Source: SAR202 cluster bacterium Io17-Chloro-G2
Lineage (GTDB): Bacteria; Chloroflexota; Dehalococcoidia; Lucifugimonadales; UBA3495
DNA length: 64,000 nt
Direction: 5' to 3'
NCBI GenBank assembly: GCA_002816875.1
Contig: MUCP01000017.1
Span: 1-64,000, forward strand
Position 1 is the first letter of the stretch. Every line of letters starts with the position of its first letter. Below are positions 1 to 64,000 of this stretch, piece by piece. The position numbers and the translations under genes are program-made. Below the pieces are notes generated by a model. That model saw nothing but the letters and a program-made list of their open reading frames with translations. It was not told the DNA's origin and ran no database searches.

Positions 1-1168
1 CCTGGAAGGCCGGGAATACCTCTTTCCCGAACATCTCTATGGATTCCATCACCTTTTCATGGGGGATGGTCTCGGTCTGCATGATGAACAAACACTGATC
101 CACGCCAATGTCTTCGTACATCTTGATGTTCTTGATACAGCTTTCGGGATTGCCGGCGATGATCACTCCCCGGTCAGCCAGGGTATTGGCGTCAAGCTGA
201 GCGATGGCTGCCCTGGCTGCTCCGGGTCCCGAGTCCAACGAGAGTCCTGCCTCTGCCGCCTGCTCTTTGTGGGCGTCATCGGACTGGCGCAACCAGCGTC
301 CAAAGTCGGCCTGCAGGTGGTCTGGAACACCGCCCCAGGCCTCCAACAGCTCCTCATAAGCCCCGATCCGGCCTGCGATGTAGGGCTTGTCGGGCCCAAA
401 GAAGGTCTTCATGGAATTAGCGGCCAACTCTTTGGCCTCCTGGTCGTCTTTACCGCAGAACCCGTGGACGTTGTTGCCCCAAAAGTCGTTGACGAACGCC
501 CCTACCGGGTCGCAATCTTTGATGGCGTCCCGGTAAACTTTTACGTGTTCGGCCATAACGTCGACGGCATACGAAGCCGAGGACAAGACCCCGATGCCTT
601 TTTGCGCCGCCAATTGGAAGCTTTCCGTTTGGGTACAGGCCAGGTACATGCGGGGATGGGGCTTTTGGAATATCCTGGGGAGGACCCGCCGGGCTGGAAC
701 GTTCCAGAATTTACCTTCCCACGAAAACTCCCCTCCGGATTGCCAGATCTGAGGAAGCATTCTCAGCGACTCGTCCCACCGCTCGCGGGTCTCCCTGGGG
801 TCTACCCCTTGGCCCACCTGCTCATAGGCGTTGGACCGGCCTGTGCCGAACTCCACCCGCCCGTCAGTCAACTGATCGACCATGGCCACTCTTTCAGCTA
901 TATGGATGGGATGGTGGCTGGGCAGGATGGATACCCCGAATCCGATCCTGATGTTCTTGGTGCGTTGGCTCAGCGCTCCGAACAGCACTTCCGGGCAGGG
1001 TGATCCCGAGAAACCCGTAAGAAAGTGATGCTCCACGAACCAGAGGTTGTCGAACCCCATCTGGTCGGCCAGCTCACACTGGTCCAAGGTCTCTTTGTAA
1101 AGGGTATTCCAATCTACTTCGTCGCCTTCGTAGGCCCTCTGCGTCTCGAATAAAAGGCCGAACTTCAT
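1..1168 (-). CDS. LLM-class flavin-dependent oxidoreductase (3' end cut by window edge)
   Basis: This gene is absent from the ORF track because it runs off the left edge; the plus-strand ORF 59-1003 is its shadow. Reading the minus strand gives MKFGLLFETQ, then a bacterial-luciferase-like TIM barrel with LWFVEHHF (about residues 40-47), a VSILPSHHPI segment and LTDGRVEFGTGRS, all typical of the LLM family that uses reduced flavin or F420. At least 389 residues are present and the C-terminus is missing. The ATG at 1168-1166 is preceded by AGGAGATAG, so the start is well supported. Substrate is unknown; family members are monooxygenases or F420-dependent reductases. A second LLM gene lies at 46031. 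It is divergent from cinA. Confidence 0.9.
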   Translation of the reverse strand, partial: MKFGLLFETQRAYEGDEVDWNTLYKETLDQCELADQMGFDNLWFVEHHFLTGFSGSPCPEVLFGALSQRTKNIRIGFGVSILPSHHPIHIAERVAMVDQLTDGRVEFGTGRSNAYEQVGQGVDPRETRERWDESLRMLPQIWQSGGEFSWEGKFWNVPARRVLPRIFQKPHPRMYLACTQTESFQLAAQKGIGVLSSASYAVDVMAEHVKVYRDAIKDCDPVGAFVNDFWGNNVHGFCGKDDQEAKELAANSMKTFFGPDKPYIAGRIGAYEELLEAWGGVPDHLQADFGRWLRQSDDAHKEQAAEAGLSLDSGPGAARAAIAQLDANTLADRGVIIAGNPESCIKNIKMYEDIGVDQCLFIMQTETIPHEKVMESIEMFGKEVFPAFQ

Positions 1169-1285
1169 CTTCTATCTCCTGTTATTTGGTGGTTTGACCG
1201 TCGTGATAGGCAAATCTACCGGTTCACTTGGCAGAGTATACCCCAATTCTAGGCACATCGGAACAAGCTCGCATAGGCGTAGAGC

Positions 1286-1314
1286 TTGACCCCTATTGAC
1301 TCTCAGACTACTCT
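1286..1314 (+). promoter_or_regulatory. Putative sigma-70-type promoter upstream of cinA
   Basis: TTGACC (1286-1291) and TACTCT (1309-1314) are separated by 17 nt, and lie about 80 nt before the cinA start in the divergent intergenic region. This is a pattern match only. Confidence 0.4.
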
Positions 1315-1391
1315 AGCGGTGGCTGGAGTCGAACGGGCTTAAATGACCCGCTTGACCGGTCCGGATCCACTGACACGGGAGAAATCAGCCT

Positions 1392-2657
1392 TTGAACGCT
1401 GAGATCGTCGCCATCGGATCGGAGTTGCTCCTGGGGCAGATCGTCGATACCAACTCGGCGTGGATGGCCCAAAGGCTGGCCGGCGTGGGGGTGAATCTGT
1501 TCTACAAGACGGTGGTGGGGGATAATCCTGACCGCATGTTGGAGATCACCAACCGGGCCATGGAGCGCTCGGACCTGGTGATCACATCGGGAGGACTGGG
1601 TCCCACCCAGGACGATCTCACCAGAGAGGTCATCGCGCGGGCCACCAATCGGGAGCTGGTGATGGACCCTGAGTTGCTGGCACAGATCGAAGAGCGATTT
1701 CGACGCCGCGGGTTCATCATGACCGAAAACAATAACCGCCAGGCGCTCATTCCAGAGGGCGCCATCCCGGTGAAGAACCCCAACGGCACGGCCCCCTCTT
1801 TCATAGTGGAAGACCCTAGGGCCGTGGTCTACTGCCTGCCGGGGGTCCCATTCGAAATGAAATGGCTCTTTGACAACGAACTAGTTCCCTACCTGCGCGG
1901 GAAATTTGGGCTATTCGACTCCATCTACTCGCGGGTGCTAAAGGTCTCCGATCTGGGCGAGAGTGGTGTGGACGACTTGGTGGGCCACCTGATCGCCAAC
2001 TCGGTCAACCCCACCGTGGGGGTATTGGCCCATCCCGGCCAGGTCGACGTGAGGATCACCGCCAAATCCGCGACTCGGAAAGAAGCGGATGAACTGATCG
2101 CCCCTTTGGAGGAAGAGGTCCGGAACCTGTTGGACGGCCATGTGTTTGCGGTGGATGAGGAAACCATGCCCCAGGTGATAGGACGGCTTTTGCGGGCCCG
2201 GGGATTGACGGTGGCGTGCTACGAAGGCTTGACCGGCGGGGTGATCGCCCAACAGCTACAAGACGCAGGTGAAGAACTATTCCTGCAGGGTACTATCGGC
2301 CTCCAACCGGGGGTCTTGCAAAGCCTTCTGTCCGCGTCTGAAAGCAGCCTTTCGCCGGATGAACTAACAAACCTGCTAATGGAAGACGGCGCGGCCCTGG
2401 CCGATGGGCTGGCCTCCGGCATCCGCGCTCAAACCGGCGCTTCCCTGGGGTTGGCAGTGCACTCGGCGCCCGAGGGTATCAACCCGACGGAAAACCTCAG
2501 CGCCGGCCGTACCTACATCTCGGTCTCGTCCGCAGACGGAACGTGGCGCCGGGAATACAATTTCGCCGGACCAGGCCTGCCCGACCGCACCCGAGCCGCC
2601 CTGAATGCCCTGGACCTGTTGCGGGTAAGCATCCTCCAGAATTGGAACCAAGCGTGA
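1392..2657 (+). CDS. cinA: CinA-like protein with degenerate C-terminal amidase domain
   Basis: The 421-residue protein has the CinA N-terminal MoCF-type domain (about residues 1-170: IGSELLLGQIVDTNS, SGGLGPTQDD), the family's ADP-ribose-pyrophosphatase-associated half, followed by the C-terminal NMN-amidase (PncC) region from about residue 255. In active PncC domains the signature is AESCTGG; here the equivalent stretch reads YEGLTGG, so the Ser is lost, and the later GPGG-type motif is also eroded. Deamidation of NMN is therefore doubtful. The start is a TTG preceded by CGGGAGAAATC; length is normal for the family. It is followed after about 70 nt by lhgO. Confidence 0.85.
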   Translation: MNAEIVAIGSELLLGQIVDTNSAWMAQRLAGVGVNLFYKTVVGDNPDRMLEITNRAMERSDLVITSGGLGPTQDDLTREVIARATNRELVMDPELLAQIEERFRRRGFIMTENNNRQALIPEGAIPVKNPNGTAPSFIVEDPRAVVYCLPGVPFEMKWLFDNELVPYLRGKFGLFDSIYSRVLKVSDLGESGVDDLVGHLIANSVNPTVGVLAHPGQVDVRITAKSATRKEADELIAPLEEEVRNLLDGHVFAVDEETMPQVIGRLLRARGLTVACYEGLTGGVIAQQLQDAGEELFLQGTIGLQPGVLQSLLSASESSLSPDELTNLLMEDGAALADGLASGIRAQTGASLGLAVHSAPEGINPTENLSAGRTYISVSSADGTWRREYNFAGPGLPDRTRAALNALDLLRVSILQNWNQA

Positions 2658-2726
2658 AGATAGCTGGTTCACGATTTACCAGGCTCCGGTCAGCCCACCA
2701 GCGGTAACGCGCCAATGAGGTGAAGC

Positions 2727-3944
2727 ATGGAATCGTCAGTATTCGACGTGGTCATAATCGGGGGCGGCATCATCGGCCTATCCACCGCCCTGCGCTTGAA
2801 GCAGGAACAGTATCCCGATTGGCGGATAGCCGTGGTGGAAAAGGACGCCGGACTGGCCAACCACCAGACGGGCCATAACAGCGGCGTGATCCACTCGGGT
2901 ATCTACTACCGGCCCGATTCCCATAAGGCCCGGTTTTGCGTTGAAGGCGCTCAAGCGCTGAAGACGTTTTGCGATGAGAACGAGATCGAATACGAGCTAT
3001 GCGGCAAGGTGATCGTGGCCATCCACGAATCTGAACTGGGACGGCTGGACAGCCTTTACGAACGCGGCGTGGCCAATGGCGTGCAAGGGCTGGAGATGAT
3101 CGGCCCGGAACGCCTAAAAGAGATCGAGCCTCACGTCTTTGGTGTGAAGGCCCTCTGGGCGCCTAGCACCGGTATCGTCGACTACAAGAAAGTGGCCGCC
3201 GCTTATGCCGGGCGGTTCCAAGAGGCCGGCGGGGAGATTTTCACCGGCGCCGAGGTACATAGCATAAAAAAGTATCCCGACGCCCTGTCCATAGAGACCA
3301 ATGGGGGCGTATTACAGGCCAAACATCTCATCAATTGCGCCGGCTTGCACGCCGACAGGGTGGCCGAGATGATGGGCGAAGAGATCGACGTGCGCATCAT
3401 TCCCTTCCGGGGGGAGTATTACACCCTCAAGCCGGAGAGCCACGGGTTGGTCAACGGGTTGATATATCCGGTGCCCGATCCCAGGTTCCCCTTCTTGGGC
3501 GTCCACTACACGCGAAACATCCACGGTCAAGTGGAGGCCGGACCCAACGCCGTGATGGCCTTGAAGCGGGAAGGATACCGAAAGTCCGACGTGGACTTGA
3601 TGGACTCGTGGGGCACGCTTTCATTCCCCGGATTCTGGAAGATGTCCATGAAGTTCTGGAAGATCGGCCTGGGCGAGATGCACCGGTCCTACGTCAAGAG
3701 CGTATTTGTGCGGGACTTGCAGCGCCTAGTGCCTGAGATCCGGGCGGAGGACTTGGCCCCTGGCGGCTCGGGGGTCCGGGCCCAAGCGGTATCCCGCAGC
3801 GGCGCCCTTCTGGACGATTTCCACATCATCCGGGGAAAGGAAGCCGTCCACGTCTTGAATGCCCCGTCCCCCGGGGCCACATCGTCACTGGCCATCGGAA
3901 AGTATATCGGCGACCTGGCGGCCGAGGCGTTCGGCGAAGCCTGA
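2727..3944 (+). CDS. lhgO: L-2-hydroxyglutarate oxidase (LhgO-type FAD oxidoreductase)
   Basis: A DAO-family FAD enzyme of 405 residues that oxidises L-2-hydroxyglutarate to 2-oxoglutarate. The N-terminal Rossmann motif is VVIIGGGIIGLSTALRL (residues 8-24), followed by the characteristic HQTGHNSGVIHSGIYY segment used for FAD and substrate binding in LhgO/L2HGDH. The C-terminus carries PGGSGVRAQAV and a NAPSPGATSSLAIG FAD-contact segment. ATG start follows GAGGTGAAGC. Length is that of bacterial LhgO (about 400 aa). It probably feeds carbon from lysine or glutarate breakdown into the TCA cycle and passes electrons to quinone. Neighbouring genes do not form an obvious pathway with it. Confidence 0.92.
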   Translation: MESSVFDVVIIGGGIIGLSTALRLKQEQYPDWRIAVVEKDAGLANHQTGHNSGVIHSGIYYRPDSHKARFCVEGAQALKTFCDENEIEYELCGKVIVAIHESELGRLDSLYERGVANGVQGLEMIGPERLKEIEPHVFGVKALWAPSTGIVDYKKVAAAYAGRFQEAGGEIFTGAEVHSIKKYPDALSIETNGGVLQAKHLINCAGLHADRVAEMMGEEIDVRIIPFRGEYYTLKPESHGLVNGLIYPVPDPRFPFLGVHYTRNIHGQVEAGPNAVMALKREGYRKSDVDLMDSWGTLSFPGFWKMSMKFWKIGLGEMHRSYVKSVFVRDLQRLVPEIRAEDLAPGGSGVRAQAVSRSGALLDDFHIIRGKEAVHVLNAPSPGATSSLAIGKYIGDLAAEAFGEA

Positions 3945-3980
3945 CTCCGGCAAAGCCGCCTTAGAGCGGAGCCTAGAATG

Positions 3981-4009
3981 TTGCTGCTGGTGAGCGGGCT
4001 GGGTATAAT
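3981..4009 (+). promoter_or_regulatory. Putative promoter for the MaoC-plsX-fabG group
   Basis: TTGCTG (3981-3986), 17-nt spacer, TATAAT (4004-4009), lying between the lhgO stop and the MaoC-like gene. The -10 is a perfect consensus; the -35 is partial. Confidence 0.5.
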
Positions 4010-4096
4010 CGACCCGGCGCATTTGCCGAAGGGGTGGGTTTGGTGTCGACGCTGCAGGCCCCCGCAGGGCCGGAGCATCTCGAGGGGCAGGACCCG

Positions 4097-4990
4097 ATGC
4101 CTGATTCTGAACTAGGGATCGAGTTGGGGACCTGGCAGGCTGCCGAAGAGCCGGTCTTGCGCTACCTCCGGGCTGTGGGCGACACCTCGGACTTATCTAT
4201 CCAATCACAACTTGCCCCTCCCCTGGCATTGACTGCGTGGGCCCTGGGCGCAATGCTCCAACGCCTCGACCTCCCCGCCGGCGCGATCCATAGCGTCCAA
4301 GAGATGGAGACTGTCAGGGGTGTCCCTTTTGGAGAGCAGGTCACCGCCTTCGCCGGGCTGGGTCAGCCCAGGAGACGAGGAGATCTGGAATTCATCACCG
4401 CCGAATACACCTTGAAGGCCGCCGGCGGGGAAGAAGTCATAAGGGGTCAGTGCACCGTCTTGGTGAACCATGCAGCTGCCCCTCCATCTGTGGCCCGTGG
4501 TTCAGCCGGTACCCAAGCATCAAATCAAGAGAACCTTACAGCTCAGACACCAGCGCAACCCGCCTTCCCTGTGGTTGAGCGGACAATCACCCAAGACCAA
4601 CTCCTCGCTTATTCTGAAGCATCCGGCGATCACAACCCGCTGCATTTGGACCCGGCGTTCGCGGCCACCACCCAATTTGGAGAGATCATCGCCCACGGCA
4701 TGTTGACCCTGGCCTTGGTTTCCGAAGCCATGGGCAGGGCTTACGGTAAAGCATGGCTTGAGAGCGGGGCGCTAAAGATCAGGTTCAAGGGCGCGGCATA
4801 TTTGGGCGACCGGTTATACACCCTATGCCGGCCTTCAATACAACAATCGCTTGACCAGGGAATCCGGCAGGTCTGCGACGTGGCGGTGCTGGAGGAGAAA
4901 AGCGGCAAGGAATTGGTGACTGGCTCCGCATCGGTTATTATTGGCAATGGAAACGCGGGCGGCGGGGAGGAAAGGAATGGTGATCTGTAA
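4097..4990 (+). CDS. MaoC-like double hot-dog dehydratase/thioesterase
   Basis: About 297 residues with two hot-dog halves. The N-terminal half (LGTWQAAEEPVLRYLRAVGD) resembles the FAS1-type MaoC N-terminal domain. The C-terminal half carries the R-specific hydratase-2 signature YSEASGDHNPLHLD followed by GEIIAHGMLTLAL, with the catalytic Asp/His pair of 3-hydroxyacyl-thioester dehydratases present. A Gln/Ala/Pro-rich linker separates the halves. The track opens at GTG 4034, but ATG 4097 is preceded by AGGGGCAGGA and places the start just before the conserved region, so it is preferred. Lying before plsX and fabG, it may act on fatty acyl-ACP or acyl-CoA intermediates; the substrate is inferred. 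Confidence 0.8.
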   Translation: MPDSELGIELGTWQAAEEPVLRYLRAVGDTSDLSIQSQLAPPLALTAWALGAMLQRLDLPAGAIHSVQEMETVRGVPFGEQVTAFAGLGQPRRRGDLEFITAEYTLKAAGGEEVIRGQCTVLVNHAAAPPSVARGSAGTQASNQENLTAQTPAQPAFPVVERTITQDQLLAYSEASGDHNPLHLDPAFAATTQFGEIIAHGMLTLALVSEAMGRAYGKAWLESGALKIRFKGAAYLGDRLYTLCRPSIQQSLDQGIRQVCDVAVLEEKSGKELVTGSASVIIGNGNAGGGEERNGDL

Positions 4991-5040
4991 CTCTGCCGAT
5001 GATTCTCGCCCATCCTGGAGAGCGGCGATGGGAATGATCG

Positions 5041-6093
5041 ATGTTAGGTAACGGAAGACCAGATGACCCTCCCGTCAGAGTGGTGATAGACACCATGGGC
5101 GGTGATTTTGGTCCCCGGGAAACCGTTAAAGGCGCGATTCAAGCGCTGAGTAACGACAATATTGAACTCATCTTGGTGGGCGATCAAGGGCCGGTCCAGG
5201 CCGAATTGGAGCGCCACGACACTACCGGACGATCGGTGACGTTGGTCCCTTCGGTAGACAAGATCGGAGACGACGAGCACCCTATTCAGGCCCTGCGCCA
5301 CAAGCCCAAGGCATCGATCGTAGTGGCTACCAAACTGGTGAAATCCGGTGATGCCGACGTGGTGGTTTCCATGGGCTCCACCGGCGCTTCCATGGCCAGT
5401 TCGGTATTTCTACTGGGATTGATGGAAGGTCTGGAGCGCCCATGCCTTGGTGGTCCCTTCTTGGGCGTCGCACCAGGAACCGTTATGGTAGACGCGGGGA
5501 GCAACATGGACTGCCGCCCGGCGCTGATGTTGAGTTTTGCCGCGTTGGGGTCAGTTTTCGCCCACAGATTCCTGGGGATTGAAAACCCCAGGATCGGCCT
5601 CCTCAGCGTGGGGGCCGAGGAGGCCAAAGGCAACAAGCAGGTCCAGGAAAGCTACGCATTGTTGCAGCAAAGCCATCTCAACTTCATAGGCAACGTCGAG
5701 GGTATGGACTTCTTCACGGGCCGGGCCGACGTCATCGTATGCGACGGCTTCGTGGGCAATATCTTGATGAAATTCGCCGAAGGATTGGGTGGGGCCCTTT
5801 CCGGATTTGTGAAGGACCGCTTGGCGGGGGCCCTCTCCTCTCAAGACCTGGCCAAGATAAGCGATGACCTGTGGCAAACCACCAATATGCCCAGAACCAT
5901 GGGAGGGCCGCTTTTCGGCGTGAACGGGGCAGTGGTCCTGGGCCACGGCTCCTGCGAGGCCAGCGGCGTTGCCGGGGCTATCCACACGGCCGTCAGGTAC
6001 GTTCAGGTGGGTCTGGTGGATAGCATGAAGGAAGAACTCTCCCAGATAAATAAGGGTCACCAGCCGGCGGCCAAGCTTCAGGCTGAAGATTAG
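5041..6093 (+). CDS. plsX: Phosphate acyltransferase PlsX
   Basis: Makes acyl-phosphate from acyl-ACP for the first acylation of glycerol-3-phosphate (with PlsY), a peripheral membrane step in phospholipid synthesis. The 350-residue length fits the family. Diagnostic segments are VVIDTMGGDFGP at the N-terminus, VPSVDKIGDDEHPIQALRHK, MGSTGASMASS, a GPFLGV/DAGSNMDCRP core and ADVIVCDGFVGNILMKFAEG. ATG start; a clear spacer separates it from the MaoC-like gene, and fabG follows 47 nt downstream, giving a small lipid-synthesis cluster. Confidence 0.95.
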   Translation: MLGNGRPDDPPVRVVIDTMGGDFGPRETVKGAIQALSNDNIELILVGDQGPVQAELERHDTTGRSVTLVPSVDKIGDDEHPIQALRHKPKASIVVATKLVKSGDADVVVSMGSTGASMASSVFLLGLMEGLERPCLGGPFLGVAPGTVMVDAGSNMDCRPALMLSFAALGSVFAHRFLGIENPRIGLLSVGAEEAKGNKQVQESYALLQQSHLNFIGNVEGMDFFTGRADVIVCDGFVGNILMKFAEGLGGALSGFVKDRLAGALSSQDLAKISDDLWQTTNMPRTMGGPLFGVNGAVVLGHGSCEASGVAGAIHTAVRYVQVGLVDSMKEELSQINKGHQPAAKLQAED

Positions 6094-6140
6094 ATGTCCC
6101 TGACTCTTGAGACAAAGATTCTAGATGTAAGGCAGATCGA

Positions 6141-6893
6141 GTGACGGCGGCGGATTCAGACCCACAGGTAGCCCTGGTCACCGGAGCCTCCCGGGGGATA
6201 GGCGCCGTCATTGCCTGCCGCCTGGCCCAGGCGGGGATTCGGGTTGGGGTGAATTTTCATTCCAGTGAAAAGGCCGCTAGGCAGGTGGTTAATGACATCA
6301 TCGCCACCGGTGGCGAAGCGTTGCTGATCGAAGGCGATGTATCCTTGGAAGAACCGGCGGCGGCTGTGGTAAAGCAGGCCTTTGATAGATGGGGCCGTAT
6401 CGACATACTGGTGAATAACGCCGGAATCCATCGGGACCGTCTTTTGGTGCGAATGGGCTCCGACGATTGGGACCAGGTTATGGATGTCAATCTAAAGGGC
6501 GCATTCCTCTGCACCAAGTACGTCATGCCCCATCTGATAAGACAGCGGGCTGGGCGCATCGTCAACATCTCGTCGGTGGTGGGCTTAAGCGGCAATCCAG
6601 GCCAGGCCAACTACGCCGCTGCCAAAGCGGGCCTCATCGGGTTTACTAAATCCGTGGCCCGGGAAGTCGCCTCCCGCAACATAACCGTCAATGCATTGGC
6701 CCCGGGCTACATTACCACCGGGATGGTGGAAGACCTGCCGGAGGAGACCCAAAAGCAAATCCTGTCCCGCATCCCCATGGGCCGGTTCGGCGCCGCCGAA
6801 GACGTGGCCCAAGCCGTCCAATTCCTATGCAGCGAAGGCGCCGGCTACATCACCGGCCAGGTCCTGACCATCGACGGCGGCCTGATAGCTTGA
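6141..6893 (+). CDS. fabG: 3-oxoacyl-[ACP] reductase FabG (SDR)
   Basis: A 250-residue classical SDR that reduces 3-oxoacyl-ACP with NADPH in the fatty-acid elongation cycle. Visible motifs are TGASRGIG (cofactor), the NNAG segment, the Ser of NISSVVGL, YAAAKAG (catalytic Tyr-x3-Lys) and the C-terminal GYITGQVLTIDGG typical of FabG. The start is GTG 6141, with a weak ribosome site (GGCAGATCGA). The position right after plsX supports FabG over a general SDR. No acpP or fabF is adjacent. Confidence 0.88.
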   Translation: MTAADSDPQVALVTGASRGIGAVIACRLAQAGIRVGVNFHSSEKAARQVVNDIIATGGEALLIEGDVSLEEPAAAVVKQAFDRWGRIDILVNNAGIHRDRLLVRMGSDDWDQVMDVNLKGAFLCTKYVMPHLIRQRAGRIVNISSVVGLSGNPGQANYAAAKAGLIGFTKSVAREVASRNITVNALAPGYITTGMVEDLPEETQKQILSRIPMGRFGAAEDVAQAVQFLCSEGAGYITGQVLTIDGGLIA

Positions 6894-6944
6894 AATGGCC
6901 GGTCGTGATGTCCGCGGCCGAACCCATCGTTTGTAGCCAGCGGA

Positions 6945-6972
6945 GTAGGCCCACGGCATGCCGTGCCCCTAC
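6945..6972. repeat. Palindromic dispersed repeat GTAGG...CCTAC, copy 1
   Basis: GTAGGCCCACGGCATGCCGTGCCCCTAC is an almost perfect inverted repeat. It belongs with the copies at 8421, 8496 and 51007. It lies between fabG and the pentapeptide gene, inside the artificial 5' extension of the track ORF. Confidence 0.7.
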
Positions 6973-7047
6973 GTTTCCGGCCCACCTGGAGCGATTCATG
7001 GCTGCCACGGACACGGGGGCCAGCCGCTGTCGTGGGGATGCACGCCC

Positions 7048-8424
7048 ATGAGACGATACACCACCGAAGAAGTCCTGGGCCTGATGGAGGCCTGGTTCGA
7101 GGAGCACAGGGACGCCCGTGACTTCGACCCCCTAAAGCCTTTTCTAGGTTTCGATAAGTTGCTGGGCGCGGACCTATCTGGGATCGACCTGGGCAGTGAC
7201 ACGGTTCGGGACAAGGCCCGGGTGTTCAGGGAGAACCACCCCCAGGTAGAAAGCCCGCCCTGGCTTGCGCGGCCCGACGTGTCTCTGTCCCTGTCAGTTG
7301 TCGAGCCCGGCCTGGAATTGTCGGGCTCCATACTCTCGGACCCTGGGCTTGGCAAACGAGCAAACCTTGGAGGAGCCCAGCTTCAGGGAGCAAACCTACA
7401 GGGGGTCCAGCTTCAAGGGGCAAACCTGCAAAACGCCCGGCTTCAGGGGGCACATATTTTGGAGGCGGACCTTCAACGAGCAGATCTCTATAGCGCCCAG
7501 CTTCAGGGAGCAAATCTGTACAGAGCAAACCTTAGCGAGGCAGGCCTCGGAAGCGCTCAGCTCCGAGGGGCAGGGCTGGTGAGGGCCCAGCTTCAGGGGG
7601 CGATGCTCTCTGACGCCCAACTTGAGGGCGCGTTTCTCGATAGGGCCCAGCTTCAGGAGGCAACCCTGGCAGGAGCCCATCTGCGGGGGGCGGACCTTTT
7701 GGAGGCCAACCTTCAAGGAGCAGACCTCACGCGCGCCCAACTTGAGGAGGCGGTCCTCCAGCAGGCCCAGCTTCAGGGGGCGGACCTGCGTTGGACCCAT
7801 CTTCAGGGGGCAAGACTTAGGGAGGCTCAGCTTCAGGGGGCGCATCTGCGAGGGGCCGATTTCAAGGAGGCTCGCTTGGAAGAGGTGGATTGGACGGGAG
7901 GGTATGTCTTAGCCGAAGAGGACCCCGGAAACACCGAGGTGGTTTACCGGGAGCTAAGGCGGTGGTACACCAACGCGGGCCAATACGAGCACGCAGGGGA
8001 GTTTCACAAGCGCCAGATGCTGATGCGGCGTAAGAACCTGTGGGCGGGAAGGACTTGGGCGGACTGCCTGGAACCTTCCTTCTCGAAGAAGCTAGAGTCT
8101 TTCGCCCTCTTTCTCCTGGGGCTTTTCAGCGGCTATGGCGAGCGGCCGTCCTGGGTGCTGCTCTGGGCCGTGGCGTGCTGGCTGGGTTTCGGGTTGGCCT
8201 ACTACGTTGGCCAGGGGACTTCTTTGGGCAGCGGCTATGGACCAGCCTTCTTGGGTGAGGCCCTTTACTATAGCGCACTGCCCTTTTCGGCGTTTAACCC
8301 TCCAGGCACGCTTGGGGGAGTCCCGCCGTGGGCCAGCACCCTGGCGGTGGTCCAGGGGATTCTCACCTACTTCCTGCTGGCCCTGTTCCTGGTGACCTTC
8401 GTGCAAAAGGCGTCGCGGTCGTAG
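7048..8424 (+). CDS. Pentapeptide-repeat protein with C-terminal two-helix ion-channel-like domain
   Basis: About 458 residues in three parts. The N-terminus (1-100) is soluble and unassigned (RRYTTEEVLGLMEAWFEEH). Residues about 102-280 form a long A(N/D/Q)LxG pentapeptide array with a strongly repeated LQGA period, predicting a right-handed quadrilateral beta-helix. After a linker (EFHKRQMLMRRKNLW) come two hydrophobic helices (about 350-389 and 430-454) flanking YSALPFSAFNPPG, an arrangement like two-TM potassium channels but without a TVGYG filter. The track begins at ATG 6958, but that stretch is the palindromic repeat; ATG 7048 is the likelier start. The role is unknown; a membrane sensor or channel is inferred from architecture. 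Confidence 0.75.
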   Translation: MRRYTTEEVLGLMEAWFEEHRDARDFDPLKPFLGFDKLLGADLSGIDLGSDTVRDKARVFRENHPQVESPPWLARPDVSLSLSVVEPGLELSGSILSDPGLGKRANLGGAQLQGANLQGVQLQGANLQNARLQGAHILEADLQRADLYSAQLQGANLYRANLSEAGLGSAQLRGAGLVRAQLQGAMLSDAQLEGAFLDRAQLQEATLAGAHLRGADLLEANLQGADLTRAQLEEAVLQQAQLQGADLRWTHLQGARLREAQLQGAHLRGADFKEARLEEVDWTGGYVLAEEDPGNTEVVYRELRRWYTNAGQYEHAGEFHKRQMLMRRKNLWAGRTWADCLEPSFSKKLESFALFLLGLFSGYGERPSWVLLWAVACWLGFGLAYYVGQGTSLGSGYGPAFLGEALYYSALPFSAFNPPGTLGGVPPWASTLAVVQGILTYFLLALFLVTFVQKASRS

Positions 8425-8447
8425 GAGCGAACGGCCGTGCGCCCCTA
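8421..8447. repeat. Palindromic dispersed repeat, copy 2
   Basis: GTAGGAGCGAACGGCCGTGCGCCCCTAC-type inverted repeat. Its TAG forms the stop codon of the pentapeptide gene, so the element abuts or created the end of that reading frame. Confidence 0.65.
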
Positions 8448-8495
8448 CCTTCATGAGGAATCACCTGTTTCCACGACACGGTTGCCCAATCTAGG

Positions 8496-8524
8496 GTAGG
8501 GGCGGGTTTTAAACCCGCCCCTAC
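8496..8524. repeat. Palindromic dispersed repeat, copy 3
   Basis: GTAGGGGCGGGTTT-T-AAACCCGCCCCTAC is a perfect 14-bp inverted repeat around one base. It shares the GTAGGGGC ends of the other copies but has a different centre. It could fold in RNA; no U-tract follows, so a terminator role is not obvious. Confidence 0.75.
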
Positions 8525-8594
8525 GATGAAGGGCAGCAAGGTGAATTTTCAAGCCAGTCCATATAACCCAACCTGAACTCATTGTGAGGAAACT

Positions 8595-9485
8595 ATGGTA
8601 ACTAAAGAGAAAGCCACCATCCGTTTCCGTCAACTTTTAGCACAACCCGAAATAATAATGGCTCCCGGCGCTTACGATTGCTTGACGGCCAAGATTATCG
8701 AGCAGGCCGGTTTTCCGGCGGTGTACATGACCGGGGCAGGGACTTCCGTGGCCCGGCTGGGACAACCTGACTTGGCATTGGCCACCATGACGGAAATGCT
8801 GGCAAACGCCGCCGCCATTGCCGGCTCGGTGGACGTCCCCGTGATCGCCGACGCCGACACTGGTTATGGTGGGGTGTTGAACGTGGGCCGCACCGTCCGC
8901 CTATACGAACGCACCGGGGTGGCCGCCATCCACATTGAAGACCAGGAATCCCCCAAGCGGTGCGGTCACTTGGACAACAAGAGGGTGATTCCGGCGGATG
9001 AGATGGTCCAAAAGATCCACGCCGCGGTGGACGCCCGGATTGACGGCAACTTTACGATCATCGTGCGTACCGACGCGCTTGCGGTGACGGGCTGGGACGA
9101 CACCATGGAGCGGTGCCAAGCCTATGTGGAGGCGGGCGCCGACGTACTTTTCGTGGAGGCGGTCCGCAGCAAGAAACAGGCCCAATTGATCACGCGCCGG
9201 TTTGAGAAGCCTATGCTGTACAACTTCGTTGAATCCGGAAAATCTCCGCTGATCCCGGCAGGCGAATTACAACGGCTGGGGTTCAAGCTGGTCATATTTC
9301 CCGCTAGCGCGCTGCTGTTGGTCACCAAAGCCGTGGCCGGATTGATGGCTGAGATCAAGAATCAAGGAACACCTGGATTTATGATAGACCAGATGGTCAG
9401 CCTCGAAGACTGTTTCAACCTGGTGGGCATGGCCGAATTGTTGGCCCAAGACGCCAAATACGCCGGGCAAATGGCCACGATTTAG
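8595..9485 (+). CDS. Isocitrate lyase/PEP mutase-family protein (methylisocitrate lyase-like)
   Basis: A 296-residue TIM-barrel enzyme of the ICL/PEPM superfamily. It has MAPGAYDCLTAKI at the N-terminus, the Mg-binding stretch VIADADTGYGG, HIEDQ and KRCGHLDNK, which matches the catalytic K-(K/R)-C-G-(H/K) loop of the lyases rather than the loop of phosphonomutases. Members cleave 2-methylisocitrate, dimethylmalate or related acids; the exact substrate cannot be read from the sequence. ATG start follows GTGAGGAAACT. No other methylcitrate-cycle genes are adjacent. Confidence 0.85.
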   Translation: MVTKEKATIRFRQLLAQPEIIMAPGAYDCLTAKIIEQAGFPAVYMTGAGTSVARLGQPDLALATMTEMLANAAAIAGSVDVPVIADADTGYGGVLNVGRTVRLYERTGVAAIHIEDQESPKRCGHLDNKRVIPADEMVQKIHAAVDARIDGNFTIIVRTDALAVTGWDDTMERCQAYVEAGADVLFVEAVRSKKQAQLITRRFEKPMLYNFVESGKSPLIPAGELQRLGFKLVIFPASALLLVTKAVAGLMAEIKNQGTPGFMIDQMVSLEDCFNLVGMAELLAQDAKYAGQMATI

Positions 9486-9753
9486 GCATCAACCTTATTC
9501 AGACCCATAACTTCCTCCATGCTTCCACCTGATGCTCTCATCTGGGGAGCGGTGGATCACCCCAGCCCTATGACAACCCGGCCGGAACGGTTTCGCCGGG
9601 CATCTCCTCTTCCATAACTCCCAAGAATGGTACGTTTGTACCTTTCACCAGTGACGCGGCTCTCCTTAAAATGGATGCCAAGGCCAAAAGGACCGTGGCC
9701 TGCGGGAGGGAACCATCATTTTACAGACTGCTTCGTCGAGATGGCTGGCCGGC

Positions 9754-10236
9754 TTGGCCCTGGCAATCGTCGTCCTAGCCGGTGTCAGCATAATCATCGC
9801 GCTGCTGGAGCGGAGGGGCGAACCCTCCCTCCTGCCTGAAGGCACCCCTGCAGGGACGGTCCACCGGTATCTGTTGGCTATCGAAAAGGGGGAAACCGAG
9901 GCCGCCTATAGCTATTTAGACCGCGATATCCAGGATGAGTGCGAGAGTCAGCATTTCCGGGATTCACTCCGGGGTTTTCGCGGTGGAGGATTTCATGAGA
10001 ACGAGGACCTTCGGGTGACGCTGGTAGACACCAGAGAGGTGGAAGACCGGGTGGAAGTACAGGTCCGCATCACCCGTTTTCAGGTTACGCCTCCCTTCGG
10101 CGCCAACGAGTATTCCCACCGTGAACGGTTCGTCCTGAAGCAGACCGGCGGCGCCTGGGCATTCGTTGAGCCACCCTGGCCCATGAGGTTTTGCCCGCAG
10201 ACGGAAAAACCGAGCCAGCCCGAAGGGCCGCGCTAG
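9754..10236 (+). CDS. Small membrane-anchored protein, NTF2-like/DUF4878-like region
   Basis: One N-terminal hydrophobic helix followed by about 125 soluble residues (TPAGTVHRYLLAIEKGETEAAYSYLD), a pattern like NTF2-fold domains of extracytoplasmic proteins. The function is not recognised. The track start, TTG 9754, cuts into the hydrophobic helix. The frame stays open upstream, and GGGAGGGAACC (9703-9714) sits just before ATC/ATT codons at 9715/9718. This would give an N-terminus like LQTASSRWLAGLALAIVVLAG, a better signal anchor, so a non-ATG start is possible. It ends 9 nt before the DUF5671-type gene and is probably co-transcribed with it. Confidence 0.65.
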   Translation: MALAIVVLAGVSIIIALLERRGEPSLLPEGTPAGTVHRYLLAIEKGETEAAYSYLDRDIQDECESQHFRDSLRGFRGGGFHENEDLRVTLVDTREVEDRVEVQVRITRFQVTPPFGANEYSHRERFVLKQTGGAWAFVEPPWPMRFCPQTEKPSQPEGPR

Positions 10237-10245
10237 CGCAGGAGG

Positions 10246-12093
10246 ATGCCGATGGAATTCGTTTTTGGAATAGGTGGTAGCTTGGTCCAATTACTGGTTA
10301 TAGGGGGAATCATCGCCGCGGTGGTGATGTTAGTTCGCCGCCGCTCGGAGGCGGGAGAGGACCCGGGGATCGGCACCCTCAAGCGGCTATATTTCTATGT
10401 CATTTCTTTTGCAGCCTTGATGGCATCCGCCGTTGGCGCTTTTCTGCTCGTCGACTCGGCGGGAGACGCCCTGCTGGGGAATGACATATTTTTCCGGGGC
10501 CAGACCCAGTTGGCCCTGGCATTGGCGCTGACGATAGTGGGCGTTCCCGTCTGGCTTTTCCACTGGAACCTGGCTCGCCGGTCTGTTGGGCAGGTCCCTT
10601 GGGAAACCCAGGCGTTGGCCCGGCGGGTATATTTGTACCTGGTATTGGCCGTTTCCGGCGCGGTGGCCGTCTTTGGGTTCGTGTCCCTGTTCCGGTGGTG
10701 GCTGGGGGCCCTTGAATTTGATGGACTTCACCTAGCGCTGCCCATCGTATGGGGCGTGGTCTGGGCTTTCCACTGGCGGCAGGTGGACCTGGAGAAGCAA
10801 AGCCATCCAGTAACCGATCTTGTGGGGCCGCTGTACGTCTATGCCGCGTCTCTTGCCGGTCTGATCATGCTGCTGGTGGGAATTGGCATCATGCTCCAAC
10901 GCCTGATCCTTCCCGCCTACGATGCCGTATTCGCCACCCAGTTGCTGGGGTCAACCACCCCTGGCCTGTGGAACGACGTTATGGGAACGGCCTTGGCCAT
11001 TGCCGTTAACGGCGGCGGCTTTTGGTGGTGGCACTGGCACCGGGCTGCCCGGCCGCCCCGGTCTGAGATCGCCACCGGCGCGCGGCAGGTTTATCTGTAC
11101 ATCTTCGCCATATTTGCAGGGGCCGCCACCGTGGTCGTGTCCCTTAGCATCGTCTTGTTCCGGCTGCTTTCTTGGGCGTTCGGCCAGCAGGATCTCGGCG
11201 GCGCCGACGACTATTTCCGTTTCTTGCCCAGCACGTTATCCGCCCTGGTTGCCGGGGGAGGATTGTGGGGATATCACTGGTCGGTGGCGCAACAAGAATC
11301 TCGGGCCGCCGGAGGCCTGCCGGCGGCCCGGGGGGCTTATCGCTATTTGGTGTCCGCGGTCGCCTTGGGAGCATTGGGCACCGGACTAGTGCTGCTGGTT
11401 GGGGTGGGCGCCGGGACCATCCTGCCTCTGCGAGGGGAAGAACTGGCCGGGACCCGATGGTGGAGCGGCCAATTGGCGCTGGCCGTGACGCTGCTGGCGG
11501 TGGGAGGGCCGCTGTGGGCGTACCATTGGTTCAGCGCCCAACGGGATGTTGCCAAGGGAGGGAGGGAAGAATTGGCCGCCCTATCCCGCCGGGTGTTCGT
11601 TTATTTCGTGTTCGGCGTGGCTGTCCTCATCGTATTGGGCAGCGTTAGCGGCGTGCTGTTCCTGGTGCTGAAGAACATCCTGGAAGGGGACTTTTCCATC
11701 GCCGTCCTCCAAGACGCAAAACTGCCCCTGGGCATGGCGTTGATAGCCGGAGCTGTAGGGTTCTACTATTGGTTGGTTTTGCAAGAAGACCGGAGGGCGC
11801 TGGCGGAAATATCAAGCGGAGTCCAAGACATTGCCCCAGTAGAGCCCAGGATGTTGAAAAACGTCATCGCCGTGGCTTCCGGCGCGGCCCAGCCGATGAT
11901 CAGACGGCTAGAGGCGAATCTGGGGGCGCCCATCAGGCTGTGGCAGCGGTTGGACGCTGGAGAGCCAGTCCCCAGCTTGACCGAAGAGCAGTTGACCGAC
12001 GCCCGCCGCCGCATCATCGAAGCGCCCGGCGACCGCGTCCTGCTCACCCTGGATGCCTCCGGCATAACCGTGATGCCCTATCGGGAGATTTAA
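10246..12093 (+). CDS. Polytopic membrane protein with about five DUF5671-like repeats
   Basis: A 615-residue protein. A single N-terminal helix (LLVIGGIIAAVVMLV) is followed by repeated units of about 100 residues. Each unit begins with a RRVYLYLV-type motif, runs through three hydrophobic helices, and ends in W(x)FHW or W(x)YHW (VWLFHW, VWAFHW, FWWWHW, LWGYHW, LWAYHW). This matches the DUF5671 pattern common in Chloroflexota. The C-terminal about 90 residues are soluble and charged (RRLEANLGAPIRLWQRLDAG). No function is established; the repeated aromatic/His positions on one membrane side are striking. It lies directly behind the anchored protein at 9754. Confidence 0.8.
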   Translation: MPMEFVFGIGGSLVQLLVIGGIIAAVVMLVRRRSEAGEDPGIGTLKRLYFYVISFAALMASAVGAFLLVDSAGDALLGNDIFFRGQTQLALALALTIVGVPVWLFHWNLARRSVGQVPWETQALARRVYLYLVLAVSGAVAVFGFVSLFRWWLGALEFDGLHLALPIVWGVVWAFHWRQVDLEKQSHPVTDLVGPLYVYAASLAGLIMLLVGIGIMLQRLILPAYDAVFATQLLGSTTPGLWNDVMGTALAIAVNGGGFWWWHWHRAARPPRSEIATGARQVYLYIFAIFAGAATVVVSLSIVLFRLLSWAFGQQDLGGADDYFRFLPSTLSALVAGGGLWGYHWSVAQQESRAAGGLPAARGAYRYLVSAVALGALGTGLVLLVGVGAGTILPLRGEELAGTRWWSGQLALAVTLLAVGGPLWAYHWFSAQRDVAKGGREELAALSRRVFVYFVFGVAVLIVLGSVSGVLFLVLKNILEGDFSIAVLQDAKLPLGMALIAGAVGFYYWLVLQEDRRALAEISSGVQDIAPVEPRMLKNVIAVASGAAQPMIRRLEANLGAPIRLWQRLDAGEPVPSLTEEQLTDARRRIIEAPGDRVLLTLDASGITVMPYREI

Positions 12094-12186
12094 ACTTAGG
12101 ACTTGAGCCAGCGGCCGTCTGGGCGTACAGTTGGGTTCTAGATCACGCAGGATTCAACACCTGCCAACAGCCATGGGGTGAAGCGA

Positions 12187-12720
12187 ATGCGCAACGTAGT
12201 TTTGGTGGTAGACATGGTGAAGGGATTTCTGGAGCCGGGCCACAACCTGTACTGCGGCGACGATTCCCGAAAGATCATCCCCAATGTAAGAGACTTGCTG
12301 GAGCGGGAACGGCAGGCCGGTTCCCCGGTGCTGTTTATATCGGACCACCACGACCCCGACGACCTGGAGTTCCAGGTTTTCCCGGTGCACTGCGTCAAGG
12401 GTACGGAAGAACCGGAGGTGATCCCGGAGCTGCAAGAATTCGTCACCGGGTCCGGAACCGGGTCCAACGTAGTCCCCAAGAACCGGTACAGCGGGTTCTT
12501 CAACACCGGCCTGGCCCAGCAGTTGGAGGACCTGAACCCGGACAAGGTGATCATCTGCGGGGTGTGCACCGACATCTGCGTGCTGCACACCGCCAGTGAC
12601 GCCCGCAACCGGGATTATGCCGTGGAAGTGCCGGCCGGCTGCGTTGCCACCTTCGACCCCGGCGCCCACACCTGGGCCTTAGGACATCTTGAAAAGATAC
12701 TAGGGGCAAAAGTCGTTTAG
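12187..12720 (+). CDS. Cysteine hydrolase, isochorismatase/nicotinamidase family
   Basis: About 177 residues with the family's catalytic triad visible: Asp in VLVVDMVKGF, Lys in VVPKNRYSGFF, and Cys in IICGVCTDICVLHTA. The His pattern SDHHD after strand 2 resembles the metal site of nicotinamidases, making nicotinamide deamidation a reasonable guess, but other amidases share the fold. The track opens at GTG 12178; GGGGTGAAG is positioned as the ribosome site for ATG 12187, which is preferred. It stands alone before the repeat region. Confidence 0.85.
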   Translation: MRNVVLVVDMVKGFLEPGHNLYCGDDSRKIIPNVRDLLERERQAGSPVLFISDHHDPDDLEFQVFPVHCVKGTEEPEVIPELQEFVTGSGTGSNVVPKNRYSGFFNTGLAQQLEDLNPDKVIICGVCTDICVLHTASDARNRDYAVEVPAGCVATFDPGAHTWALGHLEKILGAKVV

Positions 12721-13460
12721 CCGTCCAACCAGGCCAACCTCTTGGCCAGGTCTGCCATCAACCCGCATCCACTACGACCGCTCATGGTGAGCCCGTCGAA
12801 CCACGGCGTTGGCGTTGGGGCATATCCGAATCGTAGGCGACCGCGCCCGAAGAGATTCTGCCCTTCGACAAGCTCAGGACGAGCGGTGGTTAACGCTTTA
12901 CCCTTGTGGTCATTCCCACGGTGGTGGATGCACCACCCTCCTGGCGATTCCTTAGGGTTGTTGCTCACTGGCCGGGGCTCTTGGTCAGTTCTGCCGCCAA
13001 CCCGCATCCACCACCCCCGCTCATGGTGAGCCCGTCGAACCACGGCGTTGGCGTTGGGGCATATCCGAATCGTAGGCGATCGCGCCAGAAGAGATTCTGC
13101 GCTTCGACAAGCTCAGGACGAGCGGTGGTTAACGCTTTACCCTTGTGGTCATTCCTACGGTGGTGGATGCACCACCCTCCTGGTGATTCCTTTGGGTTCT
13201 TACTCATAGGCTGGCTCCTTGATCAGGTCTGCCGCCAACCCGAATCCACCACCCCCGCTCATGGTGAGCCCGTCGAACCACGGCGTTGGGGTTGGGGCTG
13301 TTCCTGATTTTTGGCGCCGCGCCCGAAGAGATTCTGTCTTTCGACAAACCCCAAGATGGAATCTGGGTGATTCGCGGCCTCTGGTCGGAGCTCAAGACGA
13401 GCTGCATTCACTCGTCATCCTGGTGTTGATTCGTCTGGAGCGAATCCCCCAGACAAGCCG
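12721..13460. repeat. Tandem 239-bp direct repeats each carrying a 109-bp inverted-repeat element
   Basis: No gene is supported in these 740 bases. CTCATGGTGAGCCCGTCGAA recurs at 12781, 13020 and 13258 (spacing 239 and 238 bp), giving two full units and a decaying third. Each unit contains a 109-bp element (12778-12886, 13017-13125, remnant from 13255) whose ends are inverted repeats: CCGCTCATGGTGAGC..GTCGAACC at the left and TTCGACAAGCTCAGGACGAGCGG at the right. Related single elements lie at 38157 and 60036. ORFs called across the units (95, 133, 81 aa) are translations of the repeat. Confidence 0.85.
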
Positions 13461-14678
13461 TTAGGTGATGGCCCCGGCGATGACCAACTCGACCACTTCC
13501 TCATCGGTCATGCCCAGCAGTTCTTTTAGCACCATCTCGTTGTGCTGGCCCAAGCAGGGCGCGGCGAAACGAGGGCCGTTGTCGTACCCCTTGATCTTGA
13601 ACTGGTCGCCAGCGTAGGGGACGTTGCCCATTTCCTGGTGGTCAAGATTTCGGAAAAACCCCCGGTGCTTCAACTGCGGGTCTTCGGCCAGGTCGCTGCT
13701 CCGCTGAACCACCCCCGCTGGAACGCCCACCGCCTGAAGTTCAGCCATTACCTCGTTGGCGGTCTTGCCAGAAGTCCAAGCCGCTATGCGCTCATCGATC
13801 TCATCGTGGCGCTGCCATCGACCAGCCACGCTTTGGAACCCGGAATCCCCGGACCAGCCAGGCTCGCCCATGACTTGACATAAGCCGCGCCATTGCACGT
13901 CGGTTTCCACGGTGATGGCGCACCATTGGTCATCTCCCAGGCAGGGATATGCCCCCTGAGGCGCGGCGGATTCATGGCGGTTGCCGTCGCGGGAAACCTG
14001 CCGTCCGCTGAGGTTGAAGTCCATGATCTGGGGCGCCAGGAAATGCAGTGACATCTCCAGTTGGGAAGCGTCGATGTGCTGGCCTTGGCCGGTGCGGCGG
14101 CAGTGGTCCATGGCCGCCATTGTCGTCGCCGCCAGGAAATGGGGGGATACCGTGTCCGTGTAGGCGACCCAGGGCCCGTCGGGAGCGAGGTCGGCCCATC
14201 CTGTGATCTGGTGGAAACCAGCCATGGCTGAGGCGTGGAACCCGTACCCCGCGAACGGCGACGCCGGGCCGTATTGTCCCATCAGGCAGGTGCTGACCAT
14301 GATGATGGATGGGTTTAAGGCTTTGGCAGCTTCGTAACCGATGCCCAGTTCATCCATTGTCCCCGGGGTGAAGCTTTCCACGTAAACGTCAGCCCAGGCG
14401 ATGAGCCGTTTGGCGACATCGATGGCCTCAGGGGTTTTCAGGTTCAGGGTCAGCCCCAACTTGGACGTGTTCCAATCTCCAAAAAATTGCGAGCGGTTGG
14501 GGCCCGGCTCGGCGTCCTTATAAGGGCCGATGGTCCGCAGGATGTCGACCCTGGTCTCCGACTCCACCCGCACCACGGTGGCCCCGTGGTCGGCCAGGTA
14601 TTTGGCCGTTTTGGGTCCCACCCCGACCCAGGAAAAATCAGCAACCTTCAGTCCCTCAAAGGGTAATTGAGCCGGCAT
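13461..14678 (-). CDS. CaiB/BaiF-family CoA-transferase, subunit with catalytic Asp
   Basis: About 405 residues of the family III CoA-transferases, which move CoA between acids through an enzyme aspartyl intermediate. The N-terminus reads LKVADFSWVGVGPKTAKYLADHGA; Asp175 in AYTDTVSPHF occupies the catalytic position, before RRTGQGQHIDASQLE. The C-terminus has VPAGVVQRSSDLAEDPQL typical of the family. The track start at 14780 overlaps the upstream gene; ATG 14678 lies 8 nt after that gene's stop and is chosen. Paired with the next gene upstream, it probably forms a two-subunit enzyme. The acid substrate is unknown. Confidence 0.88.
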   Translation of the reverse strand: MPAQLPFEGLKVADFSWVGVGPKTAKYLADHGATVVRVESETRVDILRTIGPYKDAEPGPNRSQFFGDWNTSKLGLTLNLKTPEAIDVAKRLIAWADVYVESFTPGTMDELGIGYEAAKALNPSIIMVSTCLMGQYGPASPFAGYGFHASAMAGFHQITGWADLAPDGPWVAYTDTVSPHFLAATTMAAMDHCRRTGQGQHIDASQLEMSLHFLAPQIMDFNLSGRQVSRDGNRHESAAPQGAYPCLGDDQWCAITVETDVQWRGLCQVMGEPGWSGDSGFQSVAGRWQRHDEIDERIAAWTSGKTANEVMAELQAVGVPAGVVQRSSDLAEDPQLKHRGFFRNLDHQEMGNVPYAGDQFKIKGYDNGPRFAAPCLGQHNEMVLKELLGMTDEEVVELVIAGAIT

Positions 14679-14686
14679 GGTGCTTT

Positions 14687-15925
14687 TTAATCCCCCGTGG
14701 CCGTGGTGATTTCGCTTTTGGAAAGGCCGAGGCTCCCGCCCAGGATCTCCTGATTGTGTTGGCCCAACCGGGGCGGCCACTGGCGCACCGACATGGGAGT
14801 TTCAGAAAGTTTGACCAACAATCCAGGCGCGGTGGTCTGGCTGCCGCCGGGCAACGGCGCGTTAACCCAGTAACGCCGATCTTCCAGGTGTTTGAATCGC
14901 GCCAGGTCTTCCAGGGTGCTGACGGGCGCCAGGGTGACGCCCTCACGAAGCCCCAGGTCCAACAATTCTTGCTTGGTTTTATTCGCCACGTAGCGGCGGG
15001 CGGCGTCCACCACTTGGTCCAAGTCTTTGTTCATGGGCTCCAAATATAAAAGCCTGCGCTCGTAAGTGGGCCAGTCTTCGGCGTCTATCCAATCGGCCGG
15101 CACGATTCCTTCCTCCACCCACCAGTGGACCATCTTGGTCAAAACCGCCCCGCTGGTGATTAACACCACGTGCCCGTCGGCGCAATCGTACACAATGGGC
15201 AGGGTCATGGTCCCCAGTTGAACGTCGGACCCTCCCCGGTTGAAATCGTACCCCTGAATTTGGTGGGCCGACATTCCATGGAGCATGGTCCACACCATTG
15301 CCGTTTGGGCGGAAACGTCCACGAATTGGGCTTCTCCCGTGCGAATCATCAGCGCGTGGGCGGTCAACGCGCCCACTACGGCCTCGGACGAAGCGTGGAG
15401 CCAGGCCTGGGGGACCGACAACCGCACCGGCGCCCGCTCCGGCACGCCTTGAAGGCTCATGGGCCCGCCCAGAGCTGCTAGGGTAAGATCGCTGGCTGCC
15501 ATCTCCGCGTATGGCCCGTCCTGGCCAAAAGCGGTGATAGCTACATAGACCATTCGGGAGTTTACGGCCTTCAGGGAATCAAATCCCAATCCCAGTTTAG
15601 CCATCCTGCCGGGAGGGGCGGATTCGATCACAAAGTCAGCGGTCTCGGCTAGTTTTAATAAGGTCTGCCGACCGGCTTCCGACTCCAGATCTAATGTGAT
15701 TCCCCGTTTATTGCGGTTGAAGGCGTAGTAGTGGAGGCTGGCTTCCGTTGCTTGCTCACCGTTGAGGAGGTGGTCTACAAACGGACCGATACGTCTGCTG
15801 GTGGACCCTTCCAGCGGCTCCACCTTGATGACGTCGGCGCCCAAGTCCCCCAGCACCATGCTGGCCAACTCGCCCTTTTCGTCGGTCAGGTCCAAAACCG
15901 TGTAGGGGCTCAGCATATTCACCAA
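14687..15925 (-). CDS. CaiB/BaiF-family CoA-transferase, subunit lacking the usual Asp
   Basis: A 412-residue homologue encoded first in the two-gene operon. It has YTVLDLTDEKGELASMVLGDLGADVIKVE and RNKRGITLDLESEAGR, the CoA-binding part of the family. At the catalytic-Asp position (about residue 174) the sequence is LSVPQAWLHASSEA, with no Asp. This resembles heteromeric family III transferases such as BbsEF, where only one subunit carries the nucleophile. Candidate starts TTG 15925, GTG 15922 and ATG 15916 lie close together; the choice is uncertain. Confidence 0.85.
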   Translation of the reverse strand: MVNMLSPYTVLDLTDEKGELASMVLGDLGADVIKVEPLEGSTSRRIGPFVDHLLNGEQATEASLHYYAFNRNKRGITLDLESEAGRQTLLKLAETADFVIESAPPGRMAKLGLGFDSLKAVNSRMVYVAITAFGQDGPYAEMAASDLTLAALGGPMSLQGVPERAPVRLSVPQAWLHASSEAVVGALTAHALMIRTGEAQFVDVSAQTAMVWTMLHGMSAHQIQGYDFNRGGSDVQLGTMTLPIVYDCADGHVVLITSGAVLTKMVHWWVEEGIVPADWIDAEDWPTYERRLLYLEPMNKDLDQVVDAARRYVANKTKQELLDLGLREGVTLAPVSTLEDLARFKHLEDRRYWVNAPLPGGSQTTAPGLLVKLSETPMSVRQWPPRLGQHNQEILGGSLGLSKSEITTATGD

Positions 15926-16068
15926 TCCGCCGTCAAAGTCAGCGGATTATAGCACGGCGCCGGCAGGCTGGACGGACGATCTGGCGGACGCCAAATCCAT
16001 CATGAACCAACGGTATAATACGGCATGCTTTCCTTAGGGTTGATGGCGCCAATACCACGAGTGCATCT

Positions 16069-17349
16069 ATGAGCGATGACAGTCTTTTGATCCTCAAGCT
16101 GGTCCTGGCCGTATTTGCGGCTTGGTTCGCCTTACTCGTGGCCGTGTTTCAGTTCTGGGCCATCGCCCAGGACGGCAAGCACGAGAAAGCCAAAGCCTGG
16201 TTCGGCGCAAAATGGAGCGCCATCGGCGAGAGCGGGTTGCTTGAATTACCGGAAAGGGTGATTGAGTGGCTGCTGCGCGCCAAGGTTAAGTGGTCCGGTT
16301 CATTGATAAATTTCACAGACCTGTTGGGCAATCGGAATACAGGTCTGTCATTTCTTGTGTTGTTCGCCCTTTTTGTTACGGGGTGCTGGCTGTACTTTGG
16401 GACCTACGCTGGGGTTGTAGCACTCGCCTTTGTTCTACTCGCCTCTATCTTCATGCTTTACGGAAATAGTGACTTGTTTGACCTAGGGGCCTTTAAACCC
16501 AGTCTGCTAATTGAGTGGAGTTTGAGAGGTCAACCGACAACATACGTATCATCTGGAATCTGGAATGTTACGGTGGTTTGGGTTGTCGGGGCCACCGCAG
16601 GAACCTCTGCCATCCTTTGGATCCTGGTATTGTTGAAAGCCGATGTAGCATTCGCCGCCCTAGCTATGGCTGTAATGTTCCCTGCCTATTGGATAACCAT
16701 TACTGTGGTTTTGGCGCCGGTATACCTTTTCGAGAGACTAAAGCCCCGCTTTTCCAGATTGGATGACTCGTGGACTCTGGCAGCCCTGGCGATTTCAACT
16801 AGCTTTACCATTACTTTCCTCTCGCTAACCATCGGCCATGTGGTTATCCCCGATGCCTGGGTGCCTCAAACATTGCAAATGCTCGTGTCCAACGTCCTGC
16901 TGGATGGGGTGACGATGTTGGCCACCTTCGCCATCCTGGCATGGGCCGTCGCCCGTCCCGGGTTCTTCAGAATCCCTGAGGCCATCTTTGCCGATTTTTC
17001 GATTGCGGCCGTATTGGCCTGTCTCTCGCTCTACCTGGGCCTGGTGTTTACTGACCGGGCGGTTACCTTTCCGGAGGTGCTCAACGTTCTCCTCTTCAGG
17101 TCGCCGGACGGCAACGGGTTCGAGTTTGGACCCTATTTTTGGGTGATGCACACCACCTTCCTGCCGACCCTGGCCTACCTGGCGCTGATAGCGGCTGCCT
17201 GGCTGAGCAAGGCGTTCTTGCTGCCGGTTCGTTGGTTTTTCGGCGCGGGGCGTGAACATAGCAACCCCCTGGCGTTGACGGCGGCGATGTGCGCGGTTTT
17301 TGCGGCGTTGTTTGGGATACCAGCCGCCTTGCTTCAGTTCGCCGGTTAG
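16069..17349 (+). CDS. Polytopic membrane protein of unknown function
   Basis: A 426-residue protein with about ten hydrophobic segments. The first helix (residues 8-32) is followed by a charged amphipathic region (DGKHEKAKAWFGAKW), then clustered helices to the C-terminus. No family motif is recognised. ATG 16069 is preceded by a TATAAT box (16014-16019) about 50 nt upstream without a convincing -35. The middle of the gene (about 16.3-16.8 kb) is visibly richer in A and T than its neighbours. It is divergent from the CoA-transferase pair. Confidence 0.7.
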   Translation: MSDDSLLILKLVLAVFAAWFALLVAVFQFWAIAQDGKHEKAKAWFGAKWSAIGESGLLELPERVIEWLLRAKVKWSGSLINFTDLLGNRNTGLSFLVLFALFVTGCWLYFGTYAGVVALAFVLLASIFMLYGNSDLFDLGAFKPSLLIEWSLRGQPTTYVSSGIWNVTVVWVVGATAGTSAILWILVLLKADVAFAALAMAVMFPAYWITITVVLAPVYLFERLKPRFSRLDDSWTLAALAISTSFTITFLSLTIGHVVIPDAWVPQTLQMLVSNVLLDGVTMLATFAILAWAVARPGFFRIPEAIFADFSIAAVLACLSLYLGLVFTDRAVTFPEVLNVLLFRSPDGNGFEFGPYFWVMHTTFLPTLAYLALIAAAWLSKAFLLPVRWFFGAGREHSNPLALTAAMCAVFAALFGIPAALLQFAG

Positions 17350-17530
17350 TTCACGGGTCAAGCTTCGCCTTCCGGTTCCCTTGCTGTTTTCAAAACGGCG
17401 GGGGTATGATGGAGGCGTTAACTCGTATCCCCAGAATCGATTCATATCTGTCTTGATTCATCTTGTTTGGGATGGGCTTTGGGCAAAAGGTGGGGTGGTG
17501 ACCCCAAACCATTTCTAGCCGTGAGGGCGC

Positions 17531-19561
17531 ATGCTATATAAAAGCTACCGCTATTCCCAGTGGGACGGCACCCAACACATCTTTGAATTGGATGCTGACG
17601 CGTTGATGGACCAGCTTTCCGACGAGGTCTTGAAACAGGGCGACGTGATGCGGGCCATGCGGGAGATGTTCCGCCAAGGTTTTCAAGACAGGGAAGGAAG
17701 GCAGATGCCCGGCCTTCGTGACCTCATAGAGCAGTTGAAGAACCGCCGCCGCCAGCAACTCCAGCAATACAACATGGACTCGGTGGTGGACGACCTGAAA
17801 GAAAAGCTGGACGAGATCTTGAATATCGAGCGTGAAGGCATCGGCCGGCGCTTGGAAGAAGCCCAGCAACAGGTCCAAAGCGCCACCGGCGAAGACCGGC
17901 AACACAAGGACGACCTATACAAGATGCTGGAGCAGCGGGCCCAGCGCAACCGGCAAAAGTTGGACGATCTGCCGGAAGGTATGGGCGGCCAAATCAAAGA
18001 GCTGATGGAATACGATTTCATGGACCCCGAGGCCCAGCAGAAGTTCCAGGAATTGCTGGATATGCTGAAGAGCCAGATGGCCCAGAACCTTTCCCAGCAG
18101 ATGCAAGAGCAGATTCAGGGCATGTCGCCCGAGCAGATGGCGGCTACCCGGGAGATGTTGCGCCAGCTATCCGAAATGATGCGGGACAAGATGGAGGGCC
18201 GGGAGCCCGATTTCGAAGGGTTCATGCAACAATTCGGCTCCATGTTCGGACCCAATCCTCCCCAGAGTTTTGACGAGCTGATGGAGCGGATGCAGCAACA
18301 GATGGCCCAGATGCAGTCCATGATGGAGAGCATGTCTCCGGAGATGCGCCAGGAGATGCAAGACGCCATGGCCGCTGCTCTGGACCCGGAGACCCGTGCC
18401 GCCATGGCCGAGTTCGCCTCCATGATGGAGATCATGATGCCCATGGACGAATTGCGCCGCCAGTACCCGTTCTTGGGCGACGACAGCTTGACGATGGACC
18501 AGGCCATGGACCTGATGCGCCAGTTGCAGGAGAACGACCAGCTTGAGCAGGCCCTGCAGGAGGCCATGCGCTCTGGCAATCTGGAAGGCATTGACCCCGA
18601 CAAGCTGGCCGAGCTTTTAGGGGATGACGCCAAACGCGTCTGGGAGCAGCTTGACCAATTACGCCAGATGCTCAAGGACGCGGGATACATCACCGACGAT
18701 GGCAAGTTCGACCTGACGGCAAGGGGGATCCGGCGCATCGGCCAAAAGGCCCTGAGGGAGATATTCACCCATTTGAAGAAGGACCGCTTGGGCAGCCACA
18801 TGATGGAGACCCGGGGAGCCAATGGCGACGTTTTGGGCGAGACGAAAACCTACGAGTTTGGTGACCCGTTCCAGTTGGACCTGCAAGGCACCGTGAGGAA
18901 CGCCGTCATGCGGTCGGGGCCGGAATTGCCGGTGCGTTTGAAGCCAGAGGATTTCGAGATCTACCGAAGCGAGCACATGACTAGGACGGCAACTTGCATC
19001 CTGTTGGACCAGAGCCGCTCCATGGGATTGTTCAATAACTTCCAGGCTGCTAAAAAGGTCACCCTGGCGCTGATGTCCCTGATCCGCACCCAATATCCCC
19101 GGGACGCACTGTACATCATCGGGTTCTCGGACTACGCCAAGGAGATCAAAGAGGAGGACCTGCACAAGTCCAGTTGGAATTCATGGGTATCCGGCACCAA
19201 CCTGCACCACGCCCTGATGCTTTCACGCAAACTGCTCTCCAAGGAAAAGGGAGGCACCAGGCAGATATTGGTCATCACCGACGGCGAACCGACGTCGCAC
19301 TTGGAGGGAGACCAGGCCTACTTTGCCTATCCCCCCAGTTACCGCACCGAGCAGGAAACCTTGAAAGAGGTCAAGCGGTGCACCCAAGAAGACATAATGA
19401 TCAACACCTTCATGCTGGAGAATTCCTACCAGCTGGTGAATTTCGTCGACCGTATGACCCGCATCAACCGGGGAAGGGCCTTCTACAGCAGCGCGGACAA
19501 TCTGGGCGAGTACGTCTTGGTGGACTACGTGAGCAACCGGCGCAAGAAGATCGCCGCCTAA
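17531..19561 (+). CDS. Large VWA (CoxE-like) protein with Met/Gln-rich coiled region
   Basis: 676 residues. The N-terminal part is charged and helical; residues about 170-310 are extraordinarily rich in Met, Gln and Glu (QQMQEQIQGMSPEQM, ERMQQQMAQMQSMMESM), suggesting extended coiled coil. The C-terminal third is a von Willebrand factor A domain with a complete MIDAS motif, DQSRSMG at residue 493, and a downstream ITDGEPTSH segment. Such proteins usually work with a MoxR-type AAA+ ATPase in chaperone or metal-insertion complexes; none is present next to it. ATG 17531 follows GTGAGGGCGC. Confidence 0.82.
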   Translation: MLYKSYRYSQWDGTQHIFELDADALMDQLSDEVLKQGDVMRAMREMFRQGFQDREGRQMPGLRDLIEQLKNRRRQQLQQYNMDSVVDDLKEKLDEILNIEREGIGRRLEEAQQQVQSATGEDRQHKDDLYKMLEQRAQRNRQKLDDLPEGMGGQIKELMEYDFMDPEAQQKFQELLDMLKSQMAQNLSQQMQEQIQGMSPEQMAATREMLRQLSEMMRDKMEGREPDFEGFMQQFGSMFGPNPPQSFDELMERMQQQMAQMQSMMESMSPEMRQEMQDAMAAALDPETRAAMAEFASMMEIMMPMDELRRQYPFLGDDSLTMDQAMDLMRQLQENDQLEQALQEAMRSGNLEGIDPDKLAELLGDDAKRVWEQLDQLRQMLKDAGYITDDGKFDLTARGIRRIGQKALREIFTHLKKDRLGSHMMETRGANGDVLGETKTYEFGDPFQLDLQGTVRNAVMRSGPELPVRLKPEDFEIYRSEHMTRTATCILLDQSRSMGLFNNFQAAKKVTLALMSLIRTQYPRDALYIIGFSDYAKEIKEEDLHKSSWNSWVSGTNLHHALMLSRKLLSKEKGGTRQILVITDGEPTSHLEGDQAYFAYPPSYRTEQETLKEVKRCTQEDIMINTFMLENSYQLVNFVDRMTRINRGRAFYSSADNLGEYVLVDYVSNRRKKIAA

Positions 19562-19568
19562 GGGGAAA

Positions 19569-19637
19569 CCCTCACCCTCGTTCCCTCTCCCACCAGGAGA
19601 GGGATGCCCCCGATGAAATCGGGGGCTGGGTGAGGGC
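19569..19637. repeat. Multi-hairpin dispersed repeat downstream of the VWA gene
   Basis: Nested inverted repeats: CCCTCACCC...GGGTGAGGG outside, CCCTCTCC..GGAGAGGG and CCCCCGAT-GAA-ATCGGGGG inside. A related degraded stretch (CCCTCGCCCACCGGG...) occurs near 53085. It may act as a bidirectional transcript end; no clear U-tract follows. Confidence 0.6.
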
Positions 19638-19791
19638 GTTCCCGGAAAAAATCCACCCTAAGAACTCCACTCTCGACCCCCTTCCGCCGTCGATGCTAGT
19701 CTGGTAACATATATTCTGACAACTCAATATCTGGGAATTCGTTCCCAGGGTCGTAGGGCTGTTCAGGATTGGACAGCCGGGCTTTTAAGGC

Positions 19792-19805
19792 AGTCCTGTG
19801 AGGCT
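19792..19805 (+). promoter_or_regulatory. PyrR-binding site in the pyr leader RNA
   Basis: AGTCCTGTGAGGCT matches the known PyrR RNA-binding consensus ARUCCNGNGAGGYU at every position. It lies upstream of a further hairpin (AACCAAA..TCCGCC-GAA-GGCGGA..TTTGGTT, 19824-19859) and an intrinsic terminator, the order expected of PyrR attenuation. PyrR with UMP would bind here and favour the terminator. Confidence 0.88.
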
Positions 19806-19860
19806 GGCAAGGTTCAACGTCCCAACCAAAGACCGTCCGCCGAAGGCGGATGTTTGGTTG

Positions 19861-19892
19861 CCCCTTGCCGGGATGCAGGCAAGGGGTTTTTT
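19861..19892 (+). terminator. Attenuator terminator of the pyr operon
   Basis: CCCCTTGCC - GGGATGCA - GGCAAGGGG followed directly by TTTTTT: a 9-bp stem with a six-base T tract, 50 nt before pyrR. Flanking GGTTCAAC (19811-19818) and GTTGAACC (19893-19900) are also exactly complementary and may take part in the alternative structure. Confidence 0.9.
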
Positions 19893-19941
19893 GTTGAACC
19901 CGGCATTGGAACCCGGGCAATCTGAGCCGGATAGGAATCAA

Positions 19942-20514
19942 ATGTCCCAGCGTCAAATAATGAACGAGGACGATATTAGGCGGGCGCTGGCCCGGGTGTC
20001 CCACGAGATCTTGGAGCGCAACCGGGGCACCCATGACGTTGTCTTAGTGGGCATATACACCAGGGGAGTTCACCTGGCCCACCGGCTGGCGAGAAACCTG
20101 AAGGAATTCGAGGGTGGCGAGGTTCAGGTGGCGGCCCTGGACATCAATCTTTATCGGGATGACCTCCAGGCCCGTTCCAGCCCTGTGGTCCGGCCCACCA
20201 CTATTCCGGAAAACATACAAAGCAAAAGGGTGGTGTTGGTGGACGACGTGTTGTACACGGGACGCACGGTCCGGGCGGCCATGGACGCCCTCAACGACTT
20301 TGGCCGCGCCGACCAGATCCAACTGGCCATCTTGCTGGACCGGGGGCACCGGGAGTTGCCCATCAGGCCCGATTTCGTGGGCCAGAACGTACCAACAGCC
20401 CCCGACGAAGTGGTGAAAGTCAGGCTGGTGGAAACCGAAGGCGTGGATGAGGTAGCGATTATCAGAGGGAACTCACCCAATGACGCCAGCCGGAACCCGA
20501 GGCGGAACGTATGA
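19942..20514 (+). CDS. pyrR: Bifunctional pyr operon regulator / uracil phosphoribosyltransferase PyrR
   Basis: RNA-binding attenuation protein that senses UMP and PRPP and controls the operon that it begins. About 190 residues; the PRPP-binding loop is [17 protein letters not shown] and the N-terminal part ([35 protein letters not shown]) is typical of PyrR. The track ORF begins at 19798 inside the leader terminator; ATG 19942 with AGGAATCAA before it is the real start. It overlaps pyrB by 4 nt (ATGA). The leader carries its own target site. Confidence 0.95.
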
Positions 20515-21548
20515 CGCTGCCCAATGCCATCGAAAATCAGATTGGAAACGGGATCGAGAACGCCGGGGCCCAGGCTGACTTGGAAATCACAGCAGTGCCT
20601 GAACGGCGCCATGTACTGGACCTGGACGATTTCTCCAGGCCGGAGATCAACGCCTTGTTGGACTCGGCAAAGGGAATGGCCGAGGTCCTGGGCAGGGACA
20701 TAAAAAAGGTCCCCGCTCTGCGTGGACGGGTGATTGTCACGCTGTTCTACGAAGCGAGCACCCGTACCCGAATATCTTTTGAGGAAGCTGGAAAGGTCCT
20801 TAGTGCCGACGTCATCAACATGTCCACCTCCGGCAGCAGCGTGGAGAAGGGGGAATCGCTGCTGAATACCGCCCTTACCATCCAAGCCATGAGTGTCGAC
20901 GCCATCGTGATACGCCATCCCCATTCGGGAGCCCCTTACCTTCTGGCCCGGCATCTAGACCGGGTGGGAATAATCAACGCCGGAGACGGGATGCACGCCC
21001 ATCCCACCCAGGCCTTGCTGGACCTGTTCACCGTGCGGGAAAAGCTGGGCGCCCTGGAAGGTCTGAAGATAGTGATAGTGGGAGACGTGCTGCACAGCCG
21101 GGTGGCCCGCTCCGATATTTGGGGATTCGCCAAGATGGGGGCCCAAGTGGTCCTCTGCGGGCCCAACACGTTGCTGCCCCTGGACCTGCTGGGAGGCGAC
21201 GGTGGCCAGATTCCCACGGAACTTGCCTCGGTGAAGATGGACACCGACCTGGACCGGGCCATCCAGGACGCCGACGTGGTTATGGCGCTGCGGCTGCAAT
21301 CCGAGCGCCAGCATAGCGGATTCTTGCCCAGCGTGAGGGAATACATACGCCGCTGGCAGGTCACCGAGGCCCGGCTGACGCGGGCAAAACCCGGCGTGCT
21401 GGTGATGCATCCCGGCCCCATGAACGAGGGAATCGAGATCAGCTCAAGCATCGCCCACGGCGGCAGTTCGGTGATCGAAGAGCAGGTCACCAGCGGCGTG
21501 GCCGTGCGAATGGCCCTCCTGTACCAAATCGCCAACCAGGGCAGGTGA
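20511..21548 (+). CDS. pyrB: Aspartate carbamoyltransferase catalytic chain
   Basis: Condenses carbamoyl phosphate with aspartate, the committed step of pyrimidine synthesis. 345 residues: the carbamoyl-phosphate loop [12 protein letters not shown], the SSVEKGES loop, [27 protein letters not shown] and [12 protein letters not shown] are all present. It has an about 30-residue N-terminal extension relative to many homologues ([19 protein letters not shown]). No regulatory pyrI chain is present. Translationally coupled to pyrR through the ATGA overlap. Confidence 0.96.
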
Positions 21549-21598
21549 ATGGGACCTGGTCAAATGGATATGGGAAAGATGGACGCTAATTCTAAGTT

Positions 21599-22975
21599 AT
21601 GGAGTGCGGTTTGGGTTCAGGACCGTTGCTGATCAAGGGGGCCCGCATCATTGACGCCTCTTCTGGTATGGATCAAGTTGGGCACATCCTCGTCGTTGAC
21701 GGCAAGATCGCCGCTGTTGGCCAGGTTTCCCAAGACCAGGTCCCGGACGGCTGCCAGACGATTGACGCGGCGGGCTTGGTGGCCTGCCCCGGCTTTATCG
21801 ACTTGCACTGTCATCTCAGAGAGCCGGGATTCGAATTCAAAGAAACCATCGCCTCGGGGACCCGGGCTGCGGCCAAGGGCGGGTTCACCTCCATCTGCGC
21901 CATGCCCAACACAGAGCCGCCCATCGATAACGCCGCCGTCGTCGACTTCCTCCGCTTCCGGTCTCAGGCCGAGGCATCGGTGAAGGTTTTCCCCATCGCC
22001 TGCGTGAGCAAAGGCCGCTTGGGCCGTGAGCTCAGCGAGATGGAGGAACTTGCGTCCGCGGGAGCCGTGGCCTTCAGCGACGACGGAGACCCGGTTTACG
22101 ATGCTACCTTGATGCGCCTGGCGCTGGCCTATAGCTTGGATCTGGGGCTGCCAATTATTGACCATTGCCAGGACCTATCCCTGTCCGGCAACGGCGTGAT
22201 GGCCGAGGGGGCCGTGGCCAGCAGATTAGGGCTGGACGGAATTCCCGCGGCGGCGGAAGAGTCCATGATCGCCCGAGACATCGCCTTGGCCCAGCTCACC
22301 GGAGGCCGGTTGCACCTGGCCCACATAAGCACCGCCGGCTCAATACACTTGTTGCGCCAGGCCAAGGATCGGGGATTGCGCGTCACGGCCGAGGTCTGCC
22401 CTCACCACCTGACCATCACGGACCAATGGGTCCTAGGCGGAGTTGGCAAGGATGCCGGCGCGGCGGGCCCGTTTTCCTACGATACTTCGACCAAGGTGTA
22501 CCCGCCCTTACGCACTCAAAGGGACGTGGATGCCCTGGTCCAGGCGCTGGCTGAAGGCGTCATCGACTGCATCGCCACCGATCATGCCCCCCACGACGCC
22601 ACCAGCAAACAATGTACCTACGAAGAAGCGGCATTCGGCATCAGCGTGTTGGAGACAGCCTTGGGCTCAACGATGCAAATGGTCCATCAAGGGTCGTTGG
22701 GGCTGGCCGATCTGGTCCACAGTTTGACCGTGGGCCCAGCCGGGGTGGTGGGACCCGCCTTCGACGGACTTGCCTCCCTGAATACCGGAACTCCAGCCGA
22801 CATCGCTCTGTTCGACCCGGACCTGGAATGGGTCGTGGACCCCCAGGAGTTCCAGTCCCAGGGTAAGAACACGCCGTTGGCCGGCGTCACGTTGAGAGGC
22901 CAGGTCGTTGCAACCTTTGTGGACGGCAAGATGGTCTATCAAAGCGAGACCTCAAAAACGGGAGCGGCAAGCTGA
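21599..22975 (+). CDS. pyrC: Dihydroorotase (multifunctional complex type)
   Basis: Closes carbamoyl-aspartate to dihydroorotate. 458 residues, type I dihydroorotase of the amidohydrolase superfamily: the zinc motif DLHCHLREPGFE, CAMPNTEP, DHCQD, HISTAGS and DCIATDHAPH are all intact. ATG 21599 has little ribosome-site sequence in front; translation could alternatively begin a few codons later. Its stop overlaps the carA start (TGATG). Confidence 0.95.
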   Translation: MECGLGSGPLLIKGARIIDASSGMDQVGHILVVDGKIAAVGQVSQDQVPDGCQTIDAAGLVACPGFIDLHCHLREPGFEFKETIASGTRAAAKGGFTSICAMPNTEPPIDNAAVVDFLRFRSQAEASVKVFPIACVSKGRLGRELSEMEELASAGAVAFSDDGDPVYDATLMRLALAYSLDLGLPIIDHCQDLSLSGNGVMAEGAVASRLGLDGIPAAAEESMIARDIALAQLTGGRLHLAHISTAGSIHLLRQAKDRGLRVTAEVCPHHLTITDQWVLGGVGKDAGAAGPFSYDTSTKVYPPLRTQRDVDALVQALAEGVIDCIATDHAPHDATSKQCTYEEAAFGISVLETALGSTMQMVHQGSLGLADLVHSLTVGPAGVVGPAFDGLASLNTGTPADIALFDPDLEWVVDPQEFQSQGKNTPLAGVTLRGQVVATFVDGKMVYQSETSKTGAAS

Positions 22976-24105
22976 TGGCCGGCGACCCGTTCACGCCAGG
23001 TCCAGCCCATTTAGTATTAGAAGACGGAACCATATTGAAAGGGGAATCCTTTGGCGCCTCGATACCAGGGACCGGAGAGGTCGTCTTCAACACCAGTATG
23101 ACCGGCTACCAGGAGGTTTTGACCGACCCGTCCTACTCCGGACAATTGGTTACCCTTACCTACCCTCTGGTGGGTAACTACGGTATCAATGACCGGGATT
23201 TCGAGTCTGCGAAGATCCAGGTTGCCGGACTGGTAGTCAGAGAGCATTGCGGCCTGCCAAGCCATGGTGAAAGCACCAAGACCCTCCATGAATTCTTGGC
23301 GTCCCAGGGCATACCCGGCATCAGCGGCGTGGACACCCGCGCGCTTACCAGGCGGTTGCGCAGCCATGGTGTGATGATGGGAATGATCACCACCGAAGAA
23401 CCGGCGGCGGCCCTGGCCCGGATGGCCGAACTGCCCGGCTATGACGACATGGATTTCGTAGCCACGGTCACCACCCAGGAAATATACCAATGGGACAGCC
23501 CGTCCATCGAGCCAGACCCTGAGGCCAAATACCGCATCCTGGTGACCGATTGCGGACTGAAATTCAATATATTGCGCTTGCTCAAGCAACGGGGTTGCCA
23601 GGTCATTGCCCTTCCCGCCACCACTCCCGCCGAGGATATGCTGGCGCTTAACCCTTCGGGCATCCTGCTTTCGCCCGGCCCGGGGGACCCCAAGCTCCTG
23701 GACTACTTAGTTGGCAACGCGGGAAAGCTATTGGGCCGGGTACCGGTCATGGGTATTTGCCTGGGGCATCAGATCGTCGCAAGGGCGTTGGGGGCCGACA
23801 CCTTCAAGCTCAAGTTTGGCCATCGGGGCGGCAACCACCCGGTGAAGGACGTGTCCACCGGACGCATTTACATAACGGCCCAAAACCACGGCTATGCGGT
23901 AATGGCCGATTCTCTTCCTGCAGACTTGGAGATTTCCCACATCAACCTAAATGATGAAACCGTGGAAGGACTGACCCATAGGGACATGCCTTTGTTCACC
24001 ATCCAATACCATTCCGAGGCATCGCCGGGCCCTAGAGACAACGAATACATTTTCGACCGGTTCCTGTCAATAATCGACGACTACGGAAATGGCGCAACCA
24101 GTTAG
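22975..24105 (+). CDS. carA: Carbamoyl-phosphate synthase small (glutaminase) subunit
   Basis: Hydrolyses glutamine and channels ammonia to CarB. 376 residues: N-terminal CarA domain (LVLEDGTILKGESFGA, FNTSMTGYQEVLTDPSY) and C-terminal class I glutamine amidotransferase with the nucleophilic Cys in MGICLGHQ and the His-Glu pair in QYHSEASPGP. ATG overlaps the pyrC stop. The gene ends inside a short inverted repeat, and an unusual small gene separates it from carB. Confidence 0.96.
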   Translation: MAGDPFTPGPAHLVLEDGTILKGESFGASIPGTGEVVFNTSMTGYQEVLTDPSYSGQLVTLTYPLVGNYGINDRDFESAKIQVAGLVVREHCGLPSHGESTKTLHEFLASQGIPGISGVDTRALTRRLRSHGVMMGMITTEEPAAALARMAELPGYDDMDFVATVTTQEIYQWDSPSIEPDPEAKYRILVTDCGLKFNILRLLKQRGCQVIALPATTPAEDMLALNPSGILLSPGPGDPKLLDYLVGNAGKLLGRVPVMGICLGHQIVARALGADTFKLKFGHRGGNHPVKDVSTGRIYITAQNHGYAVMADSLPADLEISHINLNDETVEGLTHRDMPLFTIQYHSEASPGPRDNEYIFDRFLSIIDDYGNGATS

Positions 24106-24124
24106 ACTAGACCGGTTAGTCTAA
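24102..24124 (+). promoter_or_regulatory. Inverted repeat over the carA stop codon
   Basis: TTAGACTA - GACCGGT - TAGTCTAA: an exact 8-bp inverted repeat spanning the carA stop, with no T tract. It could be a protein site or a weak RNA hairpin. The following about 180 nt (to 24303) are AT-richer than the genes and include a perfect AGGAGGTGA (24131-24139) without a convincing ORF behind it. Confidence 0.5.
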
Positions 24125-24303
24125 ATCAACAGGAGGTGAAACGGCACAATCGGCAACCAACCACAATAGAGGATCTTAAGCCAACCCGGATGACCTAGCG
24201 CCGTAAAAGCAATAATCATATTTATCAAAACGAACCAAAGATTACGGACCAAAGTTTCAATCCAATAATATTCAAGCTATTAGCACTATTTGGAGGTTTT
24301 TAA

Positions 24304-24720
24304 ATGTCTTCCTTTACGCAAGTGTTGCTGGAGGAGGGTGTGGAGGTGGAGTTACCGGCGAAACTCTCGGACGTCATCGCCATGTTGGATGAGGACGTGC
24401 CGAGTTTTGATTGCCAAGGGTACGGCTACCGGGTCGCCCCTGCGAAGGGTCAGATCGGCAGCCATTGGGACTTGATCATAAGATCGGTGAATCCCGCCAG
24501 GAGCGATATGGCTTTCGCCCCGGTGGGTCGTTTAGAGGTGGAGAAGCTTGACCATGACATGGTCCTGTTCAGGATTCCGCCCCTGTTCGAGCAACAGTCA
24601 GAAGACGTTGCAAATTTCGATACCGACGGCCGCCTGTTCGGGTCGTTCGTTTACCAGGTGTTGAACTCGTTCCAGCGGCGGCAGCTCATCGACCTGCCGG
24701 GTCCGCTGCCCGCGTTCTGA
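24304..24720 (+). CDS. Conserved-looking small protein between carA and carB, function unknown
   Basis: A 138-residue soluble protein (SSFTQVLLEEGVEVELPAKLSDVIAMLDEDVP). No signal, membrane segment or known motif. GGAGG in TTTGGAGGTTTTTAAATG gives strong initiation support, and codon use fits the neighbours, so it is a real gene. It interrupts an otherwise canonical pyrimidine operon; a link to carbamoyl-phosphate synthesis is only an inference from position. Confidence 0.75.
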   Translation: MSSFTQVLLEEGVEVELPAKLSDVIAMLDEDVPSFDCQGYGYRVAPAKGQIGSHWDLIIRSVNPARSDMAFAPVGRLEVEKLDHDMVLFRIPPLFEQQSEDVANFDTDGRLFGSFVYQVLNSFQRRQLIDLPGPLPAF

Positions 24721-24920
24721 CCCGGGCATTAGGGCGGAAATCTACGGCGGAAGTCATCCGGCTGGCTTGGCCAACTTCGGTGGTATAGGCGTGGACACCA
24801 GTCAACGCCCTCGACCGCCGGTGGCCTTTCGCCTGCCACGGATCTGGTGTAACGGAGCCGGAGAGGTCCCGGCGATACGGTACGGCTTAAGGGGTTAAGA
24901 TCTCGGATAAACCGAAAAAG

Positions 24921-27900
24921 GTGCTGGTCATCGGGTCCGGCCCCATTATCATTGGGCAAGCGGCCGAATTCGATTACGCCGGCACCCAGGCGTGTAAAGC
25001 CCTCCGTGAGGAGGGCGTTACCACCGTTCTGGTAAATTCCAACCCAGCCACCATCATGACGGACGAGGGCACCGCTGACCGGGTGTACATCGAGCCCCTG
25101 ACCGTCGAGGTGATTGAAAGGATAATCGCTAGGGAACGGCCCGATGGAATACTTCCCACCTTGGGAGGGCAGACGGGCTTGAACCTGGCAGTGGACCTAG
25201 CCGAGGCCGGAGTCCTGGAAAAGTACGCCGTACGCCTCCTGGGCACATCGTTGGAAACCATCCGCACCTCGGAAGACCGCGACCTATTCCGCAGCTTTCT
25301 CCACGAAATTGGTGAGCCCGAGCCCGAAAACATATCGGTAACATCCACTGAGGAAGCCCGGCAGGCCGGGGAAAAGATGGGATTGCCCCTGGTCATCCGG
25401 CCCGCATATACCCTAGGCGGCACAGGCGGCGGCATAGCCGCCACTTGGGAGGAGTTCGAATCCATAGTCCACAGCGGCCTCTCCGCCAGCCCCATCTCCC
25501 AGGTCTTGCTGGAGCGGTCTCTGGTGGGCTGGAAGGAGATCGAATACGAGGTCATCCGCGATGGGGCTGACAACTGCATAACCGTCTGTAACATGGAAAA
25601 CCTGGACCCCATGGGCGTCCACACCGGCGATAGCATTGTCGTCGCCCCCAGCCAGACCCTCACTGACCGCGAATATCAGATGTTGCGCACTGCCAGCCTA
25701 AAGATAATTCGGGGGCTGGGGATCGAAGGCGGTTGCAATGTCCAATTCGCCCTTCAACCCCATCCCCTGATACAACAGGCCACTGCTGGGCACTGGCAGC
25801 CCGATTCGCCCTACTACGTCATTGAGGTCAACCCCAGGGTAAGCCGCAGTTCGGCGCTGGCCAGCAAGGCCACCGGCTATCCCATCGCCAGGGTGGCCGC
25901 CAAGATCGCTGTCGGAAGGCGGTTGGACGAAATCCCTAACGCCGTTACCGGTATGACCAACGCGGCGTTTGAACCCGCCCTGGACTATTGCGTGGTCAAG
26001 ATACCCCGTTGGCCCTTTGATAAATTCCCCCACGGCGACCGCCACACCACCACCCAGATGAAGGCTACGGGAGAGGTGATGGTGATAGACCGCAATTTTG
26101 AAGCCGCGCTACAAAAGGCGGCCCGCTCCCTAGAGATGGGCGGCCGGACCCTGTTGTGGGAGGACCCGGCCTGGAGCGCCCCCAGCGTCCCTCGATCCGG
26201 CCCGCCAGGTCCATCGATGGACGATTTGCCCCTGGGTCCCAACGATTTGAGGCTCTGGGCGATCCTGGCCGCCCTGCGCCGGGAGATGGACCGGGAGGAG
26301 TTGTTGAACCGGACGCTGATCGAGCCCTGGTTCATCAACGCGTTGGAGCGCATCGTCGCCATGGAGCGGCGGCTGCTTTCCGAGCCTCTAACCCCGGACC
26401 TTATGCTGTTGGCCAAGCGGTTGGGATTTTCCGACATGCAGGTGGGGACCCTGGCTGACATGCTGCCGGAGCAGGTCCGGAACCTGCGTAAACAGTGGGG
26501 CCTTCGGCCCGTGTACAAGATGGTGGACACCTGCGCCGCCGAGTTCGACGCCGCCACCCCCTACTACTACAGCACCTACGATCAGGAAAACGAAGCGCTT
26601 CCTTTGGACGGACCAAAGGCCCTGGTCATCGGAAGCGGGCCCATTCGCATCGGACAGGGCATAGAATTCGACTACTGCAGCGTCCACGCCGCCCGTACCC
26701 TTTCCCGGGCGGGAATCCGCAGCATTATGGTCAATTCCAACCCCGAGACCGTCTCCACAGACTTCGACGCCAGCGACCGGCTCTATTTTGAGCCCTTGGA
26801 TGAGGAGTCGGTGAGGGACATCCTGGAAAACGAAGCCATCGACGACCAACCGCCTCCGTCGGTGGTGCAATTCGGTGGGCAAACAGCCATCGACCTTTCC
26901 CAATCACTGGCCATGGCCGGACTGCCCATTCTGGGCTCCAGCGCAGAGGCCATAGACATAGCCTCGGACCGGGATAGGTTCGAGAATTTCATGTCTAGGC
27001 TGGGCATTCCCCAACCTCCGGGAAGCGCAGTCAATTCGGTCAGCGAGGCGTTACAAGTTGCCCAAAACATCGGATATCCGGTCGTGGTGCGCCCTAGCTA
27101 CGTCCTGGGCGGCCGTGCCATGGAGATCGTCCAGAACGCCTCGGACTTGATCCGGTACCTGACGGCGGCCACGGATATGAATCCCGGCCGTCCGGTGTTA
27201 GTCGATCACTACATGGAGGGGAAGGAGTGCGAAGTCGATGCCATCTGTGACGGCGAGCGGGTCCTGATTCCCGGCGTCATGGAGCACATAGAGCGCGCCG
27301 GTGTCCATTCTGGTGATTCTATGGCTATCTATCCCGGCCTAAACCTGAGTCCGGAGGAAATCGCCACCATCGTCGATTACACCACCCGGATGGGACTGGC
27401 CCTTGGGATCAAAGGCCTGATGAACGTGCAGTTTGTGATACTGGGAGGACCGGCCTACCGGAGCCCGAACATTTCAGGCGAAAGCTCGGGGGAGAATACA
27501 GAAGCCACCTCGGTCTACGTGTTGGAAGTAAACCCCCGCGGCAGCCGCACCATACCGTTCATCTCCAAGGTTACGGGGGTGCCCGTCGCCTCTATTGCCA
27601 CCAGGGTGATGTTGGGAGAAAGCTTGGCTGACCAGGGATACGAAGGCGGCCTGTGGCCGGCCCAAAAGCTGGTTGGAATCAAAGCGCCGGTATTCTCCAT
27701 GGCCAAATTGATCGGCGTGGACTGGCACCTAGGCCCGGAGATGACCTCCACCGGGGAGGTCATGGGCATAGACCGGGACTTCACGACCGCGTTGGCCAAA
27801 GCCCTGATGGCCGCGAATATCAGGCTAAAGATGGGAATGGGGATCCTTTTGAGCATATCCGACCCCGACAAGGCTGAGGCGCTGTCGCTGGTAAGGGCGC

Positions 27901-28238
27901 TGGACCAAGCCGGATGCCGGCTCTACGCCACCGAGGGCACCGCTGCGATGATTTCCGCCATGGGACTGCCCGTAACCATGGCCACCAAACGCCTGGACGA
28001 GGCACACCCCAACGTGTTGGACGTGATCAACGAGGACAAAGTGGGGGCTGTGATCAACACCCTGTCGGGGGATACGTCGGTGCTGCGGGACGGTTTCTAC
28101 ATCCGCCGGGCCGCCGTGGAACGGCAGATACCTTGCTTTACCGCCCTGGACACGGCCCGGGCCGCAGTTGAAAGCCTGTTGATGGACAAAGACAACTACA
28201 GCGTACTCTGCACGGGCGAATACCTGGCGGGTGAATAA
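24921..28238 (+). CDS. carB: Carbamoyl-phosphate synthase large subunit
   Basis: Makes carbamoyl phosphate from bicarbonate, ammonia and two ATP. 1105 residues with the two homologous ATP-grasp halves, each opening with a Rossmann-like LVIGSGPI motif (residue 2 and about residue 570), and a C-terminal MGS-like allosteric domain (CRLYATEGTAAMISAMG). The track start GTG 24921 removes the usual charged N-terminus. The frame runs open to 24891 as ..ATC TCG GAT AAA CCG AAA AAG GTG.., with AAGGGG (24889-24894) ahead of ATC 24900. A start at ATC would give SDKPKKVLVIG, much more like other CarB proteins. Confidence 0.95.
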   Translation: MLVIGSGPIIIGQAAEFDYAGTQACKALREEGVTTVLVNSNPATIMTDEGTADRVYIEPLTVEVIERIIARERPDGILPTLGGQTGLNLAVDLAEAGVLEKYAVRLLGTSLETIRTSEDRDLFRSFLHEIGEPEPENISVTSTEEARQAGEKMGLPLVIRPAYTLGGTGGGIAATWEEFESIVHSGLSASPISQVLLERSLVGWKEIEYEVIRDGADNCITVCNMENLDPMGVHTGDSIVVAPSQTLTDREYQMLRTASLKIIRGLGIEGGCNVQFALQPHPLIQQATAGHWQPDSPYYVIEVNPRVSRSSALASKATGYPIARVAAKIAVGRRLDEIPNAVTGMTNAAFEPALDYCVVKIPRWPFDKFPHGDRHTTTQMKATGEVMVIDRNFEAALQKAARSLEMGGRTLLWEDPAWSAPSVPRSGPPGPSMDDLPLGPNDLRLWAILAALRREMDREELLNRTLIEPWFINALERIVAMERRLLSEPLTPDLMLLAKRLGFSDMQVGTLADMLPEQVRNLRKQWGLRPVYKMVDTCAAEFDAATPYYYSTYDQENEALPLDGPKALVIGSGPIRIGQGIEFDYCSVHAARTLSRAGIRSIMVNSNPETVSTDFDASDRLYFEPLDEESVRDILENEAIDDQPPPSVVQFGGQTAIDLSQSLAMAGLPILGSSAEAIDIASDRDRFENFMSRLGIPQPPGSAVNSVSEALQVAQNIGYPVVVRPSYVLGGRAMEIVQNASDLIRYLTAATDMNPGRPVLVDHYMEGKECEVDAICDGERVLIPGVMEHIERAGVHSGDSMAIYPGLNLSPEEIATIVDYTTRMGLALGIKGLMNVQFVILGGPAYRSPNISGESSGENTEATSVYVLEVNPRGSRTIPFISKVTGVPVASIATRVMLGESLADQGYEGGLWPAQKLVGIKAPVFSMAKLIGVDWHLGPEMTSTGEVMGIDRDFTTALAKALMAANIRLKMGMGILLSISDPDKAEALSLVRALDQAGCRLYATEGTAAMISAMGLPVTMATKRLDEAHPNVLDVINEDKVGAVINTLSGDTSVLRDGFYIRRAAVERQIPCFTALDTARAAVESLLMDKDNYSVLCTGEYLAGE

Positions 28239-28268
28239 CTGGCGGGTGAATAACTGGCGGGTGAATAA
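28224..28268 (+). repeat. 15-bp tandem repeat over the carB stop
   Basis: CTGGCGGGTGAATAA occurs three times exactly in tandem; the first copy encodes LAGE-stop at the end of CarB. The duplication leaves extra in-phase TAA codons. Confidence 0.9.
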
Positions 28269-28275
28269 CTGGCCT

Positions 28276-28707
28276 TTAGCCCATCAGAGGGTAAACCACC
28301 CTCAATCCTGGGAATCGGCTGAAGTCCCGGTCTGCGGTTACGAGGTCGCTTCCAGACTCGATTGCCAGGGCTGCCAAATAGGCGTCCGGAATCAAATTCC
28401 CTCTTGTATTAGCCTCGCGGCATAATTTCGTGAATATATCCCAGTGACGCTTACCTGGAGCAATTGAAACGCAGTTCGGATGGTTTCGCAGGTCGTTGGC
28501 AAACGCCAGGGCGGCAGCCATCGGGCTGGGAGGGGCGAATATCCGCTGGTGGGTTACGACCCGGAGGAACCCGCTAAATATCAAGTCGGTAATAGCGAAA
28601 GGTTGATCGCTCTGGGCTAAATCGCTAAACCATTCGAAGTAGTCTGAATGTTGAGGCGCATCTTCCCGGTGTACGTAAACCAGGATATTCGCGTCAATGA
28701 GATGCAT
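28276..28707 (-). CDS. vapC: VapC-like PIN-domain toxin (ribonuclease)
   Basis: 143 residues with PIN-domain acidic residues: HLIDANILVYVH at the N-terminus, the conserved Glu replaced or shifted near ITDLIFSGFLRV, LIPDAYLAALAIE, and LVTADRDFSRFPGL at the C-terminus. The class typically cleaves structured RNA and is neutralised by the adjacent antitoxin. It starts 1 nt after the vapB stop, a usual toxin-antitoxin arrangement. It faces the end of carB. Confidence 0.88.
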   Translation of the reverse strand: MHLIDANILVYVHREDAPQHSDYFEWFSDLAQSDQPFAITDLIFSGFLRVVTHQRIFAPPSPMAAALAFANDLRNHPNCVSIAPGKRHWDIFTKLCREANTRGNLIPDAYLAALAIESGSDLVTADRDFSRFPGLRVVYPLMG

Positions 28708-28708
28708 C

Positions 28709-28945
28709 CTATAGGTCCATCACCTCGAGTAACGTTGCCGAATCGTCCAGGTCAACCCCTGGTAATAGGCCGTTACCTCCTACCGTAGTAAGGTGTAGTA
28801 TTGGCCGGTCAATCGACTGCTGACGTCGTGAGAGTGTTTCTCTGAGCGAGTCCTCTATTACGGCGGTAAGGGTCCGGCCCGTGAGTAATGCCAGTTCCTT
28901 GACATCCCCCAGCAGTTGGTCGCTCAATCTAATCGTAGTCCTCAT
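28709..28945 (-). CDS. vapB: VapB-like ribbon-helix-helix antitoxin
   Basis: 78 residues. The N-terminal MRTTIRLSDQLLGDVKELALLTGRTLTAVIEDSLRE pattern is a ribbon-helix-helix DNA-binding fold; the C-terminal tail (GGNGLLPGVDLDDSATLLEVMD) resembles the toxin-binding tails of VapB proteins. Operon with vapC. It probably autorepresses from the region just upstream (28946-29000). Confidence 0.88.
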   Translation of the reverse strand: MRTTIRLSDQLLGDVKELALLTGRTLTAVIEDSLRETLSRRQQSIDRPILHLTTVGGNGLLPGVDLDDSATLLEVMDL

Positions 28946-29000
28946 GCATCAAATCATATAGTGTGGTCATCAATATGTCAATTAGCGATGTTTCCTACCC

Positions 29001-29204
29001 AGGGCAATCGCGTCTTAAATGGGACCGGCAGGCCCAGCTTAGTCGCTCCGGCGAAATCCGAAGTCCAAGCGTGCCATTGTTCCCATAGCAAAGCTCACAG
29101 CTGAAATGAATTTCTGGATTCCGGCCTGCGCCGGAATGACGGTTAAGGCCGGATATGAGTGACCTGCGAAATCGTACACGCATGGGTTAAGACGCGATTG
29201 CCCT
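29001..29204. mobile_element. MITE-like 204-bp element with 18-bp perfect terminal inverted repeats
   Basis: AGGGCAATCGCGTCTTAA (29001-29018) and its exact reverse complement (29187-29204) bound a 204-bp stretch with no coding capacity. The interior has a further hairpin, TTCCGGCCTGCGCCGGAA. No transposase is present; target-site duplications are not obvious. The rest of 28946-29298 holds no gene. Confidence 0.65.
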
Positions 29205-29298
29205 GCTTTGCTACCAATCCATCCCCAAGCCGGCGCCGGTTCTTTATTCTTCTCGGTATCATTCCCAGATGTAAAAACAAGCGGCGGCGAAGCAACCC

Positions 29299-29452
29299 GT
29301 GGAATACGGGGTAATTCTGCAGGAGTCCAACGAAGGATTCAGCGTTTACTGCCTCGAGTTGCCCGGCTGCTAGTCTCGAGGAGAGACCGAAGAAGAAGCC
29401 AACGACAACGTTAAACATGCGATTAAGGAATACTTGGGCCCGAAAAGCGAAA
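29299..29452 (+). pseudogene. HicB-family antitoxin remnant with nonsense codon
   Basis: In one frame from GTG 29299 the translation reads VEYGVILQESNEGFSVYCLELPGC, then TAG (29371), then SRGETEEEANDNVKHAIKEYLG. This is the partial RNase-H fold of HicB (the E-(D/E)-G-x(3)-x-P-x-L-P-G-C-x-S-x-G-x-T-x-E-E-A pattern) with the residue after Cys turned into a stop. No hicA toxin is next to it. Likely a decayed toxin-antitoxin remnant. Confidence 0.7.
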
Positions 29453-29475
29453 CTCGTAAAGGTTGCCGGTCTCCC

Positions 29476-30429
29476 CTACCAGTCCATCTCCATGCCTACT
29501 CCGGCGGCTTTGGCTGTATCGTACGCCAGCTTGGCGGCGGCCACGTCCGCTACCCCGGTGCCCATGAGTTTGGCGTAGACGATCTGTTCTGCGTTGTCCC
29601 GTCCGGAGACCATACCGGCCACGGCGTGACGCAACTCCAACACCTGGCTCCATTGGAAGATCCCCCGGTCCACCGCTCCGGCCATGTCTCCGGCTTCCAC
29701 CGGCGCCTGCTCCGCGGAATCCACGAATACCTTGCCGGCGCGGTCCAGCGTCCCGTCGTCGACCTCCCGGGCCCGCCAGGTGGTGGGTCCGGCGCCGATC
29801 ACGGTGGCGCCCGGCTTGAGCCAAGCGCCTTCCAACACGGGTTCCATGGTGGCGGCAATGCATATGACCACGTCGCTGTCCTCCACCGCCTCACGGTTGG
29901 TGGCGGCGGCGGAGACTTCCACCCCCAAAGAGCCGGTCATGGACCTGGCAAAGGCCTCCCTGTTTTCCAGGTTGCGGCTGAACGCCTTGATCTTTTTGAT
30001 GCCGCGGACTTTGCAGACCGCTTCCAGTTGGGTTGGCGCCTGGTATCCGGTGCCGATTATTCCCACGGTGGAGGCGCCGGGGGTAGACAAGTGCTTGACC
30101 GCCACTCCGGTTGTGGCTCCGGTCCGCAATTGGCCTAGGCGGTTGGCCTGGGTATAACACAGCAGGGCGCCGGTTTCGGCGTTGTACAGGCTCACCTGGA
30201 ATGAATAGGCGCCCTTGACTACCGTGTAGGTCTTGACTCCAAGAACGCCATCGTGGAACAAACCACCGCCCATCACCGCCAACATGCCGCTACTGGCTAT
30301 GATCTTGCGCCTGGGCAGGCTATAGGCTTCACCATGGCCGTAGTTCCTTTGCATGGACTCGATGGTCTCCAGCATGGCATCCATGGAAACAGAGTTGAGA
30401 ACGTCTTCATCCCGTAAAAATAGGGCCAT
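29476..30429 (-). CDS. Ornithine cyclodeaminase/mu-crystallin family protein
   Basis: 317 residues. The Rossmann motif is VGIIGTGYQAPTQLEAV (GxGxxA/Q type), and LRTGATTGVAVKHLS just before it is the RTGA motif that binds substrate in ornithine cyclodeaminase, alanine dehydrogenase and ketimine reductase members. Reaction cannot be fixed from sequence; NAD(P)-dependent amino-acid or imine turnover is likely. ATG 30429 follows AGGATGGTGGGTT. Its end abuts the hicB remnant on the opposite strand. Confidence 0.86.
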   Translation of the reverse strand: MALFLRDEDVLNSVSMDAMLETIESMQRNYGHGEAYSLPRRKIIASSGMLAVMGGGLFHDGVLGVKTYTVVKGAYSFQVSLYNAETGALLCYTQANRLGQLRTGATTGVAVKHLSTPGASTVGIIGTGYQAPTQLEAVCKVRGIKKIKAFSRNLENREAFARSMTGSLGVEVSAAATNREAVEDSDVVICIAATMEPVLEGAWLKPGATVIGAGPTTWRAREVDDGTLDRAGKVFVDSAEQAPVEAGDMAGAVDRGIFQWSQVLELRHAVAGMVSGRDNAEQIVYAKLMGTGVADVAAAKLAYDTAKAAGVGMEMDW

Positions 30430-30878
30430 AACCCACCATCCTGACAGACTGTGTCACCAAAATTACCAGCGGAAAGAGCCCGGCTATCTTAATTGCCAGC
30501 TTCGGCAGTGGCAAGGTGAATGGAGTATTCCCGTTGTTTGGGCAAGCCAGCGGTGGAAAACCGCCAAATTTGCATCATATTTTATGATAGTATGTATGTC
30601 CATCTAGTGGCTAGGATTCTGCAATGATCTTTGGAGATCGTTAGGCAACTATGCGTTGGCGTGGGTACGGTGGCGATGGGAAACCGGATAACATCCAACT
30701 TCCAGGTGGAAAAAACGTCAAGTGGTTCACGTATGTTTCCAGTTGGTCAGTAAACCACGAAGATTGGGTACACCCTGAGAGATGAAGAGGTTTGAACCCT
30801 TAGTCAAAACCTAAAATGGCATGTTGGGGGTGGGCTCTAAGGGGCTTTAAAACATATGGTGGGATGGGGCGCAGAAGC
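30430..30878. other. Intergenic region, no established gene
   Basis: 449 bases between two minus-strand genes. An AT-rich stretch lies at 30560-30610. A 44-codon ORF (30651-30785, plus) is the only coding candidate. No tRNA or riboswitch pattern was recognised. Confidence 0.6.
30651..30785 (+). CDS. Possible 44-aa Trp-rich small ORF
   Basis: ATG 30651 to TGA 30785, below the track's length cut. The peptide is MRWRGYGGDGKPDNIQL.. then KWFTYVSSWSVNHEDWV, with five Trp in 44 residues, unusual for random GC-rich sequence. A short AGG lies 6 nt upstream. It could be a small protein or a fragment of a lost gene. Weakly supported. Confidence 0.25.
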   Translation: MRWRGYGGDGKPDNIQLPGGKNVKWFTYVSSWSVNHEDWVHPER

Positions 30879-31118
30879 CTACTTAAAATACTCCCGGTTT
30901 TTGCGGATGTACTCCCGCCATTTGGAAGGCACCGTGAATTCATCAAAGATGGCATTCACCGGGCACACAGACTCGCAATAGGAGCAGTCGATGCAGGTCT
31001 CGGGATCGATGTAATACATATCGTCGTTATCGGTGGTGACGATGCAATCCACCGGGCAAACTTCGAGACAACTCGCGTCTTTTACGCCAATGCAAGGCTC
31101 GGTGATTATGTAAGGCAT
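30879..31118 (-). CDS. Seven-iron-type ferredoxin
   Basis: About 79 residues. The first cluster motif is C-x7-C-x3-CP (CIGVKDASCLEVCPVDCI) and the second is CIDCSYCESVCP, the arrangement of [3Fe-4S][4Fe-4S] ferredoxins such as FdxA. The C-terminal tail is lysine- and tyrosine-rich (WREYIRKNREYFK). The track's TTG 31142 adds eight residues; ATG 31118, giving MPYIITEPC, is the normal N-terminus of this family. Carries electrons to unknown partners; it is alone in its transcript. Confidence 0.93.
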   Translation of the reverse strand: MPYIITEPCIGVKDASCLEVCPVDCIVTTDNDDMYYIDPETCIDCSYCESVCPVNAIFDEFTVPSKWREYIRKNREYFK

Positions 31119-31227
31119 ACCAGCAAGCCTGGCCCCAGTCAAATACCAGATTAAAATATCGGCCTGAAGATCCGGCCTGGCACCATCAACCCGGTGTTGA
31201 AATCTATTCTCGAATCACGGCATTATT

Positions 31228-31256
31228 TTGTCAAGCAATAACGGTTAATATATAAT
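31228..31256 (+). promoter_or_regulatory. Strong promoter match for the LysR-type regulator
   Basis: TTGTCA (31228-31233), exact 17-nt spacer, TATAAT (31251-31256), 39 nt before the ATG. The surrounding sequence is unusually AT-rich for the window (TTAATATATAATATTAATTT). Confidence 0.7.
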
Positions 31257-31294
31257 ATTAATTTGGCGCGGGTTATACTGGGGGGGCGTCATTT

Positions 31295-32251
31295 ATGGAA
31301 CTTAGAGAACTCATCAGCTTTTACCATGTCGCCAGGCTTCGCAGCGTCTCCAAGGCCGCTCGGACCCTGGAATTGGGTCAACCTACCGTTACCACTCATC
31401 TGAGGAAGCTGGAAAGCGAATTTGGTATCACCCTGTTCGACCGGATCAAACGGCCCATCCAGTTGACCTCCGAAGGCATCACCCTTTTGGAACTGGTAAC
31501 CCCTGTGGTCACGTCGGTGGATACCCTGAAGACCCAGATGGACTATTCCGAGCGGCGGGGCTCTTTCTCGATAGGGGCGTATCCCGACTTGGTAATGCAC
31601 CATCTGCCCCATGGGATTCAAGCTTTCCGCGAGCTTTATCCCGAAATTCGCATCAGATTGTTGGCCCGGAGTTACAACCCTCTCATCCAGTTAGTCAAGT
31701 CGGGCGAGATCGACCTAGGGTTTTGTTCGCCTCCTCCTTCCGACGACCCAACTCTGGAGTTCAAAGAACTCTTCGAATACAACGTGGTGTTGATGACTCC
31801 TTTAAGCCACCCTTTGCTGTCCCTAGAGACACCGTCTCTGCAGGAAATCGCCTCGTGGCCTTTAATCCTATCAGGGCCGGAAAGCCTGACCCGGCAGAAG
31901 GTGGAACAAGCGCTAAAGGGCCAGGGTCTCACCTCCGACGTGGTCTTGGCAATGGACGATACCGAGTCCATCAAACGGTACGTGGAAACAGGGATGGGCG
32001 TGGCAGTGTGCAGCGACTTCACCCTGCATCAGGAAGACCACTACAAGTTGGGGGTGGTCCGCCTGAACCATATCTTCCAAAGTTCCGTCATCGGGGTCTG
32101 CACGCTGAAGGGTAAGTTCCTTGGCCGGGCGGTGCGAAATTTTATCGACGCCATATCTGACGAAATGCTGGGTTATCACGCCGAGATGTTGGATTGGGAC
32201 CGGGCCACCGTCAGCCCGGTGGCAACCTCCGAGTCTGAACTCGATTGTTAA
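31295..32251 (+). CDS. LysR-family transcriptional regulator
   Basis: 318 residues: N-terminal winged helix (ELISFYHVARLRSVSKAARTLELGQPTVTTHLRKLE), then a type 2 periplasmic-binding-like effector domain from about residue 90 (FSIGAYPDLVMHHLP, DLGFCSPPP, GMGVAVCSDF). Resembles the CysB/Cbl-like branch in the helix-turn-helix region. Target genes are unknown; it is divergent from the ferredoxin, with a shared AT-rich control region, and converges on the MFS gene. Confidence 0.9.
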   Translation: MELRELISFYHVARLRSVSKAARTLELGQPTVTTHLRKLESEFGITLFDRIKRPIQLTSEGITLLELVTPVVTSVDTLKTQMDYSERRGSFSIGAYPDLVMHHLPHGIQAFRELYPEIRIRLLARSYNPLIQLVKSGEIDLGFCSPPPSDDPTLEFKELFEYNVVLMTPLSHPLLSLETPSLQEIASWPLILSGPESLTRQKVEQALKGQGLTSDVVLAMDDTESIKRYVETGMGVAVCSDFTLHQEDHYKLGVVRLNHIFQSSVIGVCTLKGKFLGRAVRNFIDAISDEMLGYHAEMLDWDRATVSPVATSESELDC

Positions 32252-32362
32252 CAACTCGTTAACAACCTCCTGGTCCACGGCCCCGGCCACTTGGTCCCAT
32301 AATGACGGGACGGGGGAGCGAGGAGGCGTCCCGGCCGACGCGCTTCCTGGGCGGCCGGTCCC

Positions 32363-33637
32363 CTAATGCGTCCCAATGCTCTGCTTGTTCCGAATGCCGC
32401 GTCCGGCAGTTTCATGCACCACCACCATCACCCCAAGGGCAGTTGCCACCAATAGAATGGCATCTATCCCCAAGGACCATGCGAAGCCGAGCAGGTCGGC
32501 GACCCCTCCCAGCAGTATGGCCCCCAGCAAGGAACCGGCGCCGCCGAAAGTCCGGAATAATCCCATGGTGACCCCTTCTAAACCCGGAGGCGCGATGTCG
32601 GCGAAATACGCCACCAGGGGAGGGCCGGCTAGCCCCTCGCCCAAGCCCAACAGGACTCCTGAGATGACCAGTCCGGGGAAGCTATTCGTGTAGATGAATA
32701 GCAATATGCCAAGGGATATCAGCACCACAGCTGGAACGACGGTTACCTTCCTCCCGAACCGGTCGGCGATGAATCCTGACGCCAGGGTCGTGAAAAACTG
32801 GGGTAGGTGGGTGATCGCTATGAAGATTCCTAACTGGCTCGGTTGAAAGCCTTTGGCTTCGCCGTAAAGGGGCATAACCGTGAAACGTCCGCCTTGCCGG
32901 TTAGCCACTATCATCATTCCCAGCAGTCCCACCAGGATAAACCCGGGGTTGAGCAGAAGTCTGCGGTATGCCCCGGGCGGAGTGGCCCCAGATGCGCCAG
33001 GTCCGCTGGAACGAGTGGACCGGCCTGCAGGCAAGGACGAGCCAACCGGCCATGGCCTGGTTTCGGGGACCCCAAACACCACTACAAACATTCCCACCAA
33101 CATCAACAGACCCTGAAAATAAAGGGGCGCCCGCAGGCCCATGTGGTCGCCCATAAATCCGCCGATGACCGGTCCAATGCTCTGGGCAGCCAGGATACTC
33201 AATTCGTGCAAGCTCAGAAATCTAGCCCGGTTTTCAGGCCGGGAAACGTCGCTGAGAAAAACCGAGACTGCGGTAGTGGTCATGGTGGAGCCGATGCCCG
33301 AGACCATCCGCCATCCCACCAGCCAGCGGTAGCTAAATGAGATGGCCACCATAAACGCGCCCAGGGAGTTGACCGCCGTGCCCAGAATCAGCACGAACCT
33401 GCGGCCAAGCCTCTGGGTCAGGTATCCGGCGGGCAGGCTGACAAAAATGCGCCCCACGCCAAAGAGGCCCACGGCCAGGCCAACCTGGGTGCGGCTGACG
33501 TGGAATTCTTGATCTACGAACAGGGGAAGCACGGGGGCTATCATTCCCATCCCCAATGAGCCGGCGAAGATGGAAACACACAGGAACGCCACACCCCGGT
33601 TCCGGCTCAGGGCAAGGGCGAAATTTGATGGCTTCAA
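32363..33637 (-). CDS. MFS transporter (12 TM)
   Basis: About 424 residues with twelve hydrophobic segments; the loop 2-3 motif GYLTQRLGRRFV and its second-half counterpart GFIADRFGRKVT mark the major facilitator superfamily, drug:proton antiporter type. A Ser/Gly/Pro-rich cytoplasmic loop (SSLPAGRSTRSSGPGASGATPPG) separates the halves. The track ORF opens at 33796 inside the next gene; TTG 33637, overlapping the DUF951 stop as TTGA, begins LKPSNFALALSRNRG and is preferred. Substrate unknown. Confidence 0.85.
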   Translation of the reverse strand: MKPSNFALALSRNRGVAFLCVSIFAGSLGMGMIAPVLPLFVDQEFHVSRTQVGLAVGLFGVGRIFVSLPAGYLTQRLGRRFVLILGTAVNSLGAFMVAISFSYRWLVGWRMVSGIGSTMTTTAVSVFLSDVSRPENRARFLSLHELSILAAQSIGPVIGGFMGDHMGLRAPLYFQGLLMLVGMFVVVFGVPETRPWPVGSSLPAGRSTRSSGPGASGATPPGAYRRLLLNPGFILVGLLGMMIVANRQGGRFTVMPLYGEAKGFQPSQLGIFIAITHLPQFFTTLASGFIADRFGRKVTVVPAVVLISLGILLFIYTNSFPGLVISGVLLGLGEGLAGPPLVAYFADIAPPGLEGVTMGLFRTFGGAGSLLGAILLGGVADLLGFAWSLGIDAILLVATALGVMVVVHETAGRGIRNKQSIGTH

Positions 33638-33864
33638 AGCTCCGGACCGGGATTCAGGTCCGGTCCGGATGCTTGAGTGGACCGCGGGATGACATCTTTG
33701 ACCCGACGCTCCAGATATGACCTGCCCAGGAGGACGTGCCTGCCGCACTTTTGGCAGGTCAATCCTATGTCGGCGCCCAGACGGCCCACCTGCCAAAGGC
33801 TGTTGCCGCAGGGATGGGCCTTTTTCATCCGGAGGACATCCCCCACCTTGATATCTAAGGCCAT
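33634..33864 (-). CDS. DUF951 domain protein
   Basis: 76 residues: DIKVGDVLRMKKAHPCGNSLWQVGRLGADIGLTCQKCGRHVLL is the DUF951 pattern, a small beta-rich domain with a Cys pair (CQKCG) plus an upstream HPCG, suggesting a bound metal. Nucleic-acid binding has been suggested for the family but is not established. It overlaps pyrF by 10 nt and the MFS start by 4 nt, so the three are translationally coupled. Confidence 0.88.
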   Translation of the reverse strand: MALDIKVGDVLRMKKAHPCGNSLWQVGRLGADIGLTCQKCGRHVLLGRSYLERRVKDVIPRSTQASGPDLNPGPEL

Positions 33865-34691
33865 CCCTTGCCCTCGGCGTCTAGAATGGTGTTGATTGCG
33901 TCTCGTAACTTGGCGGCCTCCCGGCCGGCCGCCTGGGCAAAATTCGGTCCCTGGGAGGCGTAGATTATTCCCCGGGACGAGTTGATGATGGCCCGGCGTC
34001 CGTTGCTTGCGGCGCCTTGCTGAACGGCGGATTCCAGGGCGCCGCCCTGGGCGCCCACGCCGGGAATCAATATGGGCATGTTGGGGCAGATGTCGCGGAC
34101 CGCCTTAAGTTGATCCGGAACGGTGGCCCCCACCACAAGACCCAAGTTGTTCGCGGCGCTCCAGGTCTTGACCTCCCTAGCCAGGTGCTGGTACTGGGGC
34201 ATGTTTCCGTGCGGGGTTGAGACGCTCAGGTCTTGGAGGTCCGATGAGCCGGGGTTGGAGCCTCGGCACCACACGAAAACCCCCCGGCCGGGTTGGGTTA
34301 GAAATGGCTCCACGGTATCGCGGCCCCCCCAGGCGTTCACCGTCACCGCGTCGAAATCCCACACCTGGAACATGGCGTGGGCATAGGCCGTGCCGGAATT
34401 ACCGATGTCGCCCCTCTTGGCGTCGCCAATGATGATGGCTTGAGGCGCGGCCTGGCGAATGTGGGCGATGGTAACCTCCAGCGCCTTCAATCCAGGAATG
34501 CCCAGCGCCTCGTAAAACGCCAGATTGGGCTTGTAGCAGCAGACCAGGCCGGCAGTGGCGTCCACTATGGCCGCATTGAAGTCTGCAACATCCGGTATGG
34601 GCATCTTGTCGGGATCCACGTCCAGGCCCACACAAACCAAGCTTTGATTGGCCGCGCAGGCCCCATCCAGCCGGCTAAGGAAATCAGTCAA
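33855..34691 (-). CDS. pyrF: Orotidine 5'-phosphate decarboxylase (type 2)
   Basis: Last step of UMP synthesis. 278 residues, longer type 2 form: VCVGLDVDPDKMP at the N-terminus, CCYKPNLAFYEALG, the catalytic IGDAKRGDIGNSGTAYA and FVWCRGSNPGSSDLQ. Start is TTG 34691 with GGAG eight bases before it. It is separate from the main pyr operon and heads the pyrF-DUF951-MFS unit. A TATAAT on the minus strand at 34781-34786 is a plausible -10. No PyrR leader was seen here. Confidence 0.94.
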   Translation of the reverse strand: MTDFLSRLDGACAANQSLVCVGLDVDPDKMPIPDVADFNAAIVDATAGLVCCYKPNLAFYEALGIPGLKALEVTIAHIRQAAPQAIIIGDAKRGDIGNSGTAYAHAMFQVWDFDAVTVNAWGGRDTVEPFLTQPGRGVFVWCRGSNPGSSDLQDLSVSTPHGNMPQYQHLAREVKTWSAANNLGLVVGATVPDQLKAVRDICPNMPILIPGVGAQGGALESAVQQGAASNGRRAIINSSRGIIYASQGPNFAQAAGREAAKLRDAINTILDAEGKGWP

Positions 34692-34906
34692 CTTTGGACT
34701 CCATTCTCGGGCTTCCTGAAGGTACCGGTAAAGGAGGATTAAATCATATTACGAGGCAGGCGCACGGGTCCGCCCACCGTATTATATCGCCTGGTATCCA
34801 GCGGGGCTATCGTGATCTGGCCATCCGGATCAGAACCGCTTGCCCGCCTTCCACTCCATTGTTACCATCCCGTTATGGCGGCTCATGCAGCGTTTCGGGT
34901 GTTCCC

Positions 34907-35662
34907 ATGGACCTAGGACCGGATTTGGTAGAAGGGGTGTTTATAGAACGCCTCAACCGGTTTGCGGCTCTGGTGGAGATCAACGGCAACCGGGAAATGG
35001 TCCACGTGGCCAACTCTGGCCGGATGCGGGAGTTGTTTGTGCCTGGCTACCGGGTATTGGTGAAACCCCAACCTGGAGAACACCGCAAAACCAAGTTCGA
35101 CCTAGCGTTGGTGGATATGGGGTTCGGCTTGGCCTCGGCCGACGCCCGCCTGCCCAATGCCCTGGTGCGGGAGGCCCTGAATGGTGGACGGTTGCCCCAA
35201 TTTGCCGATTATCCTGACGTGAGGCCTGAATCCACGTTCGGTGAAAGCAGATTGGATTTTCTGTTGGAGGGGCCGGCGGGCAAATGCTATTTGGAAACCA
35301 AGTCGGTGACCCTGGTGGAAAAGGGCGTGGGGCTTTTTCCCGACGCGCCTACGTTGCGGGGGGCCAAGCATCTGAAGAGTCTGGAAGAGGCGTTGGCCGG
35401 CGGGCACCGGGGGGCAGCCATATTTGTGATCCAGCGCGACGACGCCCAAGCCTTCTCCACCAGCGATGATTCCGACCCGGAATTCGCCCTAGCCCTTCGC
35501 CACGCTCTGGCCGTGGGAGTCGAGGCTTTTGCCTATAAGTGCCGGGTGACCGAGAGGTTGGTGGAATTGGCGGAGCAGTTGCCAATCCGGCTGGCGCCGC
35601 TGTCTAGCCCGGACAATCTGGATAGCTCCAACGCCCCAGAGGCTGCAGATGGGCAACGGTGA
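34907..35662 (+). CDS. sfsA: SfsA-family protein (sugar fermentation stimulation homologue)
   Basis: About 251 residues. FIERLNRFAALVEINGNREMVHVANSGRMRELF is the SfsA N-terminal OB-like part and SRLDFLLEG..CYLETKSVTLVE is the nuclease-like core (Asp...Glu-x-Lys). The family is described as DNA-binding or nuclease; its cellular role is unclear. Track start 34694 lies in the divergent promoter; ATG 34907 matches the family N-terminus. It overlaps the next gene by 14 nt. Confidence 0.9.
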   Translation: MDLGPDLVEGVFIERLNRFAALVEINGNREMVHVANSGRMRELFVPGYRVLVKPQPGEHRKTKFDLALVDMGFGLASADARLPNALVREALNGGRLPQFADYPDVRPESTFGESRLDFLLEGPAGKCYLETKSVTLVEKGVGLFPDAPTLRGAKHLKSLEEALAGGHRGAAIFVIQRDDAQAFSTSDDSDPEFALALRHALAVGVEAFAYKCRVTERLVELAEQLPIRLAPLSSPDNLDSSNAPEAADGQR

Positions 35663-36362
35663 CTCTTCCCAGGCCCAAGACCCGCTTGGGATCCCGGCGG
35701 TCTTGGAAATGGTCTACTCTCGGCTCTACAGGGAATATGGGCCCCAGCACTGGTGGCCGGGAGACGGGCCTCTTGACGTGGTGATCGGGGCGATCCTGAC
35801 CCAGTCTGCCGCCTGGCGCAACGTGGAAATGGCCCTTGCCAATCTAAAGGGGGCTGGATGCTGGTCTCTGGATACGATCCATCGTAAGCCTCAAGATGAA
35901 TTGGCCGCCATCATCCGTCCCTCGGGATATTTCAACGCCAAGGCCCGCAAGCTGAAGGCATTCGCCGCCCATATCACGTCAAATTACGCCGGACACCTGG
36001 ACCGGTTCCTGGCCCTCGACTTAGCGCCGCTCCGCGAAGAACTCCTTTCGATTCACGGCATTGGCCCCGAAACCGCCGACGACATCATCCTATATGCCGC
36101 GGAGAAACCCTCCTTCGTGATTGACTCCTATACCCGGCGCATCGTTGCGCGGCTGGGAATCACCCCTGAGGGAATGCCCGATACCTACGATGCCCATCAG
36201 GCCCTGTTCCAGCGCAACCTGGCGCCGGATTCCAAGATGTTCAACGAGTATCACGCCCTGTTGGACCGCCACGCCAAGGAGACCTGCGCCAAGGTCCCCG
36301 GTTGCTCCCGCTGTTGCCTCCGCGAGATGTGCGCCACCGGTGGCGCAACCGCCGGAAGCTAG
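35649..36362 (+). CDS. Endonuclease III-like HhH-GPD DNA glycosylase with 4Fe-4S cluster
   Basis: 237 residues. The helix-hairpin-helix LLSIHGIGPETADDIILYA is followed by the catalytic Asp in FVIDSYTRRIVARL, and the C-terminus carries CAKVPGCSRCCLREMC, a 4Fe-4S ligand set. In Nth the HhH reads GVGRKTA with Lys as Schiff-base nucleophile; here Glu stands in that place, so a lyase activity is unlikely. Such Lys-less members include alkylpurine glycosylases (MagIII-like). Coupled to sfsA. Confidence 0.88.
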   Translation: MGNGDSSQAQDPLGIPAVLEMVYSRLYREYGPQHWWPGDGPLDVVIGAILTQSAAWRNVEMALANLKGAGCWSLDTIHRKPQDELAAIIRPSGYFNAKARKLKAFAAHITSNYAGHLDRFLALDLAPLREELLSIHGIGPETADDIILYAAEKPSFVIDSYTRRIVARLGITPEGMPDTYDAHQALFQRNLAPDSKMFNEYHALLDRHAKETCAKVPGCSRCCLREMCATGGATAGS

Positions 36363-36504
36363 CCCATTTCCGGTCCTCATGCGGCCGGGCCATCGGCTTG
36401 CCTCGTGTCCCGCCAGCCTCGGTTTACATAAGACTTTCAGAATGGTCTCCGGATTGACGTAACGTGGGGCAGTGGTTATCATTGCGCCATTCGCCTAGCC
36501 GCAG

Positions 36505-36954
36505 ATGAGAATGTCAAGTAGGCAAACAATACAATCTGGACCAGAATTGCTGAACAGCCTCTTAGCGGATGGCCAATTGGCCAACAACCTTTTCCGCGGG
36601 GCCAGGCCCAAGTTCCAAATGTTGCTTACCCTTAGTGGATGGTGCCCAAAATGTGGGGCATCCCTGGTCATGGAATACGCCTCGAATCCGGGACATTACC
36701 AAGGCAAGATGTTGAGCGTGGTAATCACCTGCGCCGACCGGTGCGATAAAAGTAACTTGGAGCCGGCCTGCGGTCCTGCCGAGCCAAATGCCGGGCAATC
36801 CCATTGGTGGCTGGACGAAGACGATATCACCGGCGAATTGGAAGCCATCATCCAGTCCCTCCCCCGGGGCGAGGCGGAGTTGGCAAGGATATTGAACTCC
36901 ACCACCGCCCGGTTAAACGGCGCCTGGCAGAAGACGGCCGGCGCGGTCTCTTAA
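36505..36954 (+). CDS. Hypothetical protein with Cys pairs
   Basis: 149 residues, no family recognised. Contains CPKCG and later CADRC, which could form a zinc ribbon, and a charged C-terminal helical part (DITGELEAIIQSLPRGEAELARIL). ATG 36505 or ATG 36511. It lies on its own between the glycosylase and the cupin gene. Confidence 0.6.
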   Translation: MRMSSRQTIQSGPELLNSLLADGQLANNLFRGARPKFQMLLTLSGWCPKCGASLVMEYASNPGHYQGKMLSVVITCADRCDKSNLEPACGPAEPNAGQSHWWLDEDDITGELEAIIQSLPRGEAELARILNSTTARLNGAWQKTAGAVS

Positions 36955-37022
36955 CCCTACCCGCCTCATTCGGCTCCTGCCAAATTCGCAAACCGATCGA
37001 TTCAGCCCCTAAGGATAGCTAT

Positions 37023-37373
37023 ATGCAGGTGGTCAGAATCTATACAGGCCCCGATGAAGAATCTCATTTTGAAGATTTGGACCTGGGCTACCAGGAAGTT
37101 GCCAACGCCCAGCAGAGCGCCACCCAATCCGCCACGGGCATACAGTTTAGAAGGACACCACCCGGCCGGTTCAGCGATTTCCATAATGCGCCCCGCCGCC
37201 AGTATGTGATCACTCTTGAAGGCCAAATGGAATTGGGCCTGGGGGACGGCACCAAGCGAATATTCAACCCCGGAGATGTGCTGCTGGCCGATGACCTCAC
37301 CGGACGAGGGCATACTACGGCTGTCTACGGAAACGTGCACCGCGTATCGATCAGTATTCCTTTGGTGGATTAA
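37023..37373 (+). CDS. Small cupin-fold protein
   Basis: About 116 residues. RRQYVITLEGQMELGLGDGTKRIFNPGDVLLADDLTGRGH is a cupin core with the second motif Gly-Asp-x3; the first motif lacks its usual His pair, so metal binding may be altered. The track start 36804 lies inside the preceding gene in another frame; ATG 37023 (after CTATAT) begins MQVVRIYTGPDEES and is preferred. Function unknown. Confidence 0.72.
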   Translation: MQVVRIYTGPDEESHFEDLDLGYQEVANAQQSATQSATGIQFRRTPPGRFSDFHNAPRRQYVITLEGQMELGLGDGTKRIFNPGDVLLADDLTGRGHTTAVYGNVHRVSISIPLVD

Positions 37374-37505
37374 CTGCCCGGGAAGCACGCGCCCGCCACC
37401 ATTCTCCCGGTTGATCAACGTCCCGTAGGAGATCACCTATGGTGATACTTCCCACGGCATCCCCGCAACGGCAGAGAAATCCTAGAATCAGAAGGAGAGA
37501 TTTTC

Positions 37506-37955
37506 ATGTTCAAGACGATAAATTTGGATCATGTAGCGGTCAATACCAATGACATGGAAGCCACGGTCCAGTTCTATTGTGGGGTTTTGGGCATGCGGCT
37601 GGCCCGCACAATGCGCACCGGCGATGGCCGCCGCCACTACAACATAGACATCGGCGGAGGCAATGCGTTTGCCTTTTTTGAGAGCTCGGAAAAGCTAGAA
37701 GGGTCAACGGCCCAGCATCTTAACCACTTTGCCATTCCAGTGGCTACCGAGGAAGAGTTCAACGACTCGTTGCAACGCCTAACTGAGGCTGGCGCTGTGG
37801 TGACCGACGTCATTGAAAGGGGATACGGCAAGACCTTCTATTTTCAGGACCCCAACGGCATACGGCTACAGATCGAGCTGCAAAGCCGCCAAGACGATTC
37901 GGACCCCAGCGGCGACCCAGACCCGGTCCCCTCGGCCGCAAAATACCTGGCTTAG
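37506..37955 (+). CDS. VOC-family protein (glyoxalase/dioxygenase-like)
   Basis: 149 residues with paired beta-alpha-beta-beta-beta modules: INLDHVAVNTNDMEATVQFYCGVLGMRL, then LNHFAIPVATEEEFNDSLQRL and FYFQDPNGIRLQIEL. His, His and Glu at the expected metal positions are present. Reaction unknown (lyase, dioxygenase or resistance protein). ATG follows GAAGGAGAGATTTTC, a strong ribosome site. Confidence 0.85.
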   Translation: MFKTINLDHVAVNTNDMEATVQFYCGVLGMRLARTMRTGDGRRHYNIDIGGGNAFAFFESSEKLEGSTAQHLNHFAIPVATEEEFNDSLQRLTEAGAVVTDVIERGYGKTFYFQDPNGIRLQIELQSRQDDSDPSGDPDPVPSAAKYLA

Positions 37956-38156
37956 GCCCACGGGAAGGTTCACATTGAGGCCCGACAAGCCCGTCCCGAG
38001 AGGAGTCGAAGGGGTTGTCTTGAGCCTGACCGGTCGGGAGGAAGCGCTCACGGTGACCGGGATTTGGTTAGGCCGAGCGCACCCGGTTCACCAGCGGCGG
38101 CGTTGGCCACCCGCTTGAGTCATCCTCCTGTCTGAACCCAACCCAAATCACCAAAA

Positions 38157-38266
38157 CCGCTCATCCTGAGCTTGTCGAAGGACCAGCCACCATGGGCAGC
38201 CGTCGCCAAGGATTGACGCATGCGCTGGTTCCATTGCTGTGGTTCGACAGGCTCACCATGAGCGGG
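38157..38266. repeat. 110-bp inverted-repeat element (same family as 12778)
   Basis: Left end CCGCTCATCCTGAGCTTGTCGAAGG and right end GGTTCGACAGGCTCACCATGAGCGG are imperfect inverted repeats, the same ends and almost the same length as the elements in 12721-13460 and at 60036. It occupies the middle of the gene-free stretch 37956-38441, in which nothing else was recognised. Confidence 0.8.
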
Positions 38267-38441
38267 GGTTAGTTCACAGCCATTGGCCACGGGCCTTGGA
38301 AACCACCCTGGCCGAAAGGGCACTCAGCGCAAAAGTTTGACCCAAACCCTGAGCAATCGATAGCGGTCAAAATGACCCGGCTACTGCACCGGTCCTCGCA
38401 GGAAGCCACAAGTCAGAAACAGACCGCCCGGGAGGAAACGC

Positions 38442-39257
38442 GTGCCCACCGTTCAGTTGGACCCCACCCTGGAAATGTACTACGAGGATGACGATTACAC
38501 CGATCCGTGGCGCACGCCCGAGGCGGTGGTCCTGCACCACGGCAACGCCAAGAACACCCAGTTGTGGTACGCCTGGGTCCCACTGCTGGCCCGTCAATAC
38601 CGGGTGGTGCGCTTGGACGCCCGGGGTTTCGGCCGTTCCTCGGTCCCGCCCGAGGGTTATGACTGGTCGTTGAGCAACTTCGCCGGAGACCTGTTGGGTC
38701 TGTTGGATTTCTTGGGGTTGGATCGGGTCCACCTAATCGGCGAGACGGTGGGCGGGACAATTTCGCTACGATTCGCCCACGAGCATCCCGAACGCTTGAA
38801 GAGCCTGACGGTTTGCACCTCGCCCTACAAGTTTGCCGGTGTGTCCACCTACCAGGATTATTACCGGCTGGTGCAGGAATCCGGCGTTCCAGCCTGGGCG
38901 CGGGAAACCGGGAACCGGCGGGTGGACCCCGATGCCGACCCGGAGCACCACGAGTGGTACATCCAGCAAATGTCTCAGACTTCTAAGCGGGTGGTGTTGG
39001 AGACCCTGGCTTACCTGTCAACCCAGGATCTGTCGGACATCCTGCCCCAGATAGCGACCCCCACCATGATTCTGGTGGGTGAAAACAGCGTGGGAAATAC
39101 CCCGGAGCGGACCCAAAGCATGGCCGATTTGATGCCCAACGCCCGGGTGGTGGAGATACCCGGCGCCGGCGGGTACGTCCAGCATTCGGCCCCGGAGAAA
39201 TGCGTAGCGGCCTGGCACGAATTCATAGGCCGCCTGAGCCACGAGACCAAAAGCTAA
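38442..39257 (+). CDS. Alpha/beta-hydrolase-fold protein with altered catalytic triad
   Basis: 271 residues, standard alpha/beta-hydrolase layout (VVLHHGNAKNTQLWYAWVPLLARQYRVVRLDARGFGRS). The nucleophile elbow, normally G-x-S-x-G, reads GETVGG with Thr102. The usual Asp site is GENSVG instead of GExD, and the usual His site is PGAGGYVQHS instead of GAGH. Hydrolase activity of the normal kind is therefore doubtful. GTG start after GGGAGGAAACGC, well placed. It follows the inverted-repeat element. Confidence 0.85.
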   Translation: MPTVQLDPTLEMYYEDDDYTDPWRTPEAVVLHHGNAKNTQLWYAWVPLLARQYRVVRLDARGFGRSSVPPEGYDWSLSNFAGDLLGLLDFLGLDRVHLIGETVGGTISLRFAHEHPERLKSLTVCTSPYKFAGVSTYQDYYRLVQESGVPAWARETGNRRVDPDADPEHHEWYIQQMSQTSKRVVLETLAYLSTQDLSDILPQIATPTMILVGENSVGNTPERTQSMADLMPNARVVEIPGAGGYVQHSAPEKCVAAWHEFIGRLSHETKS

Positions 39258-39420
39258 AAGCTGACCGCTGACAGCCGTTAGCTACACCTGGTTTTGCTAA
39301 TACTCGGTAGAACCTTCCGTTCGCCCTAAGCTTGTCGGAGGGTCCTTCCCCGGCAGAATAGTTCGGCCCGATTGCATCGGGGTCACCACGAATGGGATTC
39401 ATAAAGCTGAAGCCTGACAG

Positions 39421-40197
39421 TTAAAACAGCGACCTCGACTGGCCGCCGTCCACGTTTATGCAGGCCCCGGCCACCAGATCGGCCCTGTCCGACGCAAGAA
39501 AGGCCACCATCTCCCCGATCGGTTCCGGCCAGCCGAACTTTCCTGCGGGGAGGTTGTTGGCGATGAAATCGGCAACCACCTCTGGGGTGTTGGACTGCTG
39601 GAACCGGTCCCAGGTGCTGCCGGGAAAGTCGATGGAGCCGGGCGCGATGCAGTTGACCAGCACGTTGTACGGTATGGTCTGCAACGCCAGGTGCTTGGAA
39701 AAAGCGATGAGTCCCGCCTTGCCGGTCATGTAGTCTATGGACCCGCCGTACTCCCGGCCGTATATCGAGGAGATGTTGATGATTCGCCCCCAACGCTGGC
39801 TCTTCATGTGGGGCAGCACCATGGCCACGAAACGCACGGGACTCACCAGGTTGAATTCCAATCCGTCGCGGAACTGGTCCAGGGTGGTCTCCTCGAACAA
39901 GCCCGAGCTCCGCCTTCCGCCGGCGTTGTTCACTAGGATGTCCGGCGGTCCCAGGTTTGCCACCGTTTCTTCATAGAACCGGTTGGAATCTGCCTCGTTG
40001 GTCACGTCGGCCTGGGTGCCGTGGACCTCAAACCCCTGGCCTTTGAATTCCTCCACCGTGGCTTCCAGTTGCTCCCGGCCCCGGGCGCAGATGGAAACCT
40101 TGCAACCCTCCCTGGCGAGGGTGTAAGCGGCCTGCTTGCCCAACCCGTGGCTGCCTCCCGTTATCATAGCTACTCTGGCGTTCAATCCCAGGTCCAT
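39421..40197 (-). CDS. Short-chain dehydrogenase/reductase
   Basis: About 258 residues: TGGSHGLGKQAAYTLARE (cofactor), CARG (favouring NADP), NNAGGRRSSG, Ser in NISSIYGREYGG, YMTGKAG (Tyr-x3-Lys) and a C-terminal INVDGGQSRSLF. The track start 40323 adds 42 residues without support; ATG 40197 follows GCTGGAGGTGGCC. Substrate unknown. Its neighbour across the divergent gap is a CoA-transferase. Confidence 0.88.
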   Translation of the reverse strand: MDLGLNARVAMITGGSHGLGKQAAYTLAREGCKVSICARGREQLEATVEEFKGQGFEVHGTQADVTNEADSNRFYEETVANLGPPDILVNNAGGRRSSGLFEETTLDQFRDGLEFNLVSPVRFVAMVLPHMKSQRWGRIINISSIYGREYGGSIDYMTGKAGLIAFSKHLALQTIPYNVLVNCIAPGSIDFPGSTWDRFQQSNTPEVVADFIANNLPAGKFGWPEPIGEMVAFLASDRADLVAGACINVDGGQSRSLF

Positions 40198-40547
40198 GGC
40201 CACCTCCAGCGCAACGCTTGGTTGTTTCAAGAATTCCTCATCCCGTTGGCTCCTAGAAGACACGTTCGGGGCGAGGGCAGGGGAATTATAGCTTCTGGTC
40301 GTCTCCCTTGCACCATGTGTCACCCTGGCCCAATCACCATGTCATCCTGAACCCTTCGCCCCGATCTATTCGGCTCGGGAAAACGCCGTGAAGGATCTAG
40401 ATTCGGTGGCGGCCTCCGCCCCAGATGTTTCGCCCCGATGACGATTGGGGCTGGCTCAACATGACATTTGGCGGAAACCCCTGCTTCTGACTGAGAGAGG
40501 TGTTATATAGTTACCGTGATGCCGAAACCGAACGTTGGAGCGCCTCG
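40198..40547. other. Divergent intergenic region with degenerate repeats
   Basis: No gene recognised. Contains a degraded hairpin-like repeat (TGTCATCCTGAACCCTTCGCC ... GAAGGATCT) and GCCCCGAT/ATCGGGGC-type inverted segments, of the kind dispersed through this window. The region must hold promoters for both flanking genes; no clear box was found. Confidence 0.5.
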
Positions 40548-41756
40548 ATGCTTGCTCTCGAAGGGATCAAGATACTGGACTTCACCCGCAACGCGCCGGG
40601 CATGTTTTGCACCATGGTGTTGGGAGACCTGGGCGCCGATGTGCTGATGGTGGAGCGGCCCATGGACGCCCAATTGTCCGAATATCAAAGGCTTGTGGCC
40701 GGCATTAACAGCCCGGAAGACGAGCGGCGCAGGGCCGACTACAACGCTCTCCAACGCAACAAGCGCAGCATCACCCTAAATCTGCGAGAGCCGGAAGCCA
40801 GGGAGATCGTGTACAGCTTGGCGGGAGACGCCGACGTGGTGGTAGAAGGCTTCCGTCCGGGAGTCATGGACCGGTTGGGCGTAGGCTATCAAAAGCTAGG
40901 CGGCATTAATCCCCGGTTGATCTATTGCTCCATATCGGGATACGGCCAGGACGGACCCTATGCCTCCATGGCCGGCCATGACATCAATTACATCTCCTTT
41001 GCGGCGGCGCTAGGGCTTTTCGGCCATTCCGAGGAGGAAAAACCGGCCATTCCCCTGAACCTGGTGGCTGATTACGCCGGCGGCGGCCTGTGTTCGGCAG
41101 TGGCGATCCTGGCTGCGTTGCTGGCCCGCGGCCAGACCGGCCGGGGCCAATACGTGGACATATCAATGACAGAGGGCGTGCTTTACATGATGGCGTCGCT
41201 GATCTCCGACCATTTTTCCGAGGGAGCGGTAGTAAAAAGGGGGACCAGCCGGCTCAACGGTGGCGCTCCCTACTACAACGTTTACCAGACCAAGGACGGC
41301 AAGTATTTCACCATCGCCGCCATAGAGCCCTGGTTCTGGCAGAATCTGTGCCGCGCCCTGAATCGGGAGGACTTGGTTTCTCACCAGAACGCCAAAGGAG
41401 AACAACGGTCCGAAGTCTACCGGGCGCTGCGGGATACATTTCTCACCCGCACCCGTGACGAATGGTTTGAGTTGCTAAGGGACGAGAGCATCTCGGTAGG
41501 CAAGGTTTACAGTCTGGCGGAAGCTCTGGCCGATCCTCAGGTCAGTCAAAGGGGAATGGTGGTGGAAGTGGAATCGCCCCATTCCCCCGGTGGCGTGATT
41601 CCCCAGGTGGGCATCCCGCTGCGGCTGTCGGACACACCGGGAAAAGTCCGCCATGTTGGCGCGGTGGCCGGCGAGCACACCGGCCAGGTGCTGGCCGGCC
41701 TGGGCTACACGCCCGGTCAGGTGGATGACCTGCGCCGCCGCCAGGTGGTCGAATAG
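40548..41756 (+). CDS. CaiB/BaiF-family CoA-transferase
   Basis: About 402 residues. LEGIKILDFTRNAPGMFCTMVLGDLGADVLMVERP opens the family fold; RNKRSITLNLREPEAREIV and the catalytic Asp in LVADYAGGGLCSAVA are present, followed by RGQTGRGQYVDISMTEG. Unlike the pair at 13.5-15.9 kb, this one looks complete by itself. GTG 40500 begins the track ORF; ATG 40548 with TTGGAGCG before it matches the family N-terminus. The MMPL exporter gene begins 4 nt after its stop. Confidence 0.88.
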   Translation: MLALEGIKILDFTRNAPGMFCTMVLGDLGADVLMVERPMDAQLSEYQRLVAGINSPEDERRRADYNALQRNKRSITLNLREPEAREIVYSLAGDADVVVEGFRPGVMDRLGVGYQKLGGINPRLIYCSISGYGQDGPYASMAGHDINYISFAAALGLFGHSEEEKPAIPLNLVADYAGGGLCSAVAILAALLARGQTGRGQYVDISMTEGVLYMMASLISDHFSEGAVVKRGTSRLNGGAPYYNVYQTKDGKYFTIAAIEPWFWQNLCRALNREDLVSHQNAKGEQRSEVYRALRDTFLTRTRDEWFELLRDESISVGKVYSLAEALADPQVSQRGMVVEVESPHSPGGVIPQVGIPLRLSDTPGKVRHVGAVAGEHTGQVLAGLGYTPGQVDDLRRRQVVE

Positions 41757-41760
41757 GTCC

Positions 41761-44442
41761 GTGCTCAAACGGGCCACATCTGGCAGGCCATCAACTGGGC
41801 GGGGCGCACCGGGCGGGTGGGAAGCGGCAATTGCCGGGCGGGCCGGCGCTTGGCTGGTGCGGTATTCCGGCTGGTTCATCGCCTCGGTCTTGCTTGCCAC
41901 TGGGTTGCTGGCGCTCCCCATATTCCTGATGGCGCCCACGGAACAGGCTTCCCAGGACCCCGGCGGACCGATTTTCGACCTACAGGAAAAAGTTCAGGCA
42001 AAATTTCCTCCCCGCATCCATGGCACAGGATTCATCGTCGAAGACCGAACCGGAGATATCCTGCGGCAGGCCCCTTTATGGGAGCTGTACCAAAATGAGG
42101 AGAGGCTGCGGGAATCCAGTCTGGAAAGGTTCCTCTACGACGGCTACGACGCCGACAACCAGCGGCAGATCATCGGCGTTTTCACCATCGCAGATGCCGT
42201 GAATACCATGTTGGCGCTAGACCGCCGGACCGGCGCCACTTTAGCGACGGCCACCGATGATCAGGTGAAACAGGCCGTGCACCGCCTGTTTGCCAGCGAC
42301 ACCGGCCGGCCTCTGCGCGACTCGCTCTCCCGGGACGCGGGGTTTGAGACCAAGATGGTAGACGGTCAGGAGTTCAACTACTGGCGGGCCTCGGCTCTTT
42401 CCTCCTTCGTCGCCTCGGACAACCAGTTGTTGGGCGGCGGTCCATCGGTGCTCAACCTGGCCAACGACGAAGTGACCCTGGCGAAAGAACGCTACAACCG
42501 GCAGGTGCAGGAAACATTGCGGGGAGACCAGGCCAATTACCGTTTATGGGGTCTGGTCATCGACCTCAACCTGGAATCCAGAGAGCAGGGCCGCACCGCC
42601 GTGCCTTTTGTGGCGGCCACCGTGCTTCTTGTCCTCGCGGTGGTGGGGATTTCCCTGCGTTCTCCCCGGTCGGCGGGACTGGCCATGGTGGGCCTGTTGA
42701 TGCTTTTCGTTTGGCTCAAGGGCGGCTCCAACCTGGTGGGGTTAAAGTCGTCTTTGACCCTGGACCTAATAGTCCCCATCGCCATGATCTCCCTGGGCGT
42801 GGACTTTTTCATCCATGCCATGGCCCGCTATCGTGAGGAGAGGTCGCGGAAACCTCCACCGGCGCCAACGTTGGCGCTACAGAACGGGGCCTCCCGGGTC
42901 ATCGGGGCCCTGACCCTCGCAATGCTCTCCGACGGCATTGCTTTCCTGGCCAATGTGACCTCGGGGATCGAGACGGTCATCGGCTTCGGCATCGCCGCGG
43001 GCATCGCCGTCTTCGCCAGTTATATCGTTATGGGCATGTTTTTGCCTTTGGTGGCCATGCGCTGGGACCAGAGGACCGCCCGCAAAGTGCCCGGCAATGC
43101 CGTGCCTAAACTTCTCGTTGGAACCGCGAGAACTTCACCGGTAGCCGACGGTTTGGCTGCGATCGTCATGGCCCTGGTGCGCTTTCGCTGGGCGGTGCTA
43201 TTCGTGGCCGCCGGGCTCACCGTGATTACTTCTTACCTGGCGTTCCAGTTGGAGCCGCGGTTGGACGTAAAAGAGTTTTTCTCCTCGGATTCTGACCTGG
43301 TCGCCGGTCTGGACAAGCTGGACCAGCACGTGGGCCCGGCTTTGTCGGGAGAGCCCGCCGTGATATACATCCAGGGTGACTTGACCGAAGCCCAGTCCTT
43401 AAGCGCCATCAGTGAACTGCTGGACCGGATGGGCGACAATCCAAACTTGGGGCAAACCGGGGATGGCGGGGTTTCCCTTTATCGGCGAACCTTGTTGACC
43501 GTGCTGGGTCGCGCCACCGGTAGCGAGTACGCCCGAAGCCGTATCAGCGAAGAGACCGGCGTGGCGATCACCGACTATGATGGCGATGGGATACCCGACT
43601 CCCCGAAGCAGATCCTGGCCACCTACGATTACATCGTGGAAAACGGCGTGCCGGGCAGACGGGGGCGGGGAGCGCTGGTGTACGACCCGGTACAGGTCAG
43701 AGAGACTTTGTTCCACGATCCCGGATCTGATTCCGGACCCAGCGCCGGCCGGGCAAACGAGCAGGCCACCATAATCATATTCGGGGTATTGGGAACGCGC
43801 CAACAGGCCAACGTCTCGCCGGCCCTTGAGTCATTGGAAATGGACCTGGAGCATCTGCGAAAGCTGCCGTCCATATCCTTCGCCGGGGTCACCGGTTCGC
43901 CCTTCACCAGGCACTCCACTCTTCAAGCAGCCACCAGCGCGCTGAATACATCCCTGCCGGTCGCCGTTGCTGCATGCCTGATCTTGCTGATGGTTTGGAT
44001 GGGTTCGGTCCGCTACGCGGTGGTGACCATTGTTCCAATCGGGCTGGTGGTTTCCTGGCTTTACGCTTTCATGTATCTGGCCGGGTTCCATCTTAACTTC
44101 GTCACCGCCACCATCGCCGCTGTTTCCATCGGCGTGGGGATCGATTATTCCATTCACGTGACCCAGCGTTTCCGTCAGGAGATGGCGGACCGGAAGGATC
44201 CGAAAGTAGCATTGCGCGCCACCGCCAGAGGTACTGGGGTAGCGCTGGCGGGTTCGGCGGCATCCAGTGTCATCGGCTTCGCCGTGCTGGCCTTCGCCCC
44301 CATGCCCCTTTTCTCGGCCTACGGCATCATCACAGCCGCCATGATCGCCATGGCTGCGGGGGCGGCCTTAGTGGTTTTGCCCTCGCTCCTGTACCTGGTG
44401 TCGGGAGGCGGGCCGTGTTCGGAAGACGAGGTAAGGGCGTAG
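41761..44442 (+). CDS. MMPL/RND-family exporter
   Basis: About 893 residues, with twelve TM segments in the RND order: one helix, a large extracytoplasmic domain, five or six helices (LDLIVPIAMISLGVDFFIHAM), a second repeat and IAAVSIGVGIDYSIHVTQRF in the second bundle. The GVDFFIHA and GVGIDYSIH segments are the MMPL/HAE3 helix 4-like Asp motifs. The second outer domain contains DYDGDGIPD (residue 605), a calcium-loop-like motif. The track start 41653 lies within the CoA-transferase gene; GTG 41761 is chosen. Cargo is probably a lipid or hydrophobic molecule. Confidence 0.87.
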   Translation: MLKRATSGRPSTGRGAPGGWEAAIAGRAGAWLVRYSGWFIASVLLATGLLALPIFLMAPTEQASQDPGGPIFDLQEKVQAKFPPRIHGTGFIVEDRTGDILRQAPLWELYQNEERLRESSLERFLYDGYDADNQRQIIGVFTIADAVNTMLALDRRTGATLATATDDQVKQAVHRLFASDTGRPLRDSLSRDAGFETKMVDGQEFNYWRASALSSFVASDNQLLGGGPSVLNLANDEVTLAKERYNRQVQETLRGDQANYRLWGLVIDLNLESREQGRTAVPFVAATVLLVLAVVGISLRSPRSAGLAMVGLLMLFVWLKGGSNLVGLKSSLTLDLIVPIAMISLGVDFFIHAMARYREERSRKPPPAPTLALQNGASRVIGALTLAMLSDGIAFLANVTSGIETVIGFGIAAGIAVFASYIVMGMFLPLVAMRWDQRTARKVPGNAVPKLLVGTARTSPVADGLAAIVMALVRFRWAVLFVAAGLTVITSYLAFQLEPRLDVKEFFSSDSDLVAGLDKLDQHVGPALSGEPAVIYIQGDLTEAQSLSAISELLDRMGDNPNLGQTGDGGVSLYRRTLLTVLGRATGSEYARSRISEETGVAITDYDGDGIPDSPKQILATYDYIVENGVPGRRGRGALVYDPVQVRETLFHDPGSDSGPSAGRANEQATIIIFGVLGTRQQANVSPALESLEMDLEHLRKLPSISFAGVTGSPFTRHSTLQAATSALNTSLPVAVAACLILLMVWMGSVRYAVVTIVPIGLVVSWLYAFMYLAGFHLNFVTATIAAVSIGVGIDYSIHVTQRFRQEMADRKDPKVALRATARGTGVALAGSAASSVIGFAVLAFAPMPLFSAYGIITAAMIAMAAGAALVVLPSLLYLVSGGGPCSEDEVRA

Positions 44443-44504
44443 CGGTTGCCGTGATATAATTGCGCCGTTTTCGGAACCACCCATCCGGTCCAAGGGATAG
44501 TAAA

Positions 44505-46001
44505 ATGCCAGTTCGCCCGGTGTTTATCGTCCACGGTATCGGAAACCAGAAGAAAGGCGAGGTCTTGACCGCGGTGGTGGAGCCGTGGGTCCAGTTCCTA
44601 GGCAAGCATCTGGGCATTGAAAACGTTCACCTGGAAGCAGACATTCGGCCCCAGACCGGACCTGCCCACGCCACCATAACCTTTGGCGACGAACGGTGGG
44701 AGATTTGGGAGGCATATTGGGCCCAGAGCTTTCATCCACTCAAAGACGTTCGCGTGCTGACCTGGGGGTTCTCCACACTCCTGCGCCAGACTTGGTCCAT
44801 CTTCCGAGGATTCAATTACTTTTCCAAGCGCGAACCCTACCCTAACCCTTCCCCTTTCGTCTACCATCGGAGGCCCATCGGATGGACGGCCTGGGTCTCA
44901 GACAAACTCGTAGGCTATCTGGCGGTGACGCTGTTCGTACCCCTTTACGTCATGAGCTTGTTGGCGGCTTCAGTGTTTTTTGTTCTTTCCCAGCTTCCCG
45001 TGGGAGCGATCCAACCCAAATTGGGCGAGGTCGTAACCAAATTGACCGAGGCTCTGGTACAGGGCCCCGGCGACATGGCGGCCATCCTGCTAAGCGAGAC
45101 CCGGCTGGCCTCCATGAAGAATGAGTTGAAGCAACTGATGCTCAGCAAGATTTCCAGCGGGCCGGCCGGTGAACCGGCGCCGGAGCGGGCCACCGTGATC
45201 GCCCACTCGGCTGGAGCGACCGTGGCGTTTGCCGCCCTGTCCGACGGCTCCCTTTGGGATGCTTGGGACCATGGGATGCCCGGCCCTAAAGAGATATCCT
45301 TCCTCACCGTGGGGAGTTCTCTGAACTTGGCCTGGCGGTCGGACTCCAACCATCCCATCTGGAAACGCGGTTTGGACCCCAGGGTGCGGTGGATCGATTT
45401 CTGGGCAAGGTACGATCCCGTGCCTCACGGCCCCGCGGCAAGGGAAATGCAGGCCGAAGCCCGCGGCCGGAATGAGGGGTTCTTTGAGAGCGTCCGTGTA
45501 ATTAATCTGGACAACCCTTTCACGGACCACGTTACCTACTGGGGCAACCACCCCGAGGTTGTCAGCAGGTTTGCCCTTGAGATTGCTGGCCTTTCCGAAG
45601 AAACCGTGGCAGGGGCGGAGGAAGCCGACGGGAACTTGCCTCCGGAACGGGAAGCATTGGTCAAAGCCGTCCGGGTGGCGCTGAATGATATCCAAGGTCA
45701 CCGGATAAGGATCGGCGCCATGTCTTTGTTGAGGGCCTTCGTTCCGTTCGCGACCCTCGCGGTGGTGACGGCCTTGGATTTCGCTACACCGTGGGACACG
45801 GCCAGTTTTCTAGGCGGCCCATTGTTGGAGATCATGCTGCCCGGTGAGCAGCAAATAAACGGCGTAGTGGCCTGGCTGGCCGGCGTGGCGGTCATCGCCG
45901 TGGCCCTCTACGCCCTTTGGCAATTCGTTAGACTGTGGTTTGTGGAGCCAAAGCTTTCCAAGGATTACCCTGCTTTGGGCCGCGGCAAGAAACTGGGATA
46001 A
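44505..46001 (+). CDS. Membrane-associated lipase-like protein of unknown function
   Basis: About 498 residues. The N-terminus PVFIVHGIGNQKKGEVL is an alpha/beta-hydrolase opening with oxyanion HG motif, and ATVIAHSAGATVAFAAL carries an A-H-S-x-G nucleophile elbow. Between them are two or three hydrophobic helices (LAVTLFVPLYVMSLLAASVFFVL), and two more are at the C-terminus (ALDFATPW.., VVAWLAGVAVIAVALYAL). A membrane-embedded esterase or lipase is inferred; no close family is recognised. ATG 44505 follows AGGGATAGTAAA; a TATAAT (44455-44460) lies just upstream. Confidence 0.7.
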   Translation: MPVRPVFIVHGIGNQKKGEVLTAVVEPWVQFLGKHLGIENVHLEADIRPQTGPAHATITFGDERWEIWEAYWAQSFHPLKDVRVLTWGFSTLLRQTWSIFRGFNYFSKREPYPNPSPFVYHRRPIGWTAWVSDKLVGYLAVTLFVPLYVMSLLAASVFFVLSQLPVGAIQPKLGEVVTKLTEALVQGPGDMAAILLSETRLASMKNELKQLMLSKISSGPAGEPAPERATVIAHSAGATVAFAALSDGSLWDAWDHGMPGPKEISFLTVGSSLNLAWRSDSNHPIWKRGLDPRVRWIDFWARYDPVPHGPAAREMQAEARGRNEGFFESVRVINLDNPFTDHVTYWGNHPEVVSRFALEIAGLSEETVAGAEEADGNLPPEREALVKAVRVALNDIQGHRIRIGAMSLLRAFVPFATLAVVTALDFATPWDTASFLGGPLLEIMLPGEQQINGVVAWLAGVAVIAVALYALWQFVRLWFVEPKLSKDYPALGRGKKLG

Positions 46002-46030
46002 ATACCTGAATTAAGGGGGAACAACGGTCC

Positions 46031-47173
46031 ATGATCAAACGGTTTTCTGTGCTGTATGTCGGGCAGATCGATTTCGAGAACGTGGGGCCCGGCAGCACTC
46101 CTGCCGACGAGCGCCTATACCCCAACGAGCGTTTGGTGGGGGCCTATGATAACGCTGTCAACCTGGCCAAACATATGGACGAGCTGGGCTACTACTGCAT
46201 GTGGACGGCCGAGCACCATTTCCAGAGGGAGGGCTACGAATGCTTCCCTAACCTGATCTTGTTGGGCGTCCACCTGGCGGGAATCACCAAGACGCTTAAA
46301 TTTGGCTCGGGTTTCAACGTCGTACCCATGTGGCACCCGATAAGGCTGGCGGAAGACTTCGCCATGGCCGACGTGCTCACCGGCGGCCGTTTGATCTTCG
46401 GCGTGGGCCGGGGCTATCACTCACGGGAGGTGGAAACCTTCGGCGCGCCGGTCATCGACAACGACGCCAACAAGGAGCTCTTCGAAGAACAGATGGAGAT
46501 CATATTCAAGGCGTTCAACGAAGATTCGTTCAGTCACCACGGTAAACATTACACCATCCCCGCCGATGTGCCCTACCGGGGTTATCAGCTCAAGGACGTC
46601 ACCATGGTGCCCCGGCCCTTAAACCGGCCGGTGGAGATCTGGCAGCCCATCGCCAGCGGGCGGACCCTGGAATACATCGCCACCAAGGGCATCAAAGCCA
46701 TGGTTGCTCTAACCGGCGAACGGTTGGTTGACGAGTTATTCCGCAGCTATCAGGAAAAGGCGGCCACCGTGGGCCACCAATTGACTTTGGGTCAAGACAT
46801 GGCGCTTGGCATTGGATTTTACCTGGGTGACGATCAGCAGCAGGCGATGGAAGATGTCAGGCCTTACCACGACGAAAGATATAAATGGTTCGCGCCCTTT
46901 GGGTTCGTCCGCTACACCGATTCCCAGGGCAGGGCATGGGGGACGCCCGGCGCGCCCTCCGGCGCTCCCAGCATTGAAGACGGGGTGCAGCAAAAGGTTT
47001 GGGCCTGCGGGCCCGCGGATACGGTAATCGGCATGTTGCGGGAGTATGAAGAAAAGTATCCGGGCCTGGAAGACATCATCCTGCAATGGCCCGAAGGCAT
47101 GCCCTGGCCCGAGTACAAAGACCAGTTGAGCCGGTTTGCCAAAGACGTGATGCCGGCCTTTTCCGGCCGTTAA
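46031..47173 (+). CDS. LLM-class flavin-dependent oxidoreductase
   Basis: 380 residues, luciferase-like barrel: MWTAEHHFQREGY (the WxxEHH signature), LKFGSGFNVVPMWHPIRLAEDFAMADVLTGGRLIFGVGRGYHSREVE. Same superfamily as the gene at 1-1168 but clearly a different branch. Possible flavin-dependent monooxygenase; substrate unknown. AAGGGGGAACAA stands ahead of the ATG. Confidence 0.9.
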   Translation: MIKRFSVLYVGQIDFENVGPGSTPADERLYPNERLVGAYDNAVNLAKHMDELGYYCMWTAEHHFQREGYECFPNLILLGVHLAGITKTLKFGSGFNVVPMWHPIRLAEDFAMADVLTGGRLIFGVGRGYHSREVETFGAPVIDNDANKELFEEQMEIIFKAFNEDSFSHHGKHYTIPADVPYRGYQLKDVTMVPRPLNRPVEIWQPIASGRTLEYIATKGIKAMVALTGERLVDELFRSYQEKAATVGHQLTLGQDMALGIGFYLGDDQQQAMEDVRPYHDERYKWFAPFGFVRYTDSQGRAWGTPGAPSGAPSIEDGVQQKVWACGPADTVIGMLREYEEKYPGLEDIILQWPEGMPWPEYKDQLSRFAKDVMPAFSGR

Positions 47174-47207
47174 GAGCGGCGGGCCTGGGCGGCGCGCTTG
47201 AATCAGG

Positions 47208-47576
47208 CTAGCGCGGTGTCCCCGGCACCCAGTATTCCACCGGCGCGTCTTTGTCCAGCATCAGGCAGGCCTCTCCCCATTGGGCCGGGTCGTAAACGTC
47301 CCACTCGTCGGTGCTGTCCCAGGGTTGCAGCCTGATACCTTCGTCGCCGCCGTATACCAGCATTATCACCCCTTCCCCCGAGTCTTCCGATTGGGCTGCC
47401 CTGGCGGCGCACGGTCCTGAAGAACTCCATCCGGTGACCCTGCACCACCTGTCTTCTCCGTCTAGTCCAGCGGTAAACACGCCCGTGATGTCCCTGGGCT
47501 GGTCCAGCAGATCGAATATCCGGTTGACCGTAAGGGGGCTGTTCGAGCCGTCGGTCACGTCGATTTCCAGCAGCAT
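47208..47576 (-). CDS. Hypothetical acidic protein
   Basis: 122 residues, acidic, Trp- and Asp-rich (DGEDRWCRVTGWSSSG, STDEWDVYDPAQWGEACL). No family recognised, no signal or TM segment. GGGATGGGATTCGA stands before ATG 47576. An alternative overlapping ORF (47203-47808) looks like a shadow. It converges on the LLM gene and is divergent from gdhA; 47577-47868 holds only the gdhA upstream region. Confidence 0.55.
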   Translation of the reverse strand: MLLEIDVTDGSNSPLTVNRIFDLLDQPRDITGVFTAGLDGEDRWCRVTGWSSSGPCAARAAQSEDSGEGVIMLVYGGDEGIRLQPWDSTDEWDVYDPAQWGEACLMLDKDAPVEYWVPGTPR

Positions 47577-47868
47577 TCGAATCCCATCCCCGTGCCAGAT
47601 TTGTGCAAGATTCTAGCACATCGTCCCCAGATGCATGATGCCGGTCTGCCCGGAAACTTACCATGTCTCGCCATGTCAATTGAGGCGTTAACCCCTTGGG
47701 ACGACACGATGTTAACCCACCGGAATCTAGTTCTCGATTGGGATTCAATTGATTGTGGCGTTCCAGCATTAAAGCTGATCCAGTCCTGGAAATATAAAGA
47801 ATTACCACCCGGGCTTTTTATCAGGGGATATTGATTGGAATGTTCGGCGATGCCCAAGGAGGTCCAAT

Positions 47869-49119
47869 ATGCTGTCGGTACGGCAGTTGAATCCATTTGA
47901 AGAGGTGAATCTGTTGTTCGACCGGGCGGCCGACCGGCTTGGGTTGCCCGATGGGTGCAGGGAGATGCTGCGCCGGCCGTGGCGGGAGTTGCAGGTGCAG
48001 GTGCCGGTGCGCATGGATGACGGGCGTATACAGGTTTTCTCTGGTTACCGGGTGCAGCACAACGCCGCCCGAGGGCCATACAAAGGTGGAGTGAGGTATC
48101 ACCCGGAAGCCGGCCTGGATGAGGTAAGGGCCCTGGCGTCCCTGATGACCTGGAAGACAGCCCTGGTGAACATACCCTTCGGCGGGGCCAAAGGCAGCGT
48201 TCAATGCGACCCCAATGCCTTGTCCCAGGCAGAATTGAACCGGCTTACCCGCCGGTACACCACAGGGATCGATCATTTCATCGCACCCCACCGGGATATT
48301 CCCGCGCCGGATATGGGCACCAACGCCCAGACCATGGGGTGGATGATGGATGCCTATGGCTTGCTTCACGGACACTCCCCGGCGATAGTCACCGGAAAAC
48401 CGGTGGAATTGGGAGGGTCCCTGGGACGGGAGGCAGCCACGGGACGTGGCGTGGTGACCCTCCTTCAAGAGGTGGCCCGTGACCTGCCCATGGACCTGAA
48501 GGGCGCCCGGATAGCCGTGCAGGGCTTGGGCAACGTTGGCGCCTGGGTGGTCAAACTGGCAAAGAAGCAGGGATGTAAGGTGGTGGCCGTCAGCGACATC
48601 AACGGCGGGCTCTACAACCCCAAAGGCTTGGACGTCCCGGCGCTGATGGCAATCAATGGACTGGATGCCCCTGCCGACGACCTGCCCGAGGGAGACAGGG
48701 TGACCAATCAGGAGCTTTTGGAGTTGGATTGCGACGTGCTGGTCCCGGCTGCCATTGGCAACGTCATCACCGTCGAGAACGCTTCCCGGATCAAAGCGCG
48801 GTTGGTGTTGGAGGCGGCCAACCATCCAACCACGCCCGAGGCCGACGAGGTCCTGATCGACCGCGGAATCGAGGTCCTGCCGGATATTCTGGTCAACGCC
48901 GGAGGGGTCATCGTCTCTTACTTTGAGTGGACTCAAAACCTGCAGGAGTTCCGCTGGGATGAGGCTCGGGTGAACCAAGAACTGACCAAGATCCTGATCG
49001 CCGCCTACCGGGAGATGCGAGCCAAAGCCAAAACCCGAAACCTGACAAATCGCGAGGCGGCGCTGGAGATCGGCGTGGAAAGGGTGGCCCGGACCGTGGA
49101 ACTCAGGGGGTTTGTGTAA
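47869..49119 (+). CDS. gdhA: Glu/Leu/Phe/Val dehydrogenase (glutamate dehydrogenase)
   Basis: 416 residues. Converts 2-oxoglutarate and ammonia to glutamate or the reverse. Key segments: RVQHNAARGPYKGGVRYHP, LMTWKTALVNIPFGGAKG with the catalytic Lys, IPAPDMGTNAQTMGWM with the catalytic Asp, the Rossmann motif VQGLGNVGAWVV, and LVLEAANHPTTPEAD. The sequence after the Rossmann motif has SDINGG, favouring NAD. ATG preceded by AAGGAGGTCCAAT, the strongest ribosome site in this area. Confidence 0.93.
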   Translation: MLSVRQLNPFEEVNLLFDRAADRLGLPDGCREMLRRPWRELQVQVPVRMDDGRIQVFSGYRVQHNAARGPYKGGVRYHPEAGLDEVRALASLMTWKTALVNIPFGGAKGSVQCDPNALSQAELNRLTRRYTTGIDHFIAPHRDIPAPDMGTNAQTMGWMMDAYGLLHGHSPAIVTGKPVELGGSLGREAATGRGVVTLLQEVARDLPMDLKGARIAVQGLGNVGAWVVKLAKKQGCKVVAVSDINGGLYNPKGLDVPALMAINGLDAPADDLPEGDRVTNQELLELDCDVLVPAAIGNVITVENASRIKARLVLEAANHPTTPEADEVLIDRGIEVLPDILVNAGGVIVSYFEWTQNLQEFRWDEARVNQELTKILIAAYREMRAKAKTRNLTNREAALEIGVERVARTVELRGFV

Positions 49120-49146
49120 ACCAACGATTCGCCTCAAACAGCCAAG

Positions 49147-49177
49147 TTGACGCCAAATGCGGCCCCCGGTATATAAT
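49147..49177 (+). promoter_or_regulatory. Putative promoter for the gamma-glutamyltransferase gene
   Basis: TTGACG (49147-49152), 19-nt spacer, TATAAT (49172-49177), about 50 nt before the start. The -10 is perfect; the spacer is on the long side. Confidence 0.5.
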
Positions 49178-49228
49178 CTAGCCTCAGACTGACCGGTTAT
49201 CGAATCATTGCAGTGGCCGCCGCGGGAA

Positions 49229-51010
49229 ATGGGGCGGTCCGGGAGGCGCGCCTTGGCCATCGGAATCCGTACCTATCGTCCCTTGATCACCGGAAAGACC
49301 CATATGGCCGCCGCCGGCCATTACCTTGCCACCGCTTCGGCCTACCGGATATTGGAACAGGGCGGAAACGCCGTGGACGCGGGCGTGGCAGCGGGTATCA
49401 CTCTAAACGTCGTCCTGCCCCAGTACACCAGCTTTGCCGGTGTTGCGCCCATACTCATCCATCACGCCGAAAAACAAGAGACCGTCACCATCAGCGGACT
49501 GGGCCGATGGCCCAAAGCCGCCAGCATAGATTATTTCAACAAAAATCATGGCGGGAAATTACCCGCGGGCATCCTGCGCACCGTCACTCCGGCGGCAGCA
49601 GACGCTTGGCTGACGGCCATCAAACTCTATGGCACCATGAGCTTCCAGCAGGTTGTCACACCGGCAATGGAGATCGCCGAAGGCGGCTTTCCCATACCCG
49701 CCACGCTACAAAGGGCGCTGGCGCGGGAGGGAAATGCTCTGATCGGCGACGAGGGAGGCCCCCTGCCATGGCCCAGCACCCGGGAGATATTCGTACCAAA
49801 TGACCAACCCCTGGCGACCGGGGATGTCCTGGTTCAAAAGGACCTGGCCCGCACCTTCCAAAGGTTGATCCAGGTCGAGAACGACAACGCGTCTAAAGGC
49901 CGGGAAGACGCCATCCAAGCCGTCAGGGATTTCTTCTACCACGGCGAGATCGCCCAAGAAATGGTGGACTTCTGCCAAGAGCAAGGCGGCCTGCTCACCA
50001 TGGAAGACTTAGCCGATTTCCACGTGGGGCTGGAGCCGCCGGCGGTGGGATCTTATAAGGGAGTTGACGTTTACACCTGCGGTCCCTGGTGCCAGGGACC
50101 GGCCAGCATCCAAGCCCTGCACATCCTGGAAGGATTCGACCTGCAGACGATGGGCCACAACAGCGCAGATTACATTCACACGGTGTTGGAAGCCCTGAAA
50201 CTGGCCTTCTCCGACCGCCACTTTTTCTACGGCGACCCGGATTTCGTGGACGTGCCTATGGAAGGACTGCTCTCCCACGCTTATGCGGCCCAACGCGCCA
50301 CAACCATCGATCCCCGGCGTGCCAGCGCCGGAATGCCCGCTGGTGGAGACCCCTGGGCCCACCAGGACGGTAGATCCAACGGCAGTAAGCCGGCGCACCC
50401 GGAAGCCGTGGCTGGCAGGCTAGAGGCCGACACCAGTTACGTCAGCGTGATGGACCGGTGGGGCAACGCCTTTTCCGCCACTCCCAGCGACGGCCTGGGC
50501 AACGCGCCCGTCGCCAAGGGATTGGGATTCATCTTGTCTTCCAGGGGTTCCCAGAGTTGGCTGGACGAAGACCATCCCTCTTCTCTACAGCCCGGCAAGC
50601 GGCCCCGGTTGACCCCCAACCCGGCCCTGGCGATGAAGGACGGCAAGGTGTTGATGCCTTTCGGCACCCCCGGCGGCGATGTCCAATGCCAGTCCATGGT
50701 CCAGACATTCTTGAACATCATCGAGTTCGGCATGGACCCCCAACAAGCCATAGAGGCACCCAGGGCGTCTACCTGGAGCTTCCCAAACTCCTTCTATCCC
50801 CACGCATACAATCCCGGATTGGTGGCAGTGGAAGGTCGTATAGACTCTGGCGTCGTGGAAGATCTGCGAAGCCGGGGACATCAGGTGGAGGTCTGGGACG
50901 ACTGGACTTCCCGCATGGGCGGTATGTGCGCCATCAAGGTGAACCAGGAAACCGGCGCCCTGTACGGAGGCGCCGACCCCCGCCGCGACGGCTACGCCAT
51001 GGGGCGGTAG
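49229..51010 (+). CDS. Gamma-glutamyltransferase family Ntn-hydrolase
   Basis: About 593 residues, a self-cleaving Ntn hydrolase. The N-terminal part has HYLATASAYRILEQGGNAVDAGVA; the catalytic Thr that becomes the small-subunit N-terminus is in ADTSYVSVMDRWGNAFS, and the family C-terminal TPNPALAMKDGKVLMPFGTPGGDVQ is intact. No clear signal peptide is visible, so it may be cytoplasmic, with glutathione-like or gamma-glutamyl or acyl-amide substrates. TTG 49208 opens the track ORF; ATG 49229 is adopted. Its TAG lies in a palindromic repeat. Confidence 0.88.
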   Translation: MGRSGRRALAIGIRTYRPLITGKTHMAAAGHYLATASAYRILEQGGNAVDAGVAAGITLNVVLPQYTSFAGVAPILIHHAEKQETVTISGLGRWPKAASIDYFNKNHGGKLPAGILRTVTPAAADAWLTAIKLYGTMSFQQVVTPAMEIAEGGFPIPATLQRALAREGNALIGDEGGPLPWPSTREIFVPNDQPLATGDVLVQKDLARTFQRLIQVENDNASKGREDAIQAVRDFFYHGEIAQEMVDFCQEQGGLLTMEDLADFHVGLEPPAVGSYKGVDVYTCGPWCQGPASIQALHILEGFDLQTMGHNSADYIHTVLEALKLAFSDRHFFYGDPDFVDVPMEGLLSHAYAAQRATTIDPRRASAGMPAGGDPWAHQDGRSNGSKPAHPEAVAGRLEADTSYVSVMDRWGNAFSATPSDGLGNAPVAKGLGFILSSRGSQSWLDEDHPSSLQPGKRPRLTPNPALAMKDGKVLMPFGTPGGDVQCQSMVQTFLNIIEFGMDPQQAIEAPRASTWSFPNSFYPHAYNPGLVAVEGRIDSGVVEDLRSRGHQVEVWDDWTSRMGGMCAIKVNQETGALYGGADPRRDGYAMGR

Positions 51011-51034
51011 GGGCGCACGGCCGTGCGCCCATAG
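51007..51034. repeat. Palindromic dispersed repeat, copy 4
   Basis: GTAG-GGGCGCACGG-CCGTGCGCCC-ATAG, with a perfect 20-bp palindrome in the centre (51011-51030). As in copy 2, the TAG of the repeat is the stop codon of the preceding gene. A CAGCTCTCAGCGCTCAGCTATCAG-type microrepeat follows (51040-51065). Confidence 0.75.
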
Positions 51035-51191
51035 GTAGCTGCCAGCTCTCAGCGCTCAGCTATCAGTCCTTGGGCTGACGGCGGGTCTTGGGGATGTAGG
51101 CGGGTTAGTGACCGGTGGCTTGATTAGATATTGCCCATCTGTTCATGACGGCTTTGTAGTAACCACACCAACGGAAATAGGTGAAACAAGG

Positions 51192-52169
51192 ATGATGATT
51201 GAATCAGAGGTTAATATCAACTCATCCCACTTTTACATGCGCAACCCAGATGTGGTTATCCTAGAAACTGATCAATCAACATTGTTCCTCGATGTCGAGG
51301 GGCATGTCCTCCGGCTTGATGGCGGCGATCCGGTGAACTGCTCCCAATCACTTCAAAAACTGCTAGCTCCGACACCTGGCGCTGACCTCATCGGCCGGCT
51401 TACGAAAAACCCAAGTGTAGTCGCCAACAACTTTCAACTACTTATTGAAAAGGGAATAATATTTGAGTCAGCTTCCCTAGCTGGTTTAGCAAAGCGACGG
51501 GATAGCGTATTCACCAATAACCTTGGGTATTACCTTGAACGTGGTCAGCCAAGATGCAGGAACCTGGTATTAGGCATCACGGGCAGCGTGGTGTCAGGCC
51601 TTATGGCGCCTGTACTGCTAAGTTTGCTCTGCTCGGGCTTTCAAGAACAATTGGACGTGGTCCTTACTGAAACTGCGCTCAAGTTTGTAACCCGGGATTT
51701 GCTTGAGTCTTACGGCGTTCGAACCTGGGTGGATAAGTTCGAAAGGAGAGATGGGATCACAGTGCCTCACGTTTCCTTGGCTCAGTCCGCGGACTGTTTA
51801 TTCGTAATGCCCGCTACTGCCGCCTGTTGTAGCCGTTTGGCCAGCGGCGATTGCTCTGACCTTTTGTCTTTAACGGTTGCTGCGACTACTGCTCCGGTGG
51901 TGTTGGCGCCAACCATGAACGAGGCGATGTGGAATCATCCACCGGTTCAGAGAAATATGCAGTTGCTACGCGAATCGGGTTTCTACATCGTGGAACCGAG
52001 CTTTATCTTCTCAGCAGCGGACATGAACAATAAGGGCGCCCCCATGTATGGGGGGCCTGGCACATTTTGGCGTGGGCCATTGGGAGTGATGCACTCGATT
52101 TCCGCAGTGATCGAAGATCATTGTGATCGCCGGAGACTGGATGGCCCGAACATTCGTACGGCACAGTGA
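51192..52169 (+). CDS. Flavoprotein-decarboxylase-fold (HFCD/CoaC-like) protein with extra N-terminal domain
   Basis: About 325 residues. From about residue 120 it has the FMN-binding Cys-decarboxylase fold: LVLGITGSVVSGL, catalytic His in VPHVSLAQSADCLFVMPATAA, the APTMNEAMW motif (PxMNxxMW) and a QLLRESGFYIVEP end. The usual P-A-S/T-A-N motif is PATAA, with Asn replaced. No CoaB ligase domain. The first about 110 residues (TLFLDVEGHVLRLDG.., FQLLIEKGIIFES) look like a winged-helix or RRE-type domain. The gene is visibly AT-richer than its neighbours, suggesting transfer. ATG 51192 with AGGTGA ahead is chosen over GTG 51108. Confidence 0.78.
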   Translation: MMIESEVNINSSHFYMRNPDVVILETDQSTLFLDVEGHVLRLDGGDPVNCSQSLQKLLAPTPGADLIGRLTKNPSVVANNFQLLIEKGIIFESASLAGLAKRRDSVFTNNLGYYLERGQPRCRNLVLGITGSVVSGLMAPVLLSLLCSGFQEQLDVVLTETALKFVTRDLLESYGVRTWVDKFERRDGITVPHVSLAQSADCLFVMPATAACCSRLASGDCSDLLSLTVAATTAPVVLAPTMNEAMWNHPPVQRNMQLLRESGFYIVEPSFIFSAADMNNKGAPMYGGPGTFWRGPLGVMHSISAVIEDHCDRRRLDGPNIRTAQ

Positions 52170-52195
52170 GTGCGTCAACCGTCTTCTTCTGACCG

Positions 52196-52954
52196 CTACT
52201 GGGCCGTCAGGCCGCCGTCTATGACCAGTTCACTACCGGTCATGAATGACGATTCGTCGGAGGCCAGGAACAACACCCCGTAGGCCACGTCTTCAGCCTG
52301 GCCCACGCGGCCCAAGGGGTGCCTGGAAGCGGATGTGTTGCGGCTGTCTTCATCGGCCATCAGGTTCGGCGCGGTCATGGGGGTGTCTATGATGCCGGGA
52401 TGCACCGAGTTGGCCCTTATCCCCTCTTTGGCGTATTGGATGGCGGTTGACTTGGTGAACAAACGCACCGCGCCTTTTGACGCCCGGTACGCCGCCGACC
52501 TGGCGCCGCCCGTCAGGCCCGCTACCGATGAGATGTTGATGATGGACCCTCCGCCGGCCTTCCGAATCTCCGGGATTGCCTGCTTAGTGCCTAGAAAGAC
52601 ACCCTTGGCGTTGATTTCCATCACCTGTTCCCACAGATCTTCGCTGGTTTCCTCTACACCTTGGGTTCGGAAGATCCCGGCATTATTCACCAGTATATCC
52701 AGCTTGCCGAACCGGGCTACAGTGGCCGCCACCGCCTGATCCCAACTGGATTCGCTGGTAACGTCGAGATTGAGGAACAGGCATTCGCCGCCGGTTTCGT
52801 TTATCTCGGCCTCAGTCTTACGTCCCTCGTCCTCCAACACGTCGCCGATGACCACTCGGGCCCCCTCTCCGGCGAATAGCCTGGCCTCCACGGCGCCCAT
52901 ACCCCTGGCGCCGCCGCTGATCAGCGCTACTTTGTTGTCCAACCGGCCCATCAT
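52196..52954 (-). CDS. Short-chain dehydrogenase/reductase
   Basis: 252 residues: SGGARGMGAVEARLFAGEGA, GDVLEDEG (Asp after strand 2 suggests NAD), NNAGIFRTQG, Ser in NISSVAGLTGG, YRASKGAV with Tyr-x3-Lys, and MTGSELVIDGGLTAQ at the C-terminus. Likely oxidises a secondary alcohol or steroid-like substrate, otherwise undefined. Convergent with the flavoprotein gene. Confidence 0.9.
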   Translation of the reverse strand: MMGRLDNKVALISGGARGMGAVEARLFAGEGARVVIGDVLEDEGRKTEAEINETGGECLFLNLDVTSESSWDQAVAATVARFGKLDILVNNAGIFRTQGVEETSEDLWEQVMEINAKGVFLGTKQAIPEIRKAGGGSIINISSVAGLTGGARSAAYRASKGAVRLFTKSTAIQYAKEGIRANSVHPGIIDTPMTAPNLMADEDSRNTSASRHPLGRVGQAEDVAYGVLFLASDESSFMTGSELVIDGGLTAQ

Positions 52955-53237
52955 AGACCTCCAAGATCTGGGGATGGGTCGATTTTAGTGCTTGGGCCGC
53001 TTGAGTCAAGAGCCAGTGACCCCACGGCCATGGCCTTCCCATAATCGCCACAGTCCCCACCAGACCTCCAACCCTAATCAAGGGCATCCCTCGCCCACCG
53101 GGAAAGGGATCGAGGGTAAGGGTGAATGTAGGTAGCGGCGACCCCAGACCCCCAACCAAGCCCTCGTTGACCGCCTTCAGCGCCGTCGATAAAATATGTG
53201 CAGGAATCTGATAGTAACTGCCGGGTTGGTGTTTTTG

Positions 53238-53774
53238 ATGCTTAAGCACGTCCGTCTTCGCATCACTCCAAGGGTGGGATCAGCGTTAACCGCGCTGGCC
53301 GTGCTTTTTTTCCTGGCGGCCTGCTCCAACTTCTCCCAGCCGCCGGTCATGGCAAGCGACTTCCAGGTGACCCTTTTCACCGGCGAAGATTTCCGGCTTT
53401 CAGACCAATTGGGTAAAAAATCCGTGGTGCTGAATTTCTGGTACCCCTCATGTCCGCCTTGCCGGGCGGAAATGCCCGCGTTCCAAGCGGCATGGGAGCA
53501 AGTGCAGGAAGAGGGCGAGGATGTGGTGTTCCTGGGCTTATTTGTTCCCAGGGGGTTTGACTCGGAGCAAGACGCCAGGGACTTTGTGCAAGAAACGGGC
53601 CTGACCTACGATTTTGGCACCGACGCCGGTGGGATGGTCACCCAGGATTACAAGTTGGAATATTTCCCCAAGACCTTTTTCATCGACAAGACGGGCAAAG
53701 TGTTCAGCTCCATGATCAGCGCCTTAGAGGCCGAGGATATTATGCTCAAGGTCCGCGCTATGGGCCAGAGTTGA
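53238..53774 (+). CDS. TlpA/ResA-like thiol-disulfide lipoprotein
   Basis: About 178 residues. A signal peptide ends in a lipobox, FFLAAC, so it is a membrane-anchored thioredoxin. The redox motif is FWYPSCPPCRAEMPAF (CPPC), and the cis-Pro is in EYFPKTFFID. It would reduce or oxidise extracytoplasmic thiols, e.g. in cytochrome maturation; no ccm genes adjoin. GTG 53196 is the track start; ATG 53238 gives a normal signal peptide. A CopD-like gene follows. Confidence 0.88.
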   Translation: MLKHVRLRITPRVGSALTALAVLFFLAACSNFSQPPVMASDFQVTLFTGEDFRLSDQLGKKSVVLNFWYPSCPPCRAEMPAFQAAWEQVQEEGEDVVFLGLFVPRGFDSEQDARDFVQETGLTYDFGTDAGGMVTQDYKLEYFPKTFFIDKTGKVFSSMISALEAEDIMLKVRAMGQS

Positions 53775-53827
53775 TTCGGCCTTCCTGCCCCGCGGTTCGG
53801 CCCGGATACCGTTACTGACGGCCCCCA

Positions 53828-54316
53828 ATGGACGTGCTGGATTGGATCTTGGTGGGTATCCGGTGGGTCCACGCCCTTGCGGCGGTGGCCTGGGTGGGTG
53901 GAAGCATTTTCTATGTGTTGGTGCTGCGGCCCAGCCAAAAGCGGTCCGGTACGGCTGGGTCACCGCAAGGCGATGCCACGGCCCAAGAGTTCCGGGGCTT
54001 GGTTAACACCGCCATCGGCGTGCTGCTGCTCACCGGAGTGATCCTGTCGGTAAGCAGGTTGACCGCCAGCGCGGCGACGGGTCCCTACATGGCGGTGCTG
54101 GCGGTAAAGATCGCGCTGGCCCTGTACATGTTTTACACCGTGCGTTTTTTCCGGCGCCGCAGTTATCCCGATACCCCAACCATAGAAGGGGGAAGGTGGG
54201 CCAGGTGGCGGGCTAACCTGTCTGGAACCACGGCCGTGCTGGTGATAGGCGTGGTGGTTTTCGGGTTGGCCGATGTGTTGGATGCGTTGTTCGAGGCCAA
54301 GCTGGCTGGTTCATAG
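53828..54316 (+). CDS. CopD-like membrane protein
   Basis: 162 residues, four hydrophobic helices. IRWVHALAAVAWVGGSIFYVLVLRP is the CopD-type opening helix with conserved His-x-x-x-x-x-x-Trp-x-Gly; a later helix pair encloses RFFRRRS. CopD proteins are tied to copper uptake, and the family also includes haem-linked membrane proteins. Position behind a TlpA lipoprotein suggests a redox or metal role, an inference only. Confidence 0.78.
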   Translation: MDVLDWILVGIRWVHALAAVAWVGGSIFYVLVLRPSQKRSGTAGSPQGDATAQEFRGLVNTAIGVLLLTGVILSVSRLTASAATGPYMAVLAVKIALALYMFYTVRFFRRRSYPDTPTIEGGRWARWRANLSGTTAVLVIGVVVFGLADVLDALFEAKLAGS

Positions 54317-54374
54317 CGGTCAGCATTCAGTTTAATAGTCAGGCACTGATAGCAGGAGCCTGGAGGGAAGGAAA

Positions 54375-54557
54375 TTGAAGAAAGAGTTGATGGAGATTTT
54401 GGCGTGCCCGGTTTGTAAGGGAGAGCTGGAGCTAAAGATTGAGGCGGAAGACGGCGAAGAGGTTATAACCGGCGGGCTGATCTGCCATAAATGCAATGAG
54501 ACCTACCCCATAGAAGACGCCATCCCCAACCTGTTGCCACCCAGTATGCGGGCCTAA
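54375..54557 (+). CDS. Trm112-like zinc-ribbon protein
   Basis: 60 residues: LMEILACPVCKGELEL and GLICHKCNETYPIEDAIPNLLP, the two Cys pairs and the YPI-D-IP-LL ending of the Trm112/YcaR family. Eukaryotic Trm112 activates methyltransferases; the bacterial role is unclear. Start is TTG 54375 with GGAGGGAAGGAAA before it. Confidence 0.93.
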   Translation: MKKELMEILACPVCKGELELKIEAEDGEEVITGGLICHKCNETYPIEDAIPNLLPPSMRA

Positions 54558-54634
54558 AGCTGTCAGCATTCAAGCTGACAGCTGCGCGTTGACAGCCTAC
54601 GGTCATGACACCGGCCGCCCCGGCCTCAAACTCT

Positions 54635-55183
54635 CTACGGACTGGGCACGGCGCCCAATTGGATCAGCAGTCCCAGAAGATCAATCTCGGACCACATTTC
54701 GGCGATCTTGCCGTTCTCCAGACGGTAGATGTGAATCTCCGTCCAGGTCACCGCCGTCCCGCTGGGAGGGATGCCGTTGAACTCTCCTGTATGGGTGGCC
54801 CTGGCGGTTGTACGCTCGATCACCTTGTCCCCGTCTGCAAGCAGGTCATTCACAGTTACCTGTACGTCGGGAAATCCCGCGGTTATTGACTGGCCGACGA
54901 GTTTCAAGCCCTCTTTTCCCGCCGGTAGCCTTGGGTCTGGCAGGTGGTGAACGAACCCCGGGGTGAATAGTTCATCGACGATGCCGGCATTAGCGTTGTT
55001 CTTGAATTCCTCTATGAACCGGCTCACTACGGCTCGGTTAGCCTCGGATCGGGCTACCTGGGGATCAGGCGCCTCCTGACCACCACACGCTCCCAGCACA
55101 ACCGCCATCATTGCCACGGTCAGCAGAATCGGCCATGATTTTAGCCTGCGCAGAGCGTTGGTTTGGTTGATAAGAGCACTCAT
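54635..55183 (-). CDS. SnoaL-like lipoprotein (ester-cyclase-like, NTF2 fold)
   Basis: About 182 residues. A lipoprotein signal ends in VVLGAC, followed by an NTF2-fold domain (VSRFIEEFKNNANAGIVDELFTPGFVHH, FPDVQVTVNDLLADGDKVIERTTARATHTGEFNGIPPSG) matching SnoaL/ester cyclase proteins. A catalytic function is uncertain; many such proteins bind small molecules. ATG 55183 (MSALINQ) with GGAGG upstream; track start 55222 not favoured. Confidence 0.85.
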   Translation of the reverse strand: MSALINQTNALRRLKSWPILLTVAMMAVVLGACGGQEAPDPQVARSEANRAVVSRFIEEFKNNANAGIVDELFTPGFVHHLPDPRLPAGKEGLKLVGQSITAGFPDVQVTVNDLLADGDKVIERTTARATHTGEFNGIPPSGTAVTWTEIHIYRLENGKIAEMWSEIDLLGLLIQLGAVPSP

Positions 55184-55390
55184 TCTAAGTGGACCTCCAA
55201 AACTTGTTGATGCCGGACGCACAACGTTCGCTGGCGCGAAACACCCTATCCACGCGCCAACTGGCTCAGAATGACATGTGAATACGACAGGACCAGGTTA
55301 CTTCTGATTTGGAATCGCGCTTTAGGGGACCGACGGAATAATGTGTAGCCGGCCTTCGCGGTTGGGGCAACGAAGGCCGGCTGAGGGGCG

Positions 55391-55543
55391 CTATTCGGCG
55401 GGCTGCGCCATAGCCAGAGCGTCTTCCCGGCTGACTTCCCTTTGGTGCACCTCTTTACCGTGGGCTTGGACCAGCTTAACCAGCTCATCGTCCGTTTCAC
55501 CGGTGATCTTTTCGCCGCAGGGGCAGTTAACTACCTTAGCCAT
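55391..55543 (-). CDS. DUF1059-type small protein
   Basis: A 50-residue gene missed by the track's length cut. MAKVVNCPCGEKITGETDDELVKLVQAHGKEVHQ is the DUF1059 pattern: a CPCG knuckle followed by a helix with a conserved HxxxxH-like pair. Function unknown. ATG 55543 has GGAGAA ahead. The track ORF 55246-55500 covers the same DNA in another frame and is a shadow. It is divergent from the BTAD gene, with a shared promoter region. Confidence 0.88.
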   Translation of the reverse strand: MAKVVNCPCGEKITGETDDELVKLVQAHGKEVHQREVSREDALAMAQPAE

Positions 55544-55574
55544 GATTGTTCTCCTTCGCCTTGGAATAGGACGT

Positions 55575-55580
55575 TATAAT
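55575..55580 (+). promoter_or_regulatory. TATAAT -10 box before the BTAD gene
   Basis: ACGTTATAATACG, with no good -35. A transcript from here would start about 10 nt before GTG 55598, giving a very short leader. Confidence 0.4.
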
Positions 55581-55597
55581 ACGACGCATAGTACAAG

Positions 55598-56398
55598 GTG
55601 GACCTTGGCAAATTTTTGGCAAAAGCTTGGCATGATGTGGGCGTAAGAATCTACCTTACCGGGCGCCTGTCCATAGAAGCCTGCGGGAATGTTGTGGTTG
55701 AGGAGCGGCAATTCCGGGGCAAACAAGGGCGTCTGCTGTTTACCTACCTGGTATGGGAACGCACCAGACCCGTCTCCAAGGAGGAACTGGCCTCGGTGCT
55801 GTGGCCTGAAGACCTGTCTCCAGCGTGGGAAAGCGGATTAAGCTCACTCGCCAGCAAATTGGGCAGCATGCTGTCTTCGGAAGGCATGAAAGATCAAGGC
55901 TTGTCGCTGTCCCGGGGCTTGGGCCAGTACCAAGTCCGGTTTCCTTCAGATGTATGGGTAGACGTGGAAGCGGCGACTTCCGCGCTGGACCGGGCGGAGG
56001 CCGCGGTGCGGACCGGGGACCCGGGTAGCGCGCTGGGCCCGGCTACCGTCGCCGTTTCCATCGCCGGCCGGCCGTTTTTGCCGGGGGTTACTGGAATCTG
56101 GCCCGACTCTCAACGAAGGAAGCTCGTGCGCCAGTTGGTGCGGGCTTTAGACTGCCTCAATGAGATGCAGCTAGCGGTCGGGGAAGCTCAATCAGCGGTG
56201 GAGACAGCGCTGAGAGCAGTGGACTTGGACCCGTACCGGGAACGAACCTATCAGAGCCTGATGCGCGCCTACGCCGCCACCGGTAACCGGGCGGAAGCCG
56301 TCGGCGTCTACCATCGTTTTCGGGAATTGCTGGCAGCCGACCTCGGCACCGAGCCCTCTCCAGAGACCGAGGCAATCTATCTGAACCTTCTAGGCTAG
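55598..56398 (+). CDS. BTAD-domain (SARP-like) transcriptional regulator
   Basis: 266 residues. A winged-helix half (VRIYLTGRLSIEACGNVVVEERQFRGKQGRLLFTYLVWER, KEELASVLWPED) is followed by a bacterial transcriptional activator domain of TPR-like helices (ALRAVDLDPYRERTYQSLMRAYAATGNRAEAVGVYHRFRELLAADLGTEPSPET). It lacks the ATPase part of large SARPs. GTG 55598 gives the full ORF; GTG 55637 is an alternative. Targets unknown; divergent from DUF1059. Confidence 0.88.
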   Translation: MDLGKFLAKAWHDVGVRIYLTGRLSIEACGNVVVEERQFRGKQGRLLFTYLVWERTRPVSKEELASVLWPEDLSPAWESGLSSLASKLGSMLSSEGMKDQGLSLSRGLGQYQVRFPSDVWVDVEAATSALDRAEAAVRTGDPGSALGPATVAVSIAGRPFLPGVTGIWPDSQRRKLVRQLVRALDCLNEMQLAVGEAQSAVETALRAVDLDPYRERTYQSLMRAYAATGNRAEAVGVYHRFRELLAADLGTEPSPETEAIYLNLLG

Positions 56399-56427
56399 GT
56401 CAATTCGAAGCTGTCAGCTTTATGCTG

Positions 56428-56967
56428 TTAGCTACCAGTCAATACGCCAACCACCAGTGGCGCAAGCTCTTCCGCTCGTTGGCGGATCTGCTCTCGGTTC
56501 AGGTTTTCGATAGGATGGGGAGTGAAGATGGTGGGATAGTCTGGGGCGCCCCACATCTTGGCCATTCCCTGGGCCGTGGGAACGAACCTGTCGGTGCAAA
56601 TGGTGGCGGAAGGGATACCTGAGTTCTCTACGTGGATTCCGTCGTGCACACTGCACGCACTGCAGGAGCCTCAATCGCCAATGGCGATGATCACTGAATC
56701 GCACTCCTGAGCCAACTCCGCGATCGCCTTCGGATCGGCGGCTCGGGAGGCGCTGGGCTTGCGGTGCCACTTTACGTCAGAGATCTCGTAACGGGTCCGC
56801 AGCAGGTCAACCAACTCTTCCAGCAAGGCGTCGGCGTTGCGCTTGCTGTCGTCGATGATACCCAGCCTGGTTCCCGCCAACGTGGGGAGCCGGGGAGCGC
56901 CGTCGAATGGCGCAACGATGGCCTGGGTCGTTGGGTTGACTAAGACGTGCTCATTGCTCTGTGTCAT
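56428..56967 (-). CDS. UGSC-family selenoprotein with in-frame UGA (Sec99)
   Basis: The track shows two pieces (56671-57057 and 56428-56649) in the same frame, separated by one TGA at 56673-56671. Read through, this is one 179-residue protein: N-terminal LPTLAGTRLGIIDDSKRNADALLEELV, then VIIAIGD-Sec-GSCSACSVHDGIHVE, and RFVPTAQGMAKMWGAP, ending PLVVGVLTGS. Sec-Gly-Ser-Cys is the motif after which UGSC (seleno)proteins are named. Sec99 and Cys102 would form a redox pair. The ATG 56967 has AGGAGGG upstream. A SECIS-like hairpin follows the TGA. Last gene of a three-gene operon. Reaction unknown. Confidence 0.88.
56638..56667 (-). promoter_or_regulatory. Bacterial SECIS-like hairpin
   Basis: On the minus strand, counting the T of TGA as 1, bases 17-22 (CGTGCA) pair exactly with 26-31 (TGCACG) around a GUG loop at 23-25. 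An outer TCC (7-9) can pair with GGA (34-36). Both a loop about 20 nt after the UGA and a G/U in the loop are expected for SelB-binding bacterial SECIS elements. Confidence 0.7.
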
Positions 56968-57088
56968 TTTCCAGGTTCCCTCCTGAACCAGACCTGACGG
57001 TGATGTTGGCCTGGCGGGGTGTTGAGTGATTGTCGCAATCCTGCCCGATAAATGCAACGTGGGCTAAAGGCAAGATCGATTTAAACCA

Positions 57089-57694
57089 TTATAGCGGGTA
57101 GTCAAAGCGCGAGAACTCTCCGTATTTACCGGTACATTCGAAGGACATGCCTTCCGCGATCAGTCGATGGGCCGCCGTGCTGCACATCTCTTGGACCTTG
57201 GACGTGAATCCCGTGGGCTTCTCCAGTGTGGCTGCCTCCACGTCGCCGGTCACAGGATTGATTATGGGCGTCAAGCTTAGCTCCAGGATCCCCGGCACTT
57301 CCAGTCTGCTGTTCAACCCGTCCAGATGCAGGTTGAATGGCGCGTAACGGAAGCCCAAAAAGTTGGAACTGAGATCGTGGAAGACGCCGAAGGGAGGAAT
57401 CTTAACCAGCAACTCCTCGATGGCCGGCCTCCGGCCCGCCGGTACTTTCTCATCCACCAGTACCAGCGCGGTCCCATTGCCTTCGTGCACCGGGCCGGGA
57501 AAGGAACTTATCTGGCAAAATGTGGAGCCGTCCAGCGTGGTCCCTTCGTAGTGGCCGGTTTCCACGTGCCAGACGTAACTACCTTCGCATTTGACATAAG
57601 TAGGAGGCGCCTCGAAGTTGCAGGGGCAACCCCAATCACAGTTACACCCGCCGAGAAGTTGACCTTTTAGCTGGTAGTTGGCCTGTCGGGACAC
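57089..57694 (-). CDS. DUF1326 protein
   Basis: 201 residues. GGCNCDWGCPCNFEAPPTY is the Cys-rich DUF1326 opening (C-x-C-x3-C-x-C), followed by WHVETGHYEGTTLDGSTF and a beta-rich body. The clustered cysteines suggest a metal or redox role, not established. GTG 57694 with GGAG seven bases before. Second gene of the UGSC operon, 33 nt after the upstream gene. Confidence 0.88.
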   Translation of the reverse strand: MSRQANYQLKGQLLGGCNCDWGCPCNFEAPPTYVKCEGSYVWHVETGHYEGTTLDGSTFCQISSFPGPVHEGNGTALVLVDEKVPAGRRPAIEELLVKIPPFGVFHDLSSNFLGFRYAPFNLHLDGLNSRLEVPGILELSLTPIINPVTGDVEAATLEKPTGFTSKVQEMCSTAAHRLIAEGMSFECTGKYGEFSRFDYPL

Positions 57695-57727
57695 CGGGCA
57701 CTCCGGTAGCGATTGTCTTTTTGGTGG

Positions 57728-58786
57728 CTATTTGACTTCCCTGGTGACTGCCGTCGAACCCACTTTGGGGCCCCAACTGGGAATCACCGACGACATGTTG
57801 GATTCCTCGCCGCCCGCGAATACCAGAAGAATGTCCTGGGGTTCCGGAATCAATGAGACGAAGGTTTCCGCATCTCCCGCATTGGGGTCTCCCGGAAAGA
57901 CCTGCGCCTCTTTCAAGTCGGCCACCGAACGGCGTATCCGGGAGTGAAGGTGCTCCCGAACCTGATCCTTGGTCCAATCCTGCCAGAGGTTGCTATTGCC
58001 AGCAACGGTCACCACGATCTGGCCCTGCCGCAGCCCGGCGGACCGGTCACCCACGGACCCGGAGGTGGACATGCTGGTGCCTAACGATGAAGCAACGTCG
58101 GCGATGGCGTGGAGTATGGCCTTGGGATGCCCGGTGGCCCGCACCTGCCGGGGACTTTCAGCGGCGAAAACCGTCACCGCGCTCTGGTCTGGAGCGAAGC
58201 CCCGGTCAACGTGGAGGGGTGTCCAGTGGGTTTCGGTCTCCGCCTCGGCAATGCAGTAGCTGTATTTGCCGGGATGTCCGATGACGCTACGGTCGAACAA
58301 GCCCGGCACGGCGGCGCAGGCGTTCATCAAGATCAGGCGGATGGCCCGGCCGATGGTGGCGTTGGCCCGGTTGCCAGGGCCGAATAGGTTGTTGCGGGAA
58401 TTGATGTTCAGCCGCCGGGCCACCGGCCCGTTGACCATCACCAGCACGGCGGCGCCTCCCATGCTGGAAGACGGGCCCACCAGGTTAAATACGGGGTCAA
58501 GCATGGCCTGTGTAGCTGCCAAGACCACGGGCAGGTATTCGGGCAAACACCCCGCCATGACGGCGTTGGCCGCCACCTTGCCGGCGGTGATCTGGCGGCG
58601 GCGTTCCGGGATTTCCCCCACGGCATCAGAGCCGGCCAACCCCGCTAAATCCAAAAACTGGGCCACCCTGGCCTGGGTGGGAGGCACCACAGGAAGACCG
58701 TCGGTCCAACCCAGTTCATAGCACTTTTCGATGGCTTCCAGGGAATCGTCCCATTGGACGGTGGTGGTTTCGCCCAAGTCACTCAT
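57728..58786 (-). CDS. Conserved protein of unknown function, UGSC-operon partner
   Basis: 352 residues, no established function. Recognisable conserved stretches are ELGWTDGLPVVPPTQARV, AANAVMAGCLPEYLPVVLAATQAM and NNLFGPGNRANATIGRAIRLILMN. From memory, this family is often next to UGSC proteins in Chloroflexota and actinobacteria; this should be checked. No signal or TM helices. Cys residues at ANAVMAGC and YSYC could interact with the selenoprotein. First gene of the operon. Confidence 0.72.
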   Translation of the reverse strand: MSDLGETTTVQWDDSLEAIEKCYELGWTDGLPVVPPTQARVAQFLDLAGLAGSDAVGEIPERRRQITAGKVAANAVMAGCLPEYLPVVLAATQAMLDPVFNLVGPSSSMGGAAVLVMVNGPVARRLNINSRNNLFGPGNRANATIGRAIRLILMNACAAVPGLFDRSVIGHPGKYSYCIAEAETETHWTPLHVDRGFAPDQSAVTVFAAESPRQVRATGHPKAILHAIADVASSLGTSMSTSGSVGDRSAGLRQGQIVVTVAGNSNLWQDWTKDQVREHLHSRIRRSVADLKEAQVFPGDPNAGDAETFVSLIPEPQDILLVFAGGEESNMSSVIPSWGPKVGSTAVTREVK

Positions 58787-58940
58787 AAGGCGGTCAGCCC
58801 TCAGCTTTCAGCGGTCGGCTTTTGGGCCATTAAAGGACAACGTCTGCACCCGCCTGAGCATTCGATTGGATAAGATCGCTGCGATCAGAGAGTCACAACG
58901 GCCAGCTGTCATCTAACGGCTGACCGTCGATCGCCCTGTT

Positions 58941-59885
58941 CTACCACTGCCGCGCGTATTTGGAGAGGCTGCGCAGTTCCCTGGGCGGGTCCATGTGCGA
59001 ACCGCGGATAGTGTAGGACACCTCACCCACGTATAGGTCGCCCTTGGAGTCCACGGCGATGCCGTGGGGGGCGATGAACTCACCGGAACCTTCGCCTTCT
59101 TCCTGTGCTCCAAACATGCAGACCCGGTTGCCATTCAGGTCGTAGACCGTGACCCGGTGCCCCAGGCCCGGCGCGCCGCCGGGAGGTCCTATGCCGTTGA
59201 GCTCGCCAACGTAGATGTGGTCTTGCCAAAGCACCATGGAGTCGGGCCGGTGGATGTTGTTCCACATGGTGATGAAGTTGCCCCTGGCGTCGAAGATCTG
59301 GATGCGGTGGGCTTCCCGGTCAACTACGTAGACTCTGTCGTTGCTGTCGACGGCGATGTTGTGGGGCCGCATGAACTGCCCGGCGTCGATTCCCGACTCG
59401 CCCCAAGAGAACTTGTAGTCTCCCGTTCCCGAATAGCAATGCACCCGGGAGTTGCCGTACCCGTCAGAGATATAAACGTCGCCGTTGCTGGGCATGATGG
59501 CCGCCGAAGTTGGGCGGTTGAAAGGCTGGCCGCTCCAGATGGGGGCCGGGTGGTTGCGCTCGCCGATCTCCATCAGCTTGTCGCCTTCCCGGTTGAACTT
59601 TTGGATCGTGTGGATGCCGTCGTCGGCGGCCAGGATGGAGTCGTCGTAGGCGATGTACAGGCCGTGGGTCCGGTTGCTGAAATCGCCTTCGCCAAAGCTG
59701 CGGATGTAATTGCCGTCCCGGTCGAACACGATGATGGGGTGTTCTCCCCGGGTCAGCACGTAGACGTTGTCCTGGGAGTCCACCGCCACGCCGGGGCATT
59801 CCAAAAATTTCATATCAGCGGGCAGTTTGGCCCAATCGTCAACATGGGTGTAGAGAAAATTTCCCTCGCCGTAACTGTCAGCCAT
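58941..59885 (-). CDS. NHL-repeat beta-propeller protein
   Basis: 314 residues of about six NHL blades: FLECPGVAVDSQDNVYVLTRGEHPIIVFDRDGNYIRSFG, PHNIAVDSNDRVYVVDREAHRIQIFDARGNFI and APHGIAVDSKGDLYVGEVSY show the GhAvD..g.lYV.D....rI..f pattern. The fold occurs in peptidyl-alpha-hydroxyglycine lyase and in many carbohydrate or RNA-binding proteins. No signal peptide is visible. Function not assigned. The flanks (58787-58940) carry CAGCTTTCAGCGG-type microrepeats. Confidence 0.87.
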   Translation of the reverse strand: MADSYGEGNFLYTHVDDWAKLPADMKFLECPGVAVDSQDNVYVLTRGEHPIIVFDRDGNYIRSFGEGDFSNRTHGLYIAYDDSILAADDGIHTIQKFNREGDKLMEIGERNHPAPIWSGQPFNRPTSAAIMPSNGDVYISDGYGNSRVHCYSGTGDYKFSWGESGIDAGQFMRPHNIAVDSNDRVYVVDREAHRIQIFDARGNFITMWNNIHRPDSMVLWQDHIYVGELNGIGPPGGAPGLGHRVTVYDLNGNRVCMFGAQEEGEGSGEFIAPHGIAVDSKGDLYVGEVSYTIRGSHMDPPRELRSLSKYARQW

Positions 59886-60203
59886 GTCATTTACCTCTCA
59901 TTTGTATGTGGGGCATGCGAGACCTTTTTGGATAAGCAAGGGTAATCCTAGAGTCTCACCAAACAGGTGTCAATGGGATGGGATTGAGGCCGATTCGCCG
60001 GGCGTCCGGCTGACCACGAACAAGACCAACAACAACCGCTGGTCCTGAGCTTGTCGAAGGATAGTCCACGTTCGGTAGAGGTCGCTAACATTTGAAGTTC
60101 ACTCAGGCCCCGGACCGTGGTTCGACAAGCTCACCATGAGCGGTGTTGGTTCAAGCGGCCTGAGTGATCGAGTGACTCCGTTTCCATGGGGTGGAACGAT
60201 AAC
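59886..60203. other. Gene-free stretch containing a REPIN-like element
   Basis: 318 bases between NHL and GMC genes, both on the minus strand. Apart from the element at 60036-60143, nothing was recognised. Confidence 0.6.
60036..60143. repeat. 108-bp inverted-repeat element (same family as 12778 and 38157)
   Basis: Left end CCGCTGGTCCTGAGCTTGTCGAAGG, right end GGTTCGACAAGCTCACCATGAGCGG, again imperfect inverted repeats about 108 bp apart, with unrelated interior. Confidence 0.8.
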
Positions 60204-61802
60204 CTACTCCAACACCGCTCTCCCTTCGCCTTTGATGTAGTCGGCGGTGCGCAGGGCCAGCGCTTGGATGGTGGTGGTTGGGTTGACACAGGCTCCGGTC
60301 ACGAAGATGCTGCCGTCGATGATGAACAGGTTGGGCACATCATGGGCGCGCCCCCAGCGGTCCACCACCGATTTTGCCGGGTCGTCGCCCATGCGGGCGG
60401 TGCCCAGCAGGTGCCAGCCCGCGTTTCGGCGCAGGTGGGAAGAAAGCACTCGCTTCGCTCCGGCGGCCTCCAGGACCTCGGTGCCCCGATCCACCGCATG
60501 ATCCAGCATCCGGTTGGTGTTGTCGCTGACAGTGTAATTGATCTTGGGGGCAGGGATGCCGTTGCTGTCAGTCAGCTCTGGGTCCAGGGTGACCCGGTTG
60601 TGCTCTTCGGGCAGGTCTTCGGTCATGATGGTGAGCCCCACCGCCCGGCCGAACCGCTCCTTGAATTCCTGGTGGTGGCCCGATCCCCAGGGCACACGCA
60701 ACCCCAGCAAGCCCCCTAGGGCAGTGCCCAGGGGAGCTTCCGCGGCGCCCAAAACTTGCAGGTCGTATCCCCGCACAAAGTCGTTGTTTGGGTTTGTCTC
60801 GTAAAACTCCTGGCTCAGCATGGTGCTGCCCCGGGGATTTCCCGCCTCGGTGCCCAACCATTCGTCGAATACGCCGACCACGACCCCGCAGGGATGGTGC
60901 ATCAGGTTTTTGCCCACCAGTCCGCTGCTGTTCGCCAGCCCATCGGGAAACTGGGAAGAGGTGGAGTTGAGCAAGAGCCGGGCTGTTCCCACGCCGTTGC
61001 AGGCCAGCACCACCACCTTGGCCCGCTGCTCTCTGAGCTGTCCCTGGTTGTCATAATATAGAGCGCCGGTGGCATTTCCGGCGGCGTCGATAATAACTTC
61101 CCTCACCCTGGCGTGGGTCTTCAATTTGGCGCCCATGGTCAGTGCCTTGGGCCAATAGTTCAGATCGGCGCTCGCCATGGAGCGCAGGAACCCGCCGGTG
61201 TCCGGCGGGCGGCCATCGAAGGGCACCGAGGATATGGCAGTGTCCGAAGCCCACCAATGCCAGCCGAGTTTGTCGAACCCTTTGGCCATGGCTTGGCCGG
61301 CGGGGCGGATGGACAACGGAGGGCAGGGACGGTCGGTCTTGGGCGGATAGGCCGGGTCTCCCTTAAGTCCCGATACGCCGATCATGCGGTCGTTGAGGTC
61401 GTAGTAGGGCTCCAATTCCTCGTAGGTCAATGGCCAGTCGTCGGCCACATTATCGAGGGTCTTGACCCGGAAATCCGACGGGTGAAAGCGGGGGAAATGG
61501 GAACCCCAGTGGATCAGGCTGCCGCCAACGGCGTTGTACATCAGCGGGGCGATGGGGGTATCTTTGCCGTTGACCGGGTAATCTTCGGGCAGCCGCCGGA
61601 CGCTGGGGTCGGGGTGGAAGTCGGTCTGCAAGTGCAGTTGGGCGTCTGGCTCGCTGATTGGGAAGAGGTTGGCAGGCGCCCATCCGCCTTGTTCCAAGCA
61701 CACCACATTGATTCCCGCGTCGGCCAAGCTCCAGGCAAAAGCGCCTCCAGAGGCCCCGGCTCCTATCAGTAGCACATCGGCAACGTCGTTTTCATTCGGC
61801 AT
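60204..61802 (-). CDS. GMC-family FAD oxidoreductase
   Basis: 532 residues. FAD motif VLLIGAGASGGAFAWSLADAGINVVCLEQGG at the N-terminus; GGSLIHWGSHFPRFHP in the middle; VLACNGVGTARLLL; the C-terminal HLLGTARMGDDPAKSVVDRWGRAHDVPNLFIIDGS and NPTTTIQALALRTADYI contain the catalytic His and Asn. Closest in style to the gluconate-2-dehydrogenase-like branch. Oxidises an alcohol or sugar, passing electrons to an acceptor not encoded here. It lies upstream of the NHL gene on the minus strand. Confidence 0.9.
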   Translation of the reverse strand: MPNENDVADVLLIGAGASGGAFAWSLADAGINVVCLEQGGWAPANLFPISEPDAQLHLQTDFHPDPSVRRLPEDYPVNGKDTPIAPLMYNAVGGSLIHWGSHFPRFHPSDFRVKTLDNVADDWPLTYEELEPYYDLNDRMIGVSGLKGDPAYPPKTDRPCPPLSIRPAGQAMAKGFDKLGWHWWASDTAISSVPFDGRPPDTGGFLRSMASADLNYWPKALTMGAKLKTHARVREVIIDAAGNATGALYYDNQGQLREQRAKVVVLACNGVGTARLLLNSTSSQFPDGLANSSGLVGKNLMHHPCGVVVGVFDEWLGTEAGNPRGSTMLSQEFYETNPNNDFVRGYDLQVLGAAEAPLGTALGGLLGLRVPWGSGHHQEFKERFGRAVGLTIMTEDLPEEHNRVTLDPELTDSNGIPAPKINYTVSDNTNRMLDHAVDRGTEVLEAAGAKRVLSSHLRRNAGWHLLGTARMGDDPAKSVVDRWGRAHDVPNLFIIDGSIFVTGACVNPTTTIQALALRTADYIKGEGRAVLE

Positions 61803-62007
61803 ACTTGCTCCAAACCATCATTGTCATTCTCTGTCCCTAATAGCTAAGGGCGTGAATTTACTAAACGGCGCCGTTAAAGCAGTCTGTCGCTGCGGCTGGG
61901 TCAGAATGACACGAACGTTGGTACATGCCGGCTCAGCCCGACATACAGACCGCAGCAATGAGATCCCTGGGGCGAGGATGGTCCTCAGGTCAGGTCATGG
62001 CTGGGAC

Positions 62008-63204
62008 TTACTTTCGCTCGAAAACCGCCGCCACGCCCTGTCCGCCGCCTACGCACATGGTTTCTAGACCCCATTGGACGTCCCGGCGGTCCATCTCATA
62101 TAGCAGGGTGGTCAAGATTCTAGCGCCGGTGGCGGCGATGGGATGACCCAGGGATATCCCTGAGCCGTTGACGTTTAACTTGTCTTCGTTGGGCAATTTC
62201 CACTCGCGAAGCACCGACAGCACCTGAGCCGCAAAAGCCTCGTTCAACTCGATCAGGTCCATGTCTTGTAGAGACATGTTGACCTTGCCCATGGCCTTGT
62301 TCACCGCCGCCACGGGGCCGATGCCCATGTAGGCGGGATGGCAGCCGGTCACCGCCCAACCTCTGAGATAACCCATCGCCGTGAGACCCAGTTCTTCCAG
62401 CTTGTCTTCGGCCACCACCATGACGACCGACGCGGCGTCGTTTTGGCTGCTGGCGTTGCCGGCGGTCACGGTGCCGTCGCTCATTATCGGTCGAAGCCGG
62501 CCCAAAGCTTCCATCGAGCTATCGCCTCGGGGCCCTTCGTCTTTATCGAAGTTCACCGGATCACCTCTTCGCTGAGGGACGGGCACCGCAACTATCTGCG
62601 AGTCGAATTTACCCGATTCCGCCGCGGCCACCGCCCGTTGATGGCTCCTCAGGGAATATTCGTCCTGCTCTTCCCGGGAAACCTCGTATTGCTTGGCCAG
62701 GTTTTCCGCCGTTCCAATCATTCCCTCAATTACCCCGAAACGGTCTTCGGGGGCTATGGTTTCACGGGCACGGGCCAGCCGGTCGTGGAGGGTTACCGAA
62801 CCGAACCGCGCGCCCCAGCGGGACTCGTTACTATAGAATTCGGCGTTGCTCATGCTCTCCACGCCACCGGCAATGACCACGTCGGCGTTTTCCGTCTGGA
62901 CCAGCATGGCGGCATTCAAGATGGCTTGCAGACCAGAGGAACACCGCCGGTCTAATTGATACCCAGGGACCTCGATAGGCAAGCCCGCTTTCAATGAAGC
63001 CAGGCGCCCCATGGCTGGATTTTCTCCACTTGGATAGCCGTGGCCCAATATAACGTCGTCCACCAGGGCGGGGTCCAGGCCCGTGCGTTCCAACACCTCT
63101 TTTATGACCAGGCTGCCCAGGTCGGCGGCGGACACACTCTGCAAAGTGCCGCCGAAATTACCAACGGCGGTACGTACTGGTGAAACGATGGCTACTCCAC
63201 GCAT
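62008..63204 (-). CDS. Acetyl-CoA acetyltransferase (thiolase)
   Basis: About 398 residues. VAIVSPVRTAVGNFGG opening; nucleophilic Cys in YQLDRRCSSGLQAI; IELNEAFAAQ; NVNGSGISLGHPIAATGARI with the catalytic His; and MCVGGGQGVAAVFE with the second Cys. It cleaves or makes 3-oxoacyl-CoA, in beta-oxidation or acetoacetyl-CoA formation. The track begins at 63231; ATG 63204 after GAGGAGCTTTCA is preferred. Preceded by about 230 bp without features. Confidence 0.93.
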   Translation of the reverse strand: MRGVAIVSPVRTAVGNFGGTLQSVSAADLGSLVIKEVLERTGLDPALVDDVILGHGYPSGENPAMGRLASLKAGLPIEVPGYQLDRRCSSGLQAILNAAMLVQTENADVVIAGGVESMSNAEFYSNESRWGARFGSVTLHDRLARARETIAPEDRFGVIEGMIGTAENLAKQYEVSREEQDEYSLRSHQRAVAAAESGKFDSQIVAVPVPQRRGDPVNFDKDEGPRGDSSMEALGRLRPIMSDGTVTAGNASSQNDAASVVMVVAEDKLEELGLTAMGYLRGWAVTGCHPAYMGIGPVAAVNKAMGKVNMSLQDMDLIELNEAFAAQVLSVLREWKLPNEDKLNVNGSGISLGHPIAATGARILTTLLYEMDRRDVQWGLETMCVGGGQGVAAVFERK

Positions 63205-63438
63205 TGAAAGCTCCTCGGGCCCATAAACCAAAGGCGGCCCGTTCCCTTAGGATTTCGCTCTTGGGTCAACAGCGGTCATCATACCCTTTGAGCCCGAATG
63301 TGTCGATTGGGAGACGCCCTGGATATTAAAAAAAGTACGTGCTAGTTTCAAATGGACCCTGAAATTATTAAGGGTTCCCTCTGGGGATCACCTTCGGGTT
63401 TAGGCACGGGAACCGGTGATGGGAATGGGGAGTCGGGT

Positions 63439-64000
63439 ATGAGAATTCGGCGCGCTGCATTCGCGATTTTGGCCGCGGTGATGGCGGTCTTGGGCTTGGC
63501 GACCTACGTCTTGGCCGCCCCAGCCTTTCAGAGCGGACCTGGCGTCACCGTCACCCCCAGTGAGGTCTATACCGGCGATTCTATTGAGATCGCCATCGAC
63601 GGCCTGCCACCTTCCTATTACATACAAGGTGGTTGGGTGACCCTGGCTGGGACGCGCCTTTCCGTTCCGGGGGTGCTTGGCGCCGCAGGCACTCAGCCCG
63701 TTACCAACGATTCTGGTGAAGTCAGCTTCAACACCAAGATCCCTCTGGAAGTGCCTTACGGCTCCCACGATCTGGTGGTGAGAAACTTGCCTGTGGGAGG
63801 AGACCGCACCGCCACCGTAACCGTGTTGGCCGCGGAGATCACCCTTTCCTCCACTTCTGCTTCCCCCAATGAGACCGTTACCCTGAGGGGGTTGGGTTTT
63901 AGCCCCTCCACCAGCCTCGGGGGTAACGGTCCATTGGGGGTCCATCAAATCACCGGCGAGGGCAAAAGCGGCATCACGATAAACGGCAAATTGCTTGAAG
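63439..64000 (+). CDS. Secreted Ig/IPT-like protein, 5' part (runs off right edge)
   Basis: Not in the track because no stop lies in the window. From ATG 63439: a signal peptide (RRAAFAILAAVMAVLGLATYVLAAPAFQ), then beta-rich sequence with PGVTVTPSEVYTGDSIEIAIDGLPPS, a second ITLSSTSASPNETVTLRGLGFSP that repeats the first, and an unfinished GEGKSGITINGK. The repeated TVTPS..TGDSIEI..G-type units resemble IPT/TIG-like surface domains. Length and function cannot be given. Confidence 0.75.
   Translation, partial: MRIRRAAFAILAAVMAVLGLATYVLAAPAFQSGPGVTVTPSEVYTGDSIEIAIDGLPPSYYIQGGWVTLAGTRLSVPGVLGAAGTQPVTNDSGEVSFNTKIPLEVPYGSHDLVVRNLPVGGDRTATVTVLAAEITLSSTSASPNETVTLRGLGFSPSTSLGGNGPLGVHQITGEGKSGITINGKLLE

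Follow-up and report, generated by a model that had tools for sequence, protein, structure and literature searches.

An HFCD-type flavoprotein with a candidate recognition domain at its front, inserted in the genome of a SAR202 cluster bacterium

The window analysed here, a stretch of 64,000 nucleotides from the SAR202 cluster bacterium Io17-Chloro-G2 (contig MUCP01000017.1), carries an intact gene for a protein, P0001, in which a front domain of about 110 residues precedes a flavoprotein domain of the HFCD superfamily. What might such a fusion do? The reading that we favour, with confidence evenly poised, is that P0001 uses FMN to decarboxylate a terminal Cys oxidatively, as an enzyme of the HFCD kind that acts outside CoA synthesis on a peptide or acyl-cysteine substrate held by its own front domain. 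The family is a rare, mobile form of a known enzyme kind, and its interesting part is the front domain, not the active-site motif.

51192..52169, + strand: gene of the fused protein P0001, stop codon included; 325 aa, reading frame intact
51192..51548, + strand: front domain, residues 1-119, from the predicted structure and the PqqD profile match
51558..52091, + strand: HFCD flavoprotein domain, residues 123-300, from Pfam PF02441 and Foldseek
51768..51770, + strand: codon of His193, the catalytic-type His of HVxLA (VPHVSLA), invariant in five of five homologues
51810..51824, + strand: PATAA, the PASAN-type motif, residues 207-211, read from the translation
51909..51932, + strand: PTMNEAMW, the PXMNXXMW motif, residues 240-247
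52041..52079, + strand: APMYGGPGTFWRG, the active-site flap position by alignment, residues 284-296

The coding part without the stop codon spans 51192-52166 on the + strand (325 codons). It starts at the ATG at 51192, about 8 nt downstream of a Shine-Dalgarno-like AGGTGA; an in-frame GTG lies upstream at 51108, and the homologues begin near 51192. Promoter and terminator scans of the locus returned counts no higher than in shuffles.

The identity of the C-terminal part is clear. Pfam PF02441 matches this part only (E 1.8e-19, 70.3 bits against a curated cut-off of 22.7), Foldseek matches the domain to TvaF, MrsD, SpaF and EpiD, with TvaF, MrsD and SpaF in the lead, and the best solved relatives are TvaF (6jls, E 3.4e-21) and SpaF (7cfu) for P0001 and SpaF and MrsD for its homologue L024; a likeness to RiPP decarboxylases, RiPP modification being one of two HFCD roles named in the original prediction, is thereby borne out. 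So is the HFCD-type active site: His193 and PTMNEAMW, the catalytic His and the PXMNXXMW motif of the cysteine-decarboxylating branch, are both present in the translation, and their invariant residues are kept in the five homologues. The role of His193 is taken from its equivalent in AtHal3a, His90 (PMC9604783). By analogy, P0001 is likely to decarboxylate a terminal Cys oxidatively, because the AtHal3a equivalents of the conserved residues are required for oxidation and decarboxylation (PMC9604783). The altered PASAN motif, by contrast, had been flagged as unusual and loses that standing. TvaF, the nearest solved relative, likewise has PATAA in the alignment, the alphaproteobacterial relatives have PATAD or PASAD, and CoaBC proteins of the window genome's relatives have PATAN, PATAH or PATAS; judged by alignment, the change at the last position falls within ordinary superfamily variation, and the motif was rejected as a mark of new activity.

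The flap contains PMYGG in all five homologues, whereas the CoaC flap is of the ACG/ASG type. It lacks the Cys with which AtHal3a reduces its intermediate, so an enethiol product would be expected, as shown for RosD (PMC12291118); on its own the flap difference is a weak argument, since CoaBC of the window genome's relatives have Ser at the same place. Those CoaBC proteins have an unusual active site of their own: in all nine aligned relatives the CoaC part (L004-L021) has Asp for the motif Asn (PAMDxxM) and Ser for the flap Cys (LASG).

Could P0001 then be a variant phosphopantothenoylcysteine decarboxylase (CoaC) that serves CoA synthesis? It belongs to the same superfamily, and its top NCBIfam model is CoaBC (E 9.3e-29), yet the score is 100.6 bits against a cut-off of 219.7; coaC_strep gives 70 bits against 261.4, and every CoaBC and CypD model that matches does so below its cut-off. 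In the tree, the 14 CoaC rows group together to the exclusion of P0001 (support 97/95), while the five homologues make up a clade of their own (100/99, present in 100% of bootstrap trees), whose nearest other decarboxylase the tree leaves unsettled. The flap is not that of CoaC, no CoaB follows the gene or is fused to it in close homologues, in line with what had been claimed, and the alphaproteobacterial hosts G348, G349 and G350 each have a separate CoaBC-type gene besides the HFCD gene. A search for CoaBC in the window genome, which is 56% complete, found none, an uninformative result because the HFCD part of the query is matched in 30 of 30 near-complete relatives. The CoaC role, rejected on tree, model score and neighbourhood, is very improbable.

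The family is small. A one-genome-per-species scan brought up three full-length or near-full-length relatives, all from Alphaproteobacteria and 43-45% identical to P0001 (L023, L024 and L025, the last from Zhengella mangrovi and clipped by a contig end); searching the order to which L023 belongs added a fourth, L036 (genome G601), at 42% identity. In the window's own class and phylum, one of 294 and one of 400 sampled genomes matched, each time the window itself. The Zhengella family (1/249), the order of L023 (3/11) and two wider samples around L023 (2/385 and 1/399) returned already-known members; the pattern scan requires exact 8-residue words, and more distant relatives will have escaped it. 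A viral or plasmid origin was rejected: viral contigs held no relative, and no plasmid match covered 80% of P0001, those inspected being CoaC-type or stand-alone flavoproteins. One of the latter, on a conjugative plasmid of Sinorhizobium meliloti (L076:4362-9355), is an HFCD-superfamily protein whose gene neighbours encode a radical SAM protein, a 2OG-Fe(II) oxygenase and a small hypothetical protein. In Zhengella mangrovi, the final ~120 bases of the decarboxylase gene, together with the flank downstream of it, occur a second time at another contig end (L034:1217-1604, L025:715-950), which suggests a duplication or else a repeat at which the assembly broke.

What of the front domain, which sets this family apart? 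Residues 1-119, encoded by DNA of 46.6% GC (51192-51545), match no Pfam or NCBIfam model; the extra domain of about 110 residues stands as proposed. Its model, built with four sequences (mean pLDDT 67), predicts four short strands (residues 14-17, 22-25, 29-33 and 39-43) followed by three helices (47-56, 63-70 and 77-86), at moderate confidence across residues 14-86 (block means 55-86). RREs are strictly defined by three strands then three helices, according to a 2025 survey (PMC12710340), and the predicted order comes close to this definition, with one extra short strand. For a comparison in hhalign, the five front domains were combined in a profile and set against thirteen PqqD-family domains collected in this analysis; the alignment takes in almost the full PqqD domain (66 columns) and scores 20.3, at an hhalign probability of 9.9% from five sequences. 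That score was reached by one of 400 column shuffles (shuffle mean about 10); 48 control windows from unrelated alignments went no higher than 17.6. For an ArsR-type helix-turn-helix the score was 9.3. Pfam PF05402 does not detect the PqqD likeness. The idea of a winged-helix or peptide-recognition domain thus survives in part: the order of elements and a match above the null agree with it and the match is weak, and the front domain can be called RRE-like with moderate support from profile and predicted structure. Comparisons brought up no common unrelated fold for it. Searches of the open-access literature yielded neither an RRE-HFCD fusion nor an HFCD-GNAT pair, and the main text of the survey makes no mention of a flavoprotein decarboxylase fusion (PMC12710340).

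The second element of the pair comes from the relatives. Directly upstream of the decarboxylase gene in L023, L024 and L036, abutting or overlapping it (by four bases in L036), lies a gene for a protein of ~227-286 aa that matches no Pfam model; its predicted structure follows the GNAT order of elements and resembles many GNAT structures (best E 7.4e-08). In Zhengella the 5' part of the GNAT-fold gene ends one contig and the decarboxylase gene begins another, and the two are probably adjacent across the assembly gap. The GNAT-fold gene was not found in the 56%-complete window genome.

No convincing or shared Cys-ending precursor peptide turned up in ~2-7 kb around each of the five genes or in the near intergenic stretches, in agreement with the original prediction for the window's flanks; the small Cys-ending ORFs near the five loci were set aside as chance-like, none being common to different loci. 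With no precursor found at any of the five loci, we do not class P0001 among the RiPP enzymes, though it may be one, and a precursor may be encoded further away. The two-gene layout, with little space for a precursor and no trace of one, would suit a different pathway, in which the HFCD enzyme decarboxylates an N-acyl-cysteine or acylated dipeptide, the product of the GNAT, to an acyl-aminoenethiol, and the front domain serves oligomerisation or partner docking without any ribosomal precursor; stand-alone flavoproteins of the superfamily do occur away from visible RiPP genes, for example on a plasmid near mercury genes. Such a small-molecule route is possible but rather unlikely: PqqD, with which the front domain aligns, binds peptides, the nearest solved enzymes act on peptides, and the search of the window genome brought up no copy of the GNAT. 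Also unlikely, and a shade more so, is a new class of peptide modification, where a cysteine decarboxylase with a fused recognition element would act together with a GNAT to give acylated, decarboxylated (enethiol-ended) peptides from a precursor encoded elsewhere.

How did the gene reach the SAR202 bacterium? It lies in the following stretch.

51011..52195, no strand: gene-holding interval bounded by the stop codons of the gamma-glutamyltranspeptidase and SDR genes, from the junction comparison

The gap between the transpeptidase and SDR genes is ~1,190 bp in the window as against ~55 bp in G020 (L059) and ~135 bp in G007 (L060), where the two genes are convergent; the P0001 gene is an insertion, because its flanking genes are only ~55-135 bp apart in these two relatives. 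As had been noted, the gene is AT-richer than its surroundings: compared with its neighbours alone, it has 51.3% GC and 54% GC3, against 55-63% (mostly 58-63%) and 71-81% in ten neighbouring genes. The window copy was apparently acquired horizontally and apparently without its GNAT partner. In G001, of the same genus, and in G006, different AT-rich ORFs follow the transpeptidase gene or occupy the junction (L056:7932-8447, L057:4028-4263); with such differing sequence the site seems to be one where DNA has been acquired more than once. A perfect 20-base palindrome, GGGCGCACGGCCGTGCGCCC, lies at 51011-51030, directly after the transpeptidase stop codon, and a copy with two mismatches at 8425-8444; the repeat search reported no repeats of at least 14 bases around the P0001 gene. 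Given its foreign composition, the failure to find its partner and the other AT-rich sequence that G001 and G006 carry after the transpeptidase gene, the inserted gene might be a decaying or inert acquisition, a lone copy that does nothing whatever the family does elsewhere. We consider this improbable, for the reading frame is intact, all family-invariant catalytic residues are kept and the Shine-Dalgarno-like AGGTGA is in place.

Under the favoured reading, in which an FMN-dependent Cys decarboxylase brings along a domain that holds its substrate, the HFCD domain would form trimers or dodecamers. The RRE-like winged-helix front domain would hold the substrate, most simply a leader peptide, for the catalytic domain, where FMN, His193 and Asn243 would oxidise the Cys of the bound peptide or acyl-cysteine, release CO2 and leave an enethiol. 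In Alphaproteobacteria, the upstream GNAT-fold partner may acylate the same substrate; the window copy would have arrived horizontally in the convergent intergenic site, apparently alone. Against this scheme stand the lack of a precursor at any locus, the failure to find the GNAT partner in the 56%-complete window genome, the weak PqqD match and the moderate confidence of the front-domain model.

Why would such a fusion matter? The matched RiPP HFCD decarboxylases were solved without a recognition domain, and no RRE was found in the cacaoidin cluster (PMC8068269); how these enzymes find their substrates is therefore an open question. The P0001 family may mark an undescribed natural-product modification pair, a decarboxylase with an acetyltransferase-like gene. 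If so, the fused recognition-like domain and the compact pairing with a GNAT would offer a simple way into tests of substrate recognition, and the family would help to find precursors that neighbourhood-based genome mining misses.

Among known systems, the GNAT acyltransferases resemble the neighbour found in the relatives (not in the window) in fold and order of elements, though this neighbour has no Pfam match. PqqD and the RREs share with the front domain strands followed by three helices and a weak full-length profile match, at a level that Pfam PF05402 does not detect. CoaC of CoaBC has the superfamily and the catalytic residues in common with P0001, which differs in clade, flap and the lack of CoaB, and three of whose hosts have CoaBC of their own. 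LanD-type peptidyl-cysteine decarboxylases (MrsD, EpiD and CypD) are encoded beside a precursor gene, whereas none was found at the P0001 loci; their solved chains lack the front domain and share with P0001 the fold, the catalytic His and a PXMNXXMW-type motif. Closest are TvaF and SpaF, FMN-dependent RiPP cysteine decarboxylases: P0001 falls in a separate clade, away from thioamide or lanthionine genes and a precursor, and their solved chains, in which the match begins at residue 18-24 of about 200, are without the front domain of about 110 residues, but they give the best sequence and fold matches to its HFCD domain, and TvaF shares its PATAA.
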